51,707 nucleotides of DNA from Gammaproteobacteria bacterium (GTDB taxonomy: Bacteria; Pseudomonadota; Gammaproteobacteria; Xanthomonadales; Wenzhouxiangellaceae), in contig PWJA01000184.1 in NCBI GenBank assembly GCA_003560975.1, positions 1-51,707 on the forward strand. The letters are read 5' to 3'. Made by a program: the position numbers and the translations under genes. This document shows positions 1 through 51,707 of this stretch, in pieces. The notes under the pieces were generated by a model that worked only from the letters and a program-made list of their open reading frames with translations, did no database searches and was not told where the DNA came from. The first letter of the stretch is position 1. Each line of letters begins with the position of its first letter.

Positions 1-333
1 GAGTCCAGCGCGGCCTCCTGGCTGGATGCCGTGGAAATCGTGTTCGCAATGGAGGCGGATGCGGCGATCGTTCCCCACAACCTGGTTCGGCGCTATGTCA
101 ACCTCAACGTTGTTGCGACCTCGGCGGAATTTCCGCACGTTACGATCGCCGCTTCGCCTGACGTCCCGGAAACCGTTCGTATGAACATCCTCGACGCCCT
201 GCTAGAATTGCCTGAGAATCCCGAGTACTTCGCCGTTCTTCATGAGCTCGATATCGAGGAGTTCGTAGCAGCAGTGCCGGAGGAGTATGTGGGCCTGGAA
301 AGCTGGCTGGATTGGGTCTTTTCAGGATTCTGA
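1..333 (+). CDS. PhnD-like periplasmic substrate-binding protein, C-terminal part (5' end outside window)
   Basis: The frame is open from the first base to the TGA at 331-333, so this is the last 110 residues of a longer protein; the GTG at 31 is probably internal. Phrases such as EADAAIVPHNLV, EFPHVTIAASPDVPE and a closing acidic 'EEYVGLESWLDW' resemble the C-terminal lobe of phosphate/phosphite/phosphonate ABC-transporter binding proteins, where an ADAA(I/V) segment is followed by a 'SP.LP..LR..ILDALL' helix. Ligand and partners cannot be judged from this fragment. It runs in the same direction as purB, 91 bases upstream of it. The family call rests on memory of the fold pattern, not on a search. 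Confidence 0.55.
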   Translation, partial: ESSAASWLDAVEIVFAMEADAAIVPHNLVRRYVNLNVVATSAEFPHVTIAASPDVPETVRMNILDALLELPENPEYFAVLHELDIEEFVAAVPEEYVGLESWLDWVFSGF

Positions 334-424
334 GTCCGCCTTCCAAGCGGGACCGCGCGTTCGCAGGAGACCTTTGATCGGTCATGTACAGGGCCCCCTT
401 TCAGCCAGAAAAGTCGCAGAAAGC

Positions 425-1804
425 ATGATTTCCCCTGAACTTACCGCCTTGTCGCCCCTTGACGGGCGCTATGCCAAGCGTCTGGAGGGTCTGCGCGAAC
501 TGTGCTCGGAAGCGGGCCTGATCCGGCGCCGGGTCGAGGTCGAAACGACCTGGTTCAAGGCCTTGTCCGACAACCCGGACTTCGCCGCCCTGCCCCCGCT
601 TGGCCCCGACGAGCGGCGCTTTCTGGACCGGATCGTCGCCGATTTCAGCACCGCTCACGCCGCGGAAATCAAGGAGATCGAGCGCGTCACCAACCATGAC
701 GTCAAGGCCGTGGAGTACTGGCTCAAGCAGCGCCTGGCCGAGCATCCGACCCTCGCCGAGCGCCGCGAATTCATCCATTTCGCCTGCACCTCCGAAGACA
801 TCAACAACCTGGCCTGGGCCCTGATCGTGAAGGCCGCTCTGGAAGAACAGCTTGATCCCCTGCTGACCCGCCTGGACGACAGCCTGCAGCGGCTCAGCCT
901 GGATTGCGCCGCGCTGCCCATGCTTTCGCGCACCCATGGCCAGACCGCATCGCCGACCACCCTCGGAAAGGAAGTCGCCAACACGGTTTTCCGCCTGCGT
1001 CGCCAGCGACGGGCCCTGGCCAGAATCGAGATCAGCGGGAAAATCAACGGCGCAGTGGGGAATTTCAACGCCCACATCAGCGCCTGCCCCGAGGTCGACT
1101 GGTCCTCGCTGGCGCGCCAGATGGTCGAAGATCTGGGCCTGGTCTGGAATCCCTACACGACCCAGATCGAGCCGCACGACATGCTCGCCGAAATCGCCCA
1201 TGCGCTGGTGCGCGTGAACACCATTTTTCTGGATTTCGCCCGCGACGTCTGGGGCTACATCTCGATCGGCTATTTCCGCCAGCGTCTGGTCGACGGGGAA
1301 ATCGGCTCGTCGACCATGCCGCACAAGGTCAATCCGATCGACTTCGAAAACGGAGAAGGCAATCTCGGACTGGCCAACGCGCTGCTCGAGCATCTGGCCG
1401 CGAAACTTCCGATCTCGCGCTGGCAGCGCGACCTGACCGATTCGACCGTGCAGCGCAGCCTCGGCACGGCGTTTGGCTACAGCGCCCTCGCCTGGACCTC
1501 CATTTTGCGCGGGCTGGACCGAATCGAGGCCAACGAAGCGCGACTGGCCGAAGATCTCGATCAAGCCTGGGAGGTGCTGGGCGAAGCGATTCAGACGGTC
1601 ATGCGCCTGCGCGGCCTGCCGGAACCGTACGAACGAATCAAGCAGCTGACCCGCGGGCGCACCATCAACCAGCAATCCCTGCGCGAATTCATCGCGGCGC
1701 TCGATCTCCCCGACGAGGACCGTTCGCGATTGCTGAGCCTGACCCCGGCCAGCTACACCGGAAACGCCGAAGCGATGGCGCGGGCGATTGTTCGATTTGT
1801 CTGA
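425..1804 (+). CDS. purB: Adenylosuccinate lyase
   Basis: This 459-residue cytosolic enzyme of purine synthesis cleaves SAICAR and adenylosuccinate, releasing fumarate. The fumarase/aspartase-superfamily signature SSTMPHKVNP lies near residues 293-303, and other family blocks are visible: RTHGQTASPTTLGKE and the EIKEIERVTNHDVKAVEYW region carrying the helix of the active site. Length matches the long enterobacterial-type PurB (about 456 residues). The ATG at 425 is chosen because the protein then begins MISPELTALSPLDGRY, a typical PurB start. An upstream in-frame start at 287 would overlap the preceding gene and add unrelated sequence. No strong ribosome site is seen before 425. The next gene, sucA, is 122 bases downstream and probably has its own promoter. 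Confidence 0.96.
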   Translation: MISPELTALSPLDGRYAKRLEGLRELCSEAGLIRRRVEVETTWFKALSDNPDFAALPPLGPDERRFLDRIVADFSTAHAAEIKEIERVTNHDVKAVEYWLKQRLAEHPTLAERREFIHFACTSEDINNLAWALIVKAALEEQLDPLLTRLDDSLQRLSLDCAALPMLSRTHGQTASPTTLGKEVANTVFRLRRQRRALARIEISGKINGAVGNFNAHISACPEVDWSSLARQMVEDLGLVWNPYTTQIEPHDMLAEIAHALVRVNTIFLDFARDVWGYISIGYFRQRLVDGEIGSSTMPHKVNPIDFENGEGNLGLANALLEHLAAKLPISRWQRDLTDSTVQRSLGTAFGYSALAWTSILRGLDRIEANEARLAEDLDQAWEVLGEAIQTVMRLRGLPEPYERIKQLTRGRTINQQSLREFIAALDLPDEDRSRLLSLTPASYTGNAEAMARAIVRFV

Positions 1805-1926
1805 GCGGTCCGCCAGCCCAACGCGCTTCCGCAGCGCCGGATTCGGGTGTCGCATGCCCCTGAATTCCCTGGCCGCGGTTATACTCTGATGCTGTTTTCG
1901 ATTCTCCGCCTTTCGAGCTCCGAACC

Positions 1927-4740
1927 ATGAGCGATTACCTTCAGCAACAGTACCGGGCGTCGCACCTGTCCGGCGGCAACATCGCCTACGTGGAAGAACT
2001 GTACGAGGCCTGGCTGCACAGACCCGAGTCCGTTCCCGAGCACTGGCAGGGCGTGTTTTCCCGGCTCAATGAGAGCGGCGAGGACAGTCGTCACCTGGCC
2101 ATGCTGGAAACGTTCCGCCAGCTGGGAAGCAACGGGCAGGCGATCCAGGGATCCGCCGCCCCGGCCGAAGACTTCAAGCAGGCCGGCGTCCTGCGCCTGA
2201 TCAACGCCTTTCGCGTCCGCGGCCACCAGGCGGCGCGACTGGATCCGCTGGGGTTGAGCGAGCGCCCCCAATTTCCGGATCTCGGTCTCGAGTTCTACGG
2301 TTTGAGCGAGAGCGACCTCAAGACCTCGTTCCATACCGGCACTCTTGCAGGCCCGGACCACCTGCCCCTGAAAGACATCATCGACGTTTGCCGTCGTACC
2401 TACTGCGGCAGCGTCGGCACCGAGTACATGCACATCACCGACACCAACCAGCGTCGCTGGTTGCAGCAGCGCCTGGAGGCGGCCAGGGGCGATCACACGC
2501 CATCGCGGGAAGAGCGTCTGCGCCTGCTCGACAAGCTGTCGGCGGCCGAGGGCATGGAGAAATACCTGCACTCCAAATACGTCGGTCAGAAGCGATTTTC
2601 ACTGGAAGGCGCTGAAAGTCTGATCCCGCTGTTCGATACCCTGATCCGCCACTCCGGCAGCCAGGGCGTCAAGGAAATGGTCATCGGAATGGCTCACCGG
2701 GGCCGTCTGAACCTGCTGGTCAACATCCTCGGCAAAAGCCCGCGCGATCTGTTTGCCGAATTCGAAGGATCCATCGCCAAGGACGACCCCAACCGCTCCG
2801 GGGACGTCAAATACCATCTGGGGTTCAGCTCCGATGTGCGCACGCCCGGCGGGGTCATGCACCTGGCGCTGGCGTTCAATCCCTCGCATCTTGAAATCGT
2901 CAATCCGGTCGTGGCCGGCTCGGCACGCGCCCGCCAGACCCGCCTTGCTGACCAGTCGCGCGATCAGGTGATGCCCGTCCTGGTTCACGGCGACGCCGCC
3001 ATCGCCGGACAAGGGGTGGTCATGGAACTGCTGAACATGTCCCAGGCCCGGGGCTTTGCGGTGGGTGGAACCTTCCATGTCGTCGTCAACAACCAGATCG
3101 GCTTCACCACTTCCAACCCCATCGACGCGCGCTCGACCCTGTACTGCACGGAAGTGGCCAAGATGGTCCAGGCGCCGATTTTTCACGTCAACGGCGACGA
3201 CCCGGAGGCGGTATTGTTCGTCACCCGCCTGGCGACGGATTTCCGACGCGAGTTCAAAAAAGACGTTGTCATCGATCTGATCTGCTACCGCCGGCACGGT
3301 CACAACGAAGCCGACGAGCCGGCGGCCACGCAGCCGCGCATGTATCACGTGATCCGCAAGCTGGACTCGACCCGGCAGCAGTATGCCGACCGGCTGATCG
3401 AGGAGGGGCTGGTCGACCCCGACCAGATTGCAACCGCCGCCGCCGAATACCGAGACAAGCTGGATTCCGGCGAACCCGTCGTGGAACTGGTATCCGAGGA
3501 AGACGCCCTGGTCACGGTGGACTGGGAACCGTACCTGGACGGCGACTGGCGTGACGAAGCGGACACCTCGCTCAGCCTCGAGGAAATCCGGTCCCTGACC
3601 GAAACGCTGACCACGCTGCCGGAAGACTTCGTCCTCCACCGGCAGGTAGAGCGAATCGTGCAGGCCCGGCGCCAGATGGGCGCCGGCGAAATCTCCATGG
3701 ACTGGGGCTTTGCCGAGACGCTGGCCTATGCCGGCCTGCTCAAGGCAGGCCACGGACTGCGCCTGGTTGGGCAGGATTCCGGACGCGGCACCTTCTTTCA
3801 CCGCCATGCCGTCTTGCATAACCAGGACGACGGCCGTTCGTTCATTCCTCTGTCCCGCCTGAGCGAAGACGATCGCAAGATCACGATCATCGATTCCCTG
3901 CTCTCGGAAGAAGCGGTGCTTGGGTTCGAGTACGGCTACGCCACCGCCGATCCGGGCTCGCTCGTGATCTGGGAAGCCCAGTTCGGCGACTTCGTCAACG
4001 GTGCCCAGGTCGTCATCGATCAGTTCATCGCTTCCGGCGAGACCAAATGGGGCCGCCTGTGCGGCCTGGTCATGTTTCTGCCGCACGGCTACGAGGGCCA
4101 GGGCCCGGAGCATTCCTCGGCGCGCCTGGAGCGGTTCATGCAGCTGAGTTCGGGAAACAATATCCAGGTCTGTGTGCCCTCGCTGCCCAGCCAGATGTTC
4201 CACATGCTGCGGCGCCAGGTGCTGCGGCCGTTCCGCAGACCGCTGATCGTGATGACGCCGAAGTCACTGCTGCGCCACAAGGCTTCGACCTCGACCCTTG
4301 CCGACCTCACCGACGGGGCGTTTCGGGTGTTGATCGACGATCCCGCCGGCCCCGTTCCGGACAAGGTCAAGCGCCTGGTGTTCTGCGCCGGCAAGGTCTA
4401 CTTCGACCTGGCCTCCGAGCGCGACACGCAGGAAATCGACGATATCGCCCTGGTCCGGGTCGAGCAGCTCTATCCGTTCCCGCTCGAGGAACTGCAGGCG
4501 GTCATCGAGCGCTACGGGCGCGCCGGGGAAGTGATCTGGTGCCAGGAAGAACCGCTCAACCAGGGCGCCTGGTTCCAGATCCGACATCACATCCAGGCCT
4601 GCGTGGGCAGTGATCAGCGCCTGAAGTATGTGGGACGGGAGGCATCCGCCTCGCCCGCCGTGGGCTACTATCAGGTTCATCAAGAGCAACAGAAACGACT
4701 CGTGAGCGATGCGCTGACTCACGGCAAGGGAATGGAGTAA
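1927..4740 (+). CDS. sucA: 2-oxoglutarate dehydrogenase E1 component (thiamine diphosphate)
   Basis: E1 decarboxylates 2-oxoglutarate on thiamine diphosphate and passes the succinyl group to the lipoyl arm of SucB. The 937-residue length is normal. The N-terminus ([17 protein letters not shown]) is the usual E2-binding segment. [13 protein letters not shown], the [13 protein letters not shown] diphosphate-binding region, the [13 protein letters not shown] loop and a transketolase-like C-terminal half ([26 protein letters not shown]) are all present. The AGGAG of its own stop region serves as the ribosome site for sucB, so translation of the two is likely coupled. A TATACT at 1880-1885 could be a -10 element, but no convincing -35 precedes it. 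sdh and sucCD genes, often linked, are not in the window. Confidence 0.97.
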
Positions 4741-4750
4741 GGAGCAACGC

Positions 4751-5962
4751 ATGAGTATGGAAGTCAAGGTACCCAATCTGCCGGAGTCGGTTTCCGACGC
4801 CACCGTGGCCAAATGGCACAAGAAACCCGGCGAATCCGTCACCCGCGACGAAAACCTGGTCGACCTGGAAACCGACAAGGTCGTCCTCGAGGTCCCCGCG
4901 CCTGCCGACGGTGTGCTCAAGGACATCAGCGCCGACGAGGGCGCGACCGTAACCGAGGGTGAGCTCCTTGGCCTGCTGGAAGAAGGCGCGGCGCCGCCAG
5001 GCGACAGCGACAAGGAGTCCGGCAAGGACGCCAAAGGCGGCAGCGCGAAATCCGAGGAATCCGCGGATCCTTCCAGTACCGCAGAGTCGACCGACTCGGC
5101 CGGGAAAAAAGGCGGCAAGCCGGAGCGCGACGACGACCTGGCCCCGTCGGTGCGTCGCCTGGTCGCCGAAAACGACGTTGACCCCTCTGAAGTCAAAGGC
5201 AGCGGTCGCAGCGGCCGTCTGACCAAGGGCGACGTGCTCGCCCACCTGCAAGGCGCCGGACCGCGGCCGGAAGAGCGGGTCAAGATGTCACGCCTGCGCT
5301 CGCGGATCGCCGAGCGGATGAAAGACGCCCAGAACACGGCCGCCATTCTCACCTCGTTCAACGAGGTCAACCTGCAGGCGGTCATGGACATCCGGGCGCG
5401 CTACAAGGACGACTTTCTCAAGCGCCACGACGTCAAGCTCGGCTTCATGTCGTTTTTCGTCAAGGCCTGCTGCGAAGCCTTGCGCAAGCACCCCGTGGTC
5501 AACGCGTCCATCGACGGAGACGAAATCGTTTATCGCGGCTACCAGGACATCGGCATCGCCGTGTCGACGGAGCGGGGGCTGCTCGTTCCCATCCTGCGCA
5601 ACGTCGAGCAAATGGGCCTGGCCCAGATCGAAGGGGCCATCGCCGAGTACGCCGAGAAGGCGCGCAAGGGCTCGATCCAGCTCGAAGACCTGCAGGGCGG
5701 CACGTTCACCATCACCAACGGCGGCGTATTCGGCTCGCTGCTGTCCACGCCGCTGCTCAACATGCCGCAAAGCGCCATCCTCGGCATGCACGCCATCAAG
5801 GAGCGTCCGGTCGCAGAAAACGGCCAGGTCGTGATCCGTCCGATGATGTACATCGCGCTGTCCTACGACCATCGCATCATCGACGGCAAGGACGCGGTCC
5901 AGTTCCTGGTTGCGGTCAAGCAGGCGCTGGAAGACCCGGCGCGCATGCTGCTCGGACTCTGA
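4751..5962 (+). CDS. sucB: Dihydrolipoyllysine succinyltransferase, E2 of the 2-oxoglutarate dehydrogenase complex
   Basis: This is the core subunit that transfers succinyl groups from E1 to CoA. There is one lipoyl domain (residues about 2-77) with the modified lysine in the motif ETDKV at K43. An acidic, Ser/Ala/Lys-rich linker (about 78-127) follows, then a peripheral subunit-binding domain ([19 protein letters not shown], about 132-170), and a catalytic domain ending in the [16 protein letters not shown] motif with the active-site His/Asp. The length of 403 residues equals that of enteric SucB. An AAGGAG ribosome site overlaps the sucA stop, 10 bases before the ATG at 4751. It is the second gene of sucA-sucB-lpdA. 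Confidence 0.97.
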
Positions 5963-5989
5963 AACCCGGAACCTGATCAAGGAAAGCTC

Positions 5990-7417
5990 ATGTCTGACAA
6001 GGAATTCGATCTGATCATCATCGGTGGCGGGCCCGGCGGGTACGTTGCCGCGATCCGCGCCGCGCAGCTGGAAATGAAGGTCCTGCTGATCGATGATCGC
6101 CAGGCCGACGACGGCAAGCCGGCTCCCGGGGGCACCTGTCTCAACGTCGGCTGCGTCCCGTCCAAGGCGCTGCTCGACTCTTCCAAGCATTACCATCACG
6201 TTCAGCACGACTACGCCGCCCACGGCATCAGCGTCGACGGCGTCTCCATGGACGTGGGCACCATGATCGAGCGCAAGAGAAAGGTCGTCAAGCAGCTCAA
6301 CGGCGGCCTGCTGCAGCTGTTCAAGGCCAACAAGATCGAATTCGCCAACGGCCGCGGCAAGCTGCTGGCCGACCGCGAAGTCGAGATCACCCCCTGCGAA
6401 GGCGAAACCTACCGGGCCCGGGGAAAGCACGTGATTCTCGCCGCCGGCTCGGTGCCTTTCACCATCCCCAACGTCGAGATTGACGGCGAGCACATCGTCG
6501 ACAACGTCGGCGCGCTCGAATTCGACGCCGTGCCCGAACGCATGGGCGTGATCGGCGCCGGTGTGATCGGCCTGGAAATGGGCAGCGTCTGGAAACGCCT
6601 TGGCAGTGAAATGGTTCTGTTCGAGGCCATGGACGAGTTGCTTCCCGTGGTCGACAAGGACATGAGCCGGGCGGCGGCGCGCGAGTTCAAGAAACAGGGG
6701 CTCGACATCCGCCTGGGCACGAAGGTGGCCGGCGCCGAAGTCACCGACGGCAAGGTCAAGGTGACCTTCACCGAGGGCGACGAGGAAAAGACCGACACTT
6801 TCGACAAACTGCTGGTCGCGGTTGGACGACGCGCCGCCAGCGACGAGCTGCTGGCCGAAGACTCCGGCGTGGAGTTGACCGAACGCGGCCAGGTCAAGGT
6901 CGACGAGCACTGTCGTACGTCGGTCAGCCGGGTATGGGCCATCGGCGATCTGGTCCGAGGACCCATGCTGGCGCACAAGGCCTCTGAAGAAGGGGTGGCC
7001 GTCGTCGAGACCATCGCCGGCCAGCACGGCCACATCAATCTCGATCATGTCCCGTGGGTGATCTACACCGACCCCGAAATCGCCTGGGTTGGCAAGACCG
7101 AAAAGGAACTGAGCGAGGACGGGGTCGAGTACAAGGCCGGCAGCTTCCCGTTCGCGGCTACCGGCCGCGGCCTGGCCATGGGTGAGGCTGCCGGGCACGT
7201 GAAAATCCTTGCCGATGCCGAAACCGATCGGATCCTGGGGGCCCAGATCATCGGCCCGAGCGCATCGGAAATGATCGCCGAGATCGTCGTGGCCATGGAA
7301 TTCGCCGGCGCCAGCGAAGACCTGGCCCGGATCATCCATGCCCACCCGACCCTGTCGGAGGCCATTCATGAAGCCGCGCTTGCCGTGGAAAAACGCGCCA
7401 TCCACAAGGCCAACTAG
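5990..7417 (+). CDS. lpdA: Dihydrolipoyl dehydrogenase (E3)
   Basis: E3 reoxidises the dihydrolipoyl arm of SucB with FAD and NAD. The N-terminal FAD-binding motif IIIGGGPGGYVAA is at residues 9-21 and the redox disulfide GGTCLNVGCVPSKALL has Cys50 and Cys55. The NAD-binding glycine motif GVIGAGVIGLEMGSVW is near 183-198, and the C-terminal interface motif HAHPTLSEAIHEAAL contains the catalytic His. Length 475 is standard. A good ribosome site (AAGGAAAG) precedes the ATG. Its position directly after sucB argues that this E3 serves the 2-oxoglutarate complex; it may also supply other lipoyl complexes, including the glycine cleavage system implied by gcvP further on. Confidence 0.97.
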   Translation: MSDKEFDLIIIGGGPGGYVAAIRAAQLEMKVLLIDDRQADDGKPAPGGTCLNVGCVPSKALLDSSKHYHHVQHDYAAHGISVDGVSMDVGTMIERKRKVVKQLNGGLLQLFKANKIEFANGRGKLLADREVEITPCEGETYRARGKHVILAAGSVPFTIPNVEIDGEHIVDNVGALEFDAVPERMGVIGAGVIGLEMGSVWKRLGSEMVLFEAMDELLPVVDKDMSRAAAREFKKQGLDIRLGTKVAGAEVTDGKVKVTFTEGDEEKTDTFDKLLVAVGRRAASDELLAEDSGVELTERGQVKVDEHCRTSVSRVWAIGDLVRGPMLAHKASEEGVAVVETIAGQHGHINLDHVPWVIYTDPEIAWVGKTEKELSEDGVEYKAGSFPFAATGRGLAMGEAAGHVKILADAETDRILGAQIIGPSASEMIAEIVVAMEFAGASEDLARIIHAHPTLSEAIHEAALAVEKRAIHKAN

Positions 7418-7420
7418 AGC

Positions 7421-8431
7421 ATGATTCCCGACAAATTCAGATCCTTCCGGATTTTCGACGACGAGAACGGCTACCGGGCTGAAATCGTTGATCAGGGGAT
7501 CGATGAGCAGTCCGACGGCGATGTCGTGATTCGGGCCGAATGGTCCAGCGTCAACTACAAGGACGCCCTGGCCGGGACGGGGAAGGGAAAAATCCTGCGC
7601 CGCTTCCCCCTCAACGGCGGCATCGACGTCGCCGGAGTCGTGGTCGAGTCCAAGGCCGACGCGTTCAAGGAAGGCGATCCGGTCATCATGACCGGCTGCG
7701 GGCTGTCCGAGACCCGCGACGGCGGCTACAGCGAGTATCTGCGCCTGCCTTCCGAATGGCTGGTGCCGCTGCCGCAGGGTCTTTCCCTGTACGAGGCCAT
7801 GTGCCTGGGAACGGCGGGCTTTACCGCCGGACTGGGCCTGCATCGCATGGAAGCCAACGGCCAGCGCCCCGACATGGGACCGCTGTGCGTTACCGGCGCG
7901 ACCGGGGGTGTCGGTTCGCTGGCGGTGGACATCTATACCAGAGCCGGTTACGAGGTCTGCGCCATCAGCGGAAAAGTCGAGGAGTTCAGCTGGCTGAAAG
8001 AACTCGGCGCGGTGCAGTGCATCTACCGCCAGGATCTTCACTGGCCGGACAGCCCCATGGCCTCGGCCCGGTTTGCCGGTGCGCTCGACAGCGTTGGAGG
8101 CGACATGCTCAGCGGCCTGACCCGGGTCATCGAGCCGTGGGGCAGCATCGCGGCCTGCGGCATGGCCGGCGGCATCGGCCTGAAGACCACGGTCATGCCC
8201 TTCATCATCCGCGGCATCAGCCTGCTCGGAATCAATTCCGCCGGATGCCCGTATCCACTGCGCAAGACGATCTGGGACCGCCTGGCGACGGACTGGAAAC
8301 CGGCCCATCTGGACTCCATTGCCGGATCGGCGATCGAACTGGAAGACCTGCCGAAGACCTTTGATCGACTGCTCTCGGGTGGTGGTCACGGCCGTACGCC
8401 GGTGCGGATCGGCAACGGCCCGTCGGAGTAG
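7421..8431 (+). CDS. AcuI/YhdH-family NADPH-dependent acryloyl-CoA reductase (MDR oxidoreductase)
   Basis: This 336-residue medium-chain reductase/dehydrogenase belongs to the YhdH/YhfP group. Features are the N-terminal SSVNYKDALAGTGKGKI block, FPLNGGIDVAGVV, and the nucleotide-binding VTGATGGVGSLAVDIY (about residues 150-165). There is also the ALDSVGGDMLSGL region and the late GINSAGCPYPLRKTIWDRLA typical of this subfamily. Characterised relatives (AcuI) reduce toxic acryloyl-CoA to propionyl-CoA with NADPH. It starts 3 bases after the lpdA stop, so it is translated with the 2-oxoglutarate dehydrogenase genes. That is an odd partner, unless it deals with reactive acyl-CoAs made by the same metabolism. 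No zinc-binding cysteine cluster is seen, as expected for this branch. The exact substrate is inferred. Confidence 0.88.
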   Translation: MIPDKFRSFRIFDDENGYRAEIVDQGIDEQSDGDVVIRAEWSSVNYKDALAGTGKGKILRRFPLNGGIDVAGVVVESKADAFKEGDPVIMTGCGLSETRDGGYSEYLRLPSEWLVPLPQGLSLYEAMCLGTAGFTAGLGLHRMEANGQRPDMGPLCVTGATGGVGSLAVDIYTRAGYEVCAISGKVEEFSWLKELGAVQCIYRQDLHWPDSPMASARFAGALDSVGGDMLSGLTRVIEPWGSIAACGMAGGIGLKTTVMPFIIRGISLLGINSAGCPYPLRKTIWDRLATDWKPAHLDSIAGSAIELEDLPKTFDRLLSGGGHGRTPVRIGNGPSE

Positions 8432-8497
8432 CGCAGGTTTGCAGTATCATTGGGCAACCATACGCTTCGGAATGTTCCGCAAACGGAATTCGTGATC

Positions 8498-8869
8498 ATG
8501 GCCAAAATACTCGTTGTCGACGATTCGGACACCCAGCTGTATTCGCTGCGAAAAATCCTGGAGAGCGCCGGGCACGAGGTCATCACCGCTGCCGACGGCG
8601 AGGAAGGGGTCGAAAAGGCCGGTTCGGATACGCCCGATCTGATCCTGATGGACGTGGTCATGCCCGGGCTCAACGGGTTCCAGGCGACCAGAAAAATCCG
8701 ACGCAACCCGGCCACGAAGGGCATCCCGGTCATTTTCGTGACCACGAAGGATCAGGAAACCGACCGAATCTGGGGCATGCGTCAGGGAGCGGCTGCCTAC
8801 ATCACCAAACCGGTCGACAAGCAGACCTTGCTCTCGGCCATCAATGAAACCCTGGAGACCAGTACATGA
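8498..8869 (+). CDS. Single-domain response regulator, PilH/CheY-like
   Basis: This 123-residue receiver domain has no output domain. The acidic pocket is D8, D9, the phospho-acceptor is D52 in PDLILMD, the switch threonine is in VTTKD (about T82/T83), and the conserved lysine is K104 in ITKPVD. The overall sequence (AKILVVDDSDTQ at the start, RGAAAYITKPVD-like end) is close to PilH of twitching-motility chemosensory systems, but no pil/chp genes lie nearby, so the partner kinase is unknown. The ATG at 8498 gives the standard receiver start; the open frame extends 16 codons further upstream without similarity. Its TGA overlaps the ATG of the peroxiredoxin gene (ATGA at 8866-8869), so the two are probably co-translated. 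Confidence 0.9.
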   Translation: MAKILVVDDSDTQLYSLRKILESAGHEVITAADGEEGVEKAGSDTPDLILMDVVMPGLNGFQATRKIRRNPATKGIPVIFVTTKDQETDRIWGMRQGAAAYITKPVDKQTLLSAINETLETST

Positions 8870-9351
8870 CCATAGGCGCAGGCGACCGGATTCCGGCGGC
8901 ACAGTTGACCATCATGACCGAGAACGGGCCGACGCCGGTGGACTCCAGCGAGCTGCTGGGGAAAGGCCGGACGGTGCTCTTTTCCGTACCCGGCCCGTTT
9001 ACCCCGACCTGTTCGGCCGAACATCTGCCGGGCTACGTGGACCATCATTCGGCCCTGGTTGCTGCCGGTGTCGATCGGGTCGTATGCATGTCGGTCAGCG
9101 ACATCTTTGTCATGGACGCCTGGGCAAAGTCGTCCGGGGTGACTGATCAAGTCGTCATGGCGGCCGACGGCAACGGGGACTTTACCACGGCGCTGGGGCT
9201 GGAACTGGATGCCCGCGCCTTCGGCATGGGCTCGCGCAGCCAGCGTTTCGCTCTGATCGTCGAAGACGGGACGGTTGTCGAAGCCCTGGTCGAGCCGCCT
9301 GGCGAATTCCGGGTTTCCGGCGCCGATTTCGTGCTCGAACGGCTTTCCTGA
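8866..9351 (+). CDS. Peroxiredoxin, Prx5/AhpE-type thiol peroxidase
   Basis: The protein has 161 residues with the peroxidatic motif PFTPTCSAEHLPGY, placing the reactive cysteine at C49, with the preceding Thr and the later Arg region (GMGSRSQRFALI) of the Prx5 (redoxin) group. Prx5 proteins reduce hydrogen peroxide and alkyl hydroperoxides, usually using glutathione/glutaredoxin or thioredoxin as reductant. There is no second cysteine in this chain and no fused glutaredoxin domain, so it is a one-cysteine form needing an external thiol. The start overlaps the stop of the upstream receiver gene by four bases. A strong GC hairpin lies just beyond the stop. Confidence 0.92.
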   Translation: MTIGAGDRIPAAQLTIMTENGPTPVDSSELLGKGRTVLFSVPGPFTPTCSAEHLPGYVDHHSALVAAGVDRVVCMSVSDIFVMDAWAKSSGVTDQVVMAADGNGDFTTALGLELDARAFGMGSRSQRFALIVEDGTVVEALVEPPGEFRVSGADFVLERLS

Positions 9352-9365
9352 GTTTCGGCCGATTC

Positions 9366-9389
9366 CAGGCCCCGGTCAGCCGGGGCCTG
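9366..9389. terminator. GC-rich hairpin between convergent peroxiredoxin and twin-TM genes
   Basis: A perfect 10-base-pair stem (CAGGCCCCGG at 9366-9375 with its complement at 9380-9389) encloses a TCAG tetraloop. It lies between the peroxiredoxin stop (9351) and the end of the opposite-strand twin-TM gene (9376), whose stop codon sits in the loop. No T-run follows on either strand, so it is a weak candidate for an intrinsic terminator; it may simply protect mRNA 3' ends. Confidence 0.45.
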
Positions 9390-9612
9390 CGACCGGATAG
9401 CGCACCGGATTGACCCCTTGCGGCTCGATGATGCCGAGCTGGAAACCGCCCCAGAGACCGAGCAGCAGGGCCACGGACAGACCCACCCGCCATGTCAGCC
9501 GGCGAACGGCACGGTCGCTGTCGCTGTCATCGCTGACCAGAAAGTAGAAGCTCGACGCGAGGGTGTACAAGATGCCCAGGAACACCCCGATAATTACGAC
9601 TTTACTCAACAA
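9376..9612 (-). CDS. Small twin-transmembrane protein (DUF2909-like)
   Basis: This 78-residue protein has two hydrophobic helices: about residues 5-26 (VVIIGVFLGILYTLASSFYF region) and 43-64 (VGLSVALLLGLWGGFQLGI region). They are joined by a short charged loop, SDDSDSDRAVRRLTWR. This matches small 'twin transmembrane' proteins (DUF2909) that in many proteobacteria sit beside the cytochrome oxidase assembly genes, often opposite SURF1, as here. A role in oxidase biogenesis is inferred from context only; no biochemical function is known to me. It diverges from SURF1 across about 50 bases, so the two start regions share control sequence. Confidence 0.75.
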   Translation of the reverse strand: MLSKVVIIGVFLGILYTLASSFYFLVSDDSDSDRAVRRLTWRVGLSVALLLGLWGGFQLGIIEPQGVNPVRYPVAGPG

Positions 9613-9662
9613 ACCTTGACGACCTCACCTTGACTGGGCCCGCAGTATAACGAGGGCTCGTG

Positions 9663-10379
9663 ATGAACTTGAACTTCGCTTCCGCCATCCGCCATGCCTT
9701 GCCTCATCTCGCCGCCTTGCTGGTGTTGTTCGGCTGCGTCCGGCTTGCCCTCTGGCAACTCGAACGGGCAGACGAAAAACAGCGGATGATGGAGCAGTGG
9801 GATACCGCGGCGGCCGCCGAACTGATCGATCCGGACGAGCTCGACTTGTTCACGCCGGTCACCGGGCGCGGACGATTCGATCCCGAACGGCACGTGCTGC
9901 TGGACAACCAGATCCGCAACAACCATCCGGGAGTGCACGTATTCACCCCGTTTCGAACGGAAGGATCCCAGCAACTGGTCATGATCAATCGCGGCTGGCA
10001 TCCCTGGGATCGGCGCGCCGCGGAACCTCCCGACATCCGCACGCCGCTGGAGATCACGACGATCTCCGGCCGCATCAGCGATCCCCCGCGCGTTGGCCTG
10101 CAGCTCGGCGATGCCGGACCGCTGGACCGCGCGCAGTGGCCGAACCTGACCACGTATTTCGACGTGGAGCGGATTCGCGAGGCGCTGGGTTCGCAAACCG
10201 CCGCCCGGGTCGTACTGCTCGACCCCGAGCACCCGGCGCACCTGACCGGGGATGAATGGCACACGATGAGCATGGGTCCCGAACGCCACGTCGGTTATGC
10301 CTTCCAGTGGGCCAGCATCGGGCTTGCCGTGTTCCTGATCTGGATCATTCTCACCTTCCGGAGTTTTCGCCGCCGATGA
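9663..10379 (+). CDS. SURF1-family cytochrome c oxidase assembly protein
   Basis: This 238-residue inner-membrane protein shows the classic SURF1 layout. An N-terminal TM helix (about 11-27) is followed by the family motif RLALWQLERADEKQ, a periplasmic domain (about 40-200) containing the VMINRGW.P motif, and a C-terminal TM helix (about 215-232) ending in Arg/Phe-rich residues. SURF1 helps place heme A into subunit I of aa3-type oxidases. The start could be the GTG at 9660 or the ATG at 9663; the ATG is chosen as the stronger codon. The stop overlaps the next start (ATGA at 10376), indicating tight coupling with the SCO-like gene. Confidence 0.92.
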   Translation: MNLNFASAIRHALPHLAALLVLFGCVRLALWQLERADEKQRMMEQWDTAAAAELIDPDELDLFTPVTGRGRFDPERHVLLDNQIRNNHPGVHVFTPFRTEGSQQLVMINRGWHPWDRRAAEPPDIRTPLEITTISGRISDPPRVGLQLGDAGPLDRAQWPNLTTYFDVERIREALGSQTAARVVLLDPEHPAHLTGDEWHTMSMGPERHVGYAFQWASIGLAVFLIWIILTFRSFRRR

Positions 10380-10948
10380 ACCGGATCGCCATCGTTGCCG
10401 TCTTCGCGGTGTTCTTGCTGCCCGTCATCGTGGCGACCCTGATGCACAGCGAATGGCTGGACTGGCAGCCCGGCGGGACGCGCAATCACGGCGACCTTGT
10501 CCGGCCGGTCGTTGCACTCGAGCCGTTCCGGATCGAAACGCCTGGCGGGACCGTGGTCGCGCGGGACGATCTGCTCGATCGGTGGCAGCTGCTCTATTAC
10601 CAGCCGCACGCCTGTGATGACGCATGCATGGAAAACCTGTACTGGCTGCGCCAGGTCCGGCGTGCCCAGGACCGGCATCAGCCCGACGTGGGGCTGATGT
10701 TTCTCACCCGACTGCCGGTCAGCGCCGAAACCGCCGCCGCGATCGCCGAGCTGGCGGATGATTTCGTCATCCTCGGCGGCCCCGGGGCAGAAGCCCTGAT
10801 TTCCCAGCTTCCGGACGACGGCGTGAACGCGGCCTACTACATCGCCGACCCCATGGCCAATATAATATTGAGGTTCGACGAAGACAGCGACCCCAACCAC
10901 ATTCGCCGAGACCTTCGGCGCCTGCTCACCTGGACGCAAAGAGACTGA
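10376..10948 (+). CDS. Membrane-anchored SCO1/SenC-like thiol protein of the oxidase-assembly cluster
   Basis: The 190-residue protein has an N-terminal anchor (about 3-22) and a periplasmic thioredoxin-like region. LLYYQPHACDDAC places a CxxxC pair at C80/C84, at the point where SCO proteins carry their copper-binding CxxxC. The distal SCO copper ligand (the His of a D-H-S/T motif) appears to be absent: the equivalent stretch reads YYIADPMANIILRF, with Pro159 where His would be expected. It is therefore more likely a thiol-disulfide partner than a full copper chaperone; this alignment was made by eye. It sits between SURF1 and heme A synthase, overlapping the former by 4 bases and 8 bases before the latter. 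Assembly of the CuA site or redox upkeep of oxidase subunits is a reasonable inference. Confidence 0.75.
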   Translation: MNRIAIVAVFAVFLLPVIVATLMHSEWLDWQPGGTRNHGDLVRPVVALEPFRIETPGGTVVARDDLLDRWQLLYYQPHACDDACMENLYWLRQVRRAQDRHQPDVGLMFLTRLPVSAETAAAIAELADDFVILGGPGAEALISQLPDDGVNAAYYIADPMANIILRFDEDSDPNHIRRDLRRLLTWTQRD

Positions 10949-10956
10949 ATCAGCGG

Positions 10957-11961
10957 ATGAACAGCAGCACGTACAACCGGCTTGCACTGATCGCCTGCAT
11001 CCTGACCTTGATCGTGGTGGTGCTCGGAGCCTGGGTGCGTCTGACCGACGCCGGGCTGGGTTGTCCGGACTGGCCGGGCTGCTACGGTCATCTGACCTGG
11101 CCATCGACCGATGAAACGATCGCCGTGGCCGACCAGGTCCGGATCGATCGCGCGGTCGACGTCGGGTCGGCGATTCGCGAAATGGTGCATCGTTATGCCG
11201 CCGGACTGCTCGGGCTGCTTGTCCTCGCTCTGGCGGTACTGGCCTGGCGGCGGCGCCACGATCCCGGGCAGCCGGTCCGTCTGCCGTTGCTGCTGCTGGC
11301 CCTGATCATATTCCAGTCCGCGCTCGGGGCATGGACGGTGACCATGCTGCTCAAGCCCGCCATCGTTCTCGCCCACCTGACCGGCGGATTGCTGACGTTC
11401 AGTCTCCTGGTCCTGCTCTATCTGCGCACCCGACCGGACAAACCGCGCCCGAATCTGCCGCAGCGCAAGCTGACCTTCGCTCTGAGCGCGGCGACCGTGG
11501 TCCTGATCGCCCAGATCCTGCTCGGTGGCTGGGTCAGCACCAACTACGCCGCCCTGGCCTGCCCGGACTTCCCGACCTGCACCGGCCAGTGGTGGCCGGA
11601 TTCCGATTTCCGCGAAGGCTTCACCCTGTGGCGCGGCGTTGGCGTGGACTACGAAGGCGGTATCCTGGACCAGGAAGGTCGCGTCGCCATCCACATGGCT
11701 CACCGGATCGGCGCCGTTGCCGTGATCGGCGTTTTTGCCTGGCTGCTGGTCAAGTTGTTTTCCACCCCGGGCATGATCGCGCCGGGGCTGGTCCTGACGG
11801 CGCTGCTGGCAACGCAGATCATCCTGGGCATACTCAACGTGGTGCTTGGCTTGCCGCTGTACGTGGCCGTGGCCCACAACGGCGTGGCCGCGTTGCTGCT
11901 TGCCTGCATGGTCTATCTCCTCCACCGAACCCGTGCGCCCGGCGCATCACCCAGCCCATGA
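10957..11961 (+). CDS. ctaA: Heme A synthase (COX15/CtaA)
   Basis: CtaA oxidises the C8 methyl of heme O to give heme A for aa3 oxidases. The 334-residue polytopic protein has about eight TM helices. Conserved blocks are [20 protein letters not shown] after helix 1, [16 protein letters not shown] with a heme-ligand His, [34 protein letters not shown] and [12 protein letters not shown]. Two paired cysteine clusters (CPDWPGC and CPDFPTC) face the periplasm in this family. It overlaps ctaB by four bases (ATGA at 11958-11961). With SURF1 and ctaB it defines a heme A supply and insertion operon. Confidence 0.95.
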
Positions 11962-12860
11962 CCACCCAAGTCCTCAGCCAGATCCGCGTCAGTCACCTCC
12001 TCGCCGTCTGCAAGCTCCGCGTGGTCAGTCTGATCGTGTTTACCGCCATCGTCGGCATGGCCCTGGCCACGCCGGGCATTGTTCCGCTCGACATCCTGTT
12101 CTGGGGAAGCCTGGGCATCGGCATGGCGGCTTCCGGTGCGGCCGCCATCAATCACCTGCTCGACGCCCGAACCGACGGGGTCATGCTGCGCACTCGAAAC
12201 CGTCCCCTGCCGCAGGGGCAGCTCAACGAGCGCCAGGTTCTTGCCTTCGCCATGCTGCTGGCAGGCACCTCGATGCTGATTCTGACCTATTTCGTCAATC
12301 CGCTGACCGCCGTTCTGACCTTTTTCAGCCTGATCGGCTATGCCGTGATCTACACGGTGTTCCTGAAGCGCGCGACGCCGCAGAACATCGTCATCGGCGG
12401 CGCCGCGGGAGCGGCACCGCCCCTGCTCGGCTGGGTCGCCGTTACCGGGGAAGTGCATGCCTTCGCCCTGGTTCTGTTCCTGATCATTTTTGTCTGGACG
12501 CCGCCTCACTTCTGGGCACTGGCGATTTATCGGCGCCACGACTACGCGGCCGCCGATGTCCCCATGCTGCCGGTCACGCACGGCCCGCGCTACACCCGCT
12601 GGCAGATCCTGTTCTACAGCATCATCCTGTGTCTGGTTTGCCTGCTGCCCTGGCTGATCGGCATGAGCGGCCTCGTCTACCTGGCCGGCTCGTCGGTGCT
12701 CAACCTGGGTTTTCTGGGCTATGCCGTGGCCCTGCTGCGATCCGACAACGAAGCCTTGCCGATGCGTATGTTCAACTATTCGATCCTGCACCTGATGATG
12801 CTGTTCGCGTTTCTGCTTCTCGATCACTATCTGCCGCCCTCCCTGACCCTGGTTTCCTGA
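11958..12860 (+). CDS. ctaB: Protoheme IX farnesyltransferase (heme O synthase)
   Basis: CtaB/CyoE transfers a farnesyl group to protoheme, making heme O, the substrate of CtaA. The 300-residue membrane protein of the UbiA prenyltransferase type has the first Asp-rich motif [21 protein letters not shown]. The second motif region is [26 protein letters not shown], as usual for heme O synthases, and there are about eight hydrophobic helices. The ATG at 11958 overlaps the ctaA stop, so the order of genes is the reverse of the reaction order but translation is coupled. Because the next downstream gene is ctaA-independent (gcvP, 4 bases away), the transcript probably runs on. Confidence 0.95.
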
Positions 12861-12864
12861 ACTC

Positions 12865-15774
12865 ATGTCCGACACCTCAGCACCCGTGACCTCCCTGACC
12901 CGGCTTGAAGCCCACGACGACTTCATCGGTCGCCACATCGGGCCCGGCCCGCAGGATCTCGCCGACATGCTCGATACCGTGGGCGCCGGCTCCGTGGAAG
13001 CCCTGGTCGACGAAACCATGCCCGACAGCATTCGGCAGGAACAAGCCCTGGATCTGGCCCCGGCCGAAGACGAGGCGAGAGTGCTGGAGGAGCTTCGCGA
13101 GATCGCCCGCCACAACATCGTCAAGCACAGCATGATCGGGCTGGGCTATCACCCCACCATCACCCCGAGCGTCATCCTGCGCAACGTGCTGGAGAACCCC
13201 GGCTGGTACACCGCGTATACGCCGTACCAGGCCGAGATTTCCCAGGGTCGGCTCGAGGGGATGCTGAATTTCCAGCAGATGGTCATGGACCTGACCGGCA
13301 TGGAACTGTCGAACGCCTCCTTGCTCGACGAGGCCACTGCCGCCGCCGAAGCCATGGCCATGATGCGCCGGGTCAACCGCAAGGTCGAAAGCAACGTCTT
13401 TCTGGTCGACAGCAACTGCCTGCCGCAGACCATCGATGTGGTCATCAACCGCGGCGAGCATCTCGACCTGGATGTTCGCGTCGTCGACGATCCGGAGCGG
13501 GCGCTGGCCGAGCAGGACTGTTTCGGTGTGCTGACCCAGTACCCGGGCACGGACGGGCGCATTCGCGATCTCGGCCCGCTGGTCGAGGCCGCGCACCGGC
13601 GCGAAGCGCTGGTTGCCGTTGCCACCGATCTGCTCTCCCTGGCCCTGCTCAAACCGCCCGGTGAAGTCGGGGCCGACGTCGTGGTCGGTTCGGCCCAGCG
13701 TTTCGGCGTGCCGATGGCCTTTGGCGGCCCGCACGCGGCGTTCCTGGCGACCCGGGAAGCATTCCGCCGCAGCGTTCCCGGACGCATCATCGGGGTTTCG
13801 AAGGACCGCCACGGCGCGCCGGCGCTGCGCATGGCGCTCCAGACCCGCGAGCAGCACATCCGGCGCGAAAAGGCAATGAGCAACATCTGCACTGCCCAGG
13901 CCTTGCTGGCGGTCATGGCCGGCTTCTACGCGGTGTGGCACGGCCCGGACGGAATTCGCCGCATTGCCGGCCGGGTTCATCGCCAGACCTGCCTGGTCGC
14001 CGACGTGCTGACCCGGGCCGGATTCGAGCTCGAGCACGAGCATTTCTTCGACACGCTTTCGATCCGCATTGATGAGCCCCGGCGCGCGGCCATCGTTCAC
14101 CGGGTTCAGCAAGCCGGTATCAATCTGCGCGCCGACCGCGACGGCACCATCGGCATTTCCTTCAACGAGTGCACCCGGCGGCGCCATCTGGCTGCCCTGC
14201 TGGAAGTGTTCATCGACCGGCGCGTGGACATCGCGGATCTGGACGCACAGCTGGACGAAGAGGCCTCGGCCATTCCGGCATCGCTGAAGCGGCGCTCGGA
14301 CTTCATGACGCACGAAGTCTTCAGCCGCTACCGCTCCGAGACCGAAATGCTGCGCTATCTCAAGCGGCTGGAAAACCGCGACCTCAGCCTGACTCACTCC
14401 ATGATCCCGCTGGGATCGTGCACCATGAAGCTCAACGCCACCAGCGAGATGATTCCCGTGACCTGGCCCGAGTTTGCCGAACTCCATCCGTTCTGCCCCT
14501 GGGACCAGGCCCGCGGCTACCACGAGCTGATCGAACAGCTGGAAGCCATGCTCGCCGAAATCACCGGTTTTGCCGCCATCTCGCTGCAGCCGAACGCCGG
14601 CTCGCAGGGTGAGTATGCCGGCTTGCTGACGATCAAGGCCCATCACCAGTCGCGCGGCGAGGGGCATCGGAACGTCTGCCTGATCCCGTCTTCGGCCCAC
14701 GGCACCAATCCGGCCAGCGCCCAGATGCTCGGGATGGAGATCGTCGTGGTCGGATGCGACGCCCACGGCAACGTCGACCTGGCGGATCTGGACGCAAAGA
14801 TCGAGAAGCATCGCGACCGTCTGGCCGCGCTCATGATCACCTACCCCTCGACCCACGGCGTGTTCGAAGAGGCCGTGGTCGAGATCTGTGAAAAGGTCCG
14901 TGCCGCCGGCGGCCAGGTCTACCTGGATGGTGCCAACACCAATGCGCTGGTCGGTCTGTCGCAGGTCGCCGACTATGCCGACGTGTGCCATCTGAATCTG
15001 CACAAGACCTTCTGCATCCCCCACGGCGGCGGCGGGCCCGGGGTCGGCCCGATCGGAGTGCGCAAGCACCTGATCGCCCACCTCCCCGGTCACTTCAGCG
15101 GCTTGCTGGGCCCGGAATTCGGCCGCAACCGCGCCGTCGCTGCCACGCCCTGGGGCAGCGCGGGCATCCTCCCCATTTCCTGGGCCTACATTCGAATGAT
15201 GGGCGGCGACGGGCTGACCCGGGCGACCCAGGTCGCCATCCTCAACGCCAACTACCTTGCCGAACGGCTCAAGGACCACTACCGGATTCTCTACACCGGT
15301 CGCAATGGCCGCATTGCCCACGAATGCATCGTCGACCTCCGGCCGTTCAAGGAAGAGGCCGGAGTCACCGAAGAAGACGTGGCCAAGCGGCTGGTCGACT
15401 ACGGCTTTCATGCGCCCACCATGTCCTGGCCGGTGCCGGGAACGCTGATGATCGAGCCGACGGAAAGCGAGTCAAAGGCCGAACTCGACCGCTTCATCCA
15501 GGCGATGATCGCGATCCGCACCGAAATCAGCCGCATCGCCGCCGGCGACTGGCCACGGGACGACAATCCGCTGAAAAATGCCCCCCACACCATGGAGGCG
15601 CTTTCCGCCGAGCACTGGCCCCATCCCTACAAGCGCGACGTCGCCGGCTGGCCGGTGCGAGAACTCCGCCTGGGCAAGTATTTCGCGCCGGTCGGGCGGG
15701 TCGACAACGTCTACGGCGACCGCAACCTGGTCTGCACCTGCCCGCCCATGGAGGCGTGGCTGGAGGCGAGCTAG
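12865..15774 (+). CDS. gcvP: Glycine dehydrogenase (decarboxylating), single-chain P-protein
   Basis: P-protein is the PLP enzyme of the glycine cleavage system, decarboxylating glycine and loading the aminomethyl group on lipoyl H-protein. At 969 residues it is the fused alpha+beta form rather than the split gcvPA/gcvPB. The N-terminus ([12 protein letters not shown]) is typical. The C-terminal half carries the PLP lysine K714 in [15 protein letters not shown], preceded by [15 protein letters not shown] and followed by the late NLVCTCPP. It starts 4 bases after ctaB stops, so it probably shares that transcript. gcvT and gcvH are not in this window. The gene ends 7 bases before the converging S41 peptidase gene. 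Confidence 0.97.
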
Positions 15775-15781
15775 TAGCCCG

Positions 15782-18700
15782 CTAGTCCAGCTTTACCGGA
15801 TCGGCCGGGCGGGTCGGGAAGCGCGGCGGATCGGTCTCGATCTTGCCCATGACCTCTTCGATGGCCCGCTCCAGCTGCGGATCGCGACCCGCGATCACGC
15901 TGGCCGGATCGTTGTCCACCTCGATATCGGGCACCACGCCCTCGCCTTCGATGACGTAGTTACCGTCCACGTCGGCAAAACCGAATTCGGGGACGTTGAC
16001 CGAGCCACCGTCGATCAGCGGCCCATGGCTGGTGATGCCGACCACGCCACCCCAGGACGTCTTGCCGATCAGGGGACCAAGGCCGGCATTGCGAAACTGC
16101 CACGGGAAGATATCGCCGTCGGACGCCGAATTCTCGTCCAGCAGCGCGGCGAGGTGGCCGTTGAAGGCCTGGTTCGGATAGGTCGAGGTATAGGGCATGG
16201 TGCGCGAGTAGCCCAGCGCCAGCGGTCGGCGCGACAGGCGCTCGATCAGCATCTGCGAGACGTTGCCGCCGCCATTGGAACGCACGTCGATGACCAGCCC
16301 GTCCTTGCGCAGCTGGCCGTAGAACCACTTGATGAATTCGCGTATCCCGTTTGCACCCATGTCCGGAATGTGCAGATAGCCAACCCGCCCGTCGCTGGCC
16401 TCGCTGACCCGTCGCCGATTGTCCAGCACCCAGGCCAGGTAATGCAGCGGCGTTTCGTCGGAAACCGGATCCACGCGGATCGTGCGCGGATCGCTGCCGC
16501 TGGCGCTTGCGCTGACGGTCAGCTCGACGGCCTGCCCGGCCGGCAGGTGCAGGCGACGATAGACGTTGTCCCCGGCGCGCAGCTCCCGACCGTTGATGGC
16601 GATCAGGTAATCGCCCGGCATCACGTCGACGCCAACCTCGGTCAGCGGCGACCGGTAGCGCGGCTCGTCATTCTGGCCCTCCAGGATGCGCGCGATTCGG
16701 TAGCGCCCGCCGTCGATCTCGAAGCGCGCCCCCAGCAGCGCCACGCGCGGGCGTTCCGGCAAGCCTTCGTCGCCGCCGCTGACGTAGGCGTGGCTGACGT
16801 TGAGCTCGGCAATCATCTCGCCCATCAGGTAGTTGAGATCCGAGCGATGGGCGACATGCTCCAGCCAGGGCCGGTACGCCTCGCGCAGCGCCTCCCAGTC
16901 GTAGCCGTGCATGTTTTCAGCATAGAAATGGTCGCGGAAACGACGCCAGACTTCGTCGAAGGCGGTCGCCCATTCGGCCACCGGGTCAACGGTCGCCTGC
17001 AGTCCGGAGGTTGCTACCGTGGTCGGGTCACTGCCCTCGCGGGCGATCTCCAGGACCTGCCACTGATCGCCGCGGCGGGCCAGCAGGCGCTTGCCGTCGG
17101 CGCTGACGTCGCTGAGCCGAAGGCCGGAGGGGAAATCCGTTACCTCTCGATCATCGAACTTGAACAAGCGCAGCCGAGGCGGCCGCTCCGGGCCGCGGCC
17201 GTAGTAAAAAGCATCTGATTCGACGAACAGCAGGCCGCCCTCGACCACGCTCAGAGCGCCGATGTTGGCGTTGTCAACCGGAACCCGTATCACGCGCCGG
17301 CTGAGGCCGTCGAAATCGATCAGCGTGCGCTGATCCTCGCTCCCGTCCTCTTCGGCGTCCTTGTCATCGGCACGGTCTTCGGCATGAAGACCCTTTTCTT
17401 CCGCATCTTCCGGCGCGAAGGGGTTGGCGGCCGACCGATTCAGACCGAAGACGAAGATGCCGGTCATGCGATTGGTCGCGTAGTTCCATTCTCGCCGCGC
17501 GATCTGCGGTGCGAATTCCCGGTCGCCGAGGAAAAACAGGTGCTCGCCGTCGGCCGAAAAGCGCGGCATGTACTCCGAGAACAGGCCGTCGCTGATCTGA
17601 CGCGTCTCGTCTTCGGCCACGCTGTAGACATACAGGGCGCGCAGCCCGCTTTCCTGGACCTGGCTGAAGGCCAGGTAGTCACCGGCCGGAGACCAGTCGT
17701 AGTCGCGATTGCGCCAGCCCGGATCGCGTCCGGCCACGCGCAGTTCCCCGTCGCCGTCGGCGCGGACAACCAGAATCCGGCCATCCTTGTCCGACAGGGC
17801 GATATGCTCGCCGTCGGGCGAGAAAACCGGCCGGTAAAAGCGGGTCTGGTTGCCCGAGGTCAGCTGGCCTGGCGCCTCGCTGCCGTCGCTCGAGGCAATG
17901 TAGAGTTCCTCCTCGCCGGAAAAGTCGGAGATGAAGGCGATGCGGCGACCGTCCGGCGCCCACGCCGCCTCGCGATCATGGGCCGTCGAGCGATCGGTCA
18001 GAGCGCGCACGATGCCGTCGCCGACCGGCGTGTTGAACAGGTTGCCGCGGGCTTCGAACAGCACGCGCTGGCCGGTTGGGCTGAGCCGCGCGCCGGTGAT
18101 CCGGTCAGCCACGTTGACGGTGCGGACCCGGCGATTGACGCCGTCGTCGGGCACGCGGATGGAAATTCCGCGATCCGAGCCGCTGCGAGTGTCGAATATG
18201 CGCAGCTGGCCGTTGAGTTCGTAGACAATGCGACCGTCGTTGCCGGCGCTGGCCCAGCGCACGTCCCAGTCATCATGGAAGGTCAGCTGCTCGACCGCCA
18301 GGCTGTCGGGGTCGACCCGGTACAGGTTGAGCTTGCCGTCGCGGTCGGAGACGAAGTAGCCCATGCCGTCGATCCACATCGGATCGCGGTCGGTGCGCGG
18401 GTGATCGGTGAGCGGGCGGGCGTCGTTGCTTTCAAGGTCGAACAGCCACAGGCTCTGGGCCCAGCCGCCCTGATAGCGCTTCCAGGTCCGGAAATCCCGG
18501 AACAGCGGCGAGTAGAACACCGCGGCGCCGTCCTCGGTGAACGTGCCGGCGCCGGACACCGGCATCGGCAGCGCCTCCGGCAGCCCGCCCGCGGCCGCCA
18601 CCGTGAACAGCGTCGCCGTGCTCGAGCCCCACGCCTCTCGTTGCGATCGAAACAGGATGCGCTCGCCGTCCGGCGTCCAGCCGTAGACCTGGTTGTCGTA

Positions 18701-19054
18701 GCCCCAGCGGGCCGGCAGCGGGCCGGTAGCCGGGTACCAGGTCAGCTGGCGAGGCTCGCCGCCGGCGGCCGGAATGACAAACACCTGCTCATCGCCGCCG
18801 TACTGCCCGGTAAAGGCAATCCGCGACCCGTCCGGAGAGAACTTCGCAAACAGCTCCTTGCCTGGATGGCTGGTCAGGCGCCAGGCCGTCCCGCCGCTGT
18901 CGCGGGCCATCCACAGATCGCCACCATAGCTGAACACCACGTGGTCATCGTGCAGGTCCGGAAAGCGCAGCAGCCTGGTATCGGCCACGGCCTGGGCGCA
19001 GAAGAGCGCCAGCAGCAGGAACGTGACCAGCGCGCGAAAGCGGAAACTCGTCAT
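15782..19054 (-). CDS. Secreted tricorn-like S41 family peptidase
   Basis: This 1090-residue protein has a signal peptide (about 1-24, ending AQAVADT). Two TolB/PD40-type beta-propeller regions follow (about 25-320 and 320-630) with repeated '[12 protein letters not shown]', '[10 protein letters not shown]', '[12 protein letters not shown]' and '[11 protein letters not shown]' blades. Next come a tricorn-core/PDZ region (about 690-860) and a C-terminal S41 domain with the probable nucleophile S978 in [12 protein letters not shown]. This is the layout of tricorn protease homologues, which degrade oligopeptides. The signal peptide makes it periplasmic or exported, unlike the cytosolic archaeal enzyme. 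The ATG at 19054 has a good AAGGAAG ribosome site and begins [12 protein letters not shown]. It lies 37 bases downstream of gyrA, so it may be partly read from the gyrA promoter. Confidence 0.9.
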
Positions 19055-19091
19055 ATCGAATTCTTCCTTGGTCGATTGGTTTTTCAGTTGA

Positions 19092-21653
<2,562 letters not shown>

Positions 21654-21815
21654 TAACAAAACCTTATTTTGATTCTAATAAAAACGCACAACTTGCTGAC
21701 TTGAATGATGAAAATAGAGATCGAAACGTCGACGCCAGCGTTGCGCGGATCGGGTCCTGCAAGCGTGAAATTATACCATGGCTCCTTGCTACAGGCCTGA
21801 GCGGGGTCGGCACGG
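21654..21815 (-). promoter_or_regulatory. gyrA upstream region
   Basis: This 162-base gap separates the gyrA start from the end of the fusion gene further upstream (both on the - strand). The part within about 70 bases of gyrA is markedly AT-rich for this genome, with several TTATT/ATTAG-like stretches that could serve as a -10, but no clean -35/-10 pair stands out. No terminator with a T-run is evident for the upstream gene. The promoter position is inferred from composition only. Confidence 0.35.
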
Positions 21816-24200
21816 TCAGCGCTCAACCGGCCCCAGCCAGCGGTCCGCCCATTCCAGGTAGGCGCGAATGACCTCGGTGTAGCTTGGCGGCAGGTGACCC
21901 CAGTCCAGCACCAGGTGCTTCTTGTCTTCGGCCGGCGTGCTCAGCAGTTCGAAAAAGGGTCGTTGGGAGGTCTCGACCGGAAAGTTGTAGTCGTGGGCTC
22001 CGTTGATCATCAAGACCGGCAGTCGAACCCGCGCCAGGTAGTGCTGCGGCTGGATCTCCGGCGGCATATGAGTCCAGACCCCCAGCCCGCCGGACATGAT
22101 GATGGCGGCCCGGAAGCGATGCTCCAGGGCCAGTGAAAAGGGCGCCCGGTTGGCCCCGTAACTGACCCCGTGGTAGAGCAGCCGGTCCATGTCGATATCG
22201 CCGCGCGTGGCCAGATAGTCGATGGTCCGGCGCAGATCCTTGACCTGGTTGACGGTGAGCTGACGCAGACCGACGCGACCGGCCAGGCCCGGCGCCTTGC
22301 GCTCGAAAGTACCCTGGTAGACCGGATACACCACCACTCGACCGCTGCGCAGAAAGGGCTCGATGTGATGAAGCCCGGCCTGCCGGCTGGAGTCGAGCAG
22401 GATGGCGTCTCCTCCGGGGAAGTTGACCACGGTCTGGTGAGGCGGACGGGAGCGGCGCGGAATGAAGATCTGGACGAGCACGCGATCGTCGCCGTAGGGC
22501 GCTCGAAAGCTGACCCGTTCCCGACGCCAGTCCTCGTGCGAATCGTCGATTTCTTCCACCACAACGTCCAGGGGCATGTCGTCGTAGTCGAACAGACTGG
22601 CGTAGATGGCGAAGGTCTCGTCGTCGACCGGCTCGGGCAGGCTCCGGTCCGGGGCAACGAGCGCAGCGGTCAGCGTCGCGTCGTCTTCCTCGTCGGGCAG
22701 CATCAGGCGAAGGCCGAAACCATCGGGGCGCTCCAGCGGATGACGCGCCTCGACATCGGCGAAACGGTACGCGTCTTCGCGGAAGAATCCTCCGAGAATG
22801 TGGCGCAGCTCCCCGTCGGCGTTGTAGCACCATTCGGCCACGTTGCCGCTCATATCGAAGGTCCCATAGCTGCCGAGACTATCGACCGAGCCTACCGGCA
22901 CCGTGCCGTTCGACTTGAAATTGCTTGCCAGCAGCACGTCGGAAAAGTTCTGGTGCTGCGGCGTGCCCAGTCCGGCCGCACGGCGCCAGTGGAAGACGGT
23001 AGGCAGTTTGCGGCCGACGAATTTGGCATAGGCTGCGGCCTCGAACCAGCTGACACCGCTGACCGGATGTTCTTCCAGGTCTGCCGGATAGGTGCCCATC
23101 GCCCAGGTCGAGGGTCCCGGCAGACCGGTGCCGTCGACAAACAGGGCCATCATCTCCTCCCACGACAGTTCAGCGCCATCGCTGGCTCCCCGGTAGGTCC
23201 AGAATTCCGGCCGGGAATAACCGCCGGCTTCGACGAACGCACGGTATTGACGATTGGTGACTTCATGGCGATCCATCCAGAAGCCGGGCACGGTTCGTCG
23301 CTGGCCCATGTAGGTGACGTCGCCGGCCGGGACGTGGACCATCCCGTCAGGGACCACATCGAGTGGCTTGAGGACGAAGGTCTCGGCCAACGGCAAGAGA
23401 CCGGGCGCCGACTCGATGATCGCGTGGCCGGGAAGGCGGACGCGGAAACGCAGCATGGCCAGCGGCAGATCGATCGCCTCCAGCGGCGTGTCTCCGAGGA
23501 CGATCCAGTCGGCGTCGCCTTCGCGGAAGCCGCGCACCGCCACTTCCGCCCCCGGTGGCTCGCTGAGCAAACGGTTGGGCAAGGCGATGTCCAGCCACAT
23601 CTGCTCCAGCCTGAAATCCAGCGGGGCGCGGGCACGAACCTCGCGCAGCCGACGCCACGCCCGGGCAAGATCATCGCCCATCAGGGAACGGATCTCCGGG
23701 ATCGCGTCCTGGTCCAGCCAGCGCTGCACCGAGATCTGTTGCCACCAAAGCCCCAAGACCACGGCGAGCAGGCCGAGCAGGCCGAGCATTCCATACATCA
23801 AGGTGCGATTGACCGGCTCCGCGCTCGCCTGGATCCCGGAATCAGGCGCCGGTTCATCCATCCCGACCTGCTCTTCGTCCGCACCGTCCGGGGCGAGTTC
23901 GACCGGACAGAGGATGCGGTAGCCGCGCCGATGCAGGGTTTCGATGTAGCGCGGTGACTGGGCCTGGTCCCCCAATGCCTGGCGCAGCTCGCTGATCGCC
24001 TGCGGCAGAACGTTGGGCGACAGCGCCGTTCGCCCCCAGGCGGCATCCAGCAAGGCGTTGTGATCCTGCACCTCCGGCGCATGGTTCAGCAGGACCTCGA
24101 GCAGGCTGCAGGTCTGCTTGCGCAGACTCCTGTCGCCGTCCGGGCCGCGCAGAATGCCCAGCCGCGGATCAAGCTCGAAGTCACCGAATCGATAAATCAT
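21816..24200 (-). CDS. Fusion protein: CadC/ToxR-type winged helix + TM + SUMF1-like domain + alpha/beta hydrolase
   Basis: The chain has 794 residues. Residues 1-100 form an OmpR/CadC-type DNA-binding winged helix (YRFGDFELDPRLGILR, ending RYIETLHRRGYRILCPV). Residues 134-153 are a single TM helix. About 205-285 is a beta-rich region, and 287-500 is a SUMF1/FGE-sulfatase-like domain (MVHVPAGDV, MDRHEVTNRQYRAFVE, PVSGVSWFEAAAYAKF, DMSGNVAEWCYN). About 560-794 is an alpha/beta hydrolase with GVSYG nucleophile S680, acid D737 and base H769. The C-terminal SUMF1 stretch (GGFFREDAYRF to GFGLRLM) has no cysteines, so formylglycine-generating activity is not expected. The predicted topology puts DNA binding in the cytoplasm and the enzyme domains in the periplasm. 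The ATG at 24200 is chosen; a TTG at 24236 is an alternative. It diverges from the secreted-protein gene at 24360. Targets and substrate are unknown. Confidence 0.85.
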   Translation of the reverse strand: MIYRFGDFELDPRLGILRGPDGDRSLRKQTCSLLEVLLNHAPEVQDHNALLDAAWGRTALSPNVLPQAISELRQALGDQAQSPRYIETLHRRGYRILCPVELAPDGADEEQVGMDEPAPDSGIQASAEPVNRTLMYGMLGLLGLLAVVLGLWWQQISVQRWLDQDAIPEIRSLMGDDLARAWRRLREVRARAPLDFRLEQMWLDIALPNRLLSEPPGAEVAVRGFREGDADWIVLGDTPLEAIDLPLAMLRFRVRLPGHAIIESAPGLLPLAETFVLKPLDVVPDGMVHVPAGDVTYMGQRRTVPGFWMDRHEVTNRQYRAFVEAGGYSRPEFWTYRGASDGAELSWEEMMALFVDGTGLPGPSTWAMGTYPADLEEHPVSGVSWFEAAAYAKFVGRKLPTVFHWRRAAGLGTPQHQNFSDVLLASNFKSNGTVPVGSVDSLGSYGTFDMSGNVAEWCYNADGELRHILGGFFREDAYRFADVEARHPLERPDGFGLRLMLPDEEDDATLTAALVAPDRSLPEPVDDETFAIYASLFDYDDMPLDVVVEEIDDSHEDWRRERVSFRAPYGDDRVLVQIFIPRRSRPPHQTVVNFPGGDAILLDSSRQAGLHHIEPFLRSGRVVVYPVYQGTFERKAPGLAGRVGLRQLTVNQVKDLRRTIDYLATRGDIDMDRLLYHGVSYGANRAPFSLALEHRFRAAIIMSGGLGVWTHMPPEIQPQHYLARVRLPVLMINGAHDYNFPVETSQRPFFELLSTPAEDKKHLVLDWGHLPPSYTEVIRAYLEWADRWLGPVER

Positions 24201-24359
24201 TTCTTCTGTATACGTCAGTTCCGCTCCTTCCGGCAAGAGAAAAACTTGAGGATCTTTTCAGGGTTCTTGAACGTCTTTACGGTCCTGAATCGGCAATCTC
24301 GGGTCCCAGCAGCGCCTTGATCGCTGCAGACACTCCAATCACCGTTACGAGGATCCGAC
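24201..24359. promoter_or_regulatory. Divergent control region between the CadC-like fusion and the secreted-protein gene
   Basis: This 159-base gap lies between two divergent starts. On the + side a GAGG ribosome site precedes the ATG at 24360. On the - side GGAAGGAG and an AGAAGAA stretch precede the ATG at 24200. No clear dyad or canonical -35/-10 pair was recognised. Since CadC/ToxR-type regulators often bind next to their own gene, this gap is the first place to look for an operator; that is inference. Confidence 0.35.
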
Positions 24360-24965
24360 ATGAACCACTTGATATCGACACCGCTGAACCTTCTGAGCGC
24401 AGCCCTGATCGCCGGCATGGCCCTGAGCGCCGGCGAGGCCCAGGCCCACCGCGACCACGCCGCCCCCCTGGCCGGAGCAGACGCTTGTGAAACCTTCCTG
24501 GACGGACGTCCGGAACGCAATATCCCTCCGCGCTGCCGCGAACTGGCCGATCAGCTCAACCAGCTTCGTCGCGCGACCAGCGCGTTCTACAGCTACGACG
24601 TGGCCATCGCCGCGGGCTGGGACACCGCATTGAGTCCGTGCGTGGAAAGCCCGATGGGCGGCATGGGGTATCACATTGCCAACCTCGACCAGCTGGGCAA
24701 TGGAACCCTGTCACTACTGCGGCCCGAAGTGCTTCTGTATGCGCCCACCGAGGACGGATCAATGGAGTTTCTCGGCGTCGAGTACATCATTCCGGGCCCC
24801 TTGAGCGAGGAGCCCCCGGTGCTCATGGGCCAGACCTTTCACTACAATCCCAACCAGGACATCTGGGCCCTGCACGTATGGACCGCCAGAACCAACCCCA
24901 ACGGCATCTTCGCCGACTGGAATCCGGAGGTCAGCTGCGAGTTCGCGCCGCCTCCGGCCGACTGA
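24360..24965 (+). CDS. Secreted protein of unknown function with four conserved-looking cysteines
   Basis: The 201-residue protein has a signal peptide ending at AQA (cleavage near 29/30). The mature part has four cysteines (C43, C59, C94, C193), suggesting two disulfides. Striking blocks are SPCVESPMGGMGYHIANLD (about 92-110), LRPEVLLYAP (120-129), FLGVEYIIPGP (137-147) and LHVWTARTNPNGIFADWNP (171-189). I recall this combination (a GGMGYH segment, 'RPE.L.Y.P', 'GVEY.VP', 'LHVW...NP.G.FA.WNP.VSC') from a widespread family of uncharacterised secreted bacterial proteins, with no known function. The histidines H105, H161 and H172 could bind a metal, but this is speculation. It diverges from the CadC-like fusion and is followed by a hairpin shared with convergent mtnA. 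Confidence 0.85.
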   Translation: MNHLISTPLNLLSAALIAGMALSAGEAQAHRDHAAPLAGADACETFLDGRPERNIPPRCRELADQLNQLRRATSAFYSYDVAIAAGWDTALSPCVESPMGGMGYHIANLDQLGNGTLSLLRPEVLLYAPTEDGSMEFLGVEYIIPGPLSEEPPVLMGQTFHYNPNQDIWALHVWTARTNPNGIFADWNPEVSCEFAPPPAD

Positions 24966-24988
24966 CCCCCTGTCCTGCCATAAGGCTT

Positions 24989-25011
24989 CCAGCCGGGCAT
25001 TGCCCGGCTGG
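24989..25011. terminator. Hairpin between convergent genes (secreted protein / mtnA)
   Basis: A perfect 10-base-pair stem (CCAGCCGGGC at 24989-24998 and its complement at 25002-25011) has an ATT loop. On the + strand it is followed by TTCCTTT, a weak T-rich tail. It lies exactly between the stop at 24965 and the mtnA stop at 25017 and can form on either strand, so a bidirectional terminator is likely. Confidence 0.65.
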
Positions 25012-25016
25012 TTCCT

Positions 25017-26042
25017 TTACCGCCGGCTGAAATCGTAGGGCGGCTGGAAAGCACCCCGTTCGGTCACGATGCAGTCGATGAGCGCGGCCGGCGTCACGTC
25101 GAACACCGGATTCCAGGCGGCAAAGCCGGCCGGCTGTGCGCCCAGACCGGCGGCCCGCCAGATCTCGACCGCGTCACGCTGCTCGATGGCAATGCCCTGC
25201 CCGCTTGCCGTTGCCGGATCCAGGGTGGAAGACGGCGCGGCGACCATCATCTTCACCCCATGGTGGCGGGCGAGTACGGCCAGGTTGTAGGTGCCGATCT
25301 TGTTGGCCACGTCGCCATTGGCCGCGATCCGGTCGGCCCCGGTGATCACCCACTGCACCTTGCCGGTGGCCATCAGGGCGGCCGCCGCCCCCTCGACAAT
25401 GACCTGGAAATCCACGCCATTGCGGGCCAATTCCCAGGCGGTGAGCCGGGAACCCTGCAGCCACGGCCGGGTCTCGTCGGCATAGACATGCGCCACGCGC
25501 CCCCGGCGCACGCCTTCCATCACGATTCCCAGCGCCGTACCGATGCCGCCGGTGGCCAGAGAGCCGGTATTGCAGTGCGTCAGAACTCCACTGCCCGGTT
25601 CGATTCGCTCGCTGCCGGCCACGGCCATGGCCCGGTTGGCCTCGATATCGGCCCGATGAATGGCGAAGGCCTCCCGCGTCAGATCGTCCGGATCCAGTCG
25701 GCCCGCCCTGGCCACCCGAGCCCGCATGCGCTCCACCGCCCAGACCAGGTTGACCGCGGTGGGCCGGGCCAGGGCCAGGCGCTGCATGTCGTGCTGCCAG
25801 CCGTCCAGGTCATTGCCGCGTTGACGGGCGGCGATCACCGCTCCATAGGCCGCGGCAATGCCGATGGCCGGCGCACCGCGCACGACCAGATCGGCGATCG
25901 CGGCGCTGACGCCCTCCACCTCCGTGATGCGCAGCCAGGACTCCTCGGCCGGCAGGCGACGCTGATCGAGCAGTTCCAGGGCCTCGCCGTCAAAACGCAG
26001 CGCCTGAAAACCATCCCGCTTTTCATCGAAGTTCGTATCCAT
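25017..26042 (-). CDS. mtnA: S-methyl-5-thioribose-1-phosphate isomerase
   Basis: MtnA isomerises methylthioribose-1-phosphate to methylthioribulose-1-phosphate in the methionine salvage pathway. The 341-residue protein shows [15 protein letters not shown] near 53-67. The catalytic cysteine is in [18 protein letters not shown] (C157) and the catalytic aspartate is in [23 protein letters not shown] (D237), matching the Cys/Asp pair of characterised Mtn[19 protein letters not shown] is also typical and separates it from eIF2B-like paralogues. Start is the ATG at 26042; a GTG two codons upstream (26048) is possible. No other mtn genes are nearby, so the rest of the pathway must be elsewhere. It diverges from the cyclophilin gene across about 107 bases. 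Confidence 0.95.
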
Positions 26043-26149
26043 CCGCACATTCTATGAGAGGCGGTACCCTGGCACAGGACGAATAGCGGCACGAGCGCAA
26101 AACCCGTATCATTGGCGGCCCCTGACCAGAACCGGAGTAGACCGGAACC

Positions 26150-26731
26150 ATGAAACTGCTGCTTTCGCTCTGCCTGCTGCTGCCCATCCTGGCCGCGGCC
26201 GAAACCACTGAACCCCAGACCACGGAGTACCCCACAGTGATCCTGCACACCAACCACGGCGCCATCACCCTGGAACTGTTCGAGGACGAAGCACCCCAGT
26301 CCGCGGCCAATTTCCTCCAGTACGCGCGCGACGGCCACTACGACGGCACCCTGTTCCATCGCGTGATTCCGAACTTCATGATCCAGGGCGGCGGCTTCGA
26401 TACCGATTTCCAGCAGAAGCCGACCCGTGATCCCATCGAAAACGAAGCCGACAACGGCCTGGCCAACGAACGCGGCACCCTGGCCATGGCCCGGACCAAC
26501 GACCCGCACTCGGCCACCTCGCAGTTTTTCATCAACGTCACCGACAATGAATTCCTCAACCATCGAAGCAAGGCTTCGGGCCAGACCTGGGGCTACGCCG
26601 TCTTTGGCCGCGTCGTCGACGGCATGGACGTGGTCGAGGCCATTCGTCAGGTCGACACCGGCCGCCGCGGGATGCACCAGGATGTGCCCGTCGAGGACGT
26701 GATCATCGAGCGGGTCGAAATCCCTGAGTGA
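26150..26731 (+). CDS. Exported cyclophilin-type peptidyl-prolyl cis-trans isomerase
   Basis: The 193-residue protein has a short signal peptide ([17 protein letters not shown]) and a cyclophilin domain from about residue 28. The catalytic arginine is in [15 protein letters not shown], followed by [23 protein letters not shown] and the late [20 protein letters not shown] with the Trp of the active pocket. Cyclophilins speed proline isomerisation in folding. The signal peptide makes it periplasmic like PpiA, yet it stands directly before lpxH, the place held by the cytosolic ppiB in Escherichia coli. Its stop TGA (26729-26731) is immediately followed by the reading frame of LpxH, so the two genes are coupled or nearly so. 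Confidence 0.93.
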
Positions 26732-26735
26732 TCGC

Positions 26736-27491
26736 CTGATCTACTGCATCGCCGACCTCCACCTGGAGGCCGGTCGGCCGGAGACGACGCGCCTCCTGCT
26801 CGATTTCCTGCGCGGCCCGGCTCGCCGGGCCGACGCCTTGTACATCCTCGGCGACCTGTTTGAAGCCTGGGTCGGCGACGACGGCGCGGACGCCACCGCC
26901 TTGGCCGTGGCCAGCGCCCTGCGCGAACTGGCCGAGCACGGTTCGAGCATTTTTTTTGTCCACGGCAACCGGGATTTTCTGCTCGGTCCGTCGTTCGCCG
27001 AGCAGTCGCGCATGCGCCTGCTGCAGGAACCGGTCCATCTGCCGGAACTCGAGCCGGCCACCGCCCTGCTCCACGGCGACATCCTGTGCACCGACGATCG
27101 TTCCTATCAACGCTTCCGGGCAAAAGTTCGAAACCCCGACTGGCAAGCACGGATACTGGCCCGCCCGTTGTGGTGGCGGCGCCTGCTCGGTCGCCTGGCC
27201 CGCACCATCAGCCGCCGCCGCAATCGCGGCCGGCCTCCGGAAATCATGGACGTGAACGCGCAGGCCGTGCGCCAGTGCTTCGAGGCCCTCGGCATCGGGC
27301 GCCTGATCCATGGCCACACCCACCGCCCCGGCATCCATCGTCTCGAGATCAACGGTCGGACCTGCGAGCGCGTTGTGCTGGGTGACTGGCACGGGGAGCG
27401 CGGCAGCGTGTTGCGGCTTGACCGGGAAGGGGCCTGCCTGATGGTGTTGCACTACGCCGAAGGCGGTGATTTGGCGCTGGTTCCGGCCTGA
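26736..27491 (+). CDS. lpxH: UDP-2,3-diacylglucosamine diphosphatase, no canonical start codon
   Basis: LpxH hydrolyses UDP-diacylglucosamine to lipid X in lipid A synthesis, at the inner face of the cytoplasmic membrane. The calcineurin-like metal site is complete: IADLHLE, GDLFEAWVGDD, HGNRDFLLG, LLHGDILCTDD and HGHTHRP. The frame is open from 26703, but contains no ATG, GTG or TTG before the TTG at 26838, which lies beyond the essential DLH motif. Translation would have to begin at a CTG (26736 giving M-I-Y-C-I-A-D-L-H, or 26724). Alternatively the sequence lacks one base: a single inserted base after the GTG at 26728-26730 would restore a normal start (M-x-R-L-I-Y-C-I-A-D). The 5' boundary is therefore uncertain; the rest of the gene is intact (about 251 residues from 26736). 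Confidence 0.9.
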   Translation: MIYCIADLHLEAGRPETTRLLLDFLRGPARRADALYILGDLFEAWVGDDGADATALAVASALRELAEHGSSIFFVHGNRDFLLGPSFAEQSRMRLLQEPVHLPELEPATALLHGDILCTDDRSYQRFRAKVRNPDWQARILARPLWWRRLLGRLARTISRRRNRGRPPEIMDVNAQAVRQCFEALGIGRLIHGHTHRPGIHRLEINGRTCERVVLGDWHGERGSVLRLDREGACLMVLHYAEGGDLALVPA

Positions 27492-27539
27492 TCGCGAAAA
27501 GCGCCTTGCTCCCGGGCCTGACCGGTGGTCTCCGGGTGC

Positions 27540-28556
27540 CTACCCGGGTTGGTCGGGTTCGCCGTGGAGGCCATCGACTGCTCCAATCCATTCCAGCAAC
27601 TGCGCGGCCGCGGCGCGCCCGCTGACCCAGGCGCCTTCGATGCGGTTGCCGGCACACCAGTCCCCGGCCAGGACCAGGCGCTGCCGCGCCTCGCCCAGAC
27701 ACTCCTGCTCGAGCGGAGCCGGCGCCAGCGCATAGCGCCAGCGATGCGCGCTGACCAGCGCCGGCGTGGTCTCCGCGGCGCTCGGGACGCGCGCATGAAA
27801 CGCCGCCAGCAGCTGATCGGCAACCCAGTCCGGCTCGGCTTCCAGGTGTTGCCGGGACCAATTCGGGCCGGCGTGCAGCAGCCAGGCCTCGCCCGAACGC
27901 CCCGGCTTCGACGAATTCCGCGCCAGCCAGGACAACGGTCCTTCGTTGTCGAACGCCGCATCGAAATCCGCGTCGAGCGGCCCATCAAAGCCGAGCATCA
28001 GCGCCCAGCACGGGTTCATGGGCACGCGCGAAGCGGTTTCGGCCAGCTCGCTGCGGCCGGCAAGCAGTTCGGCTGCCTGCGCGGGCGGTGCCGTCAGCAG
28101 CACCGAGCGCGCCAGGATCTCATCGCCGCGATCGCGCCGGACCAGCCAGTGATTCCGCTCGCGCCGCAGTTCCTCAACGCGCCCGCCGAAGCGGCAGTCC
28201 AGGCGCGCGCTCAGGCGCTTGAGCACCGCGTTCATGCCCGGCACGCCCACCAGGCGTTCGGCCGGGGTTGTCCCGGGGTTGGAAGGACGGCGTCCGAAAA
28301 CCCGGATCCGGGGCCGCCAGGCCGCAACCAGGCCCTCTTGTTTCCAGCCTCGCACCGCGTCGGCAAAGGCTTCGGAACGCGCGGTGAAATACTGCCCGCC
28401 GTGGTCGAAGGCGAAATCGCCGTGGCGCCGGGTCGAGCAGCGCCCGCCGGGTCCGCGCGCCTTGTCGAGCACCACCACGTCGACCCCGGCCGCCGTCAGT
28501 TCAAACGCCGCGCTGAGCCCGGCCCAGCCGGCGCCGATGACGCAGACCTCATGCAT
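27540..28556 (-). CDS. FAD-dependent oxidoreductase, renalase/amine-oxidase-like
   Basis: This 338-residue flavoprotein has an N-terminal dinucleotide-binding motif [18 protein letters not shown] (about 3-20) followed by VVVLDKARGPGGRCSTRR. This Rossmann plus GG(R)xxTR pattern belongs to the monoamine-oxidase/renalase-like superfamily. The C-terminal FAD motif reads LVLAGDWCAGNRIEGAWVSGRAAA. PGMNAVLKRLSARL and HRWRYALAPAP fit the bacterial NAD(P)/FAD-dependent group of this family. The substrate is unknown. The ATG at 28556 lies inside the end of the lipocalin gene (8-base overlap, ATGCATGA), so it is the last cistron of prfB-lysS-lipocalin-FAD protein. It converges on lpxH with a 48-base gap. 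Confidence 0.88.
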   Translation of the reverse strand: MHEVCVIGAGWAGLSAAFELTAAGVDVVVLDKARGPGGRCSTRRHGDFAFDHGGQYFTARSEAFADAVRGWKQEGLVAAWRPRIRVFGRRPSNPGTTPAERLVGVPGMNAVLKRLSARLDCRFGGRVEELRRERNHWLVRRDRGDEILARSVLLTAPPAQAAELLAGRSELAETASRVPMNPCWALMLGFDGPLDADFDAAFDNEGPLSWLARNSSKPGRSGEAWLLHAGPNWSRQHLEAEPDWVADQLLAAFHARVPSAAETTPALVSAHRWRYALAPAPLEQECLGEARQRLVLAGDWCAGNRIEGAWVSGRAAAAQLLEWIGAVDGLHGEPDQPG

Positions 28557-29103
28557 CAGGCGAATGCGGCGTCTTTTCCAGCTGCTCGACCGGAAAGCCC
28601 TGCGCCGCGGCCCGGGCCTCGAGATCATTCAGCAGGGCCGGGTCGAGCTCCGGGCTCCGGGCCAGAATCCACAGGTAGCGCCGGTTGTCCGAACCAACCA
28701 TGGCGTAGGAGTAGTCCTCCGCCAGCGCCAGGACGCGGTAATCGCCCCAGACGAACGGCAGAAACGACAGCCAGCGCGGCGCAAAGCGCACCTCCAGCGC
28801 ACTGCCTGGACCGTCCGGATCGGCCAGGCGGGCGATTCCCTCGACCTCGCTCCAGCTTCCGTCGGCCTGCTTGCAGCGGTTCTCGACCCGAATCCGGCCA
28901 TCTTCCAGCAGCGTGTACTCGGCGCGCGTGTCGGATACGCATCGGCGCTGGAAGCGGTTCGGCAGCAGCGCGATCTCGTACCAGCGACCCTGGTACCTCT
29001 CCAGATCAACCGATTCGACCAGGTCCAGCGGTGGTTTGGCAAAGCTCATGTTCGCCACGATGAGCGCAGCAAGCGCCAGGGTCAAGCCCGATCGAGTCTT
29101 CAT
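28549..29103 (-). CDS. Periplasmic lipocalin (Blc-like)
   Basis: This 184-residue lipocalin binds lipids or other hydrophobic ligands in a beta-barrel. A signal peptide (about 1-22, ending SFA) is followed by the family signature [20 protein letters not shown] with the conserved GxW, then [10 protein letters not shown] and the late [20 protein letters not shown] (the TDY-like second signature). There is no lipobox cysteine at the cleavage site, so unlike E. coli Blc it appears to be soluble in the periplasm rather than outer-membrane anchored. It overlaps lysS upstream by 4 bases and the FAD oxidoreductase downstream by 8 bases. Pairing of a lipocalin with a flavoprotein could mean handling of an oxidised lipid, but that is a guess. 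Confidence 0.92.
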
Positions 29104-30629
29104 TCGGTTTCGGGGCGCAGGTAGGGAAACAGCAGCACGTCGCGAATCGACGGTGAATCGGTCAGCAGCATCACCAGGCGATCAATTCCGATACCCTCGC
29201 CGGCCGCCGGCGGCATGCCGTATTCCAGGGCCCGGATATAGTCGTGGTCGAAGTGCATGGCCTCCTTGTCGCCGGCGTCCCGCGCGGCGACCTGGGCCTG
29301 GAAGCGCTCCGCCTGATCCTCCGGATCATTGAGCTCGGAAAAGCCGTTGGCAATCTCGCGGCCGGCCACGAACAGCTCGAAGCGATCGGCCAGTTCCGGA
29401 TCCTCGTCGTTGCGCCGCGACAGCGGTGAGACCTCAATCGGATAACCGGTCACGAAGGTCGGCTGAACCAGCAGTGGCTCGACCCGATGTTCGAACAACT
29501 CCATCAGCAGACGCCCCCAGCCCCAGTCCTCCTCGACAGCAATGGCCTCTCGCCGGCACGCTGACCTGAGCAGGTCCCGGTCGCGCAGATCGCCGTTGGC
29601 CAGATCGGGATAGTGCTCGGCCACGGCCTCGGCCACGCTCACACGCCGGTACTGTCCGCCGAAGTCCAGCTCGACGTTCTGGTAGAACACGCGGCCGTCC
29701 TTCAACCCCGGCAAAAGCGTCACGACTTCGTGCAGCATCGCTTCGGTCAGGCGGATCAGATCGTTGTAGTCGGCATGAGCCCAGTAAAACTCGAGCATCG
29801 TGAACTCGGGGTTGTGCCGGGTCGAAACGCCTTCGTTGCGGAAGTTGCGGTTGATTTCGTATACCTTCTCCAGGCCGCCGACAAGCAGGCGCTTGAGATG
29901 CAGCTCGGGCGCCACGCGCAGGTAGAGATCGAGATCCAGCGCGTTGTGATGGGTGACGAAAGGCCGGGCCGTGGCGCCGCCGGGGATGTGATGCATCATC
30001 GGCGTTTCCACTTCCAGAAAGCCGCGCTGATCGAAAAAGTCACGTATGGCCCGAATGATTCGAGTCCTGCGCACGAAGGTGTCGCGAACTTCGGGGTTGA
30101 CGATCAGATCGACGTAGCGCTGCCGGTAGCGGGTTTCCTGGTCGGTCAGGCCATGCCATTTCTCCGGCAGCGGGCGGAGCGACTTGGTCAGCAGGCACAA
30201 CTGGTCGGCATGCACGCTGAGCTCGCCGGTGCGGGTACGCATCAGCCTGCCCGCCACCCCGATGAGGTCGCCGATGTCCCACTGCTTGAAGGCCTGATAA
30301 GCCCCGTCGGGCAGATCGTCGCGCCGCAGATACAGCTGGATGCGACCGCCCGACCCGTCCTGGATGTGGACGAAGCTGGCCTTGCCCATGATGCGGCGGC
30401 TCATGATCCGACCGGCCAGGCGAAAACGCTCGTCCAGGTTCTCCAGCTTTGCCTGGTTCCAGACCTCCTCGTCCGCGAAACGCTCGAGCAGCGTCGTCGC
30501 ATCGGTATCCGGCCGCCAACCGTTCGGATAGGCCTCTCCGGCTTCGCGCAGCGCCCGCAGCTTGGCCCGCCGCTCGGCAATCAACCGGTTCTCGTCCGAG
30601 GCCTGGGCGGGGTTGTTCTCTTCAGTCAT
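29100..30629 (-). CDS. lysS: Lysyl-tRNA synthetase, class II
   Basis: LysRS charges tRNA-Lys. The 509-residue class II enzyme has an N-terminal OB-fold anticodon-binding domain (about 60-160: [20 protein letters not shown]) and motif 1 in [16 protein letters not shown]. Motif 2 lies around [22 protein letters not shown] and motif 3 in [20 protein letters not shown], close to the end (ending [14 protein letters not shown]). The length is standard. prfB lies upstream with about 104 bases between, the same order as the E. coli prfB-lysS operon. The lysS stop overlaps the lipocalin start (ATGA, 29100-29103). Confidence 0.97.
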
Positions 30630-30733
30630 GGTCGGTCAACCTTGCAAGTGGTGTCCTGATTCAAAATTTCTACCCGCATGGATCTGCCTGGATGTGGGTT
30701 CGTCCGCGCCTGAAAAAACGGGGCGCCGGTGGG

Positions 30734-31832
30734 TCAGGCCAGGCCGGCCTGCAGCTGCGCGGCGACGAACTCGTCGAGGTCGCCATCGAGCACCTTCTGG
30801 GTATCCGAGCGCTCCACGCCAGTGCGCAGGTCCTTGATGCGCGACTGGTCGAGAACGTAGTTGCGAATCTGGCTGCCCCAGCCGATGTCGGCCTTTTCGT
30901 CCTCGGCCGCCTGGGACTTTTCCCGCTGCTTCTGCAGCTCCAGCTCGTAGAGCTTGGCCCGCAGCTGGCTCATGGCCCGATCCTTGTTCTTGTGCTGCGA
31001 GCGATCCGTCTGGCACTGGACAACGGTCCCGGTCGGTTCATGCGTGATGCGCACGGCCGACTCGGTGCGGTTGACGTGCTGACCGCCGGCGCCCGAAGCC
31101 CGATACACGTCGATGCGCAGATCCGACGGGTCGATTTCGATTTCGATGCTGTCGTCGACTTCCGGCGACACGAACACGCTGGCAAAGGACGTGTGGCGAC
31201 GGTTGCCGGAATCGAACGGCGACTTGCGCACCAGGCGATGCACGCCGGTCTCGGTCCGACACCAGCCGAAGGCATAGTCACCCTCGACGCGGATCGTGGC
31301 GCTCTTGATGCCGGCCACGTCGCCGGCCGAAACCTCGACCAGCTCGGACTTCCAGCCGCGCTGCTCGGCCCAGCGCAGGTACATCCGCAGGAGCATGTCC
31401 GCCCAGTCCTGGGCCTCGGTGCCGCCGGAACCGGCCTGGATGTCGATGAAGCACGGACGATTGTCCATCTCGCCGGAGAACATGCGCTGGAACTCCAGAT
31501 CGACGACCCGGCGCTCCAGCCCGACCAGGTCACGGGCAACGCTGGACAGCGTCTCTTCGTCGTCTTCCAGCATGGCCAGATCGAGCAGTTCGGCCGCATC
31601 CCGAACGCCTTCGATCACCTCGCGCTGGGCGCTGACCGAGCGATCGAGTTCGGCTCTTTCGCGTCCCAGGTTCTGCGCATGCTCCGGATCATTCAAGATC
31701 GCGGGGTCTTCCAGCTCGCGAGTGACCTCTTCGAGCTTCTCTACCTTTCCTTCGAAGTCAAAGATACCCCCTAAGCGCAGCAACGCGGCGCTCGAGATCG
31801 TCGAGTAAATTCTTGATGGTGGTCTGTTCCAT
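30734..31832 (-). CDS. prfB: Peptide chain release factor 2 with programmed +1 frameshift
   Basis: RF2 reads UAA/UGA stops. Translation begins at the ATG at 31832 and runs 24 codons (ending L-R-G-Y-L) to an in-frame UGA at 31758-31760. A +1 shift on CUU-UGA-C continues with D-F-E-G-K for 341 residues, giving 365 residues in all, the same as E. coli RF2. The SPF stop-recognition tripeptide is in [16 protein letters not shown] and the catalytic GGQ in [17 protein letters not shown]. The shift makes RF2 production depend on RF2 scarcity. A caller that ignores the shift would give a wrong N-terminus upstream of 31759. The gene is followed by lysS. Confidence 0.97.
31757..31772 (-). promoter_or_regulatory. 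RF2 programmed frameshift site
   Basis: Read on the - strand the site is AGG GGG TAT CTT TGA C. It comprises an internal Shine-Dalgarno-like AGGGGG, a three-base spacer, the slippery CUU, the UGA stop and the following C that weakens termination. All elements of the autoregulatory site known from E. coli prfB are present and correctly spaced. Confidence 0.95.
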
Positions 31833-31928
31833 GAGTATCGGTCAATTTCCGGAAAGGCCCGCCATTCTACTGCCAAGGCCGCAAAGCTGCTCTGCTACAG
31901 TACCGATTTGGCCATCAGAGGCCCCGTC

Positions 31929-33221
31929 ATGGGCACAAATTCCCTGTTCGAAAGAGCACTCGGTCGTCTCGACGAGGCGGCCAGACTGGTCGACATCACC
32001 GAAGAAACCTACATTCGCTTGCACCACCCCAAGGCGGTGCTCAGCGTGTCCGTTCCGCTGCGCATGGACGATGGCCGGCTGGAAATGTTTGCCGCGCACC
32101 GGGTCCATCACAACGATCTGCGCGGGCCGGGCAAGGGCGGCATCCGCTACCATCCCGACCTCGATCTGGACGAAATCAAGGCCCTGGCCTTCTGGATGAC
32201 CTGCAAGTGTGCGGTCATGGACCTTCCCTACGGCGGCGCGAAAGGGGGAATCACGGTCGACCCGAAAAAGCTCTCGCAAATGGAGCTCGAACGCCTGAGC
32301 CGCGGACTGATTCGGCGCATTGCCGACTTCATCGGTCCCCAAGTCGATATTCCCGCGCCCGATGTCTATACCAACGAACGCATCATGGGCTGGATGATGG
32401 ATGAATACGCCCACGTGGTTCGTCGCCATGAGCCTGCCGTCATTACCGGCAAACCCATAGCCCTGGGCGGCAGCCAGGGACGCAGTACCGCAACCGCCAG
32501 AGGCGGTCTGGTGTGTGTGCAAAAGCTGGCCGAACGCCACGGCTGGTCGGCCGAACAGACCCGCGTGGCCATCCAGGGCTTCGGCAACGCCGGCCAGGGC
32601 ATTGCCCGACTGCTGTTCGACGCCGGTTACCGCGTCGTTGCGGTCAGCGACTCCCAGGGGGCGATTCATTCCGACAAGGGTTTCGACGTGCCCAGCCTGA
32701 TCCGGTTCAAGAACGAGCGTCGCTCGCTGAAGGCCGTCTACTGCGAAGAATCGGTCTGCGATGCGGTCCAGGCCGAGCGGCTGACCAACGAGGAAATGCT
32801 CCAACTGGATGTGGATGTGCTCGTGCCCGCCGCCCTGGCCGACGTGATCACCGGCGACAACGCCGGCGCGATCAAGGCCCGCGCCGTGATCGAGCTCGCC
32901 AACGGCCCGACCACCGCGGAAGCGGATGAGATCCTCAACGAAGCAGGCGTCACCGTGATTCCCGACATCCTGGCCAATGCCGGGGGTGTTACGGTCAGCT
33001 ACTACGAATGGATCCAGAACCTGACCGGCGACTACTGGTCGGCTGACAAGGTCGAAAAGCGCCTGCAGCAGCGCATGAGCCACCAGTTCGATCGGATCCA
33101 GGATCTGGTCGATGAACACGAGACCTCCTTCCGGGTTGGCGCATACGCTCTGGCCCTGCAGCGCCTGGGTGCCGCGGCCGAGGCGGTCGGCACCCGGGAT
33201 CTGTTCAACGGCTCGAAGTAA
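31929..33221 (+). CDS. gdhA: Glutamate dehydrogenase (Glu/Leu/Phe/Val dehydrogenase family)
   Basis: This enzyme reversibly deaminates glutamate to 2-oxoglutarate. The 430-residue chain has the substrate domain with HHNDLRGPGKGGIRYHPD and the catalytic-lysine region LPYGGAKGGITVDP, then PAPDVYTNERIMGWMMDEY. The NAD(P) Rossmann motif is AIQGFGNAGQG, and the closing motifs are LVPAALADVI, ELANGPTT and IPDILANAGGVTVSYYEW. It is of the roughly 420-430-residue hexameric type; cofactor preference cannot be read with confidence. The ATG at 31929 is preferred over the TTG at 31908 because an AGAGG stands at a proper distance before it. It diverges from prfB (97-base gap) and feeds 2-oxoglutarate to the dehydrogenase encoded at the left of the window. 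Confidence 0.93.
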   Translation: MGTNSLFERALGRLDEAARLVDITEETYIRLHHPKAVLSVSVPLRMDDGRLEMFAAHRVHHNDLRGPGKGGIRYHPDLDLDEIKALAFWMTCKCAVMDLPYGGAKGGITVDPKKLSQMELERLSRGLIRRIADFIGPQVDIPAPDVYTNERIMGWMMDEYAHVVRRHEPAVITGKPIALGGSQGRSTATARGGLVCVQKLAERHGWSAEQTRVAIQGFGNAGQGIARLLFDAGYRVVAVSDSQGAIHSDKGFDVPSLIRFKNERRSLKAVYCEESVCDAVQAERLTNEEMLQLDVDVLVPAALADVITGDNAGAIKARAVIELANGPTTAEADEILNEAGVTVIPDILANAGGVTVSYYEWIQNLTGDYWSADKVEKRLQQRMSHQFDRIQDLVDEHETSFRVGAYALALQRLGAAAEAVGTRDLFNGSK

Positions 33222-33373
33222 AGCCGTTGCCGGGCCCATCCGGGCGGCCGCATGCCCGACAGGATGCCGTTCTGGTATGGTCAATCAACGACCAGCGCCC
33301 GGCCGGACTTCATCGTCCGTGCATTGACGTCCGTTAGGCTTTTCGTGTTTCGAACTTCAACGGGAGTGGAGCA

Positions 33374-34270
33374 ATGAAAGTACTCATCACCGGCGGCAGC
33401 GGATTTGTCGGCCAACGACTGTGCAAGGCGCTGGTGGAAGCCGGGCACATCCCGCTGGTCGTCTCGCGCACCCCCGACAAGGCGCGCGGTCGCCTTCCGG
33501 AGCAGGCCCTGGTCCGCGAGTCCGTTGCCGACTTCGCCGAACAAGCGCCATCGGCGATCGTCAACCTGGCCGGCGAACCGATCGCCGAAGGGCGCTGGAC
33601 GGACAAAAAGAAAGCCGAACTGCTGCGGTCGCGGATCGATGTGACGCGAGAGATCGTCGAGCTTTGCGCGCGGATGAAAGAACCGCCGGCGGTTCTGGTA
33701 TCGGCCTCTGCGGTTGGCTACTACGGCAACCAGGGCAGCCGTGAGGTTACCGAACAGACCACCCCGCACGATGAGTTTGCCCACCGCCTGTGCCGGGACT
33801 GGGAGGCCGAGGCCGTCAAGGCCAAAGATCACGGAGTTCGAGTGGCGATTCTGCGCATCGGCCTGGTCCTGGATGCCGGCGGCGGCATGCTCGCCAAAAC
33901 AACGCCGCTATTCAAGCTCGGATTGGGGGGCAAGCTGGGTGACGGCAAGCAGTACATGCCCTGGGTGCATCGCGACGACATCGTGGCCATGATCCTGTTT
34001 CTGATCGAGCGTGAAGACCTGTCCGGCCCATTCAATGCATCGGCACCCAACCCGGTCACCAACGCCGAGTTCACCCGTGCCCTGGGGCAGGCCCTGAACC
34101 GCCCGGCGGTGCTGCCGGCCCCGGCCCTTGCCCTGAAACTGGCCTTCGGCGAAATGTCCCGACTCCTGTTGACCGGAGCGAAAATGCGCCCCAAACGCTT
34201 CGAGGAGGCGGGGTTTTCCTTTCGCTACGAGCGGCTGGACGAGGCGCTGGACGCCATCTTCCGCTCCTGA
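33374..34270 (+). CDS. TIGR01777/YfcH-family NAD-dependent epimerase-like protein
   Basis: The 298-residue short-chain-type protein begins with the nucleotide-binding MKVLITGGSGFVGQRLCKAL. It contains AIVNLAGEPIAEGRWTDKKK and the SSAVGYYG-like ASAVGYYGNQG, with Tyr at the catalytic position. The MPWVHRDDI and C-terminal DUF1731-like SRLLLTGAKMRPKRFEEAGFSFRY are hallmarks of the YfcH/TIGR01777 family. No reaction is established for the family to my knowledge; a link to cell division or cell envelope is suggested for plant and cyanobacterial relatives only. GGAG precedes the ATG at 33374. It is followed 17 bases later by a small membrane-protein gene. Confidence 0.92.
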   Translation: MKVLITGGSGFVGQRLCKALVEAGHIPLVVSRTPDKARGRLPEQALVRESVADFAEQAPSAIVNLAGEPIAEGRWTDKKKAELLRSRIDVTREIVELCARMKEPPAVLVSASAVGYYGNQGSREVTEQTTPHDEFAHRLCRDWEAEAVKAKDHGVRVAILRIGLVLDAGGGMLAKTTPLFKLGLGGKLGDGKQYMPWVHRDDIVAMILFLIEREDLSGPFNASAPNPVTNAEFTRALGQALNRPAVLPAPALALKLAFGEMSRLLLTGAKMRPKRFEEAGFSFRYERLDEALDAIFRS

Positions 34271-34287
34271 CCGGGGATGCCGAAACC

Positions 34288-34503
34288 GTGTTGACCGCCG
34301 ATGAAATCGTCTACCTGGCCGTCCTGATGCTGCCGTTCATCCTGATCCCCACAGCGATCGGCTGGTATCGCCACCATCCGCGCCTGGGCGCTCTGGCCGC
34401 GCTCAACATCCTGGGACTGGTATTTTTCGGTGTCGGCTGGGTGCTGGCCTTGATCTGGGCCGTCACCGAGCCGGGCCAGCCTTCCGGCCCGCAGCAGGAT
34501 TGA
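34288..34503 (+). CDS. Small two-helix membrane protein, superinfection-immunity (Imm) family
   Basis: This 71-residue protein starts with GTG at 34288 (MLTADEIVYLAVLML). Two hydrophobic helices (about 8-25 and 33-56) are separated by WYRHHPRLGALAALN. The pattern 'LPTIIA..RHH....A...LN...GW...LIWA' matches the phage T4 Imm-like 'superinfection immunity' protein family, which is also very common on bacterial chromosomes, where its role is unproven. Nothing else phage-like surrounds it, so an anti-phage role should not be assumed. It follows yfcH by 17 bases and converges on uvrB 40 bases further. Confidence 0.8.
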   Translation: MLTADEIVYLAVLMLPFILIPTAIGWYRHHPRLGALAALNILGLVFFGVGWVLALIWAVTEPGQPSGPQQD

Positions 34504-34543
34504 ACAGAGCGGCCCGGCGCAGAATCCTGCAAGGCACCGGGGC

Positions 34544-36571
34544 TTACGCAGCGCTCGCCGAGGCCGGCCGAAAGCCCGCTTCCCGAATCCGGGCAATCTG
34601 ATCGCGCAGCGCGGCGGCCTGCTCGAATTCGAGATTCTCGGCCGCCTTGAACATTTCCTTTTCAAGGCGGGCGATTTCCCGGGCCGCCTGCTCGGGCGTT
34701 TGGATCTCGGCCGCGTAGCCGGCCGATTTCTCCGCCGCCTTCCGCCCGGATTTTTTCTTGCCCGGGGTCTGGTGAGCGTCGGCCATGATATCGGCAATAT
34801 TCTTGACGATGGTTTGCGGCGTGATCCCGTGCGCCTCGTTGTGGGCCAGCTGTTTGGCCCGGCGACGTTCGGTCTCGTCGATCGCCCGACGCATGGATTC
34901 GGTCACCCGCTCCGCGTACAGAATGGCCGTGCCGCGCAGGTTGCGCGCCGCCCGGCCGATGGTCTGGATCAGAGAGCCCTCCGAGCGCAGAAAACCCTCC
35001 TTGTCCGCGTCCAGAATGGCCACCAGAGAAACCTCCGGCAGATCCAGCCCCTCTCGCAACAAATTGATCCCGACGAGCACGTCAAAGGTGCCCAGGCGAA
35101 GATCGCGGATGATTTCGACCCGCTCAACGGTGTCGATGTCGGAGTGCAGGTAGCGGACCCGGACATCGTGCTCGGACAGGTACTCGGTCAGGTTTTCGGC
35201 CATGCGCTTGGTCAGCGTAGTGACCAGCACCCGATCTCCGGAACCGACCCGTTCGCGAATCTCGGAAAGCAGGTCATCGACTTGGGTGCGCACCGGCCGC
35301 ACGATGACCTGCGGGTCGATCAGGCCGGTCGGGCGCACCACCTGCTCGGCCACGATCGATGATCGCTCCAGTTCCCACGCGCGCGGCGTGGCCGAGACCA
35401 GGATCATCTGCGGAGCGCGCTCTTCGAACTCTTCAAACTTCAGCGGTCGATTGTCCAGCGCCGATGGCAAGCGAAAACCGAACTCCACCAGCGTTTCCTT
35501 CCTGGCCCGATCGCCCCGGTACATGCCGCCGATCTGCGGGATGGTGACGTGCGACTCGTCGGCGATGAGGATGGCGTCGCGCGGCAGGTAATCAAACAGC
35601 GTCGGCGGCGCCTCCCCGGGCTGCCTGCCGGTCAGATGGCGCGAGTAGTTCTCGATCCCCTGGCAATAACCCAGTTCCAGCATCATTTCGATATCGAACT
35701 GGGTGCGCTGCTTGATGCGCTGCGCCTCCAGCAACTTGCCGGCGCCTTCCAGCTGCGGGAGCCGCTCGGCCAGCTCGGCCTTGATCGCCTCGACCGCGTC
35801 CAGCACAACCTGACGAGGCGTCACGTAATGCGTCTTCGGGAAAATGGTGAGCTCGTCGAGCTTGTCGCGGACTTCACCGGTCAGCGGGTCGAAATAGCTG
35901 ATCCGTTCGATCTCGTCGTCGAACAGCTCGACGCGCACCGCCTCGATCTCGGAATCGCCGGGAAAGATGTCGATGACCTCGCCGCGCACCCGGTAGGTTC
36001 CCCGTCGCAGCTCGAAATCGTTGCGCGCGTACTGCATCTCGGCCAGCCGGCGCAGGATCTGGCGCTGGCTCATGCGCTCCCCGACCGCCAGCGGAAGGGT
36101 CATCTTGAGGAATGCGCTTGGGTCGCCCAGGCCGTAAATGGCCGATACCGTCGCCACGATCAGGGTGTCGCGTCGCTCCAGCAATGACTTCGTCGCCGAC
36201 AGCCGCATCTGTTCGATGTGTTCATTGATCGAGGCATCCTTCTCGATGAAGGTGTCGGTCGACGGCACATAGGCTTCGGGCTGGTAGTAGTCGTAGTAGG
36301 AAACGAAGTACTCGACCGCGTTGTCGGGGAAAAACGCCTTGAACTCCCCGTACAACTGCGCGGCCAGGGTCTTGTTCGGCGCCATGACCAGGGCCGGACG
36401 CTGGATGCGCTCGACGACATTGGCCATGGTGAAGGTCTTGCCCGAGCCGGTCACGCCGAGCAACGTCTGGTGGCGGTGACCGGAAGACAGGCTTTCGACC
36501 AGCTGCTGGATCGCCGCCGGCTGATCGCCCGCCGGCTCATATCCGGATACCATGCGGAATCGGCGACTCAT
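34544..36571 (-). CDS. uvrB: Excinuclease ABC subunit B
   Basis: UvrB is the damage-verifying helicase of nucleotide excision repair. The 675-residue chain has Walker A in [14 protein letters not shown] (about 39-52). The beta-hairpin region [23 protein letters not shown] clamps DNA, the DEAH-like box is [10 protein letters not shown], and the helicase C motifs include [11 protein letters not shown]-terminal UVR coiled-coil is at about 630-665 ([28 protein letters not shown]) for contact with UvrA/UvrC. All domains are present. It starts at the ATG at 36571 and diverges from the aminotransferase. I looked for a LexA box in the 110-base gap and found none of the enteric form. Confidence 0.98.
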
Positions 36572-36604
36572 CCTGGGCTGGGGACTGCGAAGGGCACGGC
36601 GGTC

Positions 36605-36615
36605 AGTATACTAGT
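36605..36615. promoter_or_regulatory. Palindromic AGTATACT between divergent uvrB and aminotransferase genes
   Basis: AGTATACT at 36605-36612 reads the same on both strands and contains a TATACT -10-like hexamer in each direction; it overlaps a second short palindrome ACTAGT at 36610-36615. The -35 positions on either strand are poor, so promoter assignment is tentative. Confidence 0.35.
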
Positions 36616-36681
36616 GAGCGAGCGAAGTCGATGTCGAAACGGCATGGACGATCACCGCCACCATCCACACGGGGAAGCATT

Positions 36682-37866
36682 GTGACCATTCGACTATCCA
36701 CGCGCGTTGCCCAGGTCAAGCCGTCGGCAACGATCGCGATGAGCATGAAAGCGGCCGAACTGCGCGCCCAGGGCAAGGACATCATTTCTCTGAGCATGGG
36801 CGAGCCGGATTTCGACACGCCCGAACACATTCGCGCGGCCGCCATCGAGGCGATTCAGGCCGGCCAGACCCGCTACACCGCCGTCGACGGCACGCCGGGC
36901 CTGAAACAGGCGGTCATCGACAAACTCCGGCGCGACAACAATCTGGTCTACGAGGCGGCGGAAGTTCTCGTCTCCAACGGGGCCAAGCAGGCCATCTACA
37001 ATCTGCTCCAGGCCACCATCAACGATGGCGACGAAGTGCTGATTCCGGCGCCGTACTGGGTTTCCTACCCGGACATGGTCCGCCTGGCCGACGGCGAGCC
37101 GGTCATCCTGCCGACCTCGCCCAAATCCGACTACCTGATCAGCCCGGCACAGCTGGCCGCCTCGATCACCGATCAAACCCGCATGATCATGCTCAACTCA
37201 CCGAGCAATCCCACCGGGCAGGTCTACAGCCGGCAATGGCTGACCGAAATCGGCGAGGTCCTGCTCGATCATCCGCGCATCCTGATCTGCTCGGACGATA
37301 TATATGAACACATCTGGTGGTCGGACGAGCCTTTCGCGAGCATCGGTGAAGTCGTGCCCGAGCTCAAGAGGCGCCTGATCGTGGTCAACGGCGTATCCAA
37401 GGGCTACGCGATGACCGGCTGGCGCATCGGCTACGCGGCCGGCCCGGCCGCCATCATCAAGGAAATGCGCAAGGTGCAGGGACAGAGCACCTCCAACCCC
37501 TGCTCCATCAGTCAGGCTGCGGCCGAAGCGGCGCTGACCGGCGATCAGGATTGCGTGGCCGAAATGTGCCGCGCATTCCGAGGGCGGCACGACTGGCTGG
37601 TGCCGGCGCTGAACGCACTCCCCGGGATCAGCTGCATCCCCGGAAAAGGCGCGTTTTACGTGTTCGCCGACTGCTCCGAGGCGATTGCCAAGCTGGGCCT
37701 GAACGACGACCTCGCGCTGGCCGAGCATCTTCTCGAACACGCCGGTGTCGCCACGGTCCCGGGCACGGCCTTCGGCGCGCCGGGGCACCTCCGCCTGTCG
37801 TTTGCGTGCGACCTGGATACCCTGAAGCGAGCGGTGCAGCGGATCGAGCAGGTTCTTGACGCCTGA
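36682..37866 (+). CDS. Aspartate-type aminotransferase, class I PLP enzyme (subgroup Ib)
   Basis: This 394-residue fold-type I aminotransferase has the PLP lysine K240 in VNGVSKGYAMTGWRIGYAAG. The cofactor-binding SNGAKQAIYNLLQ and LNSPSNPTGQVYS motifs are present, as are SDDIYEHI with the PLP Asp/Tyr and a C-terminal HLRLSFA with the carboxylate-binding Arg. ISLSMGEPDFDTP at the start and the APYWVSYPDM block are typical of subgroup Ib aspartate/prephenate aminotransferases. The GTG at 36682 has GGGGAAG just upstream; a start at 36631 would add a non-conserved stretch. Substrate range (aspartate, prephenate or arogenate) cannot be decided from sequence alone. Confidence 0.92.
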   Translation: MTIRLSTRVAQVKPSATIAMSMKAAELRAQGKDIISLSMGEPDFDTPEHIRAAAIEAIQAGQTRYTAVDGTPGLKQAVIDKLRRDNNLVYEAAEVLVSNGAKQAIYNLLQATINDGDEVLIPAPYWVSYPDMVRLADGEPVILPTSPKSDYLISPAQLAASITDQTRMIMLNSPSNPTGQVYSRQWLTEIGEVLLDHPRILICSDDIYEHIWWSDEPFASIGEVVPELKRRLIVVNGVSKGYAMTGWRIGYAAGPAAIIKEMRKVQGQSTSNPCSISQAAAEAALTGDQDCVAEMCRAFRGRHDWLVPALNALPGISCIPGKGAFYVFADCSEAIAKLGLNDDLALAEHLLEHAGVATVPGTAFGAPGHLRLSFACDLDTLKRAVQRIEQVLDA

Positions 37867-37995
37867 CCCGGACCGCGCAATTCGGACAAAACCCCGGGGA
37901 TGATTCGCACAAAAAGCCGCACCATCGACTGATTGGCCGGCGCGGCGCTGGCCGTCAGACTGATTCCGGACTCGATTCAAACAGAGAACGGAGCG

Positions 37996-38526
37996 ATGGC
38001 GTACCAGAGTCGCGGCCTGACCCTTGTCGAACTCATGATCATCCTCGGCGTTGCGGCGATTCTCGCCAGCATCGGCGTTCCGGCGATGGGTGGATTCATC
38101 GCCGAGAGCCGGATCACGGCCAAGTCCAATGGCGTGATGGCGCATGTCCAGTTCGCGCGCAATGCAGCGATCACCCTGCGCAGCAACGTGGTCGCCTGCC
38201 CCAGTATCGATCAGCAGTTCTGCAGCGGCAGCAATCGCTGGGACCAGGGCTGGATTGTCTTCGTGGACCGCGACAATCAGGGCGTTCCGTCCGCGCCGGA
38301 GGACGTGCTCCGGGTCGTCGCGGCCGAACCGCGGCTCCTGCTGCATTCGGCCGGTCGCACGCGGGTTCGATTTCAGCCGGGCGGCGGCGCGTTCGGCACC
38401 AATCTGACCATTCGCGTATGCGACCCGACCGGCCGGGCGAGCCCACGCGCGGTCATCGTCTCCAATCCGGGCCGGGCCCGGGTCAGCTCGACGGTCAACC
38501 CCCTGGAGTGCGTTGTTCAGAGCTGA
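37996..38526 (+). CDS. Type IV pilus minor pseudopilin, GspH/FimT-like
   Basis: The 176-residue protein has a prepilin leader of seven residues ending in Gly (MAYQSRG), then the class III signal LTLVELMIILGVAAILASIGVPAM with Glu at +5. It is followed by RITAKSNGVMAHVQFARNAAITLRSNVVACPS and WDQGWIVFVDRDNQG, typical of FimT/FimU/GspH. A Cys pair (CPSIDQQFC) and a late Cys (GRASP... LECVVQS end) are usual. Minor pseudopilins prime pilus or pseudopilus assembly. The gene stands alone between an aminotransferase and psrA, without other fim/pil genes in the window. The ATG at 37996 is fixed by the leader; GGAG precedes it. Confidence 0.92.
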   Translation: MAYQSRGLTLVELMIILGVAAILASIGVPAMGGFIAESRITAKSNGVMAHVQFARNAAITLRSNVVACPSIDQQFCSGSNRWDQGWIVFVDRDNQGVPSAPEDVLRVVAAEPRLLLHSAGRTRVRFQPGGGAFGTNLTIRVCDPTGRASPRAVIVSNPGRARVSSTVNPLECVVQS

Positions 38527-38556
38527 TTCGTTGCATCGCGGGGAACGCGCCGACCG

Positions 38557-38601
38557 TTCACGTCCGACAATGCAGCATGCTATGATTCAAACAATCGTTT
38601 C
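38557..38601 (+). promoter_or_regulatory. Promoter with PsrA-type operator in front of the fad operon
   Basis: A -35 TTCACG (38557-38562), an 18-base spacer and a -10 TATGAT (38581-38586) are followed at once by the palindrome CAAAC-AATC-GTTTC (38588-38601). The palindrome fits the known PsrA pattern of CAAAC/GAAAC and GTTTG/GTTTC half-sites separated by 2-4 bases. It would cover the expected transcription start (about 38593), a classic place for repression. It precedes the psrA-like gene itself by 16 bases, so autoregulation of the whole operon is expected. Confidence 0.75.
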
Positions 38602-38616
38602 AATCGAACGTTTGTT

Positions 38617-39276
38617 TTGACTCAGACCACGACCTGCGACCGAATCCTCGACGCTGCGGAGGCACTGTTTGCCGAACAGGGCTTTCACGTGGCCACGCTG
38701 CGTCAGATCACCCAGTCGGCCGGGGTAAATCTGGCCGCGGTCAACTATCATTTCGGCTCCAAACAGGCGCTGCTTCTGGCCGTGTTCCGGCGCCGACTGG
38801 ACGCTCTGAATCAGGCCCGCCTGGCCCGCCTGGAGCAGGCCCTGGCCCGCCCGGAAGGACACAGCCTGGAGGATGTTCTCGACGCCTTCGTCTATCCCGC
38901 GCTGGCGTTCTCGCGCGGCTCCGACGCCGACGGTCATCGCTTCATGCAGTTGTTGATGCGCGCCTTCGCCGACCGCGACGAGGATCTGCACGCCGCCATC
39001 AGCAGCGAGTACGCGTTCGTCATGCGCCGCTTTGGCGACGCCATCGCGCGCAGCCTGCCCGGTCGTCAGCCCGAACTGTTGCGCCGCCAGCTCGATTTCA
39101 TCGTCGGCGCCCTCACCTACACCATGGCCGAAAGCAGCCTCGCCGATACCCGGTCCATTGCCTCGGATCTGGTTCGGTTCGCCGCCGCCGGACTGCGCGG
39201 CAGCAGCGACCATGCCGCATCTTCCCATTCCACCGCTCGCACCGGTACCCCCGATACCCTGGAGACTTCACCATGA
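38617..39276 (+). CDS. psrA: PsrA-like TetR-family regulator of fatty-acid oxidation
   Basis: This 219-residue TetR regulator has an N-terminal helix-turn-helix (about 8-55) reading [42 protein letters not shown]. This is very close to PsrA, the long-chain fatty-acid-responsive repressor of beta-oxidation genes in Pseudomonas. The C-terminal ligand domain also fits. Its likely own operator lies at 38588-38601. The start appears to be the TTG at 38617; no ATG or GTG in frame gives a full HTH, and no strong ribosome site is seen, so expression is probably low. The stop overlaps the fadE start (ATGA at 39273-39276), making regulator and first enzyme one translation unit. Confidence 0.88.
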
Positions 39277-41711
39277 CCCTGAGCTTCCTGATCGCTTTTG
39301 TTGTCGTCCTGCTGGCCCTGGCCTACCTGCGTGCTCCCGCATGGAGCGCGGCCGCGGCTTCAGCGCTGGGTCTGGGCCTTACCGCCATCGCTGCCGTTGC
39401 CTGGCCGATGGTGGCCCTGTTGACCGTCGCGACCATCGCCTTTGCGGTCATGGCCGTCCACCCGCTGCGTCGGGCCGTGATCTCTGCACCGCTGTTTTCC
39501 TGGTTCAAGACGGTTCTGCCCGCCATGTCGGCAACCGAGAGAGAAGCCCTGGATGCAGGCACGGTCTGGTGGGATGCCGAGTTGTTCTCCGGCAAACCGG
39601 ACTGGAAGAAGCTGTTCGACATGCCGCCGCAGCGCCTGACCGAAGAGGAGCAGGCGTTCATCGACGGCCCCGTGGAAGAACTGTGCGCCATGCTCGACGA
39701 CTGGCAGATCAACCGCGAGCTCAAGGATCTGCCGCCCGAAGTCTGGCAGTTCATTCGCGAAAAGCGTTTCCTGAGCATGATCATTCCGAAGCAATACGGC
39801 GGCCTGGACTTCAGCGCTCAGGGCAACGCCGCCGTGGTCACCAAGATCTCCACCCGCAGCCTGACCGCCGCGGTCAGCATCATGGTTCCGAACTCGCTCG
39901 GGCCGGGTGAGCTTCTGATGCACTTCGGTACCGAAGAACAGAAAGAACACTACCTGCCCCGCCTGGCCTGCGGCGACGAAATTCCGTGCTTTGCCCTGAC
40001 CTCTCCGCAAGCGGGCTCGGACGCGGCCTCGATGCCGGACGAAGGCATCGTGTGCAAGAAAGTCATCGACGGCGAAGAGGTGCTTGGCCTGTCGGTCACC
40101 TGGGACAAGCGCTACATCACCCTGGCGCCGGTCGCCACGGTGCTGGGCCTGGCGTTCAAGACCCGCGACCCCGACGGCCTGCTCGGCGGCAAGGAACACC
40201 TGGGCATCAGCTGCGCGCTGATTCCGACCAGCACCTCCGGCGTGGAGATCGGCAGCCGCCATCTGCCCGGCGGCAGCCTGTTCATGAACGGTCCGACCCG
40301 CGGCAGGAACGTGTTCATCCCGATGGACTGGCTGATCGGAGGCCGGGAACGAATCGGCCAGGGCTGGCGGATGCTGATGCATTGCCTGGCCGCCGGACGC
40401 GCCATCTCGCTGCCGGCCCAGGGGGTCGCCGGCGGCAAGACGGCGAGCATGCTCACCGGTGCGTATGCCCGGATCCGCTACCAGTTCAAGCAGCCGATCG
40501 GCCATTTCGAGGGCATCGAGGAACCCCTCGCCCGCATCGGCGCGGAAACCTATCGCATGGAAGCCGCTCACAAGCTGACCCTGAGCGCGCTCGATCGCGG
40601 CGACAAGCCGGTGGTTCTGTCGGCCATCCTCAAGGCCTACCTGACCGAGGCCAACCGCCGGGTCGTCAACGACGCCATGGACATTCACGGCGGCAAGGCC
40701 GTGGTCGAGGGACCGGGCAACTACCTGTCGATGAACTACCAGGCCCTGCCGGTTTCGATCACGGTCGAAGGGGCCAACATCCTGACCCGCTCCATGATCG
40801 TTTTCGGCCAGGGCGCGATCCGCTGCCATCCCTACCTGATCAAGGAGATGACCGCAGCCGCCGACAATGACCTGGGCGCCTTCGACAAGGCGCTGTGGGC
40901 GCACGTCGGCTTCCTGATCTCCAACGCCGTACGCTCGCCGGTGCTGGCCCTGACCGGCGCGCGCTTCAGCGCCAGCCCGGTGAGCGGTCCGACCGCCCGG
41001 TATTACCGTCAGATCAACCGCCTGAGTGCCGCGTTCACCTTCACCGCCGACCTGAGCCTGCTCATCCTGGGCGGCAAGTTCAAGTTTGCCGAAAAACTTT
41101 CCGGTCGCTTTGCCGACGCCCTGGCCAACCTGTACCTGGCCTCGGCCACCCTGCGGCGCTTCGAGGACGATGGCCGGCCGGAAGAGGATCTGGCCGTCCT
41201 GCATTTTGCGGTCCAGGACAGCCTCAACCAGGTCGAAGAGGCGCTCTACGGGGTCTACCGCAATTTCCCGATCCCGGCTCTGGGCCCCGTGCTGCGCCTG
41301 ATCAACTTCCCGCTGGGGCGGCGCAACGCGCCGGCCGGCGACCGCACCGGCCGGACCATTGCCCGTCAACTGCTGGAAAAGAGCCCGACACGCGCGCGTC
41401 TGATTCACGGTGCCTACGTATCCGACGTGGAAGACGGCGCCGGGATCGTCCTGAAAGCCTTCGACGCGGTTCTGAAGGCCGAGCCGGCCGAACACGCGCT
41501 GCGCAACGCGCTCAAGGCCGTGCCCAGCCCGACCAACGTGCACGAGGTAAGCTCCAAGGCTGTCCAGGCGGGCGTGATCACCGAAGAGCAGGCGGCCGAC
41601 CTGATCCGGGCCCAGGAGCTCAGCGCGCGGGTCATCGCCGTCGATGAATTCACTCCTGAAGAACTCGACACCACGCGCGACGAGGCTCCGAAGCTGGCGG
41701 CGGCCGGCTGA
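39273..41711 (+). CDS. fadE: Acyl-CoA dehydrogenase FadE
   Basis: FadE carries out the first, FAD-dependent step of beta-oxidation. The 812-residue length equals enteric FadE (814) and is much longer than ordinary acyl-CoA dehydrogenases. Two or three hydrophobic helices occupy about 1-75, anchoring it to the membrane. The acyl-CoA dehydrogenase core (about 140-530) contains [69 protein letters not shown] and [28 protein letters not shown] long DUF1974-like C-terminal part follows. It is translationally coupled to the PsrA-like regulator and followed 50 bases later by the FadN-like gene. Confidence 0.96.
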
Positions 41712-41761
41712 ACGGCACCCACAATTCCGATTGCCAAGCATTCAAACCCCAAGGACACGAC

Positions 41762-44131
41762 ATGACAGATCACAAACTTCTGGTTCGCCGCGCCGCCGTG
41801 CTCGGCGCGGGCGTGATGGGCGCCCAGATTGCCGCCCACCTGACCGCCGCCGGGATTCCGGTCGACCTCTACGACCTGCCCTCGGAAGAAGGCAAGCGTT
41901 CCGGGATTGCCGCCGGCGCCGTCGCCAACCTGCTCAAGCTCAAGCCCGCGCCGCTGGCGAGCAAGGATCTGGTCCAGTTCATCACCCCGCGCAATTTCGA
42001 CGACGATCTCGAACAGCTCGCCCACTGCGACTTCATCATCGAAGCGATCGTCGAGCGGATGGACATCAAGAAGTCCCTGTATGAAAAAATCGGTCCGCAC
42101 ATCCACGCCGACGCGTTCTTCGTCACCAATACATCCGGCCTGTCGATCGGCGAGCTCGCCGGCGTTGTGCCCGAGGCCCTGAAGGAACGCTTCTGCGGCG
42201 TGCATTTTTTCAATCCGCCGCGCTACATGCACCTGGTGGAACTCATTCCGCACCCCGGCACCGACGACCAGGTGCTCGACCTGCTCGAAGACTTTCTGAC
42301 CCGCAATCTCGGCAAAGGGGTCGTGCGCTGTCGCGACACCGCCAATTTCATCGCCAACCGGGTCGGCGTGTTTACCATGTGGTCGACCATGCACCACGCC
42401 GAGCGCCTGGGGCTGGGTTTCGATACCGTCGATGCCCTGACCGGCCCGGCCATCGGACGACCGAAGAGCGCAACCTTTCGCCTGGCCGACGTCGTCGGAC
42501 TGGACACCATGGCCAACGTCATCCGGACCATGGATTCCAAGCTCGGGGACGATCCCTGGCATCACCTGTTCCAGGCTCCGAAGTGGCTGGCCGGACTGAT
42601 CGACGCCGGCGCGCTGGGCCAGAAGTCCGGCGCCGGCGTCTTCCGCAAGGAAGGCAAGGAAATCAAGGTATTCGATCCGGAAACGGGCGACTACCGCGCG
42701 ACCGACTACAGCCTGCGCGACGAAGTCAAGGCCATTCTGGCCATCCGCGATCCGGGCGAAAAGCTGGCCGAGCTGGCCAAGGGCGAATTCCCGGAGACCG
42801 AATTCCTCTGGGCCATCCACCGCGACTTGTTTCACTACTGCGCCTACCACCTGGCCGAGATCGCCGAATCCGCGCGCGAGATCGACCTCGCCATGCGCTG
42901 GGGATACGGCTGGAAGCTGGGCCCGTTCGAGCAGTGGCAGGCCGCCGGCTGGCAGCCCGTGGCCGAACGGATCCAGGCCGATATCGATGGCGACAAGACC
43001 GGGGTCCAGGCCCACTTGCCCAAATGGGTCAGCGAAGTCGATGGCGCCCATGGGCCGGGCGGTTCTTTTTCGGCGGCCGAAGGCAAGATCAGCGCGCGCC
43101 CCGACCTGCCCGTCTACCAGCGCCAGTATCAGCCCGTCCGCCTGATCGGAGAGGCCTCGCACGACGGCCAGACGGTGCATGAAACCGATGGCATTCGCCT
43201 GTGGACCCTGACCGACGATGTGCTCATCGCCAGCCTGAAGACCAAGATGGGCGTGATCGACAACAGCGCGGTCGAAGGCCTCAACGCGGCGCTGGATCGG
43301 GCCGAAGCGGATTTCGAAGGCCTGGTGATCTGGCAGCCCAAGGGCCCGTTCTCGGCCGGCGCCAACCTGAAGGCCGCCGCCGAAGCCATCCAGCGCGGCG
43401 ACTACGACAGCGTGCGTGAACTGGTGCAGGGCTTCCAGGAGGTCAACCTGCGGATGCGCTACTCGGGCATTCCTTCGGTGGCGGCCGTGCGCGGTCTGGC
43501 CCTGGGTGGCGGCCTGGAGCTGGCCATGCATGCCAGCCGCCGGGTGGCCCATCTGGAAAGCTACATGGGCCTGGTCGAAGCCGGAGTCGGCCTGCTGCCG
43601 GCCGGCGGAGGGCTGGCCACCCTGGCCCTGCAAATCAACGCCGATGTCGCCGCCGGCGACACCTGGCCGCTGCTGGAAAAACGCTACAAGCAGGTCGCCA
43701 TGGGCCAGGTCGCCGGGTCGGCCATGGAAGCCAGGGAAATGGGCTACCTGCGCCCGGAGGACCTGATCGTCCTGCACGAGCAGGAGCTTCTGCACGCCGC
43801 TCACGGCCTGGCTCGTGCGCTGGCCGCGGCCGGCTATCGTCCGCCGCTGGCCGAGCGGACCATCCCGGCCGCCGGTGACGTCGGCATCGCCACCCTGAAG
43901 ATGCTGCTGGTCAACATGCTCGAAGGTCATTTCATCTCCGAGCATGACTTCGAGATCGGCAGCCGCATCGCCACCGCGATCTCCGGAGGAAAAATCGACC
44001 GCGGCACGCCGGTCAACGAGGCCTGGCTGCATCATCTCGAGCGCGAACACTTCCTCGAGCTGTGCGCGATGCCGAAGACGCAGGAGCGGATTGGGCATAT
44101 GTTGAAGACGGGCAAGCCTTTGCGAAATTGA
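41762..44131 (+). CDS. Bifunctional 3-hydroxyacyl-CoA dehydrogenase / enoyl-CoA hydratase (FadN-like order)
   Basis: This 789-residue protein does the second and third steps of beta-oxidation. Unlike E. coli FadB/FadJ, the dehydrogenase comes first. The NAD-binding AAVLGAGVMGAQIAAHLTAAG is at about 11-31. The catalytic FCGVHFFNPPRYMHLVELIP and the ANRVGVF helix follow, then dimerisation parts. The hydratase (crotonase) domain lies in the C-terminal half with PKGPFSAGANLKAA, VRGLALGGGLELAMHASR and the catalytic Glu region GLVEAGVGLLPAGGG. This order and length match the FadN/YusL-type enzymes (Bacillus FadN is also 789 residues). It sits between fadE and a thiolase. A strong hairpin array follows its stop. 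Confidence 0.94.
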   Translation: MTDHKLLVRRAAVLGAGVMGAQIAAHLTAAGIPVDLYDLPSEEGKRSGIAAGAVANLLKLKPAPLASKDLVQFITPRNFDDDLEQLAHCDFIIEAIVERMDIKKSLYEKIGPHIHADAFFVTNTSGLSIGELAGVVPEALKERFCGVHFFNPPRYMHLVELIPHPGTDDQVLDLLEDFLTRNLGKGVVRCRDTANFIANRVGVFTMWSTMHHAERLGLGFDTVDALTGPAIGRPKSATFRLADVVGLDTMANVIRTMDSKLGDDPWHHLFQAPKWLAGLIDAGALGQKSGAGVFRKEGKEIKVFDPETGDYRATDYSLRDEVKAILAIRDPGEKLAELAKGEFPETEFLWAIHRDLFHYCAYHLAEIAESAREIDLAMRWGYGWKLGPFEQWQAAGWQPVAERIQADIDGDKTGVQAHLPKWVSEVDGAHGPGGSFSAAEGKISARPDLPVYQRQYQPVRLIGEASHDGQTVHETDGIRLWTLTDDVLIASLKTKMGVIDNSAVEGLNAALDRAEADFEGLVIWQPKGPFSAGANLKAAAEAIQRGDYDSVRELVQGFQEVNLRMRYSGIPSVAAVRGLALGGGLELAMHASRRVAHLESYMGLVEAGVGLLPAGGGLATLALQINADVAAGDTWPLLEKRYKQVAMGQVAGSAMEAREMGYLRPEDLIVLHEQELLHAAHGLARALAAAGYRPPLAERTIPAAGDVGIATLKMLLVNMLEGHFISEHDFEIGSRIATAISGGKIDRGTPVNEAWLHHLEREHFLELCAMPKTQERIGHMLKTGKPLRN

Positions 44132-44145
44132 TCGGTTTCCGCTTA

Positions 44146-44191
44146 CCGGTTTCCGGTTTCCGTTAGTCCCTTCCCGGAAACCGGAACCCGG
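44146..44191. repeat. Hairpin made of 7-base repeats between the FadN-like gene and the thiolase gene
   Basis: Left arm 44146-44162 (CCGGTTTCCGGTTTCCG) pairs with right arm 44175-44191 in 16 of 17 positions, with a 12-base loop. Both arms and their flanks are built of a 7-base unit: CGGAAAC/CGGAACC repeated forward from 44175 to about 44208 and in inverse from about 44132 to 44162. There is no T-run after it, so it is not a normal terminator. It could stabilise or partly terminate the fad transcript, or be a REP-like element. Confidence 0.8.
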
Positions 44192-44237
44192 AACCCGTAA
44201 ACCGAAAGACTTCAAACTTTTCGAGGATTCTCAAAAA

Positions 44238-45422
44238 ATGAGTGACGCTTATATCGTTTCCGCCGTCCGCACCCCGGTTGCCCGGGCCTTCAAGGGCGGC
44301 TTTCGCAATGTCCGTCCGGACGACCTGCTGGCCCACGCGCTCAAGACCGCGCTGGCCGAAGTACCGGATCTGGATCCGGCCCGAGTCGAGGACGTCATCG
44401 TCGGCTGCGCCATGCCCGAGGCCGAGCAGGGCATGAACGTCGCCCGCATCGGCGCGCTGCTGGCCGGCCTGCCCGACAACGTGCCCGGGGTCACGGTCAA
44501 CCGTTTCTGCTCGTCGGGCCTGCAGACCATCGCCATGGCCGCCGACCGCATCCGCCTGGGCGAGGCCGACGTGATGATCGCCGCCGGCACCGAGACCATG
44601 ACCATGGTCCCGATGATGGGCCACAAGGTGGCCATGAACCCGAAGGTGTTCGACGACAATGAAAACGTCGCCATCGCCTACGGCATGGGAATCACGGCGG
44701 AAAAAGTCGCGCAGCAATGGAACGTCAGTCGCGAAGACCAGGACGCGTTCGCCTACCGCTCGCACCAGAAGGCGATCGCGGCCATCGACGGCGGCGAATT
44801 CACCGAGATCCGGCCCTACACCGTCACCAGCCGGGTGCCCGATCCGAAGACCGGACAGGTGCGCGAGATCGAGACCGTCATCGACACCGACGAGGGTCCG
44901 CGGCGCGACACCTCGCCCGAAGCGCTGGGCAAGCTCCGAACCGTGTTCGACGCCCGCGGATCGGTCACCGCCGCCACCAGCTCGCAGATGTCGGACGGCG
45001 CCGGGGCTCTGGTCCTGGTCTCTGAACGCGTTCTCAAGGAACTCAACCTCAAGCCCCTGGCGGTGTTCCGCGGTTTTTCGGTGGCCGGCGTGCCGGCCGA
45101 GATCATGGGCATCGGCCCCATCAAGGCCATCCCCAAAGTGTGCAAACAGACCGGGGTTTCCCAACAAGATCTGGACTGGATCGAGCTCAACGAGGCCTTC
45201 GCCGCCCAGGCGCTGGCGGTGATGCGTACGGTGGAACTCGATCCCGACAAGGTCAACCCGCTCGGCGGGGCCATTGCCCTGGGCCATCCGCTCGGGGCCA
45301 CCGGCGCGATCCTGGCCGCCAAGCTGATTCACGGTCTGCAGCGCCGCCAGCAGCGCTACGGCATGGTCACGATGTGCATTGGCACCGGCATGGGTGCGGC
45401 CGGCATCTTCGAGCGGACCTGA
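44238..45422 (+). CDS. fadA: Acetyl-CoA C-acyltransferase (3-ketoacyl-CoA thiolase)
   Basis: This 394-residue degradative thiolase performs the last step of beta-oxidation. The acyl-accepting cysteine is C91 in NRFCSSGLQTIAMAADRI. The other active-site motifs are NEAFAAQALAVM, GGAIALGHPLGATGA (His) and the late MCIGTGMGAAGIFE (second Cys). It starts MSDAYIVSAVRTPVARAFKGGF. With fadE and the FadN-like enzyme it completes a beta-oxidation set in one operon under the PsrA-like operator. A GAGG ribosome site precedes the ATG. It ends before a strong intrinsic terminator at 45473-45504. Confidence 0.96.
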   Translation: MSDAYIVSAVRTPVARAFKGGFRNVRPDDLLAHALKTALAEVPDLDPARVEDVIVGCAMPEAEQGMNVARIGALLAGLPDNVPGVTVNRFCSSGLQTIAMAADRIRLGEADVMIAAGTETMTMVPMMGHKVAMNPKVFDDNENVAIAYGMGITAEKVAQQWNVSREDQDAFAYRSHQKAIAAIDGGEFTEIRPYTVTSRVPDPKTGQVREIETVIDTDEGPRRDTSPEALGKLRTVFDARGSVTAATSSQMSDGAGALVLVSERVLKELNLKPLAVFRGFSVAGVPAEIMGIGPIKAIPKVCKQTGVSQQDLDWIELNEAFAAQALAVMRTVELDPDKVNPLGGAIALGHPLGATGAILAAKLIHGLQRRQQRYGMVTMCIGTGMGAAGIFERT

Positions 45423-45472
45423 GGCCGAACGGCGAGATCCAGAAAACCGGCGCCCCCCGCGGGCTCGCCCGT

Positions 45473-45504
45473 AGGGCACTGGCTGATCGGCCAGTGCCCT
45501 TTTT
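45473..45504 (+). terminator. Intrinsic terminator of the fad operon
   Basis: An 11-base-pair GC-rich stem (AGGGCACTGGC at 45473-45483 with its complement at 45490-45500), extended by a T-G pair, closes on a GATC loop. It is followed by a T-run (TTTTT at 45500-45504). It lies 50 bases after the thiolase stop and before the converging ggt gene. Confidence 0.88.
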
Positions 45505-45546
45505 CGTTGCCGGTCGGGTGATTTTTCCGCCGTCGCGGTGAGCGCC

Positions 45547-47241
45547 TCAGCGAAGATCGCGCACTTCGGCCCCGCCGGAATCCCAGCGCGGATCATGGGC
45601 GGCCTCGACCCGGTCGTTGGCTCGATCCCACATCACGCCGTGCATGTTGCCCCAGGTCCGGGCGCGGACGCTGACCTCGTGGCCCAGCGCCTCCAGCTCG
45701 GCGATCTCCTCATCGCTGAGAAAGCCCCGCTCAAGCGAAATCTCATCCGGCTGATACTGGTGGTGGAAGCGCGGCAGCGAAACCCAGGATTCCGGGCCAT
45801 TGCCGTCGACGAAATCGAGGATGCCGAGCAAGACCATGGTGATGATGCGCGACCCGCCCGGCGTCCCGAGCACGGCCACGCGGTCGTTCGACTTCACGAT
45901 GGTCGGGCTCATCGACGAGAGCATGCGCTTGCCCGGCTCGATCGCGTTGGCATCGAAACCGATCAGGCCGTACTCGTTGGGCACGCCCGGCGCCGCCGAG
46001 AAATCGTCCATCTCGTTGTTGAGCAGCACCCCGGTCCCGGGCGGCACATAGGCCGCGCCGTACGGCAGATTGATGGTCAGGGTCGCCGAGACCATGTTGC
46101 CATCGCCGTCGATCAGCGAAAAATGGCTGGTGTTGTCGCCCTCCGGCCGCAGCGACGGATCGGCCGCCAGCGCCGCCGACGGCGTGGCCCGGTCCATGCG
46201 CATCCCGGCGCGCAGGCCCGCCGCGTAGTACGGACTGAGCAGCATCGACGTCGGAATGTCGACGAAATCGGGATCGCCCAGGTACAAGGCACGGTCACGG
46301 TAGGCCCGGCGCATCGCCTCGGACAGCAGGTGGACCCGTTCGACCCGGCTCATCGCGCCCAGGTCGTAGGGCTCGATCAGATTGAGGATCTGGGCAATGA
46401 CGATGCCGCCCGACGACGGCGGCGAGGCGGTGATCAGTTCATGGCCACGATAGCGGGTTCGAACAACGTCGCGCTCGACCACCTCGTAGGCGGCCAGATC
46501 GTCCAGCGACCAGATGCCGCCTTCGGCGTTGGCGCCGGCCACCAGTTTCGCGGCCACCGGTCCACGGTAGAAGCCGTCGAAGCCTTCTGCGGCCAGGGCC
46601 CGCAGCGTGCCGGCCAGGTCCGGCTGGCGGATGATCGCGCCCACTTCGGGAATGTCGCCGCCGGGCAGGAAGATCTCGGCCGTGTCCGGCCAGCGCAGCA
46701 TGATGTGGGCGCGAAAGTTCAGCAGGGTCTGATACTTGGAATCCACGGGAAACCCGTCTTCGGCCAGGCGAATGGCCGGACCCAGCAGTTCGGCCAGCGG
46801 CAGCGTGCCGTAGCGTTCGGCCAGGTGAACCCACGCCGCGGGCGCACCGGGAATGCCGGCCGCCAGCGGCCCGTTGATGGCCCGGTCGCGAACCACCTCA
46901 CCGTCCTCGTCGAGGAACATGTCGCGGGTGGCGGCCGACGGCGCCGTCTCGCGCCCGTCGACCATGATCGAAAAATCGTCCTCGGGCCGATGCAGGATCC
47001 AGAACCCGCCGCCGCCGATGCCCGAAGAAGCCGGCTCGACCACGGCCAGGGCCGCCGATACGGCCACGGCGGCGTCGAACGCATTGCCGCCCTGCCCGAA
47101 GATTTCCAGACCGGCGGCAGTCGCCAGCTCATGGGCGCTGGAGACGGCAACCCGGTTCGGGGCGGCTGCAAGCGGCAGCGATGCCAGCAGCACGAGAAGA
47201 AGAAGGACACGGGCGCCGAGCGCCGGCAAACAATGATTCAT
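45547..47241 (-). CDS. ggt: Gamma-glutamyltranspeptidase
   Basis: GGT cleaves gamma-glutamyl bonds of glutathione and its conjugates in the periplasm. The 564-residue precursor has a signal peptide (about 1-27, ending LAAAP). It is expected to self-cleave before T371 in GDNTSHFSLID, which becomes the N-terminal nucleophile of the small subunit. Downstream are LLNNEMDDFSAAPGVPNEYGL, GKRMLSSMSPTIV and GTPGGSRIITMVLLGILDF, all standard. The ATG at 47241 gives the signal peptide; an earlier in-frame start would add a non-conserved stretch overlapping coaD. coaD lies 40 bases upstream on the same strand, so a shared transcript rsmD-coaD-ggt is possible. Confidence 0.95.
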   Translation of the reverse strand: MNHCLPALGARVLLLLVLLASLPLAAAPNRVAVSSAHELATAAGLEIFGQGGNAFDAAVAVSAALAVVEPASSGIGGGGFWILHRPEDDFSIMVDGRETAPSAATRDMFLDEDGEVVRDRAINGPLAAGIPGAPAAWVHLAERYGTLPLAELLGPAIRLAEDGFPVDSKYQTLLNFRAHIMLRWPDTAEIFLPGGDIPEVGAIIRQPDLAGTLRALAAEGFDGFYRGPVAAKLVAGANAEGGIWSLDDLAAYEVVERDVVRTRYRGHELITASPPSSGGIVIAQILNLIEPYDLGAMSRVERVHLLSEAMRRAYRDRALYLGDPDFVDIPTSMLLSPYYAAGLRAGMRMDRATPSAALAADPSLRPEGDNTSHFSLIDGDGNMVSATLTINLPYGAAYVPPGTGVLLNNEMDDFSAAPGVPNEYGLIGFDANAIEPGKRMLSSMSPTIVKSNDRVAVLGTPGGSRIITMVLLGILDFVDGNGPESWVSLPRFHHQYQPDEISLERGFLSDEEIAELEALGHEVSVRARTWGNMHGVMWDRANDRVEAAHDPRWDSGGAEVRDLR

Positions 47242-47281
47242 GGTCGGGTTCCTCTCCAGCCGATCCTGCCGAACGGCGCGA

Positions 47282-47827
<546 letters not shown>

Positions 47828-48403
47828 TCACTCGCGCAGGGCACCGGAGGAGCGCTGCAGCAGCGTCAGCGTCACCTGGCCGAGCCGCTTCTGGCGAACA
47901 AGCTCAAGTCCCGGCGGCCACGGATCCGGCAGCTGATCCGGGGCACACTCCACATAGACCAGGCCGCGCTCGGCCAGCCAGCCGACCGGCTCCAGCAGCA
48001 GCGACAGAACCCGTTCGAGCAATGCGCTCTCGAACGGCGGGTCGACCAGTACCAGGTCGAAGCACTGCCGCTCACGCTCGAGCCAGCGCAGGGCATCCTG
48101 CTCAACGACTTCGACGCTCTCGCTGCCCGGCCACTGCAGCGCGCCCTGGCGCAGACGCCGGACGGCCGCCGGGTCGCGCTCGATGAGTACGACCCGGCCC
48201 GCGCCGCGCGAGGCCGCCTCCAGGCCCAGGGCGCCGGTGCCGGCGAACAGGTCGAGGACCCGGGCCCCGACCACGCGCGGACCGATCCAGTTGAACAGGG
48301 TCTCGCGCGCCCGGTCGCCGGTGGGACGGAGACCGGGCCGGTCCGGAACCTCCAGTCGGCGGCCGCGCCAGCGCCCGGCGATGATGCGTATTTTTCCGGT
48401 CAT
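47828..48403 (-). CDS. rsmD: 16S rRNA (guanine966-N2)-methyltransferase
   Basis: RsmD methylates G966 of 16S rRNA in the assembled small subunit. The 191-residue Rossmann methyltransferase has IRIIAGRWRGRRLEVPD at the N-terminus, RPTGDRARETLFNWI and the SAM-binding DLFAGTGALGLEAASRGAG. The catalytic DPPF is in FDLVLVDPPFES. Length and sequence match the family. It diverges from ftsY with only 20 bases between the two start codons, a neighbourhood conserved in E. coli. coaD lies 39 bases downstream. Confidence 0.95.
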   Translation of the reverse strand: MTGKIRIIAGRWRGRRLEVPDRPGLRPTGDRARETLFNWIGPRVVGARVLDLFAGTGALGLEAASRGAGRVVLIERDPAAVRRLRQGALQWPGSESVEVVEQDALRWLERERQCFDLVLVDPPFESALLERVLSLLLEPVGWLAERGLVYVECAPDQLPDPWPPGLELVRQKRLGQVTLTLLQRSSGALRE

Positions 48404-48423
48404 GGTGATAGCATACCTGCGCC

Positions 48424-49431
48424 ATGTTCTCGATCTTTCGTCGCAAAAAATCCGGCACCGGGGTGGAAACCACGACCGTTCGGCCGAGCGAAAAATCCGG
48501 CGTCGACCCGCTCGAGGCCCGGCTGGCGCGCACCCGCTCCAGTCTGTCGAGCCTGTTCGGCCTGATCAAGAGCGCCAGCCAGATCGACGAAGAACTGATC
48601 GAGGAAATCGAGACCACTCTCCTGACCGCCGATATGGGGGTCGGAGCCACCACCCGGATCATCGATCGCCTGCGCGAAGGCATCGCCAAGGGCGTGGTAG
48701 CCGAGCCGTCGCAGGTGCTGCCGGCGGTCCAGGCCGAGCTGTATGACCTGATCGAACCGGTAGAGCAATTCCTGGCCGTCGACCCGGCGAAAAAGCCGTT
48801 CGTCATCCTGACCGTCGGCGTCAACGGCGTTGGCAAAACCACCACCATCGGCAAACTGGCCCGGCGCTACATGGACGAAGGCCTGTCGGTCATGCTCGCC
48901 GCCGGCGATACCTTCCGCGCCGCCGCGGTCGAACAGCTTCAGGCCTGGGGCGAGCGCAACGGCGTACCGGTGGTGGCCCAGAAATCGGGCGCGGACACCG
49001 CCGCGGTGATCTACGACGCCCTGCACTCGGCCAGGGCGCGCGGGATCGATGTCCTGATCGCCGACACCGCCGGTCGCCTGCACACCCAGGGCCATCTGAT
49101 GGACGAGCTGGCCAAGGTTCGGCGGGTGATGAAAAAGATCGATCCCGACGCGCCGCACGAGACCATGCTGGTTGTCGATGCCGGAACGGGTCAGAACGCG
49201 CTCGCGCAGGCGCGTCAGTTCAACCAGGCCGTGGAACTGACCGGCATCACCGTGACCAAGCTCGACGGCACCGCGCGCGGCGGCGTGCTCTTCGCCATCG
49301 CCCACGAACTGAACATCCCGATCCGCTTCATCGGCGTCGGCGAAACCGCCGCCGACCTGCGTCCGTTCGATGCCGGAACCTTCGTTCACGCCGTCCTGCC
49401 GGTCGAGGAGCGGGCAGAACAGAGCGCTTGA
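48424..49431 (+). CDS. ftsY: Signal recognition particle receptor FtsY
   Basis: FtsY docks SRP-ribosome complexes at the membrane and hydrolyses GTP with Ffh. The 335-residue protein has almost no acidic A domain (only about 30 residues before the N domain), unlike the 497-residue E. coli form. The N domain is at about 30-110. The G domain contains [20 protein letters not shown] (G1, about 130-149), [20 protein letters not shown] (G3), [10 protein letters not shown] (G4) and a closing [17 protein letters not shown]. The short N-terminus is normal for many non-enteric gammaproteobacteria. It starts 20 bases from divergent rsmD and is followed by mutY 10 bases later. Confidence 0.96.
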
Positions 49432-49441
49432 TCATCCGTCA

Positions 49442-50500
49442 ATGAGTCGGCAGGAACCGCCATCCAGTTTTGCCGAGCGCCTGCTGCACTGGTGGACCGA
49501 TCACGGCCGCCATGACCTGCCCTGGCAGATCGACCGAAGCGCGTACCGCGTCTGGGTCTCGGAAATCATGCTCCAGCAGACCCGGGTCGCTACCGTGATC
49601 GACTACTTCGAGCGCTTCATGGAACGCTTCCCCACCCTGCCCGAACTGGCCCGCGCGCCGCTCGATGACGTGCTGGCCCGGTGGTCGGGCCTGGGGTATT
49701 ACGCCCGGGCGCGCAATCTGCACCGGACCGCCAGACAGTGCCTGGCCGAACACCGCGGCAGGCTGCCGGATCAGGCCGAGGCGCTCCGGCAGCTGCCCGG
49801 CATCGGCGAGTCCACGGCCAACGCCATCGTCGCCCAGGCCCACGACCGGCGCGCGCCGATCCTGGACGGCAACGTCAAGCGGGTCCTGGCCCGCCATGCC
49901 GGGATCGATGGCTGGCCCGGGCGAATCGCCGTGCAAAAACAGCTATGGAACGAGGCCGAACTGCGCACGCCGCCGGATCGGGCCGCGCACTATACCCAGG
50001 CCATCATGGACCTGGGCGCTACCGTCTGCACCCCCCGAAAACCGGCCTGTCTGCTGTGCCCGGTCGAGCGCGACTGCCGGGCGCGGATCGAGGATCGGGT
50101 CGAGTCGCTGCCGGCCCGAAAGCCCAGACGCGATCGACCGCAGCGCGCCTCGACCTGGCTGATCATCCGGGATCCGGACGGGCGCATCCTGCTGGTTCGG
50201 CGCCCCCCGGTCGGGATCTGGGGTGGCTTGTGGTGTTTGCCCGAAGCCGGCGATGCCCCGGCTCCGGGAGAAGCCGAGATATTGCCGCCGATCCAGCACG
50301 AATTCAGCCACTTCCGTCTGCGCATGCGCTTTGCCGGCAGGCCCCCGGAGGCGGCAAGCCAACAGATTGCCGATGCGCAGTCGCGCTGGTTCGACATCGA
50401 CCAGGCGCTCGAGGCCGGGCTGCCGCGCCCCATCCGTCAGGCAATCGAATCCCTGGCTGGTAGACTGGCCAATCGTTCCCAACCGCAGATCGACGCATGA
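49442..50500 (+). CDS. mutY: Adenine DNA glycosylase MutY
   Basis: MutY removes adenine mispaired with 8-oxoguanine. In the 352-residue protein the catalytic Glu is E41 in VSEIMLQQTRVATV, the helix-hairpin-helix is LPGIGESTANAI, and the catalytic Asp is D142 in ILDGNVKRVLARH. The 4Fe-4S cluster cysteines are C196, C203, C206 and C212 in exact C-x6-C-x2-C-x5-C spacing. A C-terminal Nudix-like domain (about 225-345, PVGIWGGLWCLPE, QHEFSHFRLRM) reads the 8-oxoG. The ATG at 49442 is 10 bases after ftsY stops. Its stop overlaps yggX (ATGA at 50497-50500), the same mutY-yggX order as in E. coli. Confidence 0.96.
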   Translation: MSRQEPPSSFAERLLHWWTDHGRHDLPWQIDRSAYRVWVSEIMLQQTRVATVIDYFERFMERFPTLPELARAPLDDVLARWSGLGYYARARNLHRTARQCLAEHRGRLPDQAEALRQLPGIGESTANAIVAQAHDRRAPILDGNVKRVLARHAGIDGWPGRIAVQKQLWNEAELRTPPDRAAHYTQAIMDLGATVCTPRKPACLLCPVERDCRARIEDRVESLPARKPRRDRPQRASTWLIIRDPDGRILLVRRPPVGIWGGLWCLPEAGDAPAPGEAEILPPIQHEFSHFRLRMRFAGRPPEAASQQIADAQSRWFDIDQALEAGLPRPIRQAIESLAGRLANRSQPQIDA

Positions 50501-50766
50501 CCGAGACCGTGTACTGTCAGCACCTCAAGCGCGAAGGCGAAGCACTGCCGCGCGCGCCCCTGCCCGGCGAATTGGGCCAGCGCATCCAGCAAAACATCTG
50601 CCGCGAAGCCTGGCAGAAGTGGCTGGCCCACCAGACCCTGCTGATCAACGAAAAGCGCTTGAGCCCGATCGACCCCGAGCACCGCAAGTACCTGATGGAA
50701 CAGGCCGAAGGCTTTCTTTTCGGCGGCGACTTCGACCGCGCCGACGGCTACGTCCCGCCCGAGTAA
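50497..50766 (+). CDS. yggX: YggX-type oxidative damage protection / Fe(II) trafficking protein
   Basis: This 89-residue protein protects Fe-S enzymes from oxidative damage and is linked to iron handling. It shows VYCQHLKREGEALPRAPLPGELG with the conserved Cys7, QNICREAWQKWLAHQTLLINEKRL and a closing QAEGFLFGG, all characteristic. It overlaps mutY by four bases, matching the enteric arrangement in which it supports the Fe-S glycosylase. Its last 19 bases overlap the end of the lipoprotein gene on the other strand. Confidence 0.94.
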   Translation: MTETVYCQHLKREGEALPRAPLPGELGQRIQQNICREAWQKWLAHQTLLINEKRLSPIDPEHRKYLMEQAEGFLFGGDFDRADGYVPPE

Positions 50767-51212
50767 TCATCCTGGTGGATGAGATCGATATCGACGCTGT
50801 CGCGCGCGGCTTCGGGCTGCTGGCGGAGCCGTTCCAGGTCCGCCCGCACGGCGTCGAAATCCACCTCGCGAATGTCGAGGATGCGACAGGTTCTTTCCCC
50901 AACTTGAATCCGGTCGAAGCGGTCCACCCGCTGCCGGGTCGAAGTGATCAGGCGAATCGCCTGGGCAAAGCGAACCTCCGAGCGGCACGGCGCATCGAGC
51001 TCGAACAGGTAATGGCGGTTGCGCGAGAACTCGATCAGCACCGCGTTGTCGCCGGCCGGTCGCCAGCTGCGGATCGAACCGTAGATCACGCTGCTGACCG
51101 ACTCCTCCCCGGCATGGCGCTGATAAATTTCACCGGTCCGGACTTCGGTCGGCACGGTGGTCGCGCAGGCGGCTGCCAGGACGGCGAGCGCAACAACGAA
51201 AAGTCCGCGCAT
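50748..51212 (-). CDS. Small lipoprotein, DUF6491-like
   Basis: The 154-residue protein has a lipoprotein signal peptide (MRGLFVVALAVLAAAC) with the lipobox LAAAC, so the mature N-terminal Cys16 would be lipidated. The domain contains IRSWRPAGDNAVLIEFSRNRHYLFELDAPC, SEVRFAQAI and ERTCRILDIREVDFDAVRADLE. This resembles the small lipoproteins I know as DUF6491, common in Xanthomonadales-like bacteria and without known function. Two further cysteines (in DAPC and RTC) may pair. Its 3' end overlaps yggX by 19 bases in a convergent arrangement. Confidence 0.75.
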   Translation of the reverse strand: MRGLFVVALAVLAAACATTVPTEVRTGEIYQRHAGEESVSSVIYGSIRSWRPAGDNAVLIEFSRNRHYLFELDAPCRSEVRFAQAIRLITSTRQRVDRFDRIQVGERTCRILDIREVDFDAVRADLERLRQQPEAARDSVDIDLIHQDDYSGGT

Positions 51213-51339
51213 GTTGTCCTCCGAACAAACAGGTAACCAATCAGGATATTAGCCCATCTCCCTCGGCCGAACCTGAACGACTGCCGCCGCACAAGAACGC
51301 GATTCCCGGCCCTGAACGATACCCAAGCCGAAAAGAAGG

Positions 51340-51354
51340 TGATAAACTACGCGC
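51340..51354 (+). promoter_or_regulatory. Candidate extended -10 promoter for tRNA-Phe
   Basis: TG at 51340-51341, one base, then TAAACT (51343-51348) followed by a GC-rich discriminator ACGCGC. This is the form expected for a growth-regulated tRNA promoter with an extended -10. No good -35 is seen. It would give a leader of about 60 bases before the tRNA. Confidence 0.35.
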
Positions 51355-51417
51355 TTGTTTCGATCGGCATGTCTCGAACCAGCCGGCGTCCGAGCGAAAC
51401 AGCACAATCCAGTCCAA

Positions 51418-51493
51418 GGCCAGGTAGCTCAGTTGGTAGAGCAGCGGATTGAAAATCCGCGTGTCGGTGGTTCGATTCCGCCCCTGGCCACCA
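51418..51493 (+). tRNA. tRNA-Phe (GAA)
   Basis: This 76-base gene has an encoded CCA end. The acceptor GGCCAGG (51418-51424) pairs with CCTGGCC (51483-51489), A73 and CCA follow, and the D-arm is around AGCTCAGTTGGTAGAGC. The anticodon stem GCGGATT-GAA-AATCCGC has anticodon GAA at 51451-51453. The T-arm GTTCGATTC is intact. It stands alone with no second tRNA in the window. Confidence 0.98.
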
Positions 51494-51513
51494 TCCTAAT
51501 TTGTTGCATTCAT

Positions 51514-51546
51514 AGGCCGAGCGCCTTTTTTAACGCCTGCGGCGTT
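51514..51546 (+). terminator. Hairpin and T-run after tRNA-Phe, followed by a second palindrome
   Basis: A short stem AGGC-CGAGC-GCCT is followed by TTTTT (to 51531), placed 20 bases after the tRNA, as expected for a tRNA terminator although the stem is only four pairs. Directly after it, AACGCC-TGC-GGCGTT (51532-51546) forms a perfect six-pair stem. Confidence 0.5.
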
Positions 51547-51625
51547 GGCCTGCGCAGCGCTTTTCGCTACGATCGAGGCAGCGGCGAGGGTTACACTCCC
51601 GGCATTGCCCGACCCGCGAAGCGCC

Positions 51626-51707
51626 ATGAAACTCTACACCTATCCGGCAGCACCCAGTCCGCGTCGAATCCATCTATTCCTGGCCGAGAAGGGGCTGGAA
51701 GTCGATC
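51626..51707 (+). CDS. Glutathione S-transferase-like protein, N-terminal part (runs out of window)
   Basis: Only the first 27 codons are present: MKLYTYPAAPSPRR, then IHLFLAEKGLEVD. The pattern 'MKLY..P.SP...R..L.LAEKGL' is the first beta-strand and helix of the thioredoxin-fold N-domain of glutathione S-transferases and related proteins. Class and function cannot be judged. The start is the only ATG fitting the fold; no strong ribosome site is seen. The 132 bases between the tRNA and this gene hold the hairpins described separately. Confidence 0.7.
   Translation, partial: MKLYTYPAAPSPRRIHLFLAEKGLEVD

Follow-up and report, generated by a model that had tools for sequence, protein, structure and literature searches.

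A putative membrane-anchored winged-helix regulator with a PEGA-SUMF1-esterase ectodomain and a tandem-repeat array ahead of its predicted target gene

The window, the whole stretch of 51,707 nucleotides from a gammaproteobacterium of the family Wenzhouxiangellaceae that was analysed here, encodes a regulator on its minus strand. This protein is, in our judgement, probably a membrane-anchored one-component activator of the ToxR/CadC kind with an extracytoplasmic module composed of a PEGA, a SUMF1-fold and an esterase domain. Our computations demonstrate its architecture, its Ser-Asp-His triad, a repeat array with defined promoter geometry and the association of this array with the regulator. 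Binding of the array by the winged helix-turn-helix (wHTH), activation, membrane topology, ligand class and a role of turnover are inferred from these. The data suggest that the regulator may switch on the neighbouring gene of a secreted protein, while DNA-binding data are lacking. The regulator comprises the following features:

21816..24200, minus strand: regulator gene, 794 aa, with wHTH, transmembrane, PEGA-like, SUMF1-like and alpha/beta hydrolase parts in this order
23901..24200, minus strand: OmpR/CadC-type winged helix-turn-helix, residues 1-100 (Trans_reg_C; 17/17 orthologues)
23742..23801, minus strand: single transmembrane helix, residues 134-153 (KD 2.15; within the modelled helix 130-176)
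23373..23585, minus strand: PEGA-like beta domain, about residues 206-276 (strands in the model; sequence likeness by eye)
22695..23342, minus strand: SUMF1/FGE-fold domain, residues 287-502, without the FGE copper cysteines
21819..22622, minus strand: alpha/beta hydrolase domain with a fold like that of acetyl xylan esterases, about residues 527-794
22161..22163, minus strand: Ser680, presumed nucleophile, in GVSYG
21990..21992, minus strand: Asp737, presumed catalytic acid
21894..21896, minus strand: His769, presumed catalytic base

The frame runs on the minus strand from an ATG at 24200 to a stop at 21816. A TTG at 24236 opens the same frame as an alternative start; a methionine occupies the ATG column in 14 of 17 aligned rows. 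Three Pfam families were matched above their cut-offs, namely Trans_reg_C (residues 26-96, E 1e-13), FGE-sulfatase (289-461, E 4e-27) and Peptidase_S9 (643-704, E 1.6e-7), and the top PDB match of the wHTH was CadC (5ju7). Hydrophobicity analysis gave one segment at about residues 133-153, the top windows of which begin at 133-134. A PEGA-like segment between transmembrane helix and SUMF1 part was recognized by eye; Pfam PEGA was not reported in the regulator and only in one relative, the acidobacterial L039. An earlier note, made from the sequence alone, had placed a winged helix, one transmembrane helix, a SUMF1-like domain and a hydrolase in one 794-residue chain, which Pfam and hydrophobicity bear out. 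It had also named three findings that would refute this claim, none of which was obtained: instead of a missing transmembrane helix there is a strong hydrophobic segment, instead of a lost recognition helix the recognition region of the wHTH is among the most conserved stretches of the 17-row alignment, and the frame is not an artefact joining two genes, since the whole architecture (52-79% identity) is present in 18 of the 61 genomes searched, among them several genera and a second family.

The orthologue alignment comprises 17 of these sequences, including the copy of G022, from which a contig end removes the first 18 residues; the copy of G028 was excluded on account of a TGA within its frame. 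Trans_reg_C and FGE-sulfatase were matched in all 17 aligned orthologues and Peptidase_S9 in 16; each of the 17 has exactly one hydrophobic segment above 1.6. In an unrooted tree of the module (36 rows), these 17 and the sequences of G094 and G151 are set apart from all others by a branch with 100/100 support. A pseudomonadal match (L087, 46%) was set aside because it is broken across frames. GSL.Bin5 (L034), a gammaproteobacterial MAG, is the only named record of the regulator group that was returned whole among the matches listed. Two further ideas were abandoned. The regulator lies just before gyrA in the window, yet it adjoins gyrA in just 4 of 18 genomes (G000, G001, G005, G017), which argues against a functional tie. 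An anti-phage role was rejected as well: the regulator gave no PADLOC match and only the TIR relative described below gave weak TIR matches.

With ToxR/CadC regulators the protein shares an N-terminal OmpR-type wHTH, one transmembrane helix, the absence of a receiver domain and a C-terminal part that is presumed to be extracytoplasmic. It differs in its ectodomain, which consists of PEGA, SUMF1 and esterase parts with an intact triad. At the level of sequence the regulator thus meets those ToxR/CadC-type features that could be tested, and the ectodomain is what sets it apart. The location of this ectodomain outside the cytoplasm is inferred from the single transmembrane helix next to a DNA-binding domain, and the Lys/Arg counts flanking this helix do not decide the topology. 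The earlier picture of a periplasmic enzyme joined to a cytoplasmic transcription factor is supported in that an enzyme-like module forms the ectodomain of a membrane-bound one-component regulator, while the periplasmic placement remains an inference and any control of transcription by turnover would be hypothetical.

An AlphaFold2 model of the regulator, based on a 15-sequence alignment, reached a mean pLDDT of 81.5, with mostly high values from residue 130 onward and low values in the wHTH, where the alignment holds two sequences only. Residues 130-176 form one continuous helix. The closest folds to the hydrolase part are acetyl xylan esterases and cephalosporin C deacetylase, which constitute family CE7, at Z about 25 (acetyl esterase TM0077, 5fdf: Z 25.2, 2.8 A over 262 residues), followed by further esterases, lipases and S9 peptidases at Z 22-24. 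However, these CE7 matches share only 14-20% identity with the regulator in the rows shown, and the CE7 nucleophile motif GxSQG is absent, as the regulator has GVSYG (GxSYG). The defining feature of serine alpha/beta hydrolases, a Ser-Asp-His triad on this fold, is present. Ser680, Asp737 and His769 are invariant in 17/17 orthologues, in the 15-row alignment that includes 13 relatives of other groups, and in 36/36 rows of the module alignment. The hydrolase thus looks like an intact esterase, while its catalysis is untested. The SUMF1 part has the FGE fold according to both Pfam and its structural match to the FGE-fold domain of EgtB (4x8b: Z 22.6, 2.4 A over 207 residues). Its copper-site cysteine pair would be expected shortly after the GGSW segment, which we take to be the position in FGE. 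None of the 17 orthologues has a cysteine there, and the 13 rows from other groups have no pair, with single cysteines in a few. Since the copper cysteines are absent, this part is probably not an FGE, and formylglycine synthesis appears unlikely.

The same PEGA-SUMF1-hydrolase module was found on other outputs. Among the matches listed (best 80 loci), it occurs in several phyla by record label, with records of Aminicenantes, Myxococcaceae, Gemmatimonadetes, Bacteroidetes and Acidobacteria, and further ones of Calditrichia, Verrucomicrobia, Phycisphaerales, Planctomycetaceae and Deltaproteobacteria. Sixteen relatives from other groups (L035-L049 and L105, among the matches listed) were considered, six of which were scanned with Pfam. 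In all six, labelled Acidobacteria, Myxococcaceae, Gemmatimonadetes, Bacteroidetes or Phycisphaerales, Pkinase precedes the module, so the earlier note was right that the SUMF1-hydrolase part follows a Ser/Thr kinase in related proteins. In L039 both Trans_reg_C and Pkinase stand in front of it. L035, L037, L040, L042, L049 and L105 appear kinase-like by reading only, L043 seems to carry only transmembrane segments ahead of the module, and the N-termini of L045, L046 and L047 were left out of this count. Within the order of the window, the module is present in 25 of 398 genomes (E up to 1e-30), of which 20 are of the wHTH type (including the interrupted G028). G080 has a TIR domain in front (PF13676, E 1.6e-15), G085, G143 and G163 have transmembrane segments only, and G130 has a longer N-terminus; G008 encodes a second, diverged wHTH-type protein besides the regulator. 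The TIR protein was placed within the kinase group of the module tree. In single-pass kinases of Planctomycetota the SUMF1 domain is reported to be mostly periplasmic (PMC11032199). The regulator resembles such single-pass Ser/Thr kinases with periplasmic SUMF1 in that the same PEGA-SUMF1-hydrolase module follows one transmembrane helix, and it differs in that a wHTH takes the place of the kinase, while L039 has both.

One might speculate that the PEGA-SUMF1-esterase module serves generally as an ectodomain cassette, still live in catalysis, that occurs in at least about nine phyla (by record labels) and is plugged into whichever output the host uses, be it Ser/Thr kinase, wHTH, wHTH plus kinase, TIR or a bare transmembrane anchor. 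The signal would then arise when the receptor itself hydrolyses an extracellular ester, and the secreted target would be a substrate carrier or feedback partner. However, we regard this wider proposal as tentative and rather unlikely. A stronger contender, though one we would still not bet on, retains the regulator as described and lets the hydrolase fold merely bind, so that ligand occupancy and not turnover would be the signal. A module whose SUMF1 part lacks the FGE copper cysteines evidently tolerates loss of enzyme function, and coupling to kinases, TIR and wHTH alike would fit a generic receptor. Plain binding, however, does not need a triad, and this triad is invariant in the 17 orthologues and throughout the module alignment.

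The proposed activator also needs a target. Upstream of the regulator, the following features were found:

24360..24965, plus strand: predicted target gene, secreted 201-aa protein, divergent to the regulator
24232..24278, plus strand: operator (predicted) made up of four 11-bp direct repeats; scores 36.7 bits with site model R1, for which it was a training site
24294..24299, plus strand: predicted -10 (CAATCT) of the secreted-protein gene, spacer 17 (A 15/15, T 14/15)
24231..24236, minus strand: regulator's own promoter, -35-like TTGCCG, overlapping the operator edge (read from sequence)
24207..24212, minus strand: regulator's own promoter, -10-like TATACA, 6 nt before the ATG (read from sequence)

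The secreted protein has a signal peptide, recognized by eye, and a CVESPxGGMGYH motif. It belongs to no Pfam or NCBIfam family, has no PADLOC match, gave just an antibody chain in the PDB (E 0.027), and its structure prediction yielded no fold (pLDDT 37). Its gene was found in 17 of the 61 genomes, 15 of which also encode the regulator. Both genes lie within about 1 kb of each other in ten of these 15 (seven divergent, three tandem) and are far apart or on different contigs in the other five; in G094 and G151, met later, they are adjacent as well. Over all 61 genomes, 15 have both genes, 3 only the regulator, 2 only the target and 41 neither (Fisher p 1e-9), and within the genus the respective numbers are 10, 3, 2 and 15 (p 5e-4), neither value being corrected for kinship.

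A four-repeat block precedes the secreted-protein gene in 15/15 aligned genomes, linked to the regulator or not. An invariant A recurs every 11 bp in all 15 arrays (lag-11 self-match z 10.7), and a -10-like element, with A at its second position in 15/15 and T at its end in 14/15, stands at a fixed, ungapped 24 bp from the last invariant A. Such an A-T pair at fixed distance arose in none of 5000 shuffles. With a spacer of 17 bp to the conserved -10, the last repeat stands where a -35 element would be, which corresponds to the arrangement at class II activator promoters. OmpR/PhoB-type operators are characterized by tandem direct repeats with an 11-bp period, and the array shows this feature. 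In most ArcA sites the number of repeats is between three and five, and their spacing is mainly 11 bp (PMC3798270). While the predicted array shares these direct repeats with the multi-repeat operators of ArcA and PhoB, it differs in that it is presumably read by a membrane-bound regulator without receiver domain, which is inferred. CadC, in contrast, recognizes a head-to-head pair of TTAxxxxT sites (PMC5430869), whereas a four-fold tandem array is predicted for the regulator.

The earlier note had named the gap at 24201-24359 as DNA to be tested for binding by the wHTH. A strong operator-like array indeed lies there, but it is laid out for the divergent secreted-protein gene. Where the two genes are separated, the array accompanies the secreted-protein gene and not the regulator. 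Autoregulation as a rule was rejected, as no site precedes the regulator where it is unlinked or tandem (the G022 copy lacks upstream sequence). Judged by the -10-like element so close to its ATG, the regulator transcript may be leaderless-like.

A site model, R1, was trained on the ten linked sites only; the five unlinked sites were already known before training. Across the 61 genomes R1 returned the ten training sites and six of seven held-out sites (G011, G015, G009, G024, G030 and G006; E 3e-6 to 0.19). The seventh, in G008, was recovered with filters off, and the sites of G094 and G151 scored 24.6 and 19.0 bits. With filters off all nine held-out sites were thus found, two of them weakly (G006 13.9 bits, G008 12.7 bits). 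In the window's genome, R1 gave one strong site and only one further, weak match (E 0.39), while some match at E up to 1 was obtained in 37 of the 61 genomes. As a control, R1 was applied to 25 loci that encode homologues of the secreted protein in 21 genomes lacking the regulator; none had a site, the only match up to E 2 reaching 8.0 bits. Eleven of the control genomes are of the window's order, outside the 25 module-matching genomes, and the module query was found in none of the other ten; four further homologue copies in those ten had no locus and were left out. However, with 36-52% identity these homologues are further removed than the positives, so that absence of the array could partly reflect divergence. 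A paralogue of the secreted protein in G053 (46%) also lacks an R1 site.

These results bear on the possibility that a different member of the OmpR family reads the array, be it a two-component regulator or a wHTH paralogue of the TPR type, while the regulator itself controls something else. Target and array persist in G009 and G015 (80 and 90% complete), where no regulator was detected. One TPR-type paralogue, encoded in G015, differs from the regulator by only two residues in the recognition stretch of the wHTH and might bind the site. In addition, G040 gave a 21.6-bit match (E 0.0013) without having a regulator, which is better than several true-looking sites, although it sits between two genes and points against the next one. 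Against another reader stand the adjacency of regulator and target in 12 genomes, be it divergent or tandem, the control loci, in which the secreted homologue occurs without regulator and without site, and the absence of R1 sites at two TPR-type paralogue loci and seven other wHTH loci. Consequently, we consider another reader improbable, though not to be ignored. The R1 matches in G006 (C67), G040 and G030 (C47) lie ahead of neither target family and were not counted as regulon members.

A possible second target emerged from the top R1 matches not located before the secreted-protein gene, which are those of G022 (25.9 bits), G040 (21.6), G024 (20.8) and G013 (18.0). Those of G022, G024 and G013, but not that of G040, directly precede genes of one family. 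The product is a small membrane protein of four helices that contains a THAHLLLVGF-like motif. Within the genus nine copies occur in eight genomes. Five of these have an R1 site 53-71 bp upstream, the copy of G001 has a weak site (10.1 bits), that of G017 lies second downstream of the secreted-protein gene, and two have no R1 site; the G022 copy without R1 site shows a degenerate array by eye. The four-helix gene was also scanned at 16 loci, each from another genome in which no regulator had been detected, and none of them has a site. Three genomes possess the regulator without the secreted target: G013 and G022 have sites before the four-helix gene, while no site was found in G021. Another site in G013 lies ahead of the following gene, the product of which is secreted. 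The only resemblance of the four-helix protein, to DUF2871, was very weak (two of three sequences, E 1.2 and 4.2) and is not claimed.

That the protein is mainly a membrane-tethered ectoenzyme with the wHTH as passive anchor or vestige, as one might suppose from the module of G085, G143 and G163 with its purely transmembrane N-termini, is highly improbable given that the wHTH is retained and strongly conserved in 19/19 inspected sequences of the wHTH-type group and that the repeat array is associated with the regulator.

Thus, our preferred reading remains that of a membrane-anchored activator, for which the following mechanism can be envisioned. An extracellular ligand, which probably bears an ester or acyl group, would be bound, and possibly hydrolysed, at the intact Ser-Asp-His site, while the SUMF1 and PEGA domains may hold or present it. 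The resulting change would travel down the single long helix and lead the wHTH domains to occupy the four 11-bp repeats, whereupon the last wHTH subunit, at the -35 position, would recruit sigma70 polymerase to the small secreted-protein gene and, in some relatives, also to the gene of the four-helix membrane protein.

We found no description of a wHTH-SUMF1-hydrolase fusion in the open-access literature, in a search that mostly fell short of full texts. The main text of a census of transmembrane regulators does not contain the words sulfatase, hydrolase, peptidase or PEGA (PMC10269533).

Taken together, one ectodomain appears to have been moved between kinase, TIR and DNA-binding outputs. To our knowledge, few one-component regulators have an extracellular enzyme that seems to be functional. 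Since operator, promoter geometry and target are predicted closely, they offer a handle on what the SUMF1-hydrolase ectodomain senses. As the same ectodomain also occurs in bacterial Ser/Thr kinases whose input is unknown, a transcriptional read-out, which would be easier to screen than a kinase, may serve for these as well.

Upstream of the regulator gene itself, a promoter-like sequence, TTGCCG-18-TATACA, lies within window positions 24200-24236 and ends 6 nt 5' of the ATG, and TATATAT is found at the corresponding place in 5 of the 15 aligned relatives. As read from the sequence, the regulator transcript would thus appear leaderless-like. Elsewhere in the window, immediately downstream of gyrA and on the same strand, lies the gene for a Tricorn-like protease (15782-19054) with PD40 repeats, a PDZ domain and a peptidase S41 domain.

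Genome G053 encodes a second copy of the secreted protein (L181, 46% identical). Since an operator-like site is absent at this copy, there is a hint that it represents a paralogue under different regulation. Operator-like sites were also found upstream of each of two successive genes in G013 (L150:965-1002 and 1501-1535), the first encoding a four-helix membrane protein and the next a large secreted protein. A further match to the operator model (21.6 bits; L148:1501-1543) is intergenic and opposed in orientation to the next gene; it lies in G040, which belongs to a different family and lacks the regulator, and remains unexplained.

Genome G008 encodes two wHTH-module proteins. The second has diverged (L133:6303-8753, 39% identical), and in it the GxSxG of the nucleophile segment is replaced, the segment reading AFSLSA. 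The module is joined to other outputs as well. One acidobacterial protein (L039:8720-11986) combines wHTH, Ser/Thr kinase, TM, PEGA, SUMF1 and hydrolase in a single chain, possibly a bridge between the DNA-binding and kinase versions of the module protein. In G080, which shares its order with the window's organism, a TIR domain is followed by one TM and the same PEGA-SUMF1-hydrolase module as in the regulator (L212:385-2964), which makes this a TIR protein equipped with a sensory ectodomain.
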